A stretch of 64,000 nucleotides of DNA from Rhea pennata (taxonomy: Eukaryota > Chordata > Aves > Rheiformes > Rheidae): assembly GCF_028389875.1 (NCBI RefSeq), contig NC_084670.1:11193383-11257382 (forward strand), read 5' to 3'. The translations under genes and the position numbers were made by a program. The notes under the pieces are model-generated. The model ran no database searches. It was not told where the DNA came from and saw only the letters and a list, made by a program, of their open reading frames with translations. Positions 1 through 64,000 of the stretch are shown here, piece after piece; the first letter of the stretch is position 1; every line of letters starts with the position of its first letter.

Positions 1-614
1 TGCTGGGCAGAAGTGGAGGACATTTGTTTTCTGTGTAGGAGCCTGGTGTTCTCCCTCTAAGCATCAGCCATAACACAGAGGAGCTGCCAGTTGCAATTCT
101 TCCTTCTGCTCACCAGAGTAGGAGGAGATGTGGAAGTGTCAGGCAGCGTATAAAGGAGTTTTACCTCAGTGCATCGCTGCTGCCAGTGTTTGAACATGCG
201 TGGTCAGGAAAATCCTCCTGACAATCCTTCGGGGTGGTTTTGCTACTCCTATACTGTTCCCCCTTCAGATCAGCTGTTGAAGCTGATCCAGTACCTTGGA
301 GGTAAAACAAGGTGGTTGCACTAACCATATTCACCCCAGCAGCAGGGAGCATGTCTGCCCTGGCCACCCGGGAAGCGAGCGGCGCGTCCGAACCAGTGCA
401 CGCAGCAATTCAGCTCTCCTAAAAATGAGAGGCAGCGCTCTTCTCCCGGGGGCTGCAGGGCGGCTCTGCCAAACACTCCGGGATCCTCCCCGCGGCGCCC
501 GGCCCACAAGGCAACCGGGGCCAGGCCGCGCACGGCACCTCCCTCCCGCCCCGCTTAGCAACGGCCCACGCGCCGCCGCAGCGCCGGCCGCCCGCGCCGG
601 GCACCGCCGGGCCG

Positions 615-2269
615 ATGCCGGGCGCCAGGGCTTTCCCCTGCCCCGGCTGCCGCATGCGCTTCGGCTCCCGGCCGCTGCTGCAGCAGCACGTCGAGAGGTT
701 CTGCATCGGGGCGCCGGGCGAGGCGGAGGCGCCGGCCGCCTCGGTAGTGCGGCGCCAGGCCGGGAGCGGGGGGGGGGCGTCTCGCAGGCGGCCCCGTGGG
801 CACCGTGCTGAGTGCGGCCATCTCCACTTGCTACGGCACAGGGCGACGAGCGGCGGCGGCCAGGGGCCCCGCTGGGCCTGGTGCTCACGGGGCGCGAGCG
901 AGCGCTGCTGCGCGGGCCGGGGCGGCCGGTGGCGAGGCGGCTGCCCGAGCAGGTACGGCCGGCCCAGCTGCTCGTGCCTGTGCGGGGCTCCCGGACCACG
1001 CAGGGGGGCTGGGGGGAGGCCCCGCGCATGTGGGGAGCAGCCCGACCCTCCCACACACACACATATTCAACCCCCCCCCCCCCACCTCCCCCTTGCAGCC
1101 CCCTGCAGCCCCCGCCCGCCCCACTCGGGGGCTGGTGGAGGCCCACGAGCGTCGCATGGCCGAAATCTGGGCCAGGAGCCGGCAGCTGGAGCGGCAGCGA
1201 GCGGGTAGGCACTGATGAGGGGGCCGTTTCGGGGGAGGTTGCAGGCGAGTGGCCGCCCTCATCCCCACGGCCGCTCTCGCAGGGCTCTGCCGGCGCCTCG
1301 GGGAGCTGGCGGCCCGGGCGCGTCACCCCTCACCGCGCGCCCCCAGGACGCCGGAGGCTCCGGCCGCCCTCGGCCTCGCCGCCCTGCCGCCGGCCGCCGG
1401 GCCGCTGGCTGCCGAGATCCGGTGAGCAGGCAGGCAGGAGGGTGGCGGCACCGCGGCGCTCGCTAGCCCCTCACCCGCCAGCCCTGACGCGGGTGCCGCC
1501 GCAGGGCGCTGCGGCAGGCCTATGTGCGGGGCGGCGGGCGCGAGGCGGCCGTGCTGGCCCGGCTCCTCGAGCTCCAGGTGGAGGCCGCGGCACTGGAGCG
1601 GGCCAGGAGGGCCGGTGAGTCCCCGTGGCACTGGTGGTATCGGGTGTGTGTGGGGGGGGCTCCCGGCACCCTGTCCCGATCCCCCCCGCTCCACACACAC
1701 CCACACCCACACACACCCCCCCACACACACCCACCCACCCACCCCCACGGCTGAGGCCTGCCCGCAGCGCCGGCAGAGCCACTGGGGGCCCCGGGCGCGG
1801 AGCTGCTGGCCTTGGAGCTGGGGAACTGGAGGCTGGAGGACGAGCTGCTGAGGCTGAAGGTGCGGAGGGCGAGGAGAGCCGAGGCTGGTAGGTGCCCGGG
1901 GCCGTGGTGGTGGTGGTGGGGGGGTGGGGTGGGAAGAGGTCCCGCTGGGCCCAGATGCACCCCAGTGACGGGGTCACGTCCGCACCGCCACCACCAGGCT
2001 CCCTGGCGGCCCAGCAGCGGGCCGCGGAGCTGGGCCGGCTGCGGGCGGAGGCGGCCGTGCTGCTCCCGTCCCCCAGCCCGCCGCCCGCGGTAAGAGCCAT
2101 CGTCCCGGGGCGCCGGAGCTCCCGGGTGCCCCGTCGTCCAGCCCCGGGCGCCACGGCCCCCTGCCGCCCGCCGGCCCCCGCTGGCTTCCCCCTTGCCCCC
2201 TGCGTGGCCCTGGACGATCCCCCGCCAGCTCCGGAGCCACTGGACCGGCCCGCGCCGCCACGAAGGTGA
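615..2269 (+). CDS. CCDC17: CCDC17-like coiled-coil protein, apparently short form
   Basis: Seven exons join in frame: 615-743, 842-952, 1099-1204, 1283-1421, 1505-1614, 1768-1887 and 1998-2089, the last either reading on to a stop at 2267-2269 or spliced at GTAAGA (2090). All donors are GT and all acceptors AG. The start is the ATG before FPCPGC. Residues 9-30 form a C-X2-C-X12-H-X4-C zinc-finger-like motif ending in RFCIG, as at the CCDC17 N-terminus. Later exons are Arg/Glu/Leu-rich helices (EAHERRMAEIW, LRQAYVRGGGREAAVLARL, LEDELLRLK), matching the family coiled coil. Read-through gives 328 residues, against about 620 in human as I recall, and the conserved C-terminal half was not found. 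The gene lies tail to tail with NASP, as in human. Function is poorly known; a role in cilia would be a guess. The identity is fairly sure, but the 3' end is not: an exon at 2142-2267 with donor AAG/GTGAGC is an alternative in another frame. Confidence 0.72.
1691..1747. repeat. CA/CCCA low-complexity tract in a CCDC17 intron
   Basis: A run of CACACA, CCCACA and CCCACCCA units fills the middle of the 153-bp intron between exons 5 and 6. A shorter CACACA followed by a C run lies at about 1050-1083 in the second intron. Confidence 0.85.
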
Positions 2270-2739
2270 GCCCAGGCTGAGCCCTGCCGCCGTGCCAGGC
2301 GCCTGCCCAGCCAGGACACACACTTCAGTAAGTGAGCTTTGCAAGGGGACGGAAAAGGGGGATGAAAAAAGTGGCCAGCTCTCGGTTTGGGGGTCAGGAG
2401 CGGTTCTGTGACAGCGCAGCAGCAGGGCCCCAGAGGAGGGGGATGCGTGTGGGGCCATCCTGCGGCCGGAGCAGCGCTGGGAATTTCATGATTGCTGGGT
2501 CCTGTGGAGCCCAAAGGCCCCTGCCCAGCCCACACCCTGGGCAGGGGCCCGAGGGAGCAGTCTGGGGCACAATCACTTTTTTTACTCCTTTCCCTGCTGT
2601 TAGCTCCGTTGGACATAACCCCACTGCAAGCCCTTTCTCCGTGAAGTTGAGCATGATGCAGTCACACTTCAGCACCAGGACTGATCAAGAACCAGGCACG
2701 ATTTCCTCTACCACTTCAGCACCCATATGCTGCCTCTTT

Positions 2740-2745
2740 AATAAA
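2740..2745 (+). terminator. CCDC17: Polyadenylation signal AATAAA for the CCDC17-like gene
   Basis: This is a canonical AATAAA about 470 bp after the read-through stop. It is the last strong signal on + before the convergent NASP 3' end. Its position supports the gene ending here without further coding exons. Confidence 0.5.
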
Positions 2746-2759
2746 TGGTCTTAGTCAGT

Positions 2760-3370
2760 CGCTGCTCACTTCTCAGCCTTCTTGACTTCTATCTATACTT
2801 TTTCCCCTGACTACTGTACCTGCTGGCTCAGAGGGGACAAGCAGTGAGTAAAAGAGCATGCTCTAAGCTGAGCTCACACCCCCTCCAAGGCCCACAGCTT
2901 CCACAAGAGCTTGAAGCTGTCACCTACAGAAAGAGCCTATCTGCTTTCAGGGGCTCACAGTGCCAACACCACACAGGGACTTTGCTCTCTTACATGATCA
3001 GCTCTGCCTCCACAGCCTTGCTTGTGCTTGTAGGGGGCTTTTGGTCCCCAGACCCAGCACCAAGGGTGGAGGAAGGCTGAAGAATTTCCAGTGATGAAGC
3101 CTTCCTTATGATAACTCTACTGACCGCAGTTCAATCCCAGTTCATCTGCACTAAGCTGGCAGTCAAGGTGAGTAGCTATCTTCATCCTTAAGCTTCCAGA
3201 GTTCTTTATAAAGTAAACAGTTCTCAGTATTTGTTCACTCCCACTTCATCTTTTAGTAGATGAAGAGTTAAAAATATCTATTTGCATTTGTCACAATTAA
3301 CAAAACAGAACATTTCCACTTACAGCCAAGTAGCTTTTACAAACCTGTACCAGAAAGACAAAAGACAAGC
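2760..3370. other. Short intergenic gap between CCDC17 and NASP 3' ends
   Basis: About 600 bp of non-coding sequence lies between the two convergent genes. The open frame at 2844-3080 on + has no recognisable similarity and no splice context. Nothing else was seen. Confidence 0.5.
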
Positions 3371-3387
3371 AATATTTGCTTACAATC

Positions 3388-3393
3388 TTTATT
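3388..3393 (-). terminator. NASP: NASP polyadenylation signal
   Basis: TTTATT on + reads AATAAA on -, about 545 bp after the NASP stop (3939-3941). The 3' UTR is therefore about 3370-3938. Confidence 0.7.
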
Positions 3394-3938
3394 GAAGTCA
3401 TACAAAAGTTGCCAAAAAGTGAAAAAATACACTATATACAAAACCATTTTCCTTGTAAGGAGGAGTGTCCCAGGTTAAAGAAATATCATACTGTGCTTTC
3501 AACTGCAGCCCCTGATTCCACTTGTGGCCTTTTCTCCGTCTAAAAAGAGACAAAAAGCCCTCATGTTTAAAAACAAAACACTATACTAGTGTCCATTCAT
3601 GCACCAGTTCTACACATGCTTTCCTGACCTAGAGACCCAAAAATTGATATCTAAGATTCAATTTAACAACTGTAGTCCAGTTTAGTAGTATTAAAACCCA
3701 GAAGTGTTCTTCTGTACAAATACTTTGTTACTGACCCAGTGCATGTTTCTGTCCCATCCCACTGCTTTCCAGCCCACTACGTCAGACACCTTGGTACAAC
3801 ATGCACCCTACCAACTTGGGAATATCCTCCAACTTATCAGGGAAGCTTTGTGAAGACCAGCAGGCAATACCAACACATTTACAAGGCACAAAAGCCATGC
3901 CTGAACAGAGAAGGAAATATGCATGCCAAACTCCTGAC

Positions 3939-6900
3939 TCAGCTGCCCACCTCCTCTTCCATTTTTTCTGCAACCTCATTTCCACTGGGGGCAGCATCAG
4001 CACCACCACCATTGACAGCCGGTTCTGGTTTAGATTTCTTAGCTTCATTGTCTCCCTGTTGAGTCTCTTCCTCTGGTTTCCTCTGAGGACAAAATTGTTT
4101 AGTCTTCACTATGCACAAATTTACACTTGAATACTCACAAATATTTAGCATCTAGATGTCATTGTGCATTATCCATTCAACCTCTACTTGCCAGGTTCAA
4201 GACATACTTTAAGCGTTAGGATTCAACCAAAGTTCTGAAGCTTTGCTACAAAGGTCTCAGTTACGAAGGAGTTCCAGTAAGGTATTATTTAGATACTAAT
4301 GCCTATAGTGCTGAACTATCCTTAGTTACAGTTTGGCAAAGAACCGTCCTATCACTGAGCTAGACAAAAGTTGAAGTGGATAGATTTAAGGTATCTATAG
4401 CATCTACAATCACCTGTGTAAAGCAGCTCAGGAGCTCTGAAGTTGCTCCAGGCAAACCTGAACTGGAAGAGGCTAATTTAACACAGGGAGATAGCCATGC
4501 TGTGCCACAATAGCATACAAAACAAAAACCAGAGATTCCATACAGATTTTAGTTATGCTAACAAAAAACAATCTGACAAACCCTATACCTTTAAAGGAAC
4601 CTTGTGTTCAGTATGTTTTGTTATCTCAGTAAGAGACATTTAGCACTCCTACACATTAGACTAGCTTTGCCATTTATAAAGTCCAATTCTCCATTTCCAC
4701 TTGGAAGTGAGGGAACCCAACTCAGCCTGCTTGCTTGCCCTTCAAGGTTTGTAGGCTGCCCTGCTCTTCTTGCCACTCCTCAGCAGAGCAGGGCACTCAT
4801 TCAGAGAATGCCTGCAAAAGCCACACAATTCAGCTCTGAAGTTAAACCAGTGTGGGTCAGGCAGGGTGCTGAACCATCAGGAACTAGTCTTCAAGAGGCT
4901 GGATGGTTCCCAGACTGATTGGCTCCCAGTGGAAAAGAGTTTCATGCACTATTTCCATTTTTACTTTTTAGATTTTTCTCCAAGCATTATAGTACTAGGT
5001 TAAGAAAAAAAAGCTTTAAGCCAAGAAATCCAGTTACACAAAGCAAGCCAGTAGCACTTCAAAATAAACTATTTGTCCAACTAGTCATTTCGGACACACC
5101 TTTTTCCTGACTAGGTGAGAGATGTCTGTAACACACTGAGATGCTCCATCAGTTGGTTTTCTTACTGGAATCTATTAAAAGACAGAAGTTGCAACATAAA
5201 CAAAAGCAAACAGTAATCCTTAAAGGAGATAAAGATTCTAAGAACTCTTATTTAACTTACTGTGGAAACAGAACCACTATCTTCATTTTGTGCAAAGCCA
5301 GATGTAGTTCCAACCTTAAGAAAAAAAGAAACAGTGAGGAAGCAAGTATTGACTATTAATTCACATACGACCACCTATTCCAGTTTAGAAGAGAAAAACC
5401 TCAACTCTATTTCACATTGGGCTGAACTATCATTTCTAGGATTCATATATTAATTGCTACAGAGGCCTTCCAAATCCTGCTTTAGTAAATAGTCTGGGAC
5501 AATTAATTTCAGGGTATCTGTTCACTTTAGATATCAGTTGTCTGTTTCTTTCTCAGTCACAGTCCATATCATTTGGGAACAACCTGGTGGTTGGGAACAA
5601 CTGGCTGCCTACGTGTATGATAGTAAACCAGGAACTGGAGGAGGTGTGACTTCAGGTCTTACTGGAAGGGGGAACATACTAACCAGAGTTGCTTTCAGTG
5701 CCAGCTCAGCTACTCTTGCACTCTTTTGAGACTCCTTTGAATCCTCTATTTTTTCTTTAATTTCAGGAAGCAGTCCCTTCAGTTCTTCAATCTCCTTCTC
5801 ATCTTCAGGGGACTCGCTTTCCGTTTTCTTTATTCGTTCAGTAAGCATTGCTAGGATGACAGTTATGGTTAAAAAAAAAAAACAAACAAAAAAAACCCAC
5901 CAAGTAGCTGTCAGGTTATCTATATCCACAGAGGCAAGGGCCACTAACAAAGGCTGTTTAGACAACAGTGACATTAGTATAGCCTGTTACCTGTTAACTG
6001 TTACAAATATCTTCGTGGCAAGGTAAGTATATGCCTTCAGAGCAATTTAAACAAAGTCTGCTTAGACTTGTAACAGCTACCCCATTTGGCAGGCAGCTTT
6101 ATATATCCACTTACCCATTCTCTTGTCAATGACTTCTATGGATTTACCAAACTGTAGGACTGCCTCATCAAACTGGCTGTTGTAGTGGTATGCCAATGCC
6201 AACTGGTAGTGACTTTCAGCTAGCAAGCGGTCATGAGCCTCCAGGTATTTCTGCTGTAGGGCCAGGCAGGCCTGAAACTCTTCTATAGCCTGTGTATAGT
6301 TTTCTATAGGAGAAAGTCATAAAGTCCTTAAGACATTTGTATTCATCCAAACAAGTAAGATCTGCCTCTCTATTCAGCTACTACATATATATATATATAT
6401 TACTGTAGTTTTTAATATAGCCTGAGATCAGACTCACTGAAGGCAGTTGCTGAGTTCAGTAACAGGCTAGTTTTGGATTATCAAGTGACAATACTTGCAG
6501 TCCAACACTGCCTCCCATTCAAAGAAAAACAAACAGTTCAGAGTTCCTCTATTTATTTCAATAGTGCGCTTCATCCATTTACTAACAACATAGTAAATTA
6601 AGCAGCTAAGTCCAAAGTAGTCACATGAACCTGCTATTTCACTTGCTGCCATGAACTGCATTACTGCTTGTCAAAAACGAAACTTGACTTCAGAGCTAAG
6701 GATAGTCCCAGGCCACTTTCCAGTCAAGCTCTCACTGACAGTATTCCAGTAACACAGAACACCAGAAGCTCACTAGATTATTTCAATGCTTGCACAGAGG
6801 AAGATGACACCCTGCTTGGATTTAACATAAAGAGGAGGGCAGGAAAAGTCTGTAAGGTTTTTAAGTTAAGAGCAGACAGACACATTACAAGGCACAAACC

Positions 6901-9900
6901 TGAAGCCTGCTTCCCACTCCCTTTTCCTGATGCATAAAAGGTGTCCTTCCTGACTGTACTCCCAACATTTTGGGAAGTCTAGCAGAGCCAGTCATTTTTG
7001 ATTTGCAGTCTATGTTCTAAAAGTGTCTTGGTCCCTGACACTTCCCGCTAAGCTCAATGATTCAGTACTTCAATGAGAGGTCTTCCCTAGCTTCTGAAGC
7101 TAACCAGACCTGCCCTACAAAGAAGTAGACCAAGTTTTCAATCTGGTAACAATGAGGTTTTTAAACCCAAGCTTTCTTCTGCTGTTCTGGAATAGCATGT
7201 AAATACTCAGTTTAAGGCTACTTATTTTAAAGGATGGAATAGAGTGGCAGAAAATTAGATTCAGCACTTTGTACATGATAATTAATATTGTCTTTTTTTT
7301 TTTGTTTTTGTTTTTTTTACCAGATTCGATGCTAACTTCTCCTAGCTTTAAATGAGCCTGAGCCGCGTGGAGCTGAGCTTCTTTTGTTTCTTGTCTAAAA
7401 GAAGAAAAAACTGTCATTTTCAAATCCTAACTGAAATAGGTAACATTTACTATCTGCTTATACCACCTCCCAACTTCCTTTGAATTCCTTTAACAGGCAT
7501 ATGAATTAGGGTGAATCTTTACCTTTTGTAGATTACTTTTGCCAACTCTAGCATGTCCCAGGCTAGCTCAAGATTTCCAACTTCATCTTCCTCACTTTCC
7601 TGTAAAGACTAGAAATGCATTAGAATTAAATAGCTTGGTTACAAATCACATCACTAAAATAATAGCAGCACTAAGTTTCTAAGAGGTATGCTCAAGGACT
7701 AAGTTGCCTCTCAATATAGACAGTTTAATGCTAGAACAAAAAAAGCTAAGACTACACAAGAGATTATTGCATCAACTGGAACTTTGCTTGAACTGAAGGT
7801 TTTAAAGTTGAATACAAGCATATAGTTAGCTGATAAGCCCATTAGACAATCTGGGGCAGAGACTAGTAACTCCTCTGGTTTAAGCAACACTACACTTTCC
7901 ATTTAATTCCCATCCTAGAAACCAAAGCTCACTGGACAGTGTGTATTTAAAGCTGCAGTCAAACACAGCGAAGTAGAGATGAATCTGCTACCAACAAGCA
8001 ACTCCAGTGACAAGCTAAAGCAGCCTTACTTGCTGAAGCCTGTCTGCCCTCTGCACTTGCCAGGCTGTATTACTGATCCACGGACTGCAAGCATTTGTTT
8101 CAGTGTTGCTAGATAAGCCACAGGTCTGCAGACAAAGATGAGCAAGGTCCAATAAGGCAAACTGTGCCTAAGGCTGTCCCTTCTTTAGGCAGTACTGACT
8201 TCCAAACAAGTTACTTTTTACATGGCCAGAACTATAAGAACATTCCAATCTTTGCATTCTCAGCATGAAGCCTCCCAACTTGTGTAACAGATTTCTAGCC
8301 AGAGAAGTGTGATTTCTGCAATATCCCCACTTCCCCTGTCACAAACCAGAAAACATGTTCACCTTTACTCTATTTGAACTTAAGGTCATTACCACGAGTT
8401 TTAGCCAAGAGTGGTTGATCAGCAGTCTCACCTTGTCTTCTACTGTCAACTCATTCTCCTTATCATCCTCAGCTTTGTCATTTTCTTTATCTTCCTCTTC
8501 CGATTCTTCTGTTTCTACAAGGAAAGATGAACGAGGATGCTTGTTACCAATACACTTGCTTTACATGGAGCCAGGCAGAACATTTTATATCCAGCCCTTA
8601 CCCTCCAGTGAAAGGGTGTGGTGCAAGATCACAGACAACATTAAATCCTCTTATCAGTCAGCAGCAGCCATCTTGCTGAAAGCTTTAGGTACTGCAGACA
8701 ATAGTTCCAGGTTGCCTTAGTGGATGTTTAAATTTAACATCATACTGCCCAGAATGCTAACTTACCTAGAACTTGAGTTCTCACAAATGTGCTGTGAACT
8801 CCCACTGAAGCCATGGGATCCTGAGCAGCCCTAGACACACCAGTTAGTTGCAGGACCTTCATGCTTCAGGTAACAAGCATTTCCAGCAAGATAGCTGCTA
8901 AGCTGCATACAAATTAAAAACTGTTTCTGAACTTGTTAGTGTTTCTCATTTCAGACATAAGTCACAATGTTATTAATGAACTTGTCACTGTGTAGGACTA
9001 ATTCAATCTGTAATACTGTGCATCTCAATGTTGCATGAACTACTCTACCAGTAGGAAGTACTTTGGGAGAACAAATAATGAAGGAATCTGGCTAGTTACT
9101 TCAAAGTATTGGTTGACTTGTGCGCCAAATTGGCTACACAACAACAAAAATCCCTGTATCATGACCATGGACTAATTCCAGAGTAACAGGAACTTAATTC
9201 TTGGGAAGATCAGAGAACCTGTGAACTCCATCCAACTCAAAAATATGCACCTACCACTGACAATGCCAAAACCAGTAATTACGAGGACAGCTTGACAAAA
9301 GCTAAAACAGAGGAGATGTTACGACATTAAAGTCCATTTTAAGTAGTGAGAATTTGTCATGATAAGGCACAAGACCAAGATACTCAAAAGTGTCCTCACA
9401 CTAACAGAGTTCAAACAAAAGGAAGAAGTATGCTTGCATAAGCAGCATTTCACAGGATTAACAGGGTCTCGTCCTAGTTTGTATTAGGAAGCTATTTCAC
9501 CACTTGGAAAGCGTTCCGTGTTCAGTAGTACAAACCCTTTTAGTGTCCAAAACTATGAAGTCTGACACACCTAGGTAAGGCTTTTCCCATGCAGCTGAGC
9601 TACTGACAAGCATAAAGCACCAATCACCAGCTTATCAAGTAACTTGCGTAAGAGGAAGCGATGGCCTCTTAGGGCCATCCAATACTTTAGAAAAGCCTAC
9701 AAGCTTTGCTAGACTACTTGAACATAATCCTGAAAACAGCTATAATGAAGCAGGGAAGCAAAATAGCAGAAAAAGCTAGATTGCCGAGAAGACTGTACTA
9801 GAGAAGCAATAAGTGTTCAGATTTCACGCAAATTACGTATAGATTTTCCAACCAAATTCTCATTTTTAACTACCACCTGAAAGATTCATCCAGAGAGTTC

Positions 9901-12900
9901 CTTTGTTTTGTAAAAGGAAGTTTGCTATTTTATTACGTATTCAGCTGTTCCACTCTTCTAAATAGTGAAGCTACAACCAGAGGCAGCTTGTGCTTTGAGT
10001 TATTTGAAGGTTAGTGCAATAAACCCAGATGCATGCAAGTGAACATCCATTCAGTATTCTCCACCAGCCTAGCTGTTACTTACACATTTCAATGCTGTAA
10101 GTTTGCTTTAAAAATAAGGCTTGCTTTGCAGTTAGTTAAGTGTTAGTCTAGAGAAACTGAGACTATTCACTGATCCTTAACACTTAACTGATTTCAGTTA
10201 CTTGAATGTAAAAAGAAAAAAAAAATCCTTCAAGAACCCCTTTACTGTGCCTTTTCCTTATTCTAAGGCAAACAGAAAATTCTGAATGGAACACTTTAAC
10301 CCATTGTTAGCCAGTCAAATCCATCAGTCATCCACCCAAAAGTACTTTTCTCCTTTCACTGTTACCTTCTCCCTCCTCCATCAGGTCATCTTTTTCTTCT
10401 TTTTCTACCTTAACACCATCACCCTCTTCTGTCAGGTCATCTTTCTTTTCCTCTTTTTCTACCTTAGCAGCTGCTTCAGCCTTTTCTTCCATAAGATTAG
10501 ATGGCTCTTTACCCTCTGTGGGCACTGGTTCCTTTGAGGACTTTGTCTCTTTAGATTCATCTGGTTTCTCTTCTGTAGCTGTTTCTACCTGCTCTTCTTT
10601 CTCCTCCATCTTCTGCTCAGCTGCCTGCCCTTCGGCAGCTTCTCTCTGCTCCACAGTGACTGCTGCCTGTGCCTCCGCTGTCACTTCTTCTGCTACTGCC
10701 TCCTCTTCCACAGCTGCCTCTGCCTGCCTTTCTATTGCCTCTCCCTTTTTCACAGCTGTCTCTACCTCCTTTTCTGCTGTTTCTGCTGTTTGCTCTCCTG
10801 TCACTTCCTTCTCTTCCACAGCTGCATCCTCTTCTGCAACTTCAGCCTCTGCCACAGCTGCCTTTGCCTCATTGTCCAGTACATCTGACATTTTTTCCTT
10901 CTCCTCTGTTGCTTTCTTTGCCACCTCTTTAGGTGTTGTCTTCTGCTCCTTCTCCATTTTCTCTTCCTCAGCTGCCTCCCCTTTCATGGTCTCCTTTTTC
11001 ACAGTTATCTGCTGCTCCTGTTCTTCTGAAATTACTTTTTTTTCCACAGAAGCCTCTGTCTTCTCTCCAGTCTCTTCAAGCTTTACTTCCATGTCAGCAG
11101 TTGCTTCTTCTCTTGTTTTTTCTCCCATCACCTCTTCCATTTCAACATCCCCTTTGTTTTCCATCTCAGTTAGTACTGGAGACTCTTCTGTAGATTTTTT
11201 GGACTCTTCTTTTTCCCCCATGGCGTTATATACCTGCTCTCTCAACTCCTCCCTTGCTTCTTCTACATGATTGAGGAAGCATAAACATGTCTTCAAGTTT
11301 AGTGATAAAAGCATTAATGGGCACTGAAAACACCACCCTCAGACCCTCTAATGTTGGCTTGTCATCAAGTTAGATAGCTTTCTTAAAAAGTTCATTTTTG
11401 AAATGTAAGTTATTAGGACGCAACCAACAGCGCAACCTGAACTAAGCAAGTCTCTTTCCCTTCCCCAGACTGAATTATTGCAAGCGGCTGCTCAAGCAGT
11501 GTGCGTTTTTGCGCGCTAGCATTTTTAGTCACAGATAAGCAAGAAGTGCCAAGTTTTTCTTAATAGCCTGGACTAGCAGGAATTCCTGAATTACCTCCAG
11601 CTGCAGGGAGTATAGAATAATTACTGTACTTGGACTTTTTTTCCTCCAAAACAGAGACTGAGCTGTCCTACCACAAACACTGTACTGCTACAAGTTTACA
11701 AAGCAGTTCAAGTTGATCGCAAAGCATAAGAAAGGAAGTTTGAATGCAGTGTTTCAGGACACAAGCATCTGGTGACCCTCCACACATGCTTTAATGATCA
11801 ATTCCTTGCAGAAGTTTTGGAGGTGTTATTCAATCTTTACATAAGTTTAGAGGAACAAAAAAAGTCCATTAAGGCTAAGGGTTTCAATACAATGATTCAA
11901 ACTAGCTGTGGAAAGCAACCAGCTGGACTTGTATCATTTAGACAAGAAAAATGCATCTTGTCATCTCCACAACACGGCAGACAGCTTTACATACCATCAA
12001 CAGTTGGTAACACAGTGTCTTCTTCAGCTTTTTCTCCTTCCTCTTCAACCTGCACCCCTTCCAAGGCATTTCCCAATACACCATTTTCCATTCTATAGGG
12101 AATAAAAGTTTGTTATCCCTTGGCTCTTGTATTCATACCATTTTAACTGCAGAACCATGCGATACATTGGCCCATCCAACCCATTGTTCTCATATAATCC
12201 TTCCTACACGAGCATGAAATCTTACTACCCCAATTAAATTCTTGATCTCAAAGCCTGACTATTACTCTTTACCTGACAGTGCTTGGATGCCAGGATAGTT
12301 GTGCTCTGAAGATACTTGGGCACCTGTTAACCTTGTAGGTATCACATCCCCCACAGAGAAGCATGAGTATTTGCCAAATGTTTCCTTAAAAAAGTGCTTC
12401 TGCTACATACAGAGCTTAAGTAACACCAAGCAACCCACAGCAGATTGCTCTTCTGAGCTCTGGTTTTCTACCAGAAACCATCCTGTTGTTTCTGATACCA
12501 CTTCTCATTCTCAGTATTCAAGTCAAGAGCTTCTTCAACCAGCCATTCCTTTTTCCCCCTCTAGGAAGTAGGCACACCAGTCACTTTCAGCTACAAATCA
12601 CCCAAAGGAAGCATGAGATGTCTATCCATGGATAGACACTATATAAATGAGAAACTGTTATCATACCTGGCCAACTCCAGAAGAGATTTTCCATAGTAAA
12701 AAAAAGCTTCTGCACACTCATCCGCTGTCTCACCATATTTTTTACCCCTACAAAGGTAATGAAGCATTATTTGGGGTCTTTCCTAGATTTTCATATTGAA
12801 AACTCCTGGACAGAAAGAATCAGTTCCTTAGTTTATCTCCTACTTTCAAGCCAACAGTGAATGTCCTTCTCACTAGTCTAGAACTGGTCCTCAAACTTCC

Positions 12901-15021
12901 AACAAAACAAATTAATCCAAGAATCTCAGGAAGTATCACCCTCAAAACGATCAATACCAGCAAAGAATGGGCAAGTGACAAACCCCATTATTTTCAGATC
13001 AAACTACATCAGAACCATACACTGCAAAATAAAACATCAAGTTCTTTTTTCTCCCCAAACCACTAACAATTATTACAAAGCTGTCTAAACTGCACACCAG
13101 CTACAGTATTTTCAAATACCTGAGTTTACAAACTCCTCAGTTGTATTATAAAAGCAATAGTCTATCCAAGGTAGGAAACTAAGTCTTCCTTGTCTAACCA
13201 AATCAATGCTGTCAAGCCAGAGTCCAAGCCCTACAAGAACATACAAAGCATTTTATTACTTACAATAAACTAGCAGCTTCCTGGAATGCGTTGACAGCAG
13301 CTGGAATATTCCCCATTACCAAGTGTTTCTGTCCTAAACCCAACAGTTTCTTGGATTCTCCATCCACACTGGAAAAAACAGAATACAGGATTCCATTAGC
13401 TTCCACTCAATGAGAAGAGTTTGTATCCAGTCCCCAAAGCCTAGTCAGCTCCATGTAGGAGAGCGAGTCACGTGCATCCCTCTTGTTGACATTACTAGTG
13501 GTTTTTTTTGTTTGTTTGTTTGTTTTTTTTTAATCTGGACCAACTTTTAGTTCTGATGCCCAAGCACAGGCAGGTCAATTGTAACCAACTGCCGCAAGAA
13601 GCAGGTGACTGAGCCGGATGCGACAGAGCGCTTCAGTCCCGCGTGCTTTAAGAGCGGCACCCCAGCCCAGCAGCGAAGGCTGCACGGCGTTTCTTCAGGC
13701 TCTGACACCCGCCGAACACAGTAAAGCCAAGTTACGGTTTTCCGTAGCACAGCATGATGCAGCTGAGAAAAAGGACGCGTTTGAGTCCAAGTTTCAGGAC
13801 TTTCAGTTCCATTTTTGTGTGTTTAATAATCCCTGAGAGGTTTTGTTACGCTTGTAAGAGCCTGCTGGTGAACCCGCCCTCAGCAGGCACGACGCCCGAG
13901 CGATGGGCCACGGCCTCCTTCGAACGCGACTAGCGGATGGCAGCTCCGAAGCCGACCCCCCCGCCCCGGACGCGGCTGCTTCAGCGCTGCCAGCTCGCAG
14001 CTCCCCGTTACCTGTCCGTTTGGTCCGCGGAGGTGGAAGGCGCGGCCTGTTCCTCTTCCATCCTGCAAGGGCAGGAGCGGACGCGCGGTCAGAGGGACGC
14101 TCGAGCCGGCCAGGGGCCGCCGCCGCCGCCGGCTTCCAGGCGCCCCCCGCCCGGGGCTTTGCTCGCGCTCCCTCGGCCTTCAAGGCGGGCGGAACCTCCG
14201 GGGAGGGCAGAGCCGCCCGCGCTGCGGGAGCCGGGGCGAAGACCCCGCCGCCCCCCGTCACCTGCCGGCGCCTTGCGGCGGGGGACGAGGCGCGCGGCAG
14301 CCCCGCGGCGGACACGGGCGGGCTCCGCGTCCCCAGGGCGGACAGGCCCTCGCGGAGCCGCCGCGACGCGGGAGGCTCCTCCACGCGCGACCCCAGCCCC
14401 TCCCCCCCCCGCACCGCGCGAGGCGGGACAAAGGCCGCGCGCGCAGGCAGCCCGCGCCCCCCCCCCTTCGCGCAAACAATGGGCTCTTTCCCGCCTTTCC
14501 CCGCAGGCCCCGCCCCCCCGCCTTTGGCGCCAAACACCAGCGGCGGCTCCTCACAGGCTAGCGGCTCGCCGTCACGTGACGCGCAGCAGGACACCCCTCC
14601 CCCCCTCCCCGTCCCAACTCGCGGGCAGGCTTCGCGGCTTCGGCTGCCCTCAACAAAGATGGCAGCAGCCCCCGCGGGGGTCACGTGGTTCTCCGCGCGA
14701 GCCGAGCGGGCCCAGCTGGCGCTCGAGGAGCGGGGCGGCACGTACCACCGCGCGGGGGGGGAGGAAGGGGGGAGCACACGAGCCCAATCAGAGCCCCCAG
14801 GCTGGCGCCTGGGGCCCCCTCACGAACGAGCCCCCCCTCCCGCCTCCGCCTCTTTCTTCCCTCCCCCGCCGCAGAGCCCCGCGCAGCGCGAAAGCGGCCC
14901 CCTCCCGCTGCCGCCTCCTTCCTCTCCGGACACGCTCACGCCGCGACCGGACCCGGCCCTACCTAGCTCGGGAGGCCGACGCGGGCTCAAGGCAGGGCGG
15001 GGCGGCGGCCGGAGACTGCAT
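3939..15021 (-). CDS. NASP: Nuclear autoantigenic sperm protein, histone H3-H4 chaperone
   Basis: Thirteen coding exons on -: 15021-14963, 14062-14012, 13368-13264, 12747-12667, 12092-11995, 11262-10366, 8514-8432, 7608-7523, 7394-7321, 6303-6115, 5850-5684, 5314-5261, 4082-3939. All phases agree and the sum is 2088 nt (695 residues). NASP binds H3 and H3-H4 and buffers their supply in the nucleus. TPR-type helices lie in exons 3-4 ([40 protein letters not shown]) and in exons 8-10 ([47 protein letters not shown]). The 897-nt exon encodes 299 Glu-rich residues that interrupt a TPR, as in the long (testis) isoform. A coiled segment ([18 protein letters not shown]) and a basic/acidic tail follow. 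The exon-1 ATG is in frame with a second ATG at 14061 that has a stronger context. Human NASP is 788 residues; the shortening is mostly in the acidic exon and the tail. Confidence 0.95.
4083..5260 (-). other. NASP: Last NASP intron, nothing coding seen
   Basis: This is the gap between the 54-nt exon and the terminal exon. I looked on - for a counterpart of the human exon between SVSM and RKKRKPEEE and saw none. It holds ordinary AT-rich sequence. Confidence 0.5.
8515..10365 (-). other. NASP: NASP intron after the long acidic exon
   Basis: 1851 bp of AT-rich sequence without a plausible exon on either strand. It separates the 897-nt cassette exon from the exon beginning ETEESEEED. Only short A-runs were noticed. 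Confidence 0.5.
12619..12638. repeat. Perfect 20-bp palindrome in a NASP intron
   Basis: Each half is the reverse complement of the other, TGTCTATCCA then TGGATAGACA, with no spacer. It lies just upstream of + position 12667, which is the 3' edge of NASP exon 4, so it is inside the following intron. No known site was recognised. Confidence 0.8.
13501..13532. repeat. T-rich tract with GTTT repeats
   Basis: A run of T interrupted by GTTTGTTTGTTT in NASP intron 2. Read on - it is an A-rich stretch resembling a degraded poly(A) tail, but no attached element was recognised. Confidence 0.6.
14523..14534. promoter_or_regulatory. Palindromic E2F-type site in NASP intron 1
   Basis: TTTGGCGCCAAA is a perfect 12-bp palindrome containing the TTTSGCGC E2F/DP core on both strands. 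It lies about 430 bp downstream of NASP exon 1. NASP supplies histones in S phase, so E2F control is reasonable, but binding is inferred. Confidence 0.55.
14571..14580. promoter_or_regulatory. Palindromic E-box GTCACGTGAC
   Basis: An exact match to the 10-bp palindrome bound by USF/MiT-TFE-type bHLH-zip factors. It lies 37 bp from the E2F-type palindrome. A second CACGTG is at 14682-14687, next to an AAGATGGC YY1-type core at about 14656-14663. Confidence 0.5.
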
Positions 15022-15082
15022 AGAAGCGGCCGGAGACAGGGGCGGCGGCGGCAGAGTGCAGACCCCTGCCCCTCGGGCCGGC

Positions 15083-15088
15083 TATATA
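15083..15088 (-). promoter_or_regulatory. NASP: TATA-like element upstream of NASP
   Basis: TATATA reads the same on -, 62 bp upstream of the exon-1 ATG (15021). Transcription would be expected to start near 15055, leaving a 5' UTR of about 35 nt. Inferred from position only. Confidence 0.45.
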
Positions 15089-15140
15089 CCCCCGAGGACA
15101 CGCCCCGGCCCGCCTGGCGGCGCGCGCGCGCCGCCGCGGC

Positions 15141-15375
15141 ACTACGGCTCCCAGGGTGCCTCGCGCCCGCCGGCCGCGGGCCGCGCCGGGAGCCGCCGCG
15201 CAGGGCACGCCGGGAAGCGCAGTGCCAGCGGGCGGCGGCGGCGGCGGGGCCGCGCGGCCAGGTGGGGAAACGTAGCGCGCGATGCGGCGGAGGGGGCGCG
15301 TCCCGCGGGCGGGGCGCGCAGGGGGGCGGGGCTCCGCTGGGAGGCGGCCGCGCGGCACGCTGGGAGATGTAGTGC
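15141..15375. promoter_or_regulatory. Cluster of ZNF143/GFY-like motifs upstream of NASP
   Basis: Three copies resemble ACTACAATTCCCAGCATGC: 15141-15160 on + (ACTACGGCTCCCAGGGTGCC), 15204-15226 on - (less exact) and 15355-15375 on - (ACTACATCTCCCAGCGTGC on that strand). A weaker copy lies near 15262-15282 on -. They sit 60-300 bp upstream of the predicted NASP start. ZNF143 sites of this type are known from housekeeping promoters, often divergent ones. Confidence 0.55.
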
Positions 15376-15579
15376 GCGCGGGGTGGGGGTGGGGCGGCCC
15401 CGCTGGACCGAGGGGGCGAAGAGAACCGAGGGGACAGGCTCGCCCGCGGGCACAGGCCCCGGCGTCGCCCCCGCCCGGCGCTGGGACCGCTGACTGGGCC
15501 GGACCGCAGCGCCCCTCGCTGCCTCCCCCCGCCGTGAGGTGCCCGAGGGGCTGGGGAAGGGAATGCGCCAACCGGGAAC

Positions 15580-17960
15580 CCTCTGCTCGAAGGTCTCTCC
15601 CTCATGCTCCTCTCCCCTGTATTTCGGGAGGCGCCAGCACCCTTGGCACGGCGGCAGCACCGACGCGCTTGCGAAATCAGCTGAAGGCGAGAGCAGTTAA
15701 CGGGCTCCCACGAAGCCCAGGCGGGCGCTTTGCTGCTTCTTCCAGCGCACATGCACCGCAGCAGACAACGCAGACATGGCTGCGGCAGCTGTGACAGCAG
15801 AGACCTCCAGAAAACTTGCACAGCAGCAGCACACGCATTGGTGGAGACCTGGAAGCTCATTTCCCCCCCGTGCGATTTCAAAATAAGAGTTCAGCAGCTT
15901 CAGCTGTGCTATGTTCCTCTGCAGCAACAGAGATGAGGGTTTAAGCTGAGGATTACCAGCTTTTCCTTGGGACTTCTCTCCGCCTCCTTACTTATATCCT
16001 CTTGCTTAGAGAAGTAACTAGAAAAAGTTAATTGGGCTCTTGACATTAGAGGAAGGGGAAAAAAGTCTCAAAGTCATACACTGAATACAGTATTTATTTA
16101 AAGCGTGCAAACATACAAGTGGAAACACAAGTGACAAAAGCCATTTTTCTCGACAGGATGACTGCTGCTAGCATTCCACATAGCATCTTCAAAGTAAAAT
16201 TGCTTGCTTACTGATTTAAAGCAAGAACCATATTCAAAAGTCATCCACATTTGATCAGAATAATGAACAACCAACACTGATTTTATTTCCCTTAGAAAAA
16301 ACATCCAGTCTAGTAAAGAATCCCAACTGAATTGTAATAGTTTTCTGCACTCAAGTAAGTTCAGCAGTAGACTGCACTGATGAACTTTATTGAGGGACAG
16401 ATAAATTCTTTATCAATTTTGTAATCTTTAAATAAAGAGATTTGGTTTAGTTCAGCTGCATGCTGTGCAGCTCATGGCAGAAAACACTTGAGGAGACATT
16501 GGCCTGCATTATGCTTGAGATGAATATACAGTTTTAATATAGGCCTACTACAAATGAAATGAAGTTAGCAAAACTAAAATAACACATATTTAAGTTTTTG
16601 AACTACTTGAATACAAAGGGTTGTTACTACGGGGAAAAAAAAGGTACTCTTTATTTCACTTACATTTAGTTAAGCTTTCTTTATCCAGCAGTTAACCAGA
16701 ACTCTTGCCTATGACATTCTCCAAATGGCATCAATGGCTCTGAAAGAATTCCTTTTTTTATTATTCTGATAAGCTGTTAGAAACTGTGCCTTTTAATTTC
16801 TGCATCAAGGCAAATAACCATTAATCCTATTTTACAGGTAGAGAAAGTCAAAAAGTTAAACATTGGTAAGGCCACAAAGAACTATCAGAATGCAGTTAGG
16901 TATTAACACCTTATGCCCTTTTATACTCAGATGGCTGGACAAATCATTAATAAGAGATTAAAACAATATGTTGTTAATGCTAGAGGTCCAGTAGTGCTCA
17001 ATGGTATATCAGCACTCAGTAAATTAGTCCCTGCCTCAGAGTAACACAGAGACATGGTAAGCTGGAAAACAGAGGTATGGAAAAGGCAAACGACTCGTCC
17101 AGTGTCACCAGCAGATCAGTGGTGAAATGTAGGACAGGACCAGCTCGCCCAAGTCCCAGCTCGGACAGTAGTTTAAAAGGAGGCATTAAAATAGAATGGG
17201 CCTTCTAACACGTCTGCTCGTACTGTATACTCAGGAACTAATTCTGTGATCTTCCAAAACTCAAACTGGACATCTTTGGTAAAGACACACTGGACAACAT
17301 TATGGGTAAGGCAGGAGGGATTTCTCTAAGACTTGCTAACAAAGTTATTGATGCTTTGGGGATGGGACTATTGCTTGAGCTAAACAATCCATGGGACAAG
17401 CAACAAGATTGCACTGAAGGCCTGCTCCAGGATATGCATTTATTTCCCTCAAATCAACATGAAACTTAAGATCTCTGTTTTCTTTCTTTTAAGTCTCACA
17501 AGTACTCTAAAGGGAACAAAATGCACTGGATGTGGCTGGTTATTTGGGCTGTAAGGAATGCTTTACGCACACAGTGCAACCATAGCACTTTCACTTTGTT
17601 CCCCATATAAAAACATTAATAAAGATAATCGAAGTCAATAACTGAGCAGTTTAATCAGAACATGCTTTCATGCTACTGCATTCTCCATTCCCCTCTTTTT
17701 TTCCCGCCCTCTCATGGTAATAATTAAAGAATTCAAAACCATTTTATAAGCAGTAAATCCCAACTATTGCCCTAGCCCAATTACAAAGTGTCTGGAGCTT
17801 GATTTGGACTCCTCCAATCTTTATCTAATCCACAACACATTCAGTGCTTCCAGGAGCAAGCTTGCAGTCATTGTAATAAATCCCACAAACTCTGACATGG
17901 AAGCTCTAATATCTCCAGAAAGGAGGTCAATTAAAAGCAGTATATAAGTAAACCTTCTCA
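15580..17960. other. Intergenic region between NASP promoter and AKR1A1 3' end
   Basis: About 2.4 kb of AT-rich sequence separating two genes on the same strand. Apart from SINE-like relics, I see no exon. Short frames at 15697-15927 and 16098-16304 have no splice context or recognisable product. Confidence 0.5.
17050..17165 (+). repeat. CORE-SINE (MIR-like) relic
   Basis: The order of short blocks follows a MIR-type core: an ACAGAGGTATGGAAAAG block, then ACTCGTCCAGTGTCACCAGCAG, GATCAGTGGTG and a CCCAAGTCCCAG end. These parallel the family's gaaactgaggca, acttgcccaaggtcacacag, gtcagtggcagag and cccaggtc segments. Divergence is high. A fainter trace is at 16832-16905. Subfamily is not assignable by eye. 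Confidence 0.4.
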
Positions 17961-17984
17961 GGCCTCCTGCTCAGAGAGGAAGAC

Positions 17985-17990
17985 TTTATT
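17985..17990 (-). terminator. AKR1A1: AKR1A1 polyadenylation signal
   Basis: TTTATT on + reads AATAAA on -, 90 bp past the stop at 18080-18082. This gives a short 3' UTR of about 115 nt. Other signals lie further away at about 16091 and 16388, so a longer form is possible. Confidence 0.6.
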
Positions 17991-18079
17991 TGGACAGGAT
18001 TTTTGATAAATCGTGGCAACAATTACTTGTGGAAGAGCATGCAAGGAATATGTTATTCTAACACCTTATTTTCTAGTAG

Positions 18080-21000
18080 TTAATAGGGGTCATTGAAGGG
18101 GTAATGGGGGTGTCCAGCATCTCTTGCTACCAGCTTTCCATTTATCTGTGAAGCAAACAGACAAGCTCAAGTCAGAAAACGTTTTTTTTTATCTTACTCT
18201 TAGTTACAAATCTAAACCATGCAGCGTTTGAAATTCTTCCTATCCCAAACATGTGCAAGCATCTTTTTCTTTTAGTTTAGCAAGAGCTGTTCCCTCTACT
18301 CCAAGTGCTGTTAGCACTTCTTGAAAGAGAAACACAAACCAAAAAATTTCTGTAGCCTCAAGGAAAAGTCTTTCTTCCAGCTGCTAAGTCTTGAAAAATT
18401 GGATTAAGAAGTAAAACCTTTTGCCTTTTAGCACTATTGAATAAGTGTTGTAACATGCACACTTCAAAACACTTTATAAAAATCAGAATTTTGTCTATTT
18501 TTCCAAGACAGGGAGTAGCTGGGATGTAATTTTACAGAGGGACATGATGAAACAAATTGAATAGCTTGCTCAAGGTCACACACTGAAGCACTAATAGTGT
18601 CACTGAACTCTTTCACAGCACTTTCCATTTGTGAGTTTAAGAATATTTCCAAGGCAGAGCAGTTTCTCCAGCTGTGAAATGGGAGTGCTGAAATTAATGT
18701 TCACGAATAAGGAAACAGAGGCTCAGGCTGTCCCAAAAGCAGACCCAGCCATACAAAAGTCCCAGTTCCTACACCCCACTCAGATACACGGGCTGCAATC
18801 CTAGATGCATTCCATCTGTTGCAACACTCCCACTCACTGAGGAGCTGGGGTAAAACCTTACCCTAATCTGTAAGTTAGAAGGACTTTAAGTGGGGTATTA
18901 GTGAAGAAATACACCTCCTTAGAGTGACAGGCTGGCATCATTCAGTTAAAATTTCTAGTAAATGACTAATTATTGAATATAAACGATGTTAGAGATATCA
19001 TTGATGATCTATAAATATTAAAGGTTATTCAAAATGTTACGGAGGTGTGGGAGAGTAGGGCAGAGGAAAATTACAGGGCCTTTTAAACCAACTACCCACT
19101 ACTGAGTCCCTTTAATTGGCTTTCAGTATCAATTCTGCATTTGAAAGCAACAACTGGAATTCCTAGTAATGAATTGTTTACGTGAGGACTACTGTAGTAT
19201 GAAATCAGTCACTTGGGGGCACTACAGAGCAGAAAATGAAGACATTAAAGTCTAATATTTACCAACACTCAGACTAAAATAAAACTATCAACTGACGACC
19301 ATCAGTAAAACTCCGTGGACAAAATGGTCACAGTGTCTTCATGTTTCCTCATACTCCACTGAAAGACAGCAACTTCCTCATATTGCTGGAATTTCTATCC
19401 ATATTTTTTGCCCATTTCTTCCCCATATTTCACTATATAGAATAGCTCTTCAAGTAAATATTCCTGTTAGCAGCATGCCAAAACAGTAGCTGCCCCAGGA
19501 ACTGGAGGGAAGGCAGTGAAGGGGAAAATCCACCAATGAACACACTATAGATCAACAGTAGCTAACTATCAAAAACAGACAGATAATTATGTGCACAAGA
19601 ACATTGTCACTCCTCCTCTCTTGCTTTCTGGTCATTCACGTTTCCTTTAAATACATTCTTTGGCCTGCTATGTGTTTCCAGAAGTTTGGGTTTCAGGCTG
19701 GTACCAAGTACGGCTGAACAGTTTTCAATCTCTATCCCAATGATGATCTTTTCAAATATCCAGCAACGTTATTCAAATGCCTACATGCAAATGTAACTAC
19801 AGACTTTAAATAATAATAATAATAATAAACAATATGGAGGAAAACGGCACATCTGAAAGACCTTGTGGTTATGTATCAATGCAGTAAAGCAAGGAAAAAC
19901 CATGTCTTGTCAGTTATAACAGGAGCTCTGATGTCACTGCCGTAGCACACTGAAATCCAGACGCTATAAATTAGATTCATAGAGGAGATAGGCATAAAAG
20001 GTTAGACAGAAATTTTAGTTTTAATTCAGAGATGATGAAAATTCTCTCTGATAAGCCCAGAGGGGCAGGCAGAAGACAAAATGTTCCACTAGAGATCTTA
20101 CAGCTACAGAGTCGCATTTTAATTCTCCTCATCTTGCTTTTTCCTGTCCTGTTATGTGACAATGTGGCAGTATCTTTGAAGCCCAGCTGGATCACATTCA
20201 CTCTTTTTCTCTTTGGATGGACCAGCACTTTGAACTATATTTCATCTCTTCTTTGTGAATCATTGTGATCTGATAATGTCTCCCAGGAAACAAAAGCACA
20301 TGAATTATCCCTGGCTAGTCCAAGCCCAACCTGCATTTGAAATGTATTTTGCAGCTTCATTTACAAAACAACGTTGTTGGCAGCATGACTAGCAAAATAC
20401 TTGAAAGAACCATACTGTCAACAACAGATGTGCTTGTCACCACTGCATTCACCCATGTGCGCAGCAAAGCTGGCAGTGTGGCATACGGACTCCCAATCCA
20501 TAAGCACAAAAAATTTTGGTTGCAGGGATGGTGGGGCGAGAGGGGTATCTATACAAACGCACACGTATTCAAGCAATCCTACCGTTCAAATCATGACCCT
20601 GAAGCCACAGTGTGATAAACAGTGAAAGCTGTAACAAATATCTACCCTTGATTCAAGACAACAGTTCAATATACTTAAAACTTCTCTTTTCAAATTTGTA
20701 GTCCACTTCTTAATATGCTCTTAAGCAGTCAAAAAACTCAGTGATAAATTCTGGAGAAATGCCTTCCCCAAAGAACTCCTAGAGCCAGCAACCACTGACT
20801 ATCCAAGAAGAATTAACAGGAAGGCAGACATACTGCTTGAGAGCAAAGGGCGTGATTTACAGCTTCTAAATTTGTGCAAAGGCCTACTGTATCTATGCAG
20901 TGTACTGTATCATAGCAAAGGGATAAATCATCAATATTTATTACAGTTGCCTTTTTTTTTTAACCCAGTGGCCCATCAGGGAGTGGCAATAGCTGTATTT

Positions 21001-24000
21001 CGTATGGACAGAAGCAGGACAATACATGCGTAAGAAATGATGAACACAACTATAAAGACAGGAAATAAGAAAGAATTGAAGTTTTCTGCAATGAGGGAAA
21101 AAAGGAAATAGATTGTTTCTTTAATATAACAGAAGAAAAAACAAAGAGAGACTGTAAAAAGGCATGGGTGTGTCTAATAAAACTGTGTGTAATAGCATAT
21201 GAAGTAAAGTTTCATGTGATAAAGGAAACAGTGATGATGCTAATGGATGCTGCTGCTAAAGGATCCAGAAAGAAGAATAACACAGCCAAAGCCAAACACC
21301 TTATTTTGGAGGAAGATTGTTACAAGAATGGTGGAACAGGTACATCCAGTGGAAGGGACAAATTCCCTCTTGCATGGCTTTTGTGATGGAGGTGGAAAAC
21401 TAATTGCACACAGAGTCTTCACTAAATTTATGGGTTATAGACAAAGCAGATGGGGACCAGTGGAACAAGGAGTACTTTTGGAGGAATGGCATAGGCCTTG
21501 GAGTACTTGTATTTTGAGAAAAACATCAGCAGCAGTTTTGAGAGATCTGAAGCAAGAAGGGATTCTGGTTAAAGATTCATGGAAAGTTCAGCAATGAGGA
21601 TTTAAAAAAAAATCATCAATGGCAGAAATAAAGAGGAAAATGGGTACAGAAAAGCATAGCTTTTTGGAAAAAAAAAAGATATTTTGAACAATTCTTCCAG
21701 CTTAGACACCCTAAAAAGATGTAGCACTCTTACTTATAAGTAGTTCTGACAGGAGAGAGCAAAGGGGGGGGGGAAATGCAGAAACTCCAAGTTGTGACCA
21801 AGTGAACATAATCAAAACTATTAGAAACACAAGAGAAGTTTACCGTAACCATTGGCACAATGTAACGCCAATTTTTATTCAGGCTCCCAATGTGGCTCAT
21901 CTCCTCTTCTGTGAGACTGAAATCAAACACCTATGGGTGAGGGGGAAAAAAAAGTCTTCATTCAATAATCATGTGTTTTTCATATTTAATTCCTGCTGAA
22001 TTTTGCTTCTTGGTTTTGTTTACTTTGTAAGTCACAATCATCTCCTTGTGTCCTGAATTTCTCCATGGATCCATAGGCAGCAGGACTAACTCAAATGCAG
22101 AAAAGTTCCAGTTCTCAGTAAACCATGACAGAATGAAAACAGCAGCAGTGACTTGAGATATTGTGACTATTTGAGCATTTAATTTCAAATAACAGCGCAA
22201 TGACACATTGTAAGTGTTGCAAACACAGACTCACAAAAGAGACTGGAATTATTAAGTCATTTACATAATAATTCTTCTAGAGTTTCAAAAATAAATCCTC
22301 AATGCTGTATCAGAGTTTCTAGATCCTAGCATTAAAATCCAAATAAAAGTAAATTAAACATGATGCTACTCGTTATAGTATTTCACAAGTCTTCAGAAGC
22401 TGCAACTTTGATATGCTCTTGCTTCAAATAGAGAGAATTACCATACAGCTCTGATAAATTGAAGTTATGTATCTATCTAAAAATCTTGGCTTCAGGCAAA
22501 GTTTCATCTTTTGTTTATAAATATGCAGTTGTAGTTTAATCCATTTTATAACAAATACTGAACAAAGGCTTAAAGCTTGACGTCTGCATTCACTTGCCAA
22601 TTCTAAACCTGCATAGCACTCTTCCACAAAGGTAGTAATCAGTGGGACTGCTTCTCCAAGTAAGTGCTGCCTATTGAAATCAATCTGTTCCTATGTAAAT
22701 CTAAGGCTAGAGTAAATAATTGCACTGCATTTATTGGCATTTTTCAAAATTTTTAGCAGCATACTACATGGTAGAATTTGGTTTAATGGGAGTAACAGCT
22801 GCACAAACAAATCCTATCTTAAAAACATATATGTAACCATCCAAACTGTATGATTAAGGGCTTAATAAAGATCACAAGAGATGATTCAGAGTTGTCCCTT
22901 CAAATTGCTGTCAGTCAGAGTTTTCAAGTAATTGCTGAAGTAAAGTGAATTAATTTCAGAACAGAAGTGAATCACACTAATCCTCTACCTTCAGCATCAT
23001 TAGAATGGCAGTTTGCTGCAGAAAACCACCAGTCCTCAGTTACAGAAATGTTATTTGTAAATAAGAACCACTGAACAAGGAAGTCTTTAATAACATTCAA
23101 TAAATTTTTAAACTCAGAAATATCAGTAAATACTGTCTTTTGTAATTGATAAAGAATTTTCACTTAGACTTCTGACAACAAAAGACTGTGCATGTGCACA
23201 TGCACACACACACGTGCTTATTTGCTTGGGACTTGACATGTTTGTTTACCAAATATCTTTACCCTCCCTTCTGAGTGCGTGCACTTAGGAACAAGCACGG
23301 GCCAAGTGCCTCAGTTCTTTATGCAAGTGATAAGACGCTATATTATTCATACAAAAGAGCGCTGCTGAATCTGCTGTCCTCCAACTAAATTGCTGCCTTA
23401 TAGTGAAGGGAATCAGGTTGCTTACCTGGAGATTCTGCAGAATGCGAGCAGGGGTGACACTCTTGGGAATGGCAACAACTTTACGCTGCACTTGCCACCT
23501 GTTAAGAGGAGACACAGACTTTCTGTGCACGCAGCCCAAGAACCCAGACATTTGTTTCAGTAGAACAGATATCTGTGACAGCAGAGAAACCATTCATGTT
23601 TTTATATGCAGTAAAAATATCCAGAAGAGGGCTCACATAGCAATAGGCATTATATTAGAACCTAGTATCACCACGCTCAAGCAAAACAGTGGTCAGTGGA
23701 TTAATTTATGAGCAAGTCAGTCTCAGGTGTTTTAAGCCAGAAGACCAAGAAATAGTCAGAAAAATGGACTTAAGCATTTTATTACGTTCTAGTGTGACAA
23801 CTGCTGAGAGACTAGAAGAAAACCCAAATTCCTCAAGTGCCCATCTAGTGGCTTAAGCACAGTCTTAAACATGTTCCACTATCAGTGTATCTTGCTGCTG
23901 CCCTAGGTTGTATTAGTGATACTGACAGACACAAAACTAGGCAGAAAATGAAGACAGAGATCCAATTCTACTTTAGAAGATGCTGATCACTTTCTGGATA

Positions 24001-27000
24001 TCACTGAACCATCTTGTTTCCCAATATCCAGTAGCTGGCTTCTGCTACATAAAAACAGAACAGCAAACAGTTCTTCAGTATAGGGACCTTCCTCAGCAGC
24101 TTTTCCTGGAGACCATTTGAATGCAGCAGCAAAAGCTCAAAAGTTCAAGCAACTGGCCAGTGCAAACATAGCAGGAAGTACCTAAACACAGTGCACTGCT
24201 GCCTTAATAGCGCTCCTCCCTGCTGTCCCACTGCAATTCCATAGCAAAGGTGGTAGTGGACTGTCCCAGGAATGGACCCTTTTAACCTTGTCCATCTCCC
24301 AGCTCTAAGGCAGGATCCACTCCATCAACTCTGTAAAGCAAGTACTCAACAGTGTTTGCTTTGGGTGCTGAGATTCTAACTCGCCGCTAATGGGGAAAAA
24401 ACACGCACTACAAGCAGCTCCCTTCTATCCTGTGTTGTTTACTTTATTAAGGCTAGGTGCAATTCCACTCTCTTTCAACTGCTGTGTACCTGAGGATGAT
24501 CTGGGCAGGTGACTTGCTGTATTTTTCTGCCAGTTTTTTGATTCCAGGTTCTTCTAGAAGCACAGGCTCATCTGGATGTTTCCATGATCGATCTGGAGAG
24601 CCAAGTGGACTGTAGGCAGTGACAACCAGTCCTCGCTTCTGGCAGTGAGCTATCAGCTCATTCTGAGCTAGGTAAGGATGACATTCTACCTGTTAAAGCA
24701 ACACACAATGAGTTCCTGGTGAGAAGATTTCAGCACAAAACTCTAAACAAACAGGAGGTCAAAGGCATGGCCACCAGTCACCACGGAAGTTCATTCCAGT
24801 TTCAAAAAAAACTTTACAAGCCTCTAACTTACCACATGGAGAATGAAAAACACTCTTGGAGCCTAAGATTACAGCAAAAGAAGGATAGCTCTAATACATT
24901 TCTAGAGTGCTGGGTATCTAATAGATCATCCAACAAGCAAGGAAGCTCTGTAGCAGAATGAGTTAAGTTAGCCCTCTTGCTCTTTTTCTCTTACAAACTA
25001 AGTAATCCCTAATCATTCCTCACACGGAAGGCACCAAACTCTCCTATTCAACTAAGTAGGCATAAACAGCCACAGGACATGGATAGAGACCTTCTCCCCA
25101 AGGAATCTGTCCAAGTGGAAAGGCCTCCACTGCATGCCTACTCCATTGTAGAGGTGGCTGTACTCCTCCCTGTACATCAGAAGCTGTGCATTTTGCGCTA
25201 AATGGGTAGCGATGCTTTGCAGTTCTTTAATCCTGTGGACAAACACCAGAAAGGCATTTCTCCCCTCCTTTACTCATCTTACCTGGAGCACGCTTGGTTT
25301 GACAGTGGCCACACCAAGTACATCATCAATCTGACGGCTGTTGAAGTTTGACAGCCCAATGGCTTTCACAAGGCCTTTTTCTACCAGCTTTTCCATAGCC
25401 TTCCAGGTATCCTTGTAATCAGTGTAATCATAACGTATCATGCCATCAGGATTCTTTGGGAAGAGATTGTCCCCTCGTCTATAGCATCAAAGAAAAAATA
25501 TAAGTGCATACCACATGATGATTTCTATTTTATCGGTTGTTCACTAAAAATAAATAAATAAATAAAATCCACAAAGAACAAACAAAAAAATACTTTAAAA
25601 CATTCTTGACAGTTTACAGAGTTTGCAAGATAGCATATAAGATGCTCTAGGTGACCCTGCTTGAGCAGGGGGGTTGGACTAGATGATCTCCAGAGGTCCC
25701 TTCCAACCTTACTGATTCTATGATAAGATGAACAAACTTTTCCTTTGAATTCACCTGTGCTGACTTAACCTACAGGAAATTGCCTTAGACACTGTTTTGC
25801 CTATTTAAATTTGCTGTAGAGTACTCAGAACTACTTACCTACAGGGCAGCGACTCCATGTCCCCAGGCAGCCACTGTATACAAGCAACAGTTCATCACAC
25901 ACTTTGACTCTAGCAAAACAGCTGATTTAGAGAGGAGCAACTCAGAGGCAGCTTTTGTTTTTCAAGCTGTGTTTTTAGAACTGATATTCTTCATAGTCTA
26001 TTTGAAGTTGCTATGAAAATATCTTGGTTTAAGGGATATCTAGGAGAGACTATATCTAGCTTTCCCATTCCCTCTGGGCTCTGTAGCAGTGTCAGCACTG
26101 GATGCAAGTACAGATTCTCACAGAAGTCTTAACTTGTACACGTTGCCCGTAGGTTAGGTGTGTTCCCAGTTAATCATACCAGCCCATAAAAATAACAAAG
26201 AACTTGGTTATGCCAAGTGATACCACCATACTGTAAAGGGGTTATAACTGGTCTCTGAGCAATCTGTGCTTGGATGAGTGCCAGCAATTCTACCGGGAGA
26301 GTGCTGCTTCATAACCACTGTGGGATACTGCTAGGTCAGATCTCAGAGGCTGTCTTGCATCACTAGCTAAACAGTGAATGATGTGAAAGATGGCAGCAGC
26401 TAGGAGCAAGGGGACACGTTTTCTGTTCATATAGCTGATAGATCTAGAACAAAAAATAACTTAGAAAAACTTAGGAGCTCCCAGCACAGAAAAACAATCT
26501 TATATGCCAACAGTAGTAAATTGAGAGGTTATTTTCTAGACTTACAGGAACTGTGATTTTAATATAAAAGTCTGTTTTAAATTCCTGTTGAAGTAACATT
26601 CTTTAGCTCAGTTTCTCAATACAGCAGACTTTATAGCTAATTAAGCATTGAAGTAGATTGAAGTAGAGCTAATGGAAAACAGAGTGAATACTTTTGAACG
26701 AGAAAATATGAAACTGCTTTATGAAAATATCACTCATCAACTTTTTTTCATTTCCATGAGCAGTTTAAGTAATTTTTATTTAGAGTAATTAAATACACAT
26801 CATTATTTATATTACGTGACATCACCATCCAAGCACACAATGCTTTGATGGTTTCTGAATTGACTGAAAACAAACCTATTTCAAAACAGGGTAATTTTTA
26901 AACAGACATTCTTCCTCCAGACCAGCTCTGGTTTAAAACATTTCCTCATTCTGTTAGGCTGAGGAGTATATTTAGAATTTAAGGGTCTTTCCTCCTATCA

Positions 27001-30000
27001 CCGGTGTGGTACACATTGCAAAATTCAGTTCACATGATGGCTGGAAGTTTTTTTTTTTTTCAGGAAAAAGACTGAAGCTCCTTTGAATCTGACAGGGTCT
27101 GCCCAGCTGAGTGCAGTCTCCTTGAAAACAGTCTCTGAGGCAGAAGTTAATTTTTTTAGCTCATTATAAAAAAAGATATTAAAAAAATATTACTGCTTCC
27201 ACAGATACAGGAAAATAATGAACTCCACTTCTGTCAGTGTTGTAGGATAAATACATTTACCATTTACAATGAGAGGAGAAACTTTTCCTACTCTTTCCTC
27301 AAATCTTACAATTACTGCAATTAAAGTGTCATAAGAGGTCATTTAAATTCCTCCTCATACAAATACCAGTGTGATACTGCACAAGCTTGGCCACTGTGAT
27401 ACAGTTAGTATCTATTAGTAAAAAGTGTTGTCTTCTTTATGAAGCATTTAATTCTCATTTTTCAGGAAAAAAAAAAAATAGAAAGCACAAAGCAGTGACA
27501 GGAATTCCTCAAGACTATCATGCAGGTAAATGGCAGAACCAAGAACAGCAGCCGCACACTCCTAGTGCCAAGGGGAAGGCTTTAGAATTCTAATGTATTG
27601 AATGTATTTTAACTTGAGAAAGATCCTCCTCACAGTGAGCTAGCTTCTCAACTGGTAAAAAATGGCAATTTTCACCGAAATTAAAATAATATTCAAAAAG
27701 AAACCTACAGTTTCTTCACAGTTTGACTACTTTTGATTACTTATTTTTGGCACCTACACCAAACTAACAGACATTTAGTGACCATCATTTCAGTGTCTAG
27801 TTTTCTCACTGTTAAGTACAATTTTCAGTAAAAGCTCAAGGATTTTAAACAAATACTTAATACTCTTTTTTTTTTGTGGACTCATCATTGCTAAATAATG
27901 AGAATAATTATCCCTTTTCTATTTACAGTCTCTTGGTACAGTAACAGAAGTCTGTCTTCTCCATTGTATTTTCAGTCCTGCAACAAATCTAATACTAACC
28001 AAATTCCCATCCAGTTCAAATTCAAAGAACAGAAATGAGATAGGAACAGTTGTTTCTGTGAATGTGAATTCATCCCAAATTAATAAATGCACAGATTATG
28101 AGGAAGAAAATAGAAGGATCCTACACAACAGTCTATAGGGTTATGCTATTAGCCACACGTAAAAAACATCTTGCAGACAATATCTGCAAGAAGAAATACA
28201 CAGCCCAGAAAGAAACTCTTCAGGATATAAAATCAGACATTTATGTAAAACTGACTTTTTTTGTTGTTGTTGTTTGGTTGGGGTTTCTTTTTTTTAAGCA
28301 GAACTTACTCAAAGGCATGAGGCCAGTGCATGAGGTACAGGTCCAGGTAAGCCAGCTTCAAATCTCCAAGTGTTTTCCTCAGCGCTGGCTCCACGTCTTC
28401 TGGATGGTGCTTGGTATTCCAGAGCTTTGATGTTACAAATAAGTCCTCTCTCTTAATAACCTTTAAGAAAGGGAAAAGAGTGCAATTTACTGGAACAAGT
28501 TCAGAAAAAGAACTGCAGTAATCCCTCAGTTTTAAGACAAAGAAAGCAATTTAGTTAAAAAAACCCACAAATTAAACCTTGAAAAAATATACTGCAAGGA
28601 AAATGGGAAAGAGAACTATACGTTTGCATTGACAAGTCCTAAAGCACAAATACATTTAGAAAATTATGAGAAGTTTCACAAAACAAACAAACAAAAACCC
28701 AAACCCACACATATTTCTCCAAACTCTCCAATTCAAGGCCTAAAGCTGCTACTAAGCTAGATCTGGCCAAAAGAAAAAGACTATTCAGATTACTCTTACA
28801 CAAATTTTGTAATTTAGTTTTAACAATTCACCTGTCCTAGGTACAACTCACTAACTTACGATACTCATTACATGTTATAAACTAAGAATGCCTCTTATGG
28901 AAAGAACATGGGAAAATAAACAAAAGATACTTCCCCAATCCCCTGCACTGGACTTGGGAAAAAAAAAAGAAAAGTTTTAGGAAGAATGCACTAAGAATTA
29001 AGTGCCCTATGCCTTTATGGGAAGGATAAGGTCCAGAATTGAAAAAAAAAATCAATCTTGGCTATTTATGAAGTAGAAAATGCAAAGGTGAGATCTGATT
29101 GCCAAATTTCACTCAAGTCTTATGCTCTGTAGAAGCTGGAATGATTAATTCCTTAATTTCTCTCCTTCCATCATTGAGTTTTTCTGTGTTTAATATACTG
29201 GCTGTTGTGCTCAGGGAAAAAGATATTCTAAAAATTCTAGCTTTAAGTTACTAGCTAATATGAACTGGGAAAAAAAAAAAAAAAAAAAAAAAAGAAAAAG
29301 TGCTTCTCTACATTAGTTACCACTATCTGGACAGTGGGAAGGAATCCCTGGGGCAAGCTGAAAACAGCCTCTCAGGAGCTAATCACATAACAAAGAGATT
29401 GCCCTAAAGCACAAGAAAAAGAGGAAAGCAAGAACATGAAAGCTTTCTTTCCCAGAAACTATATATTCATGTAAACTTCCTGACTTCTTTGGCCAACAAC
29501 AGTAAGAGGCCAAATTCGAGATTCCACCTGAGTTCATCCATGGGAATGCCTCTCACTTCTAGGCCATGGATTCTCAGTGTAGGTCCTACACTCACAGCTA
29601 CCATAAGTATCAAATACAGCTACTGCTACAGAAAAAAAAAAAATAAAAGAAAGATACCTAATTACTCACTTGTATTTGATCTATAAACAACAAAATCACA
29701 GTCACTGAATTTCCTGTGGCTAGCTAGCATTGCGTACTGTTCTAGACTGGCAAACTAGCGTAATTTTTCATATAAATCATGGCAAAGATTATCCATTATA
29801 GCTAGTGATTCTGGGAACCTCCTATTTTTGAGTATCCAAATTGAGATTTTCCTTTGGCAAGGGGGAGGGGTCATTTTTTTCCTCTGCAGCTTCCATGCAA
29901 ATATTCTGGATAATCTTTCCTCCTCCTCACAGCCAGTACAGTTCTAGAAGAGAGAAAGCTTTCTTTCATGCCTCCTCCTGGTAAGTAATACCAAACAGCT

Positions 30001-33000
30001 GGGATAGACTAGGAGAGGAACCTCAAAATGCTAACTTCATAGTCTGTTTTCAGGTACAGCTGTCAATGTTGATAAAATGTATAGTCAGTATGGTGGCTTT
30101 TTGTGTTTTTTTACCTTGTTGGGCCCAACGCATTCCTGGAAAGCCTCACCTATCTCTGCTTCATTGCTGTAAGCTGCCGCACAGTCAATGTGGCGATAGC
30201 CCACGCTTAGGGCATATTTCACTGCTTCTTTCACCTGTAATCAGAAACAGGTTAGCCAACACAGTCAATGAAAAGAGAACATATTACTGGGGAAAAAAAG
30301 AACAGTTAAAGACTTAATGGGTGGTGAGAGGAAAGAAAAAAACACCCCTAAATCATAAGTATAGACCTAAATAACACCATGCTGTTGCACAGATGCCCAA
30401 AATGAATAGGATACAGTCCTCTGTGGTACAGCCTTTATGAGTGAAGCGCTAAGCACTAGTAGATACTTTAAGAGAAAGAAGAAAACATGCATTCAGGCCA
30501 AGCATGCAAGAACTCATTAGACAGAAAAGCAATTTGTTCTTAAATATAGTTGTCACATTTTCCTCAAGTACCAAATGAGTTCCAAGAAGCATTTTTCAAA
30601 TAAGTCATGCTTTAGGAAGACAAACTAACCAGCCACCAGTCAACGTCAGCCAGTCCTGGAAGGTACAGCCTTTTCTCCAGCAGAGGAACAGTCAGGTTTC
30701 TAATTCCAGAGTTACCAGACTTCAGGTTTGATTCAACTGCTCACATCCTATTTCTAAAATGCACGGTTACTTTATGGCACATTTTTCTTCATGACTCATC
30801 CTCACTGACTGCACAACAATAAAAGCCACTACACTGCTGGATGTTAACCCAAGGCGTGCAGGCAACCCGAGAGCTCCTGATGTTCACAACTGTGCCTTCT
30901 GCTTTGCCGTTGCGCACACCCCTTGTTCTGTATTGTTGCCCAAAGGCCAGAATAGTTGGGAAGGAAGGCACTGCTTTAAAGCAGCTTCGGCTTTTAAAAA
31001 CTGATGAGGCACAAGCACTCAACAGGACATGCATTTACACATGGGCTTCAAATATGTTGCGAGTCTATGAACCAGAGAGATAAAAACATACTTTGTTTAG
31101 TCTCTAGGGGCAGTCAGCAAGTGTTCTCTTTAAGATCTGTCCATCTCTTCAGTGCTACAGTAAGAGTACACCTTATCTCTGCAGATTTCTGTATATTGTT
31201 CTTTACCAACTTGTCTCTCAAGTCTGTGGAAGATTGTACACCATGTGTGAGGCTTGATACAATGGGTGAATGATCTATTTACAGATTGTACAGATTGTTC
31301 TATTTACAGCATGTTCAATTCTAAAGCTAACAAAATAATTAATTCCAATTCAAAACACTAATTGTCTAGCTTTCAGATGCTACTCAAAAAAAGGGGTAAA
31401 TCAAAAAAGGTCTCTCTCCTACTGCCGAAATAAGTTTATTTTTCAAGAACTGCAGTAAGAGCAGACATAGGATATTCTGACTGTATTCTTTGGCATTTTT
31501 AGAGGAAACGTGGACTATAACTAGTTCTCCTTAGCTAGAATGACAAAGCACTTTCATCAGAACAGTTAAGCAAGTTCTTCCTTTCTTTAGCAGGATGGTA
31601 TGTACAGCCCTGACTTCACTACAAGAAAGACCCTTCTCCTGAGGTGTAAGTCAAGGTCATAGTAATTCAAAGTCATAGTACCTCCGATACATTAAACACA
31701 ACTTGAGACACATTAAAGGCTATTTTAGGTTGAATATCCACAGTGGGAGAAGGTGAAGAGTAATGACTTGGATCAATGAAAGTTGTGGAGCAGAAGCATC
31801 TGCTGTGATAAAAGAAAAATAAAAGTTCAAATATACTTTCACCAAAGATTTGGACATGCTAAGTTCTGTTTTCCTGGGACTTTTTTTTTTTTGAGGGGGG
31901 GGGAGGAAAGGATGAATAGAGTATTCTTCATCCATAGCATTTTCCTATTTCTATTAACCTAATAAATTTTTACCAAATTCTTATTCAAACAGGCATAGAA
32001 TTTGCCATAAAGCAGGCACCACTTGCAGAAAAACAAGAATACAGCACTCCAAACACGTCTCTGCAAGATGATAAACAGGAGGCTGTATTTCTGTGTTTCA
32101 GCGTGTTTATTTAAACTCCTACACTGAGAAACTAGGACTAGTCATTTAATCTGGCTTGTGGATTTTGGCAATTTTTTTACTCAGGTAAGCTGTTCTCAGC
32201 CTACTAAAATATTCCAGCTTGAACTGAGAGCTCCTGTTCCACACAAAAGACAAACAGTCATGGGTAGATGTGTAAATAAGAATTTCTTGGAAGCAAAAAA
32301 AAAATCTAGTAATAGATATAAAACAAAGTACTCTTCTTGCTCACATTTAACAAAGTTTTGTATTTTTGAAATTAAGTTCAGGCAGGTACATGCACTTCAA
32401 GGAGGGGGGATGCTCAAGGGAAGCAGTGGGAGATTCAAATGCCCCTGAGTATGTGGTGCTGTGAAGTAGTAATAGCTACAGGATCTTTCAAACTTTCTCT
32501 ATATCTTTTAACGTAGTCTGCCAGTACTGCCATGGAAGGTAAAATTACTAAATTCATTTTGCACTGGGCAAGTTGAGTCCGACAGCTTAATTTACCCATC
32601 AACATATAAAGACAGAAAGTAGGTCTGAAAGGATCTTGAGAAATCATCTGTTTACCCTCACACCCCACAGCAGGGCCAACTAAGCCTAAACCGCTCCTAC
32701 AAACATTTGTCAAAACCATTTTTATATATGATAGTCTGTGTCAATGCTTAGCTATCTTTATGTTCAAAACTTTTTAGATGTGCAACCAAGATGCAAGGCC
32801 CTGGTATCTCATCTGATTCCTCAGACATCAAATTCATCATCTTCCCCTTTGCAAGGGCTTATCACATGTGAAAACTGTCAGCATGCCTCCCTTTAGGCTT
32901 CTCTTGACCACACGACTGTAGTTGCTTCCATCAATGTACTCTCAAGATCACGTCTTCAATAATACTTCTTTGAAATAACACTTCTTTGAAAGTAGTAGGC

Positions 33001-34671
33001 ATTCTAGAACAGTAACTCCCAATGACTTCAACAGAACCCTAGAGGAATCTGTAGTAAGAGACTCCATTCCAGGCTCAGCTGCTGGAAATGCTGCTTACTA
33101 TGGCAAAATCCAGCTGGAATAGGCTTAAATTGTGCACAAGTAGGATCTTCCCAGGTTTTAAGACTGCACTTTTCCCAGACAGATAGTGCATAAAATAAAC
33201 AATGTGATAATATTTTGTTTGTTCAGTCCCAGGCATTTGCTTTAGTAGAACACACATTAAAAAAAAAATTACTTTGAGTCTACACGAATTCATCCATTAT
33301 GTTCCAGCATGTTAATAAACATAATTCAGCTGGCAGTTGTTGTTTTAACAGACAGAGCTGAACATTCATTCTTGTCCTCATTTAAGAGGTTGACTGAGCT
33401 TTCATACCAACTAAACTTCCACATCAGTACAGCTTCTATTCCCAACAGATCTACTGTTCCGACGGTTGTTTGGAGAGGAAGACCAACAATAACATGGCTC
33501 TGAATAGATTTAATTTTTTATAGCTTTGTTTTCCCACTTTTTCCTCCAACTGCCATGACAGAACTACTTAATGGGTCATTTTGAGAAGTGTTTTAACTTT
33601 CCCTCAAAGTCATGAGCGCAGTTTAACAAGTGTAGTCCTATTGTTTCGAATCAAACCATCATGAAGCTAACACAAGAGTAACAGCAAAACACACAATGCT
33701 TACAGTATGGACATGCAATGGCAGAGACATAGTCTGAAAGAGATTAAACCAACAATACCAACTAAGAATTCCACCAAGCAAGAGGACACTCCTTCTGCGG
33801 GACATTGCACATGATCGCTGTGAAAGGCTGTCTCTGCCCTAATGAATTTATCATTTAACTAAATGAAATAGAAATAAAAAGAAAGACAAGGGATAGAAGT
33901 ATTGCACAGCCCACAACACACAGATGTTCACACAGACTGTCTGTAGCATCACAGAGAATTCTTCCCAAGTCTGCTGTTTGCCAACAAATTGCATTTAGAA
34001 GCAGAGTGCATCTAATAGTATTAGCCTTCCTACTCTAAAAGCAAGAGGACCTGAACAAGTACTTAGTTTTCCTGATAAACATTGGCTGACCACTGGAACA
34101 GGACTTACTACAAGATCAGTTAGGGTTCTTGCCTCCCAAAATAATGCTTTCAGTTACATCACAGCTCAAACCAGACGGATGCTCGGTCAAGCCGGCAGCC
34201 TGAGGCCTTATCAGGCGAAAAGTCAGGCACCATGTTACAGCTACAGTTTTTTCCCAGTTGGAGCTCCTCATCCCACTGATAGGACTGTTTCTGAATCTGT
34301 CTCCCAGAGCACCACTACCCGAGGCCTGGGTTAACATGAAGGGATCTTCTGGTTTTGTGTCCTAAAACCTCAATCGTGCAAATTTATACATAAGTTCCGC
34401 TGACTCCAGTAGACCTAAAGCTATATCCATTCAAGTGAAGGATCCAGGCCCAATGTCTATTTGCATTTTGGAAGTGTTTTATAAAAAATAAACAAAATCT
34501 AGGCTCTTCAAAAAACACGTTCAAAATATAAATACAAGTTGAGAGAAGACAATACTGATTTATAGTTTGTTCCGTGCTTACTTGGCCAGGGTCACTTTTC
34601 CAAGTTCCCAGTCCTATGAGAGGCATCTTCTGACCAGTGTGGAGCACAAGGAAGTTGCATACTGCAGACAT
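18080..34671 (-). CDS. AKR1A1: Aldo-keto reductase 1A1 (aldehyde reductase)
   Basis: Eight coding exons on -: 34671-34582, 30234-30115, 28460-28309, 25478-25283, 24689-24490, 23498-23426, 21930-21844, 18145-18080. They total 984 nt and give 327 residues (human 325), with phases matching throughout. The enzyme reduces aldehydes, including glucuronate, with NADPH in the cytosol on a TIM-barrel fold. The start ATG opens exon 1 just before [16 protein letters not shown], as in the family. The catalytic tetrad is complete: D47 and Y52 ([11 protein letters not shown]), K82 (FVTSKLWNT) and H115 ([10 protein letters not shown]). [35 protein letters not shown] and [13 protein letters not shown] (coenzyme-phosphate loop) follow in order. 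The last exon encodes the C-terminal loop ending [11 protein letters not shown] donor at 36944 suggests a non-coding first exon in the CpG island. No defect is seen. Confidence 0.96.
18520..18605 (+). repeat. Second CORE-SINE (MIR-like) trace
   Basis: ATTTTACAGAGGGACATGAT followed by GCTTGCTCAAGGTCACACAC matches the order ttttacagatgaggaaa ... acttgcccaaggtcacacag of MIR-type cores. A fragment AAGGAAACAGAGGCTCAG at about 18709-18726 is similar. High divergence, low certainty. Confidence 0.4.
19810..19828. repeat. (TAA)n microsatellite
   Basis: About six TAA units in the last AKR1A1 intron. Confidence 0.85.
25641..25724 (+). mobile_element. CR1 LINE 3' tail, + orientation
   Basis: The segment reads through the typical CR1 end: GGTGACCCTGCTTGAGCAGG, GGTTGGACTAGATGATCTCC, AGAGGTCCCTTCCAACCTT and the terminal GATTCTATGA. 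It is strongly 5'-truncated, as most CR1 copies are, and lies in an AKR1A1 intron antisense to the gene. CR1 tails of this kind are abundant in birds and other reptiles. Confidence 0.9.
29270..29293. repeat. 24-bp A homopolymer
   Basis: An uninterrupted A run in an AKR1A1 intron. No source element is visible upstream. Confidence 0.85.
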
Positions 34672-36940
34672 TTTTACCTACAGAAGAATAAGGGAGAAAA
34701 CAAACAAACAAACAAAGTTTTTGCACCAATTTTGTAAGTTGCAAAAATTTACTTTTTCTGTGCTGGGAAGAAAAATCATAATGGTCCTGATGTTTTTATT
34801 GTTACACTAGAACAAAGCAAAGTAGGTTCTCCACAGCTTTCACTGGTGTGAAGGAGATCAATAGGTATTTGAAGCATAGAAGCCCTTTTTGTCTCTTTGC
34901 TCTTACTCTCTTTTCTCCTCTACAGTGCTTAGGTTTAAGATTTCTGAGAGTTGAGAGAGAAGTGTATCACAAAGCAGTGTGCAATAACATACACTTAATA
35001 AAGAATCTCAAGTGATTTTTTTTTAATAAAACAGCTGTAAGCTTTGATGGTGCAGAAAGGGGCAAAAGATGTTTATTTTTCAGTGATTAGCATGCGGTAT
35101 TTCCATGGTCTTCCTTTTTTATCAACTAGCTACTACTAGCAGACCTCAACTCTTGCATGAGATGCATTTCAAGTACAGACAGAATGTGAATGTAATAGCT
35201 GTTATTGCCATTGTGGAAACGGTCACACACTGGTTTAGCAAAAATTCACAGACCAGTAGCATTCTTGTGTTGCTAAAAGGAGAAGGAAAAAAAATTATGC
35301 AAAGCAAATAGTCACTTCGATCATGTGCTTCTCTCTCATGTTTAATACTGTGATATCCAAGCACTTCCTATGTGAAATTCAATAGGAGATCCTACTGGAA
35401 CCTTTGTTCTGTTATCAGTTGCTGCTGCAAATAGCAATCTGCTTACAGTGGAAAAGCTTTTTAATCAAAAAGGAAGGTTTTGCAGTGTCCCCCAACATCC
35501 TCACAATATATCTTTCTGGGGAAATTATTAAGAAGAAACCACATTCAGGGTGTATTCCAGAGCCAACTGGCTGATTTCAGCAGAAGTTGAGGAAGTTATT
35601 TCCCAAGTTCAGCAATGTCCAAACTAGTTTCGTTTTTTTCAGACAGATAACATTCACAAGAGCATGCAACGCTGGGTTTCAGACCATCTCTGCAGGAAGA
35701 ATTTATGTTTTCAAAGTAAAGCATTCACACAACAGACTAGCCCAAAATAGCTCTATCTTCTCCACAACATTGTGATCAGATTCCTCATACAGGTAGTCCC
35801 TACTGACAGATTTAGTAACACAGAAAGTTTGTATTTTCAATTTCACGCTTAGCTTCTCAGGGCATACTTTTGTAGATTTACACTATATAGACAAGGAACA
35901 GCACACTTGTTTTACAGAGACAGAGTAGAGAAGTTAAACACTAACTAATGGTTTTGGATCTGCACTGAGCTGCATTAAGTCCAGATGTTGGTGTTGAAGG
36001 CTGTCACCAGTTAATCAGATTCTGGGTGCACATCAGTTATGTGAGGTAGGGAGTCCGAGTAATACTGGCAACAACATTTCCTGAATTAGCGTAGCAGTTT
36101 TGCAGTCTAGTACACACAAATGGACACTCATATTTTTTACCTGGATTTAATTACCTAAATAAAAGCACCTTCTCATATCATGCAATGCAATTAGAGACTT
36201 TTTGATTCACATTGGTCCATAACACAAACAACGTAGCAACACACTTCACACATCCAGCTTACACAACCATCATAAATGCAACACTTCAGCCCAGAAGACA
36301 AGGTACATGTGTTTAATCAGTAACTGGCATCAGAGCATATTTGCAAAGAATCACCTTATTTCATGTAATACTGTTGTACTTTAACATTGCAGAGATAGCA
36401 GAACCACAGACTCTGGAAGAATGGAAGATTTCCAGAATTGGAAACTCTAGAACACCCACTAATACTTTCCACTCAGATTCTTGTCCTAAGAAGATTTAAG
36501 GAGACAACAGTGTCCACTCATCATCATCACTTTGATCATTAAGAAATTGGAAGCTTTTTTGTTTTTTGAGAAATACTAAGAACAAAAAAATAAATATAAA
36601 AGCAAATCAGTTCTGAACAAGTAAAACGTGGGTCTGGATTAACAACACTCGCCTCTCCTGCTCCCACACGCACCTAGGCGTGTACGACTGGGGGCAGGTA
36701 CTGGCAACCAGAGAAGTATAAACTACACTAGTTTATCAACCCATAGGTATAGCTCATTTTTAATCCCAAGTAACGAGCCTTCCACCTTTATAAATAAATA
36801 AATATAATAAATGGCAGACGCCGCGGAAGCCCGGCTACGAGCCCGCCCGCCCGCGCGGGCGCCTCCCGTCCTCCTCCTCCCTGCCCGCTCGCCGGCGGCG
36901 CCCGCAGCAGGGCGGCGCGGCGCGGCCGCAGGCACCGCAC
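30235..36940 (-). other. AKR1A1: AKR1A1 introns flanking the first coding exon
   Basis: Intron sequence at 30235-34581 and probably at 34672-36944, the latter separating a non-coding exon 1 from the start-codon exon. It is AT-rich with scattered A/T runs. No other exon, RNA gene or clear mobile element was recognised. Confidence 0.45.
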
Positions 36941-37200
36941 TCACCCGCCGCGCGCCCGGCCGCCCGCTCGCCCCGCTGCCGCCGCCGCCGCCGCTGCCGC
37001 CCAGCGCTTCCGTTTCCGGGCGCGGGCTGCGAGGCAGCGGCGGCAGCGGCGGCAGCGGCGGGCCCGGCCCGGCCCCCCGGCCCCGCGCGGCGCTTGGGCC
37101 CGCGGCGCTGCCGCGGCGGCGCGGGAGGGGGGAAGCGCGGGCGCTTGCGCTGGGCAGAGCGTGCCAGCCGGCCTGAAAAACGCAGGATGGGCCCTTCCAG
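36810..37200 (-). promoter_or_regulatory. AKR1A1: AKR1A1 CpG-island promoter and non-coding first exon
   Basis: A CpG-rich block in otherwise AT-rich DNA. On - a strong donor, GGCGG/GTGAGTGCGG, lies at 36945/36944, so a non-coding exon probably runs from about 37170 to 36945. ETS-type GGAA cores occur on - near 37008-37018. Exact start sites cannot be seen. Confidence 0.6.
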
Positions 37201-40200
37201 GAGGAGGCACCAAGGCCGGCGGTGCGCGTTTCCCCACGAAGGGAGGAGACTCTGCCACGGCGAGGGGCTGCTGCAGATTTCCCCTCCTGGCACATGCTTT
37301 GAAGCTGGCTGCCATGCCGTGCCGCGAGGCCTTGCGGGCCTGGCTGCCAGCCTGCCGTGCCACAGATGCCAGTCTCCTCGGGGATAATTCCCCAGCTTTG
37401 CTCTGTTTGTTTTTCCTTTGCCGTCTGTTCAGTTCCCAGCAGTTAAGCCAAACCGCTCTGACTCTCCTATTCACAGCACATCGAGTAATGCATCTGATAG
37501 TCTGCAGCACCCAAAGGGAAATTACAAGCAAAACATAACCATCAAGATTAGGTACTTTATCTGGCAGAAAGACTAAATTTTTCCTCTGTTTTAATGTGCA
37601 GTCTTAAATACTAGGAATCTCGGGAATGCACAATGCCAGATAAGTTCATTTTGCTCTCACTTCTTTGCTAAAAGGTGCAACAAGGAGAAGGAAGTGCTAG
37701 TTCCTGAGAGGGCGTGGGCACCTTTTATTGCAGGTGCACAAGAATGCATTTCCTTATTTGTGCAAGAAGGTTGAAAGTAAGGTTTAACTAGATTTAAAAA
37801 GGATTGAATTTAATATAGAATCATTAGTACTGAATATGTGCAATCTTGCTAAGTCAAACCTGCAACTTCTATAGATCTCAACAGGAGCAGAATTTGGCCT
37901 GTAACTGAGAGAAGAGTACCCCTCCGTGTACTGGACTCTGTACTAAACTGTGACTGTACTAAACTATGGCTAAAGAAAATTACATCCAGTTTTGACTTTT
38001 ATCCCAGGCTTCCATTCTTGTAAGTAATTTATATACTTTGAGAATCTGAAAAGTATGCTAAGCTCCTATCAGAAATGCAGGCAAAATGTATACCTAACAT
38101 AGCTTTGAACAGGATTTTATTTCCTTTCAGAAAGATCATTCTGCTGATTCTTTTATTGCTGTTCTGAATTAAATCACCACAGAGACTAAGGGTACAAAGG
38201 CTAATTACTCCCTTGGGCATTCACATGACCAGATTTTTCTGTAGTTCATTTCTGTTTAGGCAAAATACAGGAAAGTGGAAGGAGAGTGCAAGGAAAAGAC
38301 AACAAAAAGTAACATAGAGGAAATAAAAAGCTGGGGAGGAGGAAAGAATCAAGGGGAAAGAGTGTGCTGGGTTTGGTCTGTCTTTATGGAGACATTGCCA
38401 GTCACAAATCACTTGAAAACAACAGTCTTAACACTGGAAAAGATGCTTGAATTATGTGAATGCTAAATACAAAAACTTTAACAAACCTCAGCCTCTAATA
38501 ATATATAAGGAGTAAAAGAGAGAAGGGAAAGAAGAGACAATCCTTTTGTTTTCAAAAGATAGTGATCATCCAGGCATACAGCCATAAAAATTGTTAATTA
38601 AAAAGTAGGTATGTAGGGAAGGAAAAGGTAACATGGACATTTTGATCTAGAAACATAGTCTTAATTTGAGTTAAAGAAGAAAAGGCAAATATGTGCTTTG
38701 TATATTTAATGATATGTAATTGTTTTAATTAAATCTAGTGTGCACCAGCCACTTACACATATATGCCCAGGGGCTTGAGAACATTTCAGTCATTAGACTT
38801 TTCACCTATATTATATTTCACTGTCCACAAAAGGTCAGGATTTTATTTTTACTGTGCCCCTGGTGGTACTGCACATATACAATAAATTCAGTCTGATCAG
38901 GATTCAGCAGACTTTCTGCATGTGCAGAGATCGGCTCTACAGAACATGTATGGTGATTTCCTAATGTGCTGGATTTAGAGGGCATGCTTGGATCATCTCT
39001 GTGTGGCAAGTGCCATAAAACTGATGTGTATATGCTCAGTGGGCATGCTCCTGGTATCCAGTAGCCCAAGCCCAGTTCAAGCAAGTGTTCTTACTAGGCT
39101 CATATTCCTCCATAAGTCCTGGATACACTTACACAAAATCCTCAAATTCTGCCCCAGCAAAACTCATGGAAACCTAAACATATGTTTGTGTCCTTAAATA
39201 GGACCTTTGTCCCATTTATTTGTACCTTGGCACATCAGGGACCCATTCCCAAAAGAGGTGACTGGAAGATGCTGTCATCAAAATGATACATGTAAAGTAT
39301 GTTTGTGTTATTTATTTGAACATGCTAGGACAGTCTCAGTGTTCCTCCATAGAAGGGCCATCCCACTCTTCTTTGTTTATCCATAATCCATTTATGTTGG
39401 GCATATCTGCATATATGGGTGCAAAGAGACCTAAGCTTGTTCTGCTGATGGTCCATGCTAATCAGGTACAAGATGATCCTGTCTGACAGCTATTTTAGAA
39501 GAGCATGACACCAAGGCTAATCCTCTGTGCAAAGAGAGATGTGTGCAGAAGCGAGGTATAGAGAACACTCTGTTCTTCTGGCACCTGTGAAAGGCCTGCC
39601 TTTTCTTTCTTGAAGAACTTCATTTTGTTTTCTAAATACCATCTTACATCTAAAGACTGAAAGAGGCTACAGAAATATATATGCTCACTGAACAAGGAGC
39701 AGCTCCGACAATTTCTCACACCAAAACCTCCAGAAACAGATGTTTGTAAAGTATAGCTCAGAAACTAATCAAATGTAATGAGGCCATGAACACATGAATG
39801 GGAATGCCATGCTTAAGGCACAAACTTGGAACAAACTGCATCGTGGTAGCTATGCAAAATATTTATACTATGCATCTGCAAGTGTGAGAAATTAGCACAG
39901 CAAGCATTAAAAGAACTTGAAGCCATGAGAAAGTCACTACTGCCTTGTCCACTGGTAAATTTGTTAGAGTTGCAGTAAGACTGCATTGTTCTAGAGGTTT
40001 GCATTGGGACTGCCTGATGTTTCTGGGGTTAACCTGTTCTCGGGGTTTATGGCCTGATATGATAGGTAGGTACATACATTCCTCAGTTTATAGACCTCAG
40101 TTGTCATAACATCGACTGAGCCATGAAAGTTTAGTTTCTTTTCTATAAAATATTAAGCGTGTTACAATGCACATTTAATAGATAGACAACAATTGATATT

Positions 40201-41320
40201 ACAGTAGATAAAATATTTGCATTAAGATGAATCCATTTTTAAAAACGTATGTATACATGTTATGTTGCTTTTTATATTTAAAAGAGAAACTTCATCTGGT
40301 ATTGAAACCAGCCATTTCCTGGGTGAATCACCACGGGGCTATGGTCACTGACCAACACTATATAGTAGTGCAGATTACATTGTTTTAACATTTAAATGTT
40401 GTTAATCCTTTGTGGTTTTCTCCACATTACAGTTTGTAATCATGTTTTAACAGGTATAAGGAACATGACTTTACACTGAAATAGACAAGGAGTAAAAGTC
40501 AGTTGATAAACAAGTTTATCACTTTTGACTAAAGTAAGCCCTTTTGTTGTTGATATGTTCGTTATGGCCTTTAACACTAAATATTTAATAAAACTTTAAT
40601 ATTAAAATACAAATTTTGTACCTCAGTCAAAAATGCAAGGTCTGTTTCAGTTTAGTCTTAAATACAAACACAATGCGTGTGGGAAAACACTCAGGCTAAA
40701 TGTCTCGGAGTAGATTTGCTCTGGAAAGGATATAAAGCTCCCTGAAGTGAATAAATGCATCTTTTGAGAGTTTTCATCCCACATCCCAAAGTTCAGAGAT
40801 CATGCTTAAATTAATTTTTGTCTTTATGCCTGACTTATATGATCTGCGCTAGGCTTCCCATTCAATCAGTGAAAGCCTTAGGAATCAGTATCAGGTTGAA
40901 GAGACAGTTTGTAATACAGAGGAAGGTGATAAAAGTTTTGATACTCCCCCTATGCAATAGTCTATGTGCACATACATTGTTTTGTTAATAGAAGGTCTGA
41001 TTTTATTGATGTTAATGGCAAAACTCCCATTCAGTTAAATGGCACATCAGTCATACTAATCTTGTTCAAAATCCAGAGCATCCCCTGCCTCTTTTTTGGC
41101 TACTGACTTTTAATTAATTATAGCTTGGTCATATTAACACATTCAAAAAAAATCCATTTCTCCTTGCAATGAGCCACTCGAACACCTTCCCATGAATTGT
41201 TTATGACCGTTGCACTAGATGTTTTCGGGGCACCTCCCGAGACACTCTCTGTACAATTATCTCGGTGTATTCAAATTCTCTTGCTGCTTGTAACAGTCGG
41301 GACAGCGTCTCCGTTGAGAT
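37200..41320. other. Intergenic region between AKR1A1 and PRDX1 promoters
   Basis: About 4.1 kb between two divergently transcribed genes. It is AT-rich and its only open frames are short, none longer than about 90 codons. No exon, RNA gene or mobile element was recognised. Confidence 0.5.
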
Positions 41321-41329
41321 AAGCCCGTG

Positions 41330-42050
41330 GAAGCTCCCTATCGAGCAAGTGCTCGGCGATCGCGGCCAAGGTGCCAAGTCATGCTGCCTTTGCACAGGGG
41401 GGCGGCCGGGCCCCCCGCGCCGCCGCGTGGCCTCGCGAGAGCGGGGCGCTATAAAGGCGGCGGCGCGGCGGGGGCTGCGGCAGTGCGGCGCTTCCTGCAG
41501 GACGAGGAGGAGGAGGAGGAGGAGGGAGCCCTGAGCCGCTCGCCCCTTTGTGTAAGCGCCGGCGGATGCCGCCTCGGGGGCCGGGGGCGAGGGGGCGCGC
41601 CTGCCGCGGGGCGGCCGCTGCGGTGGGGTGCAGTTTGCTGGGCTGTTCCGCGATTTTTTGTTTTCGTTCTCTTCCCCCTTCCCCCCGCCTCCCCCCCCCC
41701 CCCCCCCCGCGAAATCGCTCGCCTTTCGCTCTGCGCGGATGGGGTCGCGAAGGAGGCGCCCGGAGGGGGTGCGGGGCGACCTCTCGGTCTCTGGAGCCCC
41801 CCCGAGGAGGGCTCCGCCGGGGTCCGGCCTTCTCCCGCTGCTTTTTTTTTTTCCCTCCCGTTTTTGTGGGGGTGGGGAGCGGCAGAAGGGGAAGTTAACC
41901 CTTTCTTGGGCGCCTGCCTTTATCTGCTTTCTGCTCGCGGGGAGGGGCTGGCCGGGGCGCGCCCGCAGGGAGCGGCTCTGGCAGCAGCGCCCAGTGGCGC
42001 CGGCCGCCCGACCCGGCCCGGGGTCCCGAAAGCTTCGGGTTAAGTCTTGG
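41330..42050 (+). promoter_or_regulatory. PRDX1: PRDX1 CpG-island promoter and non-coding exon 1
   Basis: A CpG island carries a TATAAAG box at 41450-41456 on +, so transcription should start near 41480. Exon 1 would end at 41551 before GTAAGC and contains a (GAG)n tract at about 41501-41524. CTCGCGAGA at 41432-41440 resembles the TCTCGCGAGA promoter element. An 18-bp C run at 41691-41708 lies in the first intron. Confidence 0.65.
41373..41382 (-). promoter_or_regulatory. PRDX1: Antioxidant response element (NRF2-type)
   Basis: On - the site reads ATGACTTGGC, an exact fit to RTGACNNNGC, about 70 bp upstream of the TATA box. PRDX1 is an established NRF2 target in mammals, so the site is a reasonable oxidative-stress input. 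Binding is inferred. Confidence 0.55.
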
Positions 42051-42979
42051 CGGGACCCACGAGCATGTAGGCCTCTGATCTTGACGCTTAAGAAGGGTGT
42101 GTGTGGCTGAGCTGAAGGAGCCTGCCATTTGCAGGGGGCAGCAGTCGTTTGTCGCAGAGCGATTTAGTGACCTCTTGTGCCGGTGATGCTTGGGTCTCTT
42201 TTTCTGAGCTTTTTTTTCGGCTAAGTAAACTCAGTGGTCTGCATACCTGACTGTGGTATACTTGAACCGAGGAGATTTGTGACAGTATCATTCTTAATTC
42301 TGACCGCAGCTCAGTGACTTAACCACACTTTGGTGACAATCTGAAGGTAGTGAAGGGGAAGGCTTGATGGGAACCATAGTCTTTCCACTATGGTTCAGTT
42401 ATCCTAAAGCTACGAATTTCCAGGAGTGCTGGACTAGTTACTATAATTGCAATTTGAAGATAATGGAGGCTATGTGCAGCTATAAGCACTGAAAGATATT
42501 CTGACCTGATTTAACTGTACTTGACTAGCAGTAATCTATATGCCTCTCTCCTAAAATGAAAGGAAATAAAATACTGAATCTGTGTTTTGTTACACTGTGG
42601 ATTAGGAAATGCTGTGGTTAAACTCCAAGCAGAACATGTGAGAACACGTCCTAACCCTGCAGAGAAAAGTAGAAATGTTGGCAGGTTGCAGTGGGTGCTC
42701 CAAAGGAAGCAGATGGCTCTTTTGCAGTACAGGGCAGCTATGTCTCCTAAGCTGATGTTGTCCCCTTATGCAACATGGTGAGGTGTTTGGTACCTTATAG
42801 CTTAGAAAGGGAAAATATTAAAGAGCAAATCTGACAGGTTTTATTTGACATTGAATCCCTATAAAAACATTCCAGGGGACTTGCTGATGGGACAAATAGA
42901 GGAGGACTAGCATATTACTGAGCAAGCAGATGACCTTGAGCTTGACTAAGAGGGAAAGAAAGGAATTCAGTGATATAAA

Positions 42980-43400
42980 ATGCAGAGTCATGCACTTCAG
43001 ATTAAACAGCTATTGCTTATAAGATAAAACTCACTAGTTGGAGGTATCTCAAAGGAAATACTGTGCAGTGGCTGCCCCCCTCCTTAAAGAACTGTAGTTC
43101 TAGAATTGTATCTGCATTCATGGCCACATTAGATGTACAAAAGAGGTATTACTGTCATTCTGCTAGACCTTCAGTAAAATCCTGTGATCATGCTGTATAG
43201 TTCTGGCCACCTACATTCCTAAGACTTGCTCAGTGTGCTGCAGTTGAACTCCCTGGTTGAACAAATGGCTGAAGAGCTTGTTGCAAGAGGGAGTTAAAAG
43301 CGAAGGCTGAGAGATAGCTGATTTGCGTATCCTCACAGTATTAGTTACAGATAGTAGAGAACCTCTCAAAGATAAAATGGTGCTAGTAAAGGCTAAACTG
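42980..43400 (+). mobile_element. Possible ancient CR1/L3-type LINE relic
   Basis: AAAATGCAGAGTCATGCACTT and, further on, ATCCTGTGATCATGCTGTATAGTTCTGGCCAC resemble diverged forms of the CR1-group 3' coding-end blocks (aagtgcaaggtcctgcacct and tactgtgttcagttctgggg). Order and orientation agree, but divergence is high. One arm of the inverted duplication lies inside it. Confidence 0.3.
43030..43183 (+). repeat. Left arm of a 154/158-bp inverted duplication
   Basis: This 154-bp stretch is nearly the reverse complement of 44151-44308. By eye the alignment has three substitutions and one 4-nt indel (an extra TATC in the right arm), about 98% identity. Both arms lie in PRDX1 intron 1, with 967 bp between them. 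Confidence 0.95.
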
Positions 43401-44150
43401 GCCAGTTTGAACTTGAGCTGAAAACTGAAGCCTTATGACTTCTGGACTAGTTCTGTAGGAGGAATGTGGCTGCTGAAGGAGAATGAGCCAAGAAACGAGG
43501 TGCGCTCAAGCTGCTTAAAAACATACTGCCTTGCCAGCAAGAGATCCTCGAATCTCTGCTTTCCCTTGCAATATGAGACTCATTAACCTTTCAGAGGCTT
43601 GTCTCCCAGTCAACTAGATGTTTATAGCTCTGACTAGGTGAATGAACTTCAGAATGTTTCTGTGTGAGCTTAAGAAATATGGTTTGTAAGTGTTACCTCT
43701 CTGGAAGATTACACTTCAGAAGTAACTGGAATTCTAATGTGATAGATAAACAAATACTGCATTCTCAAACTGAGCAAAAGAAGCACCATACAAGAACTGG
43801 TACAGTGTGTGACAGTAACATTTAAGGCAGGCAGCCTGAAGTACAGTTTTGTCCCTATGCCTCCTCTTTAATAGACTTAAGCAAACCGGGAAAACATCTA
43901 AACCCTAGCCTTAGTAGTTTAAGACTTGGTACAGCTTTAATTGTTAACATAACATTTTATTCCCAAGTGTACTGTGAGTCTTCCACTTGCAAACAAAACA
44001 AGATTTAACTACACTTCAGCCTTTTAAATAACTAATTGCTGTTTAGGAAGGTTTATAGGGATGTTAATGTATATGCCATACATCTAAAAAAAAAATGCAG
44101 TGTTCAACTGCAGCACACTGAGCAAGTCTTACGAATTTACTGAAGGAAGA

Positions 44151-44308
44151 AGGATTTTACTGAAGGTCTAGCAGAATGACATTAATACCTCTTCTGTACA
44201 TCTAATGTAGCCATGAATGCAGATACAATTCTAGAACTACAGTTCTTTAAGGAGGGGGGCAGCCACTGCACAGTATTTCCTTTGAGATAGATACCTCCAA
44301 CTAGTGAG
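44151..44308 (-). repeat. Right arm of the inverted duplication
   Basis: Its reverse complement starts CTCACTAGTTGGAGGTATCT and ends CAGTAAAATCCT, like the left arm. Flanking sequence does not match the left arm's flanks, so both ends of the duplicated unit are sharp. Confidence 0.95.
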
Positions 44309-44321
44309 GTATTAATAGTTC

Positions 44322-44345
44322 AACTGCCTATATGCATAGGCAGTT
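44322..44345. repeat. 10-bp-arm hairpin next to the inverted duplication
   Basis: AACTGCCTAT and ATAGGCAGTT pair perfectly around a 4-nt loop, 13 bp after the right arm. A similar perfect 9-bp hairpin (GAACCATAG / CTATGGTTC, 8-nt loop) lies at 42371-42396. Confidence 0.75.
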
Positions 44346-44861
44346 TAACAACTGTTCTTTTGTTCCAGAATCAACAGGAAAATAAAATTCAAGGTCTTAA
44401 CTTCCCTTGTGAACTTGAAGGGTCTCCTCACTTAAATCAGAAGATTTAGACTTTCTAACTTGCTCACGAAGTGAAACTGGAAGTTTATTGAATGCTCTAG
44501 AACTGAAGTTCTCAGACTGAGCTGTTACCTGGTCAAAGGCAACAATTACTGTTACTTGCTTAGTCTTGTGGTTCATAAATCTTGTACAGTTAGCGATCTA
44601 GCTAGTAGTTTGGTCTGGATTGTATTTATCTGAAGGTGACTGTACTCCTTTGTAGGATTAAAAACATGTTGTTGTTACTGGACTACCCAGATGGCAAACT
44701 CAAATCTAATTTTGCTCTTAAGTTTTGCATTGCAAGACCAACTGCTGATACATTGTCTGATATTCGTTCTAAATTGATAAGATGCTTTGAATATTTGCCT
44801 TAGGTACAAACATACTGATGTCTTAACTGTGCCATTACTAACTCTTCTAGACCAAATCAAG

Positions 44862-47800
44862 ATGTCTTCAGGAAAGGCATTCATTGGAAAACCAGCCCCT
44901 GACTTTACTGCCACGGCTGTAATGCCAGATGGACAATTTAAAGACATCAAACTCTCTGACTATAAAGGTAAGATTATCTGTTTCTCTGACTATACAAGCA
45001 CAGTATCCACGCTTGAAGGAGGGGAGGACATCTAAGTAATAAATTTTTGATTTGATTTCAAAGTAATAGTGACCACTGGTAGCAGCCTGAGGGATGTAAC
45101 TTGTGCAGTGATTCTGTAGAGTGATGGCTGAAGAAGACTTAAAGCTGTGGAGAAGCTGTGACAGCATGGCCAAATGTCTGAACTGTAATTCCTGCTGAAC
45201 TGTAATTCCTGCTAATCGACAAAATTTCCCTAAACTAGTGCTGGATCAGGCTTATTTGACTTGTTTTATCATGCTACAAAAAGGATGCAACATCTCCAGA
45301 GAATTGTGTGGAACAGCAATATCTTGTTTCTTGTGAGTTTTCTGGCAATGGGAAGTAGGCTTTTTCAGTTAACCAGTGAAGTTTCTTTCTCTGGAGTACT
45401 ATAAAAATGCCTTAAAAAAAAACAAAAAAAACAAACAAAAAAAACACCTCTCTTTAAATCCAAGTGAAAGGCTTAAGTAATCAAGTACTGATGCAGATTA
45501 ACTTGGAAGGAGGCATCTCTAGTTAGAAGCTCTGTACCCTCAGGCTCTCTAAAGGCAGTTGTCAGGTGTAGACTAGTCAGCTAAACAACAGAGAAGTTTT
45601 CTGGCCTCTGTTCTTTCAGGCATGTGATATCCTGCATTCCGTAAGTAAAATTGTAGAGTCTTCTGGTGTAACTACTGAGATATGCTCTGAACCAGCCTGG
45701 AGGGTTAGACTCAAGAGACAGATGTTTCTCTGTCAAATTCGAGCATCCAGTTCAGCAGATACAATACAAAACCCCTACCCAAGTGGTCTGTTAGCTGTAG
45801 GATGACCTTGGATCATGTTGCAAGTGGTATTTAGCTGAAAGGAAAAACCCCTGTGCCCTTTATAGGGGTTGCTACCTATAAAGCAAGCCTCAAACCTGCA
45901 CCTGCAGTATGCCATTTAATCTTTAAAGGTACTTTTATATCTAGCTGGTTCTCCTCTGTGGATATCTGAATGTTGAATATGACAACTATTAAAAGCCAAG
46001 GTAAAAAAGACTAACTGGTGACACTGCTCCTCATAGGAAAGTATGTTGTGTTCTTCTTCTACCCTCTGGACTTCACTTTTGTCTGCCCAACTGAAATCAT
46101 TGCATACAGTGACAGAGCTGATGAATTCAAGAAAATTAACTGTGAAGTAATTGGAGCTTCTGTTGACTCTCACTTTTGCCACCTTGCCTGGTAAGAATCT
46201 GTTTCTAACCCAATACAATGTTCTGACAGGCTCAGTTATTACTAGAGCTGAATCTTGAGCATATTAGAACTCTGATTACTGAAATACCAAATAAAGCCAC
46301 TAAGGAAGTATTGGTAATGCACGTACTTTCCAACAGAACTGAGAATACTGATCAGTTCTGATGCTGCCTCATGGCAGACCAATTGCAATACTGGAGAAAG
46401 GATCAGTGTCTGTTATAATACCTTGCACTTTACCCTGAACTGTCTCTTTTATAATACTGACTTTTCTGTTTCAGGATCAACACTCCCAAAAAGCAAGGTG
46501 GTTTGGGTACTATGAAAATTCCATTGGTTTCTGACACCAAGCGTGCCATTGCCAAAGAATATGGTGTACTTAAAGAGGATGAAGGTATTGCATACAGGTA
46601 ATATGCAATGAGGTAAACTTGAAGTATTGTCATATATGTTGCAATACATGGAACACATCAAATGCACACAACTTGCATATACTTGAAAGTCTTCAGCAAG
46701 CCAAAACTATCGGCTGTTCTAGGTATAAACTAGTCTAAGCTATGAGATACCAAAACTGAAGTCTAAATACTAAAGCGAATTATTTAGCATCTCTTGTAGG
46801 TAAGTTAGACAGTAAATGCATACTGCCTTGCTTTGATCATAGTATTACATAGAACCACTGCTTACCTATCTAGTAAGCACAGGAGTGTCATGTACACAGG
46901 TGAGCTGCTGTAAATATAATGCAAGACTACGGCAGTAATCACTTTTTTTCATGATTTTAAGTCCACTGATTAAAGTACAGAGATTAAAAACCTGAGCCTT
47001 ATCTTGTGTTCAGCTATCCAGAAGTTGCTAAGGAAGCTGAACTTCTAACTTAATGTTGACTGGAGGACACTGGCCAGTCAGCTGCCATTTTTTTTTCCTC
47101 TTTAACTGTGTAGCTGCTCCTCTAATGGAAGAATGCTTCTCCTTCAATTCACTTTCCTTTGTTTTTTTTCTTCCCTTCTTGTTCTGCCAGTGTCTTCCTT
47201 AAATAGGAAGTACTATTTTTTCTGCTTAAATGTTGTGACTTACCTCCTGCCCCACTCAGGGCTCCTGTTCAATACCAAGCTCAAAGCTGTTACTGTTTCA
47301 ATGCCTCACATACACAGAAGGTATTATAGGGGGGAGGAGAGTGGAAGAGGAAGTGTCAGTAGTACTAGATCACAGAACATCTTGTCATGATAGGATATTA
47401 AACTTGAATATTGAAATACTTCAGGCTAACCTGAAGTTTTAACTTTTTTTTTTTTAAGAGGTCTTTTCATAATTGATGAGAAGGGGATCTTAAGGCAGAT
47501 AACAATCAACGATCTTCCTGTTGGCCGTTCTGTTGATGAAACACTCAGACTTGTGCAGGCTTTTCAGTTTACTGATAAACATGGAGAAGGTAAGATTTAT
47601 TTTTTTCTAAATCTTAATGTTTTTTTAGAGAACGATTTCAACTAGAGAAGTTAAATAGAGGCTTGATTTGAAAGATATTCAGTACATATAAATTTGTGTG
47701 TGGCAAGTAAGCGTGCCTCTTAACGCTTGTAGAGTTGCCTGAGGGGCATCATTATATTTATTATGTTCCAGTTAATAGCCCATTGAGTGCTGAGCCCATG

Positions 47801-49234
47801 TAGAAATATCATTTAAACTGATTCAGTGCTGGACACCTTGTTAAGCACATAGGGATTGTATGTTTTCCTCTATGAGGGACAGAACACTTGAGATGCAACT
47901 GGTAAAGAATATATGCTATAATTTTGCCTGCAAGGACAATTTAGGCTCCATGCAGAATTGGTAGGTTGAGGCCATCAGTACTTACAGTGTATTTTGCTAA
48001 GCAGCCTTATGGTTGGACAAAGCACTGCAGTAGTGCCCAGAAAGCTTGCTAGTCTTCCTCTGTGGTCATATGTAGTGATACTGAACAAAGGGGGAAAATG
48101 GATGGGAGCACAGAGGTCAAGAGCAATATTAAGGTGCCTGAGGTTAGTAGCTTTTCTTCAGGAAATTCTAGCAAAGAACTGCAGAAAAAAGCTTTCCAAC
48201 AAGTTACGCGAACTAGCTTAATGGCAGTATGGTAATTCTGACCCGTATTTGACAGGTGTTGCTACTGGTTGTGCTTAACTTGCTTCAGAGCTGATAAATC
48301 AGTTTTAGTAAAAACAACCTGCTATTGTTTTTGCTGTAGCCTGAAGAGAGTTAATGTCTCTGAACTTCTGTGCTATCCTGCAGCTCAGTTAAAGAAACAT
48401 CCCTAATATGATAGGGTTGTCATTTCTTAAATGAAGCCTCCTGAGGTAGGCTCTATGCCCTCAGGTAGTCAAATCTGTTAGACCTTTTCCTCCAAAACTA
48501 GGATTGTAGTCTAATCTAAACCAGGCTAGAGTGTAGCAACACTCAGAAGCAGAGACTAACATAGCTAAAAATCTATACTTGTATGGAGCAAGCATTGAGT
48601 CTTGGCTGTGTGCAAAAAAGGCTACTTGAGGGTCACTGGAATTTCAAGACCACAAGTTATTTTTTTTTTCTGCTGAATAATCAGTCTGGCACTACATAGA
48701 ACAATTTTGTTACAACTTTGGTCCTTTGATAGCCATACAGTGGAACTATGAGCAATTCAATTTGTTTCCCCGTTCCCTGCTCCTAACCCATCCAATTCTA
48801 ACAGTTAAAGCCTTTCTTGGACGTATGCTGCTGGAGTTCATGTTTCCTTGTTGGGCTTCTAACCTCCCGCCCCCCTTTTTTTTGGGGGGGGGGAGGGAGG
48901 GAGAGGGAGGAGTGCAGTGCAAATGGCAGCAGACTTGCATGGTTGCTTGGATTGCTTTGGTTCCTTGAATTGCTACTGCCAAGCACATAAAATGAGGAAA
49001 AACAAAACTGAATGTATTGCAACATTGAATAATGTACCTTGTATAACTTAAACTATATACAATTCTTGAGTTGCTTGTTGGCTTTAATGATGTCTAGAAC
49101 ATGTTCTGTAGGAATGGCTAGTAAAACTTAAACATTTTATCATTTCAGTGTGCCCAGCTGGCTGGAAGCCTGGCAGTGATACAATCAAGCCTGATGTTCA
49201 GAAAAGTAAAGAGTATTTCTCCAAGCAGAAGTAA
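44862..49234 (+). CDS. PRDX1: Peroxiredoxin 1, typical 2-Cys
   Basis: Five coding exons: 44862-44967 (exon begins 44851), 46037-46190, 46475-46597, 47459-47589, 49149-49234; 600 nt, 199 residues, the family length. The enzyme reduces hydrogen peroxide with thioredoxin in the cytosol. The peroxidatic Cys52 lies in FVCPTEI and the resolving Cys173 in GEVCPAGW; Cys71 and Cys83 are also present. The GGLG motif (KQGGLGTM) and the C-terminal YF motif (KEYFSKQK), which make eukaryotic 2-Cys enzymes prone to hyperoxidation, are both intact. The ATG lies 11 nt into exon 2, as expected for a gene with a non-coding first exon. Introns range from about 280 bp to 3.3 kb. The gene is transcribed towards MMACHC. 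No defect is seen. Confidence 0.98.
45178..45211 (+). repeat. Two 17-bp tandem copies
   Basis: CTGAACTGTAATTCCTG is repeated exactly twice in the second PRDX1 intron. Confidence 0.9.
45414..45450. repeat. A-rich tract with CAAA interruptions
   Basis: A runs broken by single C residues in PRDX1 intron 2. No source element recognised. Confidence 0.7.
48865..48911. repeat. C-run / T8 / G-run hairpin and purine tract
   Basis: A C-rich run up to 48875, T8 at 48876-48883 and G10 at 48884-48893 can fold as a C:G hairpin. The G run continues into AGGGAGGGAGAGGGAGG, giving four or more G tracts able to form a quadruplex. It lies in the last PRDX1 intron, about 240 bp before the final exon. Confidence 0.8.
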
Positions 49235-49510
49235 ACTTCAGTCTAAGTGGAAACTAGTATGCCTTACATAAAGAGCAAGCATCAGTTATTGAACTTTGAC
49301 TAAATTGTTGCATCTAAGTCAGGGGATCATGCTATAGGTATAAACTGTAACTTTTTTACTTGGAGAGTTTGTCCAGTTGACAATACCTTCATAAAAAGAT
49401 TCTAATGATCATTATCTGTACATCATGCCGCGTTGACTTTAGTGACAATACAGTGTGTGTGTGGATAGTCATATGTTGCATATAGAGCAGTAGTATCCTT
49501 TTGTAACTCC

Positions 49511-49516
49511 ATTAAA
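49511..49516 (+). terminator. PRDX1: PRDX1 polyadenylation signal (ATTAAA)
   Basis: ATTAAA lies 277 bp after the stop, followed by a GT-rich CTTGTG and later TTGTCTACTGTTC. The 3' UTR would end near 49535. Confidence 0.65.
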
Positions 49517-49539
49517 CTTGTGAAAAGAGCATATTGTCT

Positions 49540-51460
49540 ACTGTTCTTAACTATGGTCATTGAGAAGGCTGAAGGAGCAATGCAGGCTGTACCTTTGTTC
49601 GGATGGTCAATGATCGTTCAGTAAACATAAATCTACAGAATTTAACCTCCCTAGAGGATAGCAACAGTATTGCTTCAGAATACGCAGGTTGTGGCATTGT
49701 CACTTGATTCAGTAAAGCAACTTCTAGACTAGTGATCTTGGCTAGCACTTAAAAGCTCATGTCTACAGTTCCATTGAGCTGTAGACAACTAGATCCACAA
49801 TGCTCTACTGATCTGTTAATGGAGATATTAATAGCTTTCATGTTGCTGTACTAAAGTGCTTATTAGAAGCAAAGATGGCTATTTTCAGACCATGCTTAAA
49901 ATTTAACTTTGGTTGCTTGGACTGCATTCAAAAAACAAAGCCTAAGTCTTGAAGAGTTTGGGAAGAAAATGGCTTGGTGATATTAGTCTGTCAGATTTAA
50001 GCAATACTTCACTGCCCAGCGCCTGGAGCACAAATACAGTTGGACAAGGGCCACATATCTTCAACCTCAGTGAAAACTTAATTTCTGCATCTAGCTTGGT
50101 CAAAATTATGATTGCATATGCTAAACTTCTAGGAATGGTAACATCCAATTTGAGGACTGTTTGCACTGGTATGGAAGATTGGACTCTTGAAAAGTGAACT
50201 TCCTCGGATCTGCAACACATTCATCCCTAGTCTTTCCCACCCCATATAGTGGAAGTCTTGGGAGGAGTGAGAGTATGCTAGCTAATCATATGATCACAAA
50301 CTAATTGTAATAGATAGAACTCAATCTCCTTTTGATCTTATGATATGCATGTAGTCTTTTGGAGCACAAAGAGGAGAGACAAGGCTTAGCATATCCAAGT
50401 GCCAAAATGCATACTGCTTGTGCTGTCAGTATTAATTCAAAGCACATGGTTAAGGCCTTAAGTTAAACTGAAGCTGAATTGCTGTGCAGTTTCATGGTTA
50501 CAGTGCCATATAATAAATAAAATCCTGAACTCAACACTGGAGACCTAAGAAGGGAGCTATTGTCTACTGCTAGAAAGGAAAGGTAGAGCCTCATGATCTC
50601 TATGTACTTCTAAAGATTAAACTCAAAGGCCAAAACTTTGCCTCTGAGTTCTGTTCCTCAATTAGTGAACGAGTTTTTTAACCATACTTAAACTGAAAAA
50701 TAACAAACAACCAGAGCCACTCAGAAATGAATATGAAAAACATGACTGGAGTAGAAAACTTGTTACTGTCCTGCATATTTGGGGTAGAGACCCAGGTTTC
50801 TTCCACTTTTATTGCTAAATAATCAGTACTTAAAATAGTAAATCAGTTGTATCTTAACTGCACCAAATGTTCCTGGATGTATGTGAAACTCATGCAAATG
50901 ATTTAATATTCTACAATGAGTTAAAAGTAGCAAGAACAGGGTCTGAGCAATCTCTGAACCTTATCAAACGCTTGTGTGGAGCAAGATTAGCGAACCAATG
51001 CTAAAGCAGTATTGTTTAGCAGGAAACTTAACCTTTTTCTGGTACTAAAAGTGCTCTGTTCTAGCAAATCAACATGGAATAGTGCCTGCTAGCTTAATGT
51101 AGAACTTATATTTGAGTGATGAGTTGTCTTCAGTTATACCACCTTTGAATTAGTCATAAAACTGACTATAGAAGTATAGTACTGGCTTGTATAGTCCAGT
51201 GCATCAGTCCTGTGAAAATAGGCATCTTTCACCCAGGTGGTGCTACTAAAGTGGTTAGTGCTCTTACCTGGTGGCCAACTTGGATTGGCTGTGACTTGGC
51301 CACTACCCTGTATGATGCTGTATGAAGTCCTGTCAGATACCTGTTTTATGCCCCAATTAAGGGGTATGCTAAATATATAATGCTTAATACAGTGAAAGGA
51401 AACAGACCTGCGAGTTGCTGGTGTGTTCACCCTGTCTTCATAGGGGACAAAAGGATTCTC
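49540..51460. other. Region downstream of PRDX1
   Basis: About 1.9 kb of AT-rich DNA between the PRDX1 polyadenylation signal and the next CpG island. Short frames (for example 49949-50197 on +) have no recognisable similarity. Confidence 0.5.
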
Positions 51461-51469
51461 TGCTGTCCT

Positions 51470-51821
51470 GCCCTCGGTGCTCCCTCCTGGGAGGGAGAGG
51501 GTGTCTTTGCCTCCCCCCGTCGCAGGCCCTCGGAGGAAGAGGAGGGTGTGAGGGCCGGCCGAGCCCTGACGCCAGCCCCAGGGGCTCGCCCCTTCCTCGG
51601 GCCGCAGGACTCGCGTCACTCCCCACCCCTCACAGCGAAGCGCGCGCTGCGCGAGCCCGCGCTTTCCTAACGGCCGGCGCGCGCGGCGGCAGGGGATTGG
51701 CTGCCGGCGGGGCGCGCGGCGGCGCCCCGCCCCTGAGCGGCTGAGCTGCGCCTGTGCTGGCGCTGCGCGTGTGGAGCCGGGCGTTAGGCGTCGGTAACGA
51801 AAACCGTTGGACTGTGCCCAA
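51470..51821 (+). promoter_or_regulatory. CpG island with probable promoter and first exon of an unassigned transcript
   Basis: A 350-bp CpG-rich block in AT-rich DNA carries an inverted CCAAT box (GATTGG, about 51695-51700) and a CCCCGCCCC GC box (about 51724-51732). GTACGT at 51822 could be the donor of a non-coding exon ending at 51821. The elements favour + transcription. No protein-coding start was recognised in it. Confidence 0.5.
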
Positions 51822-53649
51822 GTACGTGACTCCTTCTCTTCCTGCTGCTGGGGAAAAGTATAGGCTGAATTACCGTGGTAGAAGATTTAGGATGTCAGGG
51901 GCTATCTCATAAAATAAAGAGATGCTGTCTTAATTTATTTAACTCACTCCTCTGGAGTGAAAATCCTAGTGTTACTTTTGCCCTTACTGCTAGAAGATTT
52001 TTTTTTTGTATTTTCACTTCTACTTTTTAAAGAGCATCTTTTAATAATACCTTATGTATACCATGTATAAGTACCAGTGTATTTATAAATAGCTCCCAGC
52101 TTTTAAATGGCCCAATAATAATGGTTGCTTTCATGTGTTATTTTTCCTGTTTTGAAAAGTAAGTTGTTAGCTGTGATAGCTACTTAAATAGCTATTAATT
52201 TAAAAAATACATGATTAAGGAAAATACTTCAGTTATAATTTAGTACTGTTCATTTGTAGTCAGTGTCCCAGCTAGCTACAAACATTATGTATTTAAAAAT
52301 CATAGTAAGTCACTGATGAATAATGATGATGCAGAAGTTCAAAACAGCCAAAAAACAAAAATACTTGTGAGGTAGGAGCTATATGATATGTTTGTACTGT
52401 AAGGATCGCTGTGGGAATGGATGCAATTAAGTCATTCTTTTCATTAATTCTTTAGTAATGTGAGGCATTTGTGGGAATGTTTACCACACTGTCATTCTGT
52501 CTCTGAATGTGTAAGACATAAAATTGTTAGTGAGACCTGAAAGTCTCCCAAGTCAAGCAGAGTCAGTTTTTCTTTGCTTAAGCTCAGCATTGCTTCAGAT
52601 GTGGCTTGAATTTCCATTGTTTGAGGCTCTCATCCCTCCTCCTAGTATCGTGATGCCTTAGTTTTTCATATACCAAGATGCATATCGTATTTACATTATG
52701 GTTATGAACTGTCTTTTTTCTTCATGATTGATTGGTGTCATATTTTTCAGTGAGGTAAAAACACATGACTGGTTCTTAGTTTTGGTGACAAGAATGATTG
52801 CTGTTGCAGTATCATGTCTTGGTGGGATTTTTTCCATGAAGATGCACAGAAAATGCTATTTAGAAGGAAAGTTATTCTGAATCTTCTTATGTGTAATTGA
52901 CTGCACATCTAATTCATGTGCTTCTTATAGAAATGTATAGAGGTGCATATTACAGAGAACCTTCTCTTCATTACTTCAAGTTCTTTAAAATATCTCAGCC
53001 TAGTCAGATTAAGGGAAGCCAAAATACATGATGTTACTGCCTCTTTATTGCTTTCTCTTTATTGTAAGCTGATTGCTGTGATTACTGAATTTCTGTGCGT
53101 GTCTGGCTACTTGCTACTTTGCAAAAGAACATATTTTGCAAGTGTATGAAGTTCCACTCTTAAGAGATTCTCTGAATATTTGGATCAGTTTAGATACCAG
53201 CATTTATCTTTTACAGACTTTATAAATGTTGTATGTTGTATTCCCCTCAAAAGCAGAATACCAAAGGAAAAAAATGTACTTGCAATCATCTGCTGACAAC
53301 ATGATAATGAAATTGGCTATTCTTTAGTAGAGTCATATTCATGTTTTTGAGAGCTGGGCTACACCAGTTTATTACTCTGGTGTAAGCATCTATTGTAGAT
53401 ATATCACTATAGATAGGATTTCTGTTTTGTGAGAACTGTTAAAACTCTATGTAATTAAACAATGTTTCCAATTGTGTGTAGCAGTCTAATTACCAAGAGC
53501 AAACTCTGTCAATGTAATAGGTTTCAAACATTGAGATGAGAAATCTCAAAACACCTGTAGTGAAATAGCACTGGCATGACCTCTCTGGAGGTATGATCTT
53601 GTCCTCTTAAAATATACAGCAAAGTTCTGATCACTGCAATTTTGCAAAT

Positions 53650-54614
53650 ATGGCTTTAGGTACTGATTTGTCTGATCTTACTGAAGACTCAGTGAAAGAG
53701 GAAGGAAATCAATCTTCTGCATGTTGTGTTCTTTATACATCGTCAAAAATTAAAAGTGGAATTTTTTTTGAATTATCTGCGATTAAGCCTTGGGAGAGAA
53801 TAGAGCTTGTGCAAAAACATCAAGAGCTGTTATATGGTATGTGTAAAACAAAATGGTGCATCATACTTAAATTTTATGTTTTATATTTATTGTGATGTAT
53901 ATATATAATGTGATTTTCAATACTTGACATACAGATAGTAACCTTTACGAGATTTTGTACATCTATTGTATGTGTACATTATTTCAAAATTAATAATTGG
54001 CTATTTATTTTTAGACACAATATAATTTTTTAGCAATGTTTTTAGGATCAAGCCTACTGTTGTATCAGAAGTCTGCTCTTTTTTGTATAATATTTACTCT
54101 TCAGTATCAAGGGATATTTGGAGAAACAGGAAAAAATTTGTAAGTCAGTGTTACTTTTGGTTGTGATGTGCAGCATATGATTATGAATTTTCAGTGCAAA
54201 CACCACTGTAGATAATTAATTTAACTGCAGAATGAGAAGACTGAAAGGCTGAGGTTCAGACTTAAGAGTTAGAGGCTTTTTTGGTAGTAAATTTCCATCT
54301 CTTTTTTTGCAAATCTTATCTTTGTAGTGATGTTGAGGCTTTACTGTGAAAATGCTGCAGCTGCTTTTTCATGGAGAAAAAGAGAGAAAAGCAGATCTCT
54401 TGTGGGGCAAGGCCAGTGTGGTGGGAGCAGGGCAACATGTCCAAAGCGTGTAACGGAAATAAAATACAGCACCAGGAAATTTGCTGTTAATATTCAGCTA
54501 CACATACAGAGGGTAACAAGAGTGCCAAGGAATTCCATCAGCTTTAACTTTTACAGAGCAAAGCAGCTCATAGGGTGTTTTTTTCTGGCCTATGCAACAC
54601 CTCCCATCAAGTAG
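53650..54614 (+). CDS. Candidate two-exon coding region, unassigned
   Basis: Exon A (53620-53836) follows an acceptor ATATACAG with an upstream pyrimidine stretch and ends before GTATGTG. Its ATG (53650) has a good context, A at -3 and G at +4. It opens MALGTDLSDLTEDSVKEEGN and ends KPWERIELVQKHQELLY in phase 1. Exon B starts at 54328 after CTTTGTAG in the matching phase and stays open for 95 codons to a TAG at 54612-54614, ending QLIGCFFLAYATPPIK. Together they would encode about 157 residues. The CpG island at 51470-51821 could supply a first exon. I do not recognise the protein; no domain, signal peptide or membrane segment is obvious. The human locus has no gene between PRDX1 and MMACHC that I know of. 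It may be non-coding: phase agreement alone happens one time in three. Confidence 0.3.
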
Positions 54615-56056
54615 CAGTATTCTGGCATTTTTAAAAATTAAATTTAACATTTTGTTATAAAAAGATTCCTGCTGTATTTGAAAAATACACTAAAAATATT
54701 AAAATTTAAAAGTGCTATTTTCTCAACTAGTGCTCCAACCTTTTTAATACATCTTTAGGATGAGTAGTTCATCTGATAAATTGCCCCAAAAATCAATGAA
54801 GTTCAAAGAACAAAACCAAATATTTTATATCTCACAAGAATTGCAAAATGATGCACTTTGGATAGGATAATATCCTTATGGAAGCCCCATTACTCTACTT
54901 TTCAGAAATATTATACATCAAAACAACAATCATGTAGAGATTTTGTTAAAGTACTTGGATTTTATCATATTAATAGTTTGAAATATTTATATATTATTTA
55001 TATGAAATTTTAAGAGAGTCTGATGTTCAATATTAAATGACAGTCTGCATAAATACATATTCTGACATATTTTGCTACTCAGATAAAGTATAGAGGACTT
55101 GCACAAAACAGATTGCTGGATTCTACTTTGCAAAGGCAGAAAGAAGGGAACTGCGCAGGAGGGGTGTTAAGCCATAGGCTAGTTATACGACTCTGGCCAG
55201 TATATACTGGCAGAAATGCAATAAATTTGGACATCCATTAAGGAAGTGTGTTAAAGTTGTTACTCTCTTTTTATTACAAATTAATGGTATATATAAAAAT
55301 AGCATTTAACTAGGAAATGACAGAAATAACTAGTATCTTTTTGATCATGAATATATTAGCTTCTATTTTTAGTACTAGCAATTTACAAAGACAAAAACAT
55401 GATTTTGCCTTTGGAGTAGAGTCAGAACTGATTTTACTTCAGCTCTCCTCATGTATGTATTTATCTTGGGTCCTAGTCATTGTCTTCACCTCTAACACAG
55501 GTATAACTTAAGCACCTCACAGAATCTAGAAGTATAATATTACAGACTCTACTAACTTTTACTAGCACTGATGGTGCTGTACCTAGCACAATACAAAAGC
55601 TTACAAAATTCAACTTCGAATACATATCGGAATTTCTGCTAACAACTTCTGAGAATATGAGCAAATAGGATCTGAAGAGAAATGTATTGATAAATATTGA
55701 CGAGTATGTTCATAGTCTGCGTAATCATGTAGTGAAATCTGTGTGGAATCAAGATTTCACAGGCCAAAGCCTGTGCAAATCGAACAACTATCATCAACTA
55801 ATCTGTAATGCACACCTTTATATGGCTATGACAGAACAGGTTGTCATCATGCTGTGAAGTGTCAGCAGTGTTCCTGCATGAGCAGTGTGCTTTTGGTAAG
55901 CTCTTCTCACCACACCTACTGATGATAGGTTTGGACTTCAATGTGAAACTTGGCTCTTTTACCTGAAACTTAAATCATTGTGTGTGTTACAGATCGTGTG
56001 TCTGAGTTTATAATGTTCCTGTGCAAGATACTATTTGACCTTGTATGTGTATTTTC

Positions 56057-56109
56057 ATATGTGTGTGTGTATGTACACACACACATATATATGTGTGTGT
56101 GTGTGTATG
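56057..56109. repeat. TG/CA inverted microsatellite
   Basis: ATATGTGTGTGTGT (56057-56070) and ACACACACACATAT (56075-56088) pair exactly around a 4-nt loop. A further TATATGTGTGTGTG run follows and can pair with the same CA arm. Alternating purine-pyrimidine sequence of this kind can form cruciform or Z-DNA. Confidence 0.85.
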
Positions 56110-56222
56110 GAGACTTTCAGGTTATGTTTACACTGCCCTCAGGAACTGTGAGCCCAGTAAGTTAATGTTTCATGTACTATAGCAAAATATTTTTGAAGCA
56201 TCTGCGCTGACAAATGAGATTA

Positions 56223-56303
56223 GAATCACAGAATGGGTAAGGTTGGAAAGGACCTCTGGAGATCATCTAGTTCAACCTCCCTGCTCAAGCAGGGCCACTT
56301 AGG
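56223..56303 (-). mobile_element. CR1 LINE 3' tail, - orientation
   Basis: Read on +, AGAATCACAGAATGGGTAAG, GTTGGAAAGGACCTCTGGAG, ATCATCTAGTTCAACCTCC and CTGCTCAAGCAGGGCCACTTA are the reverse complement of a CR1 end. It is the same subfamily type as the copy at 25641 and similarly truncated. Confidence 0.9.
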
Positions 56304-59262
56304 TGTCCTTTGTCAAAAAAGAAAAGTCTTTAATCTACATTTAGTAAAAGTTAATGTAATTTAAAGTTTAGCATTTAATCAAATACACTTTTCACAAACA
56401 CAAGGTAAATTTATTTTTATTTCTGTACAGTTTGATTTTTCAGAAGACTGTTAAAAAGGATTGAAGCAACAGTGAATGATTAGGAAAACTAATCAGAACA
56501 ACTACTTGAAAAAAAAAAGTTGTGGTATGAAATTAGAATTTAAAATGTAGCTAATTCCTCAACAAGGAATAAAAGTATTTCTGCATTCAGAGAAAAAATA
56601 ATTCTGCATGAATGTAAGATTCTGCAAATGATTTTTCAACCTAGGAAATTTCTCTCTTTCTTCCCTTCAAATTAACTACAAGTATCCTCCCATCTTAGAC
56701 ATTTATTTTTTAAGTATTATTCTAAAGACAGAGAATGGAAACAAAACGAGGCACCCTGGAGTAGAGATACATGATTTCCAGAACTTTTTCAAAATTTACC
56801 AAAAGTGTTTTGGAAAAACTGAATATCTGCATTTACTACAAACGAAATTGTTTGCTCACTAAATTATGTACAAAAAACTAAATTCTCATAAAATGATAAA
56901 GGTGCTGTGGAGCTGGTATGAAGGAGTGGTAATTGTGTAATATAGTGGGTTTTTTTGGTGAAGTAGCAACATCAAATACACTTACATAAACACGTTTTGA
57001 AGGATTATGATGCATAACTGGTGTTTTAAACATTCCACTATGTATCTTATTGCTCATTCTATTACAATTTTCACTTTTTATTAAGTTTTCCATCATATTT
57101 TCAATAATTAGGTCAGTTATTGAAAAGAATGCCACACCTATTTTTTTCTCAGAAGTTCTGTTTTTTTCCCAAGTGCTGTTTTTCTGTAGCAAAGTAAAAA
57201 GAAAAATTCATTTTTATTCCCTGGATCTTATTGCTTCCTGACATGTTATGAAAACATCTGCTTTACTCCAAAACTCTTCTCAGCTCATGAAACCTAGAAG
57301 GGAAGAGCTCTGTTAGCTTTCTGAAGCAAACACAATTCATGAATGGTATGACAGGAAGCCAACTTAACAAATAACAACAAAGAAAGAAGTAATTTGTCCG
57401 TTTTGATAGATGAACTTGTTAAAGGGTTGCAAAGTTGCCTCTGGTTCTCCACTGCAGTAGATGGATGACAATACCCACTTGCCTTTAAAGGAAGTTTGAA
57501 ACTGTTGCTTCTGAAATCAGTATTCTAAGCAAGCTTTTTAAAATACACTCATTGCTCATAACCACAGTAGAACTGTTTAATAGCTATCTCTTCTTTTTAG
57601 TAATATGGAAATCTACTCAGATTTTTAGTCAAATTCAAGTCATTAGTGAAAATGCACAATTTAGACCATGTTAAATAGTAGGCACTAATAATTTTGGTCA
57701 CATATAAACTAAAGAACATTTATATGATAGTGATTGTTATGCTTCTGACCCAGGGGATGGCAATTTAACGCGTTTAAAGCGTGCATGTCTCACAGGGTTG
57801 CATATTTTCATCTGACACGTACTAGTACTGACTTATGGAGCAAGCCATCTTTAGTTTCCACAGTTTACTGGAAGACAAGACTGTTACAAACCATGCTTTT
57901 TCCAGGAGAAGGAAATAAAGCGACATTAGGAAATACCTTTGTCAAACTCCCTATCTCAATCAAAAATTAGTTCTTGCAACTCTGAGATCAAAGATAAGAG
58001 TAGCTGATTTAACTGGTAGAAAAATCAGGCCCTCAACTGTCTTTCTCTTTTTGAACTTTAATCCTGATAGGTGCTTGCCACCAGATTAGATAGTGCTTTG
58101 CATTTAATCAGTACTTTCTATCTTTCTTAAATTTAATTCTTTCTTTTAAGGTTAATGGTGAAGTCAAAAAAAAGGGAAGTTTCGCTGAAAAATATGAGTG
58201 ATAAATTTTGTGTGCATGCAAAGACTATGATACGTTAATTCCCTATATTTTGTTAGCTTGCAATATACCAGGTGTCTTGTTTAAAGTGAGTTCAAATTCA
58301 AGCAGCTCTTTAATTTTTTACTCTTCTGCTCTTGAATACTCACCCTACTGGTTATATTAAGGACAAATACATTAATGTTTAAAAATTAGGATTTATGGAA
58401 AACACACCTGTCAGAAAATATGAAATGTGATACTTGAACTAGCAAATCCATTCAAGTATTTGGAATTGCTTGTAATTTGAAACTGCCTAAAATAAGATTG
58501 TCTTCATGATGCCTCATGATCCAAGAATGATCCATTCCTCACGATGTCTAGTCTTGTCCCAAGGGATAACTCAGATTGTTGAACTTCAGTTTTATAAAAC
58601 AAAGACTATTATGCTGTATCTCCAATTAGTAAGTAAAGAATTACCAGCTGTAACTGTGGAGCTCAGTGACCTAGTTAAAAGAAAGATATTAAGAACCCTC
58701 CAAAGTTACTGGAGTAAGATTGGATATGTTATAAAATATTTTTATTCCACTCTGGCATAATTGTAGTACCAGAAGCCTAAAGAACACAGATTTGCCCTTT
58801 TTCTGGCTCAGTATTCACAAATATGTTTTAGCAAATAAAAATTCCAATAATTACAGGTATTACATTTAAGTTACTGAGGGAAAACACCTCTTAAGTACCA
58901 GTTATATATATTGCTGGCTCTAAGAATTTTTGTTAATGTTAGAACAAAGAGTTAAAAATGAAAGTTCTATCACATGCTTGTTATAAAATAATCTTGCTCA
59001 AATAACCTGGTAAAGATAAACATTTATTAGACCTATTCATAATAAATGTTTCATTTTTCAGTAACACAGAATTTGCCTATCATCATAATTTACTAACTGC
59101 TGCTAAGATCAAACTTCTACTGTTACTGCTTTCAGATGCTGTTTTTTGTGCATCTTTGGTAGCTGACTATTTTCAGTACATTAAAAACAATGATCAATAC
59201 TCACTCATTGCAGTGCTTAGACAAAAATACTCAGTGCTCAAGTTTACTTACAGCTTTGTATA

Positions 59263-59268
59263 TTTTAT
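59263..59268 (-). terminator. MMACHC: Possible distal MMACHC polyadenylation signal
   Basis: TTTATT on + reads AATAAA on -, about 2.1 kb after the MMACHC stop. Nearer candidates are at 60423-60428 and about 60030, so which one is used cannot be decided by eye. The region between is non-coding. Confidence 0.3.
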
Positions 59269-59269
59269 T

Positions 59270-61370
59270 AACCAAAATACAATGTAAAGAGAAATAAATT
59301 ACAAACATTGAAATGAAGTGCCATTCAATGAATAAATTACAACAAAATATTAAACATAAGAAATCAATCCTCAAAATAAAAATATTTTAATTTAAATTGT
59401 AGTGTAAAAAAGAGAAATCTAGTTCCATTCTGTATCTTCTAGGAAAATCATTATTTTGTATATGTTACTAATATGAAACCATTAACTCAAGTCCCTGTAA
59501 AATTACAGTTCAATTAGAAAGTTCTGAAAAAGCCAACCAACATCTCAACAGAAGCAATTCTGTATCAAAAAAAAAAATAAATTATTTTATTTAAATTAAA
59601 GATCACTATACTATTATCATACAGTAAATCAAGTGTGTGCCTTAGTGAAATGTGGTGAACAAAAGCATGGAAAGTAACACAGATGTTTTAGTAACAGCAA
59701 GTAGACTGAACAAGCCCAATGATCACAAGCGCACTACGTAATTTAGAGAGAGAGGAAAAAAAAAAAAAAAGCTATGCTGAATCTTGGTTTTGCTGATTTA
59801 GAATACAGACTAGGAAAAAACATACCAAGTAATGACTTAGTGTGAGAGTAACCTTGGTGTTAGGTCTCTAAAAGCTATGAAGGACTACAATATGAAATAA
59901 AAACAAAAGGCTTAGTTCTGCAAAGTGAGTATTTTTGTAAAATCACATTGATATCAAGGAAAGGAAGAAAGTGCTTAGCAACTTGCAGCTTTGCATCACA
60001 ATCAAGTACCAAAACTTTCACAAAGTATTATTTTATTACATGTTATTTTCATAAAGCCTGAGCCTCAAAGTGCTCTAAGATAAATTAATTCCTGATTCCC
60101 AGTGCTACTTTGAACTCTGAATAAATCAAAGATAGTCATCTAAAAAGAGAAAGTTATATTTTTGTCTGAAAATGTGTTATCCAGTAATATCACTAATATG
60201 TATATCATGCGTATTTTCCCTCTTTTTTCCCCTCTGCTTTGTTGTCCGTGCATGTAACAGTTTTCTGTAATGGTTGCTGTGTGTGTGCAAGCTTATGATC
60301 TCCCTCACACAAAAACAGAAAATACAACCGGAAACTTGTAGTAAAACCATGGTATAGCTGGCATGACACTGGAAATTATCTAAATTCAAATGTCACCTAC
60401 CTTAGAAAAGGGTTGTGGAAATTTTATTTTTTAGTCAATCAGCTTAATATGACTAAAACTCTACTCACAAGATACATAAGCTGCTCTATACAGTGGTAAG
60501 TTCTTAAGATTGACCTAAAGACTTCACTTTGTTTTGAGAAGCTGACACTAAGTGTAAAGGAAATACATGAGACTTAGTCCGTGACCTTTTACCATCACTT
60601 TCTCTTTCATAACAATCCTGAAAAAGGAGGCTGGTGTTGAGTTGTATTTCGTTCAGCCCTGTTCCATGTACAGGACTATGCTACTTACTGAAACAATCTC
60701 TTGAGATTTTTTTTTCTAGAGGTTAAGGGGAGGAGACATTAAAAGATTTCTTAATTAAATTAAGCCAGCTTCTACTAAAGGTGAAGAAATGCAAAACACC
60801 TTTTTTTTCTGAGGAGGACAAGGCTGAAAAGATTGAAGATGTTTCCCATGGAGAGTTATGACACAGGGTAATAAAGTGCTGGATACATCTAAAAAGTATC
60901 TGCCCAGAGTTCATTCTGAAGAAAAATTATTTCAGAGTACAATGACTGAAAATGTATTTTTTTTTTTTTTTTTTAACTCTTACACAGAATAAATCCAAAA
61001 CATTTGGAAAGAAAATTCTTAAGACGACACATGACTTTTCTAATTAGCAGCATGGGTTTTCCAGTGCAAAGATGTGTGAACATTGCCCAGCTAAAGGCTA
61101 ATGGGCATCTTGCCAGACTTGAAAAACACACATTCAATCAGCCACAGCATGGAACAGATTGCTCCCACCTTCCTCAAGGTCAGTAGTACTATGATGCAAT
61201 GCTCCCTCATGTTCTAGGAAGCTGATGTTTGGACTGAGATGCTGTACACAGCTGCTCAGATTTACCCTCTCTGATTCAGCACATCTACCTCCTCAGCACC
61301 ACAGGAAAAAAAAAAGGTGCTAGTGACTTGCACTTCACTCACACTTTGCTCCTTCAGGAAACCGTGTTGC
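59270..61370 (-). other. MMACHC: Presumed MMACHC 3' UTR and flank
   Basis: AT-rich, non-coding, with an A-run at about 59758-59770 and a T-run at about 60957-60974. Several AATAAA signals on - fit a 3' UTR of 1-2 kb, but its end is not fixed. Confidence 0.4.
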
Positions 61371-62967
61371 TCAGTGAAATGTGTTTCTATGGGCTTCTCC
61401 TGGCAGGCCTAGCAGTCTGAATCTCTCTGCAGGAGGAGTGGAAAAGTAGGCTTTCTGCTCCTCTGAGTACTTTTCCTTCACTTCAATTATGTCCCTGTAG
61501 CGCCAATCTTGCCAGTGGAAATTGAACTGCTCCAGCAACTCAATTCTTTTTTCCTCTGTGCTCACACAGTCAATAGGGGCAGACTGTTGCAGGAATGGTA
61601 CCTGAATATCCGGGAACAGGAGGAGAGCCCGGATAGCAAACCAGCCGCCATACTTGGGATGGATACATACGCCATAGATCTTCTAGAAGGACCAAAAAAA
61701 AAAGGGGGGGGGGGAGGTTTAGGACATCTCATTTTGTCTTTAGTACAGGTGAGTTCAAATCATTACGCTGAGCTTTGATATAATTCCTCACACCCACAGC
61801 CCACTGGTGGAGTGCTCTACAGGCAAGGAAGGAAAGCACTTTCTTGACCATGTGGCTCAAAGCATTGCATTTCATTCCCATTTTCCTATGCCCACACAGA
61901 GGCCACACTGTAATGTGGGAGAAGTTTCTTTCTGAAAATCTAACAGAAATAAAAAACAGCACAAGCTGTGTTCTGTTCAAGGTCTTCTTTTACATTGATA
62001 CTTATTCTCTTACCTAGTAAGTTAATAATCAAGATACTCTTCTCCATTCTCTTTTCCCTGTACCATGCCAAAGCATCTAGGAAGCTTCTGACTCCTGCCT
62101 GAAACACTTTATGTATCTGTATGTGACTGGGATTTATTTCCCTGCAGGAAGAACTAGTGAGTGAACAACAGTTGCGCAATTCAGTGATTGCAATTTGATG
62201 GCTCTTCAAGGATTCCTGGATTGCATTTTTGTCTCACCTTTTTCCCCCAAGGATCAAGCTTCATGTCCTTCCTCTGGTAGTAATATGCTGCTCCTGCAAC
62301 ATGGGCAGCTGTCTGTGCCAAGAATTTGGGCTTCCGGTTTGGCAGGATCTCATAATCACAGATGATGTCCACCTTCTGGTTAGGAAATTTCTGGGATGGG
62401 GGGAAAAATCAGCCCAGATTCATGAAAACAGATTTGCCACTAGAGAAGTGCTGAATACTAGCAAATCATGCATGTGGGAAGTAAGCCTACAGATTTCCAC
62501 CTCCTGCTCCTGAAATCTATCAGTAATTTTGCAGCCTTGGTTTCTCAGACTATGACTGTAAAGCACCCAGTGCCAAGTGTAGGCTGTAATGACAAAGGGA
62601 TATAATGTGCAGGTCAACAGCCTGTTGATGCTGTTAGTAAGAATTCAGCATCATGAATAATGCTTTTACCCTTTTGAAGAGCAAGGACAGGAATGTGGAG
62701 GACTGTCTCCTGCTCATGCCACCTGGTTATATGTCACAATAGTAAAAGAAGCTATTATTTCAAGGCTCTTACCTCCTTCACACATGATAAATGATGAGAA
62801 ACACACTGGTCCACAGGGTCCTTGATTATTTTTAACCGTTCTTTTTTCACAAAAGGCTTAAGGGCTTTGTCAAACATTGAAGGCGTGCTCAGGACAACGA
62901 AGGCCAGTGTGTCATCTGGGTATGGGAGATGAAAGGCTGTCTGGAGAACAGCATTGTACCATCCAAC
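61371..62967 (-). CDS. MMACHC: MMACHC (cblC) cobalamin-processing protein, 3' part
   Basis: Three coding exons on -: 62967-62773, 62390-62238 and 61682-61371; all junctions are phase 0, together 219 residues and a stop. The first coding exon (about 27 residues in human) is beyond 64000. MMACHC removes the upper axial ligand of cobalamins, by reductive decyanation or glutathione-dependent dealkylation, in the cytosol. Family segments appear in order: [52 protein letters not shown] (cobalamin/flavin-site region), [33 protein letters not shown] and [16 protein letters not shown]. The protein stops soon after, at [14 protein letters not shown], so it lacks the Pro/Ser-rich tail of mammalian MMACHC, which is not needed for catalysis. 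It converges on PRDX1, as in human. Identity is certain; exon-3 start at 61682 rather than 61679 is a choice between adjacent AGs. Confidence 0.95.
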
Positions 62968-64000
62968 CTTTGGCAAAGACAAACAAATCTCCATTAAAAC
63001 AGGGTCACCACTCTTTTGCCAGTGGGCATGCAGTAATTGGAAAAGAAAAGAAAAGAAAAGAAAAGAAAAGAAAAGAAAAGAAAAGAAAAGAAAAGAAAAG
63101 AAAAGAAAAGAAAAGAAAAGAAAAGAAAAGAAAAAAGTTGAAAGTAGTGCAGCTACCTTCATTTGCAACCCAGATATGCAGCCTGTATAATTCCTTCCAT
63201 TCAAACCAAGCAGCTTTGCATACTGGGATTTACAGTTTCTGGAAGCTGTATTTTGATGTGAGAGATAAGGATGATCTACTGCATTCAGCTGAAGACAGCC
63301 CTTTATCCAACTCTGTCCAGAAACTGTAGATGGAAGTATCAGCAACTAGTCTTGCCAGTGCAGATCAGATGTTTTGGTTTAGAGAAACCTTTTTACAGTT
63401 GTGTCTGATTCTCACTTGGATTGTTATTTAGACAAGGTTCCTAGTGCTTGTACTACTTCTTAGTAGGATTTGGCCAGTTCACAGCCCTTCTGCCCCCTTG
63501 AAAGCTCCATCACCAATTTTTAACTTCACTTACTTCTACAGCAAATACCTGTTGTGCCAGCAGATGCAAACAAATTCATTATGAATCAAAATCCTACATA
63601 CAAATGCCCCTGCCAACAACAACAAAAAAAACCCTCACAGAATCTGTAGCCTAGAAAAGCAGACTTCTCTCCAAATAGCCAACTATCCAAAAGAACTTAA
63701 AGGCTTTTAACTGCAGGACACTGCATGGGAAATAAACCATGGGAATACAGCTTACTGTCAAACATCCAAAGTACTTTTCTCCCTAAAGCTATTTTACCGT
63801 AATGGAAAGATAAAAGTCAAAATCAGGTGTGTCAAGGACAGAAAGGGCATCCAATTGCCAGTCTTGCTAACACAACAGAAAGCTGAAGAGCAACATGCTC
63901 TGAAATTTTTCTTCTATCCAAGATTTTCTAGGAGATCCCATTGACTCTTAAGCCATTCCTGGCACAGTGCTGTTTTCTGGAGTTCTACCATTGAGAGGGA
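62968..64000 (-). other. MMACHC: MMACHC intron 1 (partial)
   Basis: Intron sequence running off the window edge. I looked for the N-terminal exon (a PFGFEVYPF-like motif) on - and did not find it. It contains the AAAAG microsatellite. Confidence 0.6.
63041..63134. repeat. (AAAAG)n microsatellite, about 18-19 units
   Basis: A nearly pure pentanucleotide array. On the MMACHC coding strand it is (CTTTT)n and ends 73 nt before the acceptor of exon 2. Confidence 0.95.

Follow-up and report, generated by a model that had tools for sequence, protein, structure and literature searches.

An inverted duplication in the putative first intron of PRDX1 in Rhea pennata, best explained as a local repair or replication error

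Here we show that the inverted duplication present in a stretch of Rhea pennata DNA of 64,000 nucleotides (hereafter the window) is genuine and that it is longer than first described. The pair is best explained by a single small error of repair or replication, of a kind already described, and we assign a probability of roughly 80% to the reading in which templated repair or an error of replication copied one arm of the pair (arm A), in inverted orientation, into a site about 1 kb downstream.

Anatomy and setting of the inverted pair

Comparison of the window with itself using BLAST aligned arm A (43030-43249) with the reverse complement of arm B (44102-44308) over 224 columns at 87% identity (E 5e-74), with a spacer of 852 nt between them. 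The parts of this unit are the following:

43030..43249, + strand: arm A, probable donor, 220 nt (alignment; direct repeat between its ends at most 5 nt)
44102..44308, - strand: arm B, probable inverted copy, 207 nt (alignment, end-repeat test)
43184..43211, + strand: 28-nt stretch of arm A with 11 nt (44140-44150) opposite in B (alignment)
43250..44101, no strand: spacer, 852 nt, single copy by assembly search

The core of the pair (43030-43183 against 44151-44308, with 967 nt between the two) differs by three substitutions and one 4-nt indel in 154 aligned sites, in agreement with the arms, the differences and the separation given in the preliminary description. The substitutions, written as the base of A and that of the reverse complement of B, are at 43125 (C/T), 43140 (A/G) and 43152 (C/A), and the indel is an additional 4-nt tandem unit in arm B. 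The extent of the pair had been underestimated, as a second, inner block of 38 nt with two mismatches (43212-43249 pairing with 44102-44139) had been missed; core and inner block are separated by the 28 nt of A that stand against 11 nt of B. Arm B also holds two copies of TTTACTGAAGG, 20 nt apart (44136-44166), where arm A has a single one, and this doubling is a second small copying slip, perhaps in the same event.

The location of the pair in PRDX1 intron 1, as claimed earlier, stood up to examination. The protein that we joined by hand from the downstream exon translations matches a Peroxiredoxin-1 chain over 199/199 residues, and the limits of the intron as read from the sequence are approximately 41552-44850 (GTAAG donor at 41552, AG acceptor at 44849-44850). 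The exon after the intron opens the coding sequence:

44862..44864, + strand: PRDX1 start codon, exon after the intron (exon translations, protein match)

These donor and acceptor signals, together with the ATG at 44862, place both arms within what we infer to be intron 1, arm B ending about 540 nt upstream of the acceptor. A literature search covering titles and the beginnings of abstracts returned no earlier report of this PRDX1 intron 1 locus among the papers listed.

Arm A (query 43030-43260) searched against its own assembly (1,268,942,789 bases, 180 contigs) gave two matches, the two arms, and thus no sign of a family of near copies; as words that are very common are passed over in such a search, this result concerns near copies, and old relatives may still exist. 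Only self-matches came from the left flank (42700-43029) and from the spacer (43250-44101). Many dispersed copies, which the preliminary description had named as the mark of a common repeat, were thus sought in this 1.27 Gb assembly with arm A and none was found beyond the two arms, and on this count we rejected two insertions of a common repeat. A search of an E. coli sequence collection, an unlikely place for such a sequence, gave no match.

Inverted pairs of at least 150 bits lying less than 5 kb apart were represented by the PRDX1 intron pair alone in the 264 kb made up of the window plus 20 controls from the same assembly, each 10 kb long (contigs C8 with 8 stretches, C1 with 5, C2 with 3, C3 with 2 and C4 with 2). 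The absence of a comparable pair from the controls (0/20, 200 kb) bounds the base rate, by the rule of three, only at about 1 per 67 kb. Relaxing the same search to E values up to 1e-3 added three rows over window and controls: one is a CR1 pair within the window, and the others are short self-palindromes, found in L014 and L004. The members of that CR1 pair, which at a threshold of E 1e-5 is the only other inverted self-match of the window (78 nt at 90%), are fragments matching the 3' part of CR1 copies of this genome, at 25637-25740 (+) and 56213-56302 (-), lying in opposite orientation about 30.5 kb apart. Among simple repeats, the window includes a GAAAA array at 63040-63134 (19.0 copies, 100% matches).

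Inverted duplications can come from chimaeric fold-back reads, and this source of error is what would speak for an artefact of the assembly or library. A read of that kind would mirror everything past one point, but here the mirrored part is 0.2 kb long and gives way to unlike sequence, several differences separate the arms, and exon 2 comes next in its place. We consider such an artefact barely credible, and its fold-back form was rejected on the grounds that the mirrored tract is limited and the arms are not identical.

Junction marks and the direction of copying

The two arms differ in what lies at their ends. Centring a box of about 40 nt on each end of an arm and comparing the two boxes, we found the longest direct repeat to be the 10-nt word GTTCAACTGC in the case of B (at 44102 and 44318) and 5 nt in the case of A, and 8/3000 random 207-nt segments of the window showed an end repeat of at least 10 nt. 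The same word occurs once elsewhere in the window, inverted, at 43240-43249, which is the inner end of A, so that B is flanked by a word that also marks the edge of the donor. The marks around arm B and at the edge of A are these:

44102..44111, + strand: left direct repeat GTTCAACTGC, at which the putatively copied tract also ends
44318..44327, + strand: right direct repeat GTTCAACTGC
43240..43249, - strand: inverted occurrence of this 10-mer at the inner edge of arm A, candidate donor microhomology
44309..44317, + strand: 9-nt filler GTATTAATA separating B from the right direct repeat
44318..44349, no strand: hairpin of 32 nt with 13/14 pairs and a loop of 4, starting at the right direct repeat

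Arm B is therefore probably the copy and arm A the donor; A as the inserted arm was rejected, its ends sharing no direct repeat longer than 5 nt. The earlier preference for a local inverted copy over two independent insertions agrees with these results, given the two genomic places of the unit and the insertion-like junction around B. The filler plus 2-3 nt of B forms GAGGTATTAAT, which has an inverted occurrence inside B at 44181; as 30/2000 random 12-mers find a match of at least 11 nt within 1.5 kb, this is only a hint that the filler was templated by arm B. The junction sequence at the filler end of B has no microhomology for a return step.

The hairpin that starts at the right direct repeat may predate the event or have come with it. 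No shuffle out of 200 folded as well as the hairpin with its surroundings (44309-44360), and hairpins of equal strength amount to some nine loci among the 50 overlapping rows listed for the 264 kb, merged by eye, five of them not simple repeats. One hairpin among the rows listed, at 2515-2550, lies in G+C-rich, non-simple sequence and has 13/14 pairs.

From the anatomy that we observe, we infer the following steps. A break, or a halt of synthesis, would have occurred at the hairpin-forming site now at 44318-44349, and the free 3' end, terminating in GTTCAACTGC, would have paired with GCAGTTGAAC at 43240-43249 of A, either by fold-back on the same nascent strand or by invasion of another. About 210 nt of A would then have been copied as reverse complement and the end joined back to the site it came from, with 9 nt of filler, leaving GTTCAACTGC on both sides of B. 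The replacement of 28 nt by 11 nt would have taken place during the event or afterwards. The route may have been synthesis-dependent strand annealing in the repair of a break, or else a switch of template where a fork had stalled. Both the direction and the timing of the copying are deduced from one sequence.

The 10-nt direct repeat on both sides of B could also be read as an ordinary target-site duplication, left when a piece of the locus was inserted by way of RNA or carried in by a transposon. A target-site duplication leaves unexplained, however, why the repeated word also stands at the edge of the donor, and the donor is just 0.85 kb off; moreover, the run of A residues to the left of B (+ strand) lies outside the insert and B has no terminal poly-A. 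Among the proximal cases reported in the excerpted text of Pace et al. 2009 (PMC2671141), poly-A/T tails were present in 0/39. Taking these points together, we regard an insertion of this kind as very unlikely.

Age of the pair and background of the donor

The core divergence of 3/154 sites amounts to 1.9% (Poisson 95% interval 0.4-5.7%), and if neutral change is taken to run at 1.9e-9 per site per year the pair would be about 5 My old (1-15 My) if conversion has played no part. The preliminary description had proposed either a recent event or upkeep by gene conversion, and of these a recent event suffices at some 5 My and conversion is not needed. An older inverted pair whose arms have been held alike by conversion would account for the high identity within an intron, with 3/154 sites differing, and arms in one molecule are able to convert each other. 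Nevertheless, a few million years at the neutral rate would account for the identity without any such process, and the 28/11-nt and 4-nt differences between the arms persist; hence we consider it unlikely, and we keep the recent copying of A into B as the preferred reading.

Whether one arm lies in older LINE-like sequence, as had been claimed, received divided answers. We compared 42900-43400, with tolerance to frameshifts, with a C-terminal protein sequence of CR1 ORF2. The score of 59 was reached by 5/2000 dinucleotide shuffles, and 12/800 control segment-strands scored at least 59, the highest of them (up to 557) being presumably true CR1 copies; the assembly holds many matches to a 143-residue form of that protein sequence (48,357 candidates, of which 150 were scored). 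On the other side, nhmmer with eight CR1 copies found nothing in 42800-44600, and arm A was unmatched among the tblastn rows listed for CR1 (40 at most). The candidate stretch is as follows:

42926..43315, + strand: possible decayed CR1 ORF2 stretch crossing arm A (frameshift-tolerant comparison; missed by nhmmer and tblastn)

Arm A may thus lie inside a decayed CR1 LINE stretch. The alignment spans both edges of A as well as the 28 nt that have no counterpart in B, which fits A as the older arm.

Predicted RNA duplex and comparison with known systems

In the minimum-energy fold of 41552-44865, 185/220 bases of A are paired with B, and the fold of 42950-44450 contains uninterrupted helices of at least 12 bp measuring 78, 31, 30, 17 and 14 bp. 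The transcript is hence predicted to form a long, nearly perfect intramolecular duplex, and the pre-mRNA duplex of about 150 bp anticipated in the preliminary description holds as a prediction. Long duplexes are what ADARs edit, and editing of this one is plausible; the duplex itself would be a passive consequence of the duplication, which ADAR may edit. In chicken, CR1 is reported to carry more than 35,000 edited sites, which Porath et al. 2017 (PMC5625713) put down to pairing between inverted copies.

The strong predicted duplex in intron 1 and the reported editing of chicken transcripts with inverted CR1 copies (PMC5625713, as excerpted) speak for a duplex that is functional and selected, regulating PRDX1 through ADAR editing or splicing. 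Against this, B stops about 540 nt short of the acceptor, the window is devoid of Rfam matches, and the duplex follows from the duplication without selection. We judge a selected duplex to be highly improbable, and a function is not needed to explain the duplication. A known structured RNA was rejected in view of the 0 matches to Rfam at gathering score in the window, as was a role of the arms as flanking inverted repeats that promote circular RNA, since the two share a single intron.

The pair shares features with several classes of short duplication. Doublets, which Thomas et al. in 2004 are said to have described as mostly same-strand and 25-100 bp long, resemble it in being short paired copies lying close by for which break repair was suggested as origin, whereas the PRDX1 pair is inverted and of about 210 nt. 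Short-range template switch mutations (PMC7954356 and PMC8794818, as excerpted) likewise involve a reverse-complement copy made via the nascent or the complementary strand, but at smaller scales than the approximately 210 nt taken from 0.85 kb away here.

In size, spacing and junction marks the pair resembles the proximal duplications that Pace et al. 2009 (PMC2671141) ascribe to repair. In human they count 824 of these, with a mean length of 162 bp, a maximum of 619 bp and an average spacing of 1.2 kb. At the breakpoints examined there, microhomology ranged over 2-9 nt, filler over 1-68 nt and target-site duplications over 4-21 nt, all three occurring together in 2/39 proximal cases, and one example is an exon duplicated in opposite orientation inside an ACSBG2 intron. 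Like these, the PRDX1 pair is a short unit (220 and 207 nt, within their range of at least 50 bp and up to 619 bp) with a donor less than 5 kb away (852 nt), and its junctions show microhomology, filler and a target-site-like repeat without a poly-A/T tail. Its microhomology of 10 nt is, in contrast, 1 nt above their range; their copy had to interrupt a transposon, whereas here it is, if anything, the donor that lies in one; and, set against their criterion of an empty orthologous site in a relative or of an interrupted transposon at the acceptor, the PRDX1 insertion is known from one assembly, in which the profile of eight CR1 copies gave no hit over 42800-44600.

If the copying took place as proposed, the pair offers a clean bird example of inverted copying through repair or a switch of template. 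The excerpted text of Pace et al. 2009 (PMC2671141) counts six repair-mediated duplications in chicken, and that number comes from a transposon-limited screen, so that cases outside recognisable transposons bear on the frequency of such events in birds. The pair is like the inverted CR1 copies of chicken (PMC5625713, as excerpted) in that a long, nearly perfect duplex, here a predicted one, would form in one transcript, but there two insertions of a dispersed repeat pair with each other, whereas here a unique segment has been copied locally. The pair also illustrates how a single mutation can be enough for a long RNA duplex to arise, with no need for two inverted transposons.

PRDX1 is an antioxidant gene. 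It is conceivable, although we think it improbable, that through one recent mutation this bird lineage acquired a ready-made, heavily edited double-stranded RNA within intron 1 of that gene. Were it so, a locus of unique sequence could show the birth of a new ADAR substrate, and any effect of it on the expression of the host gene.
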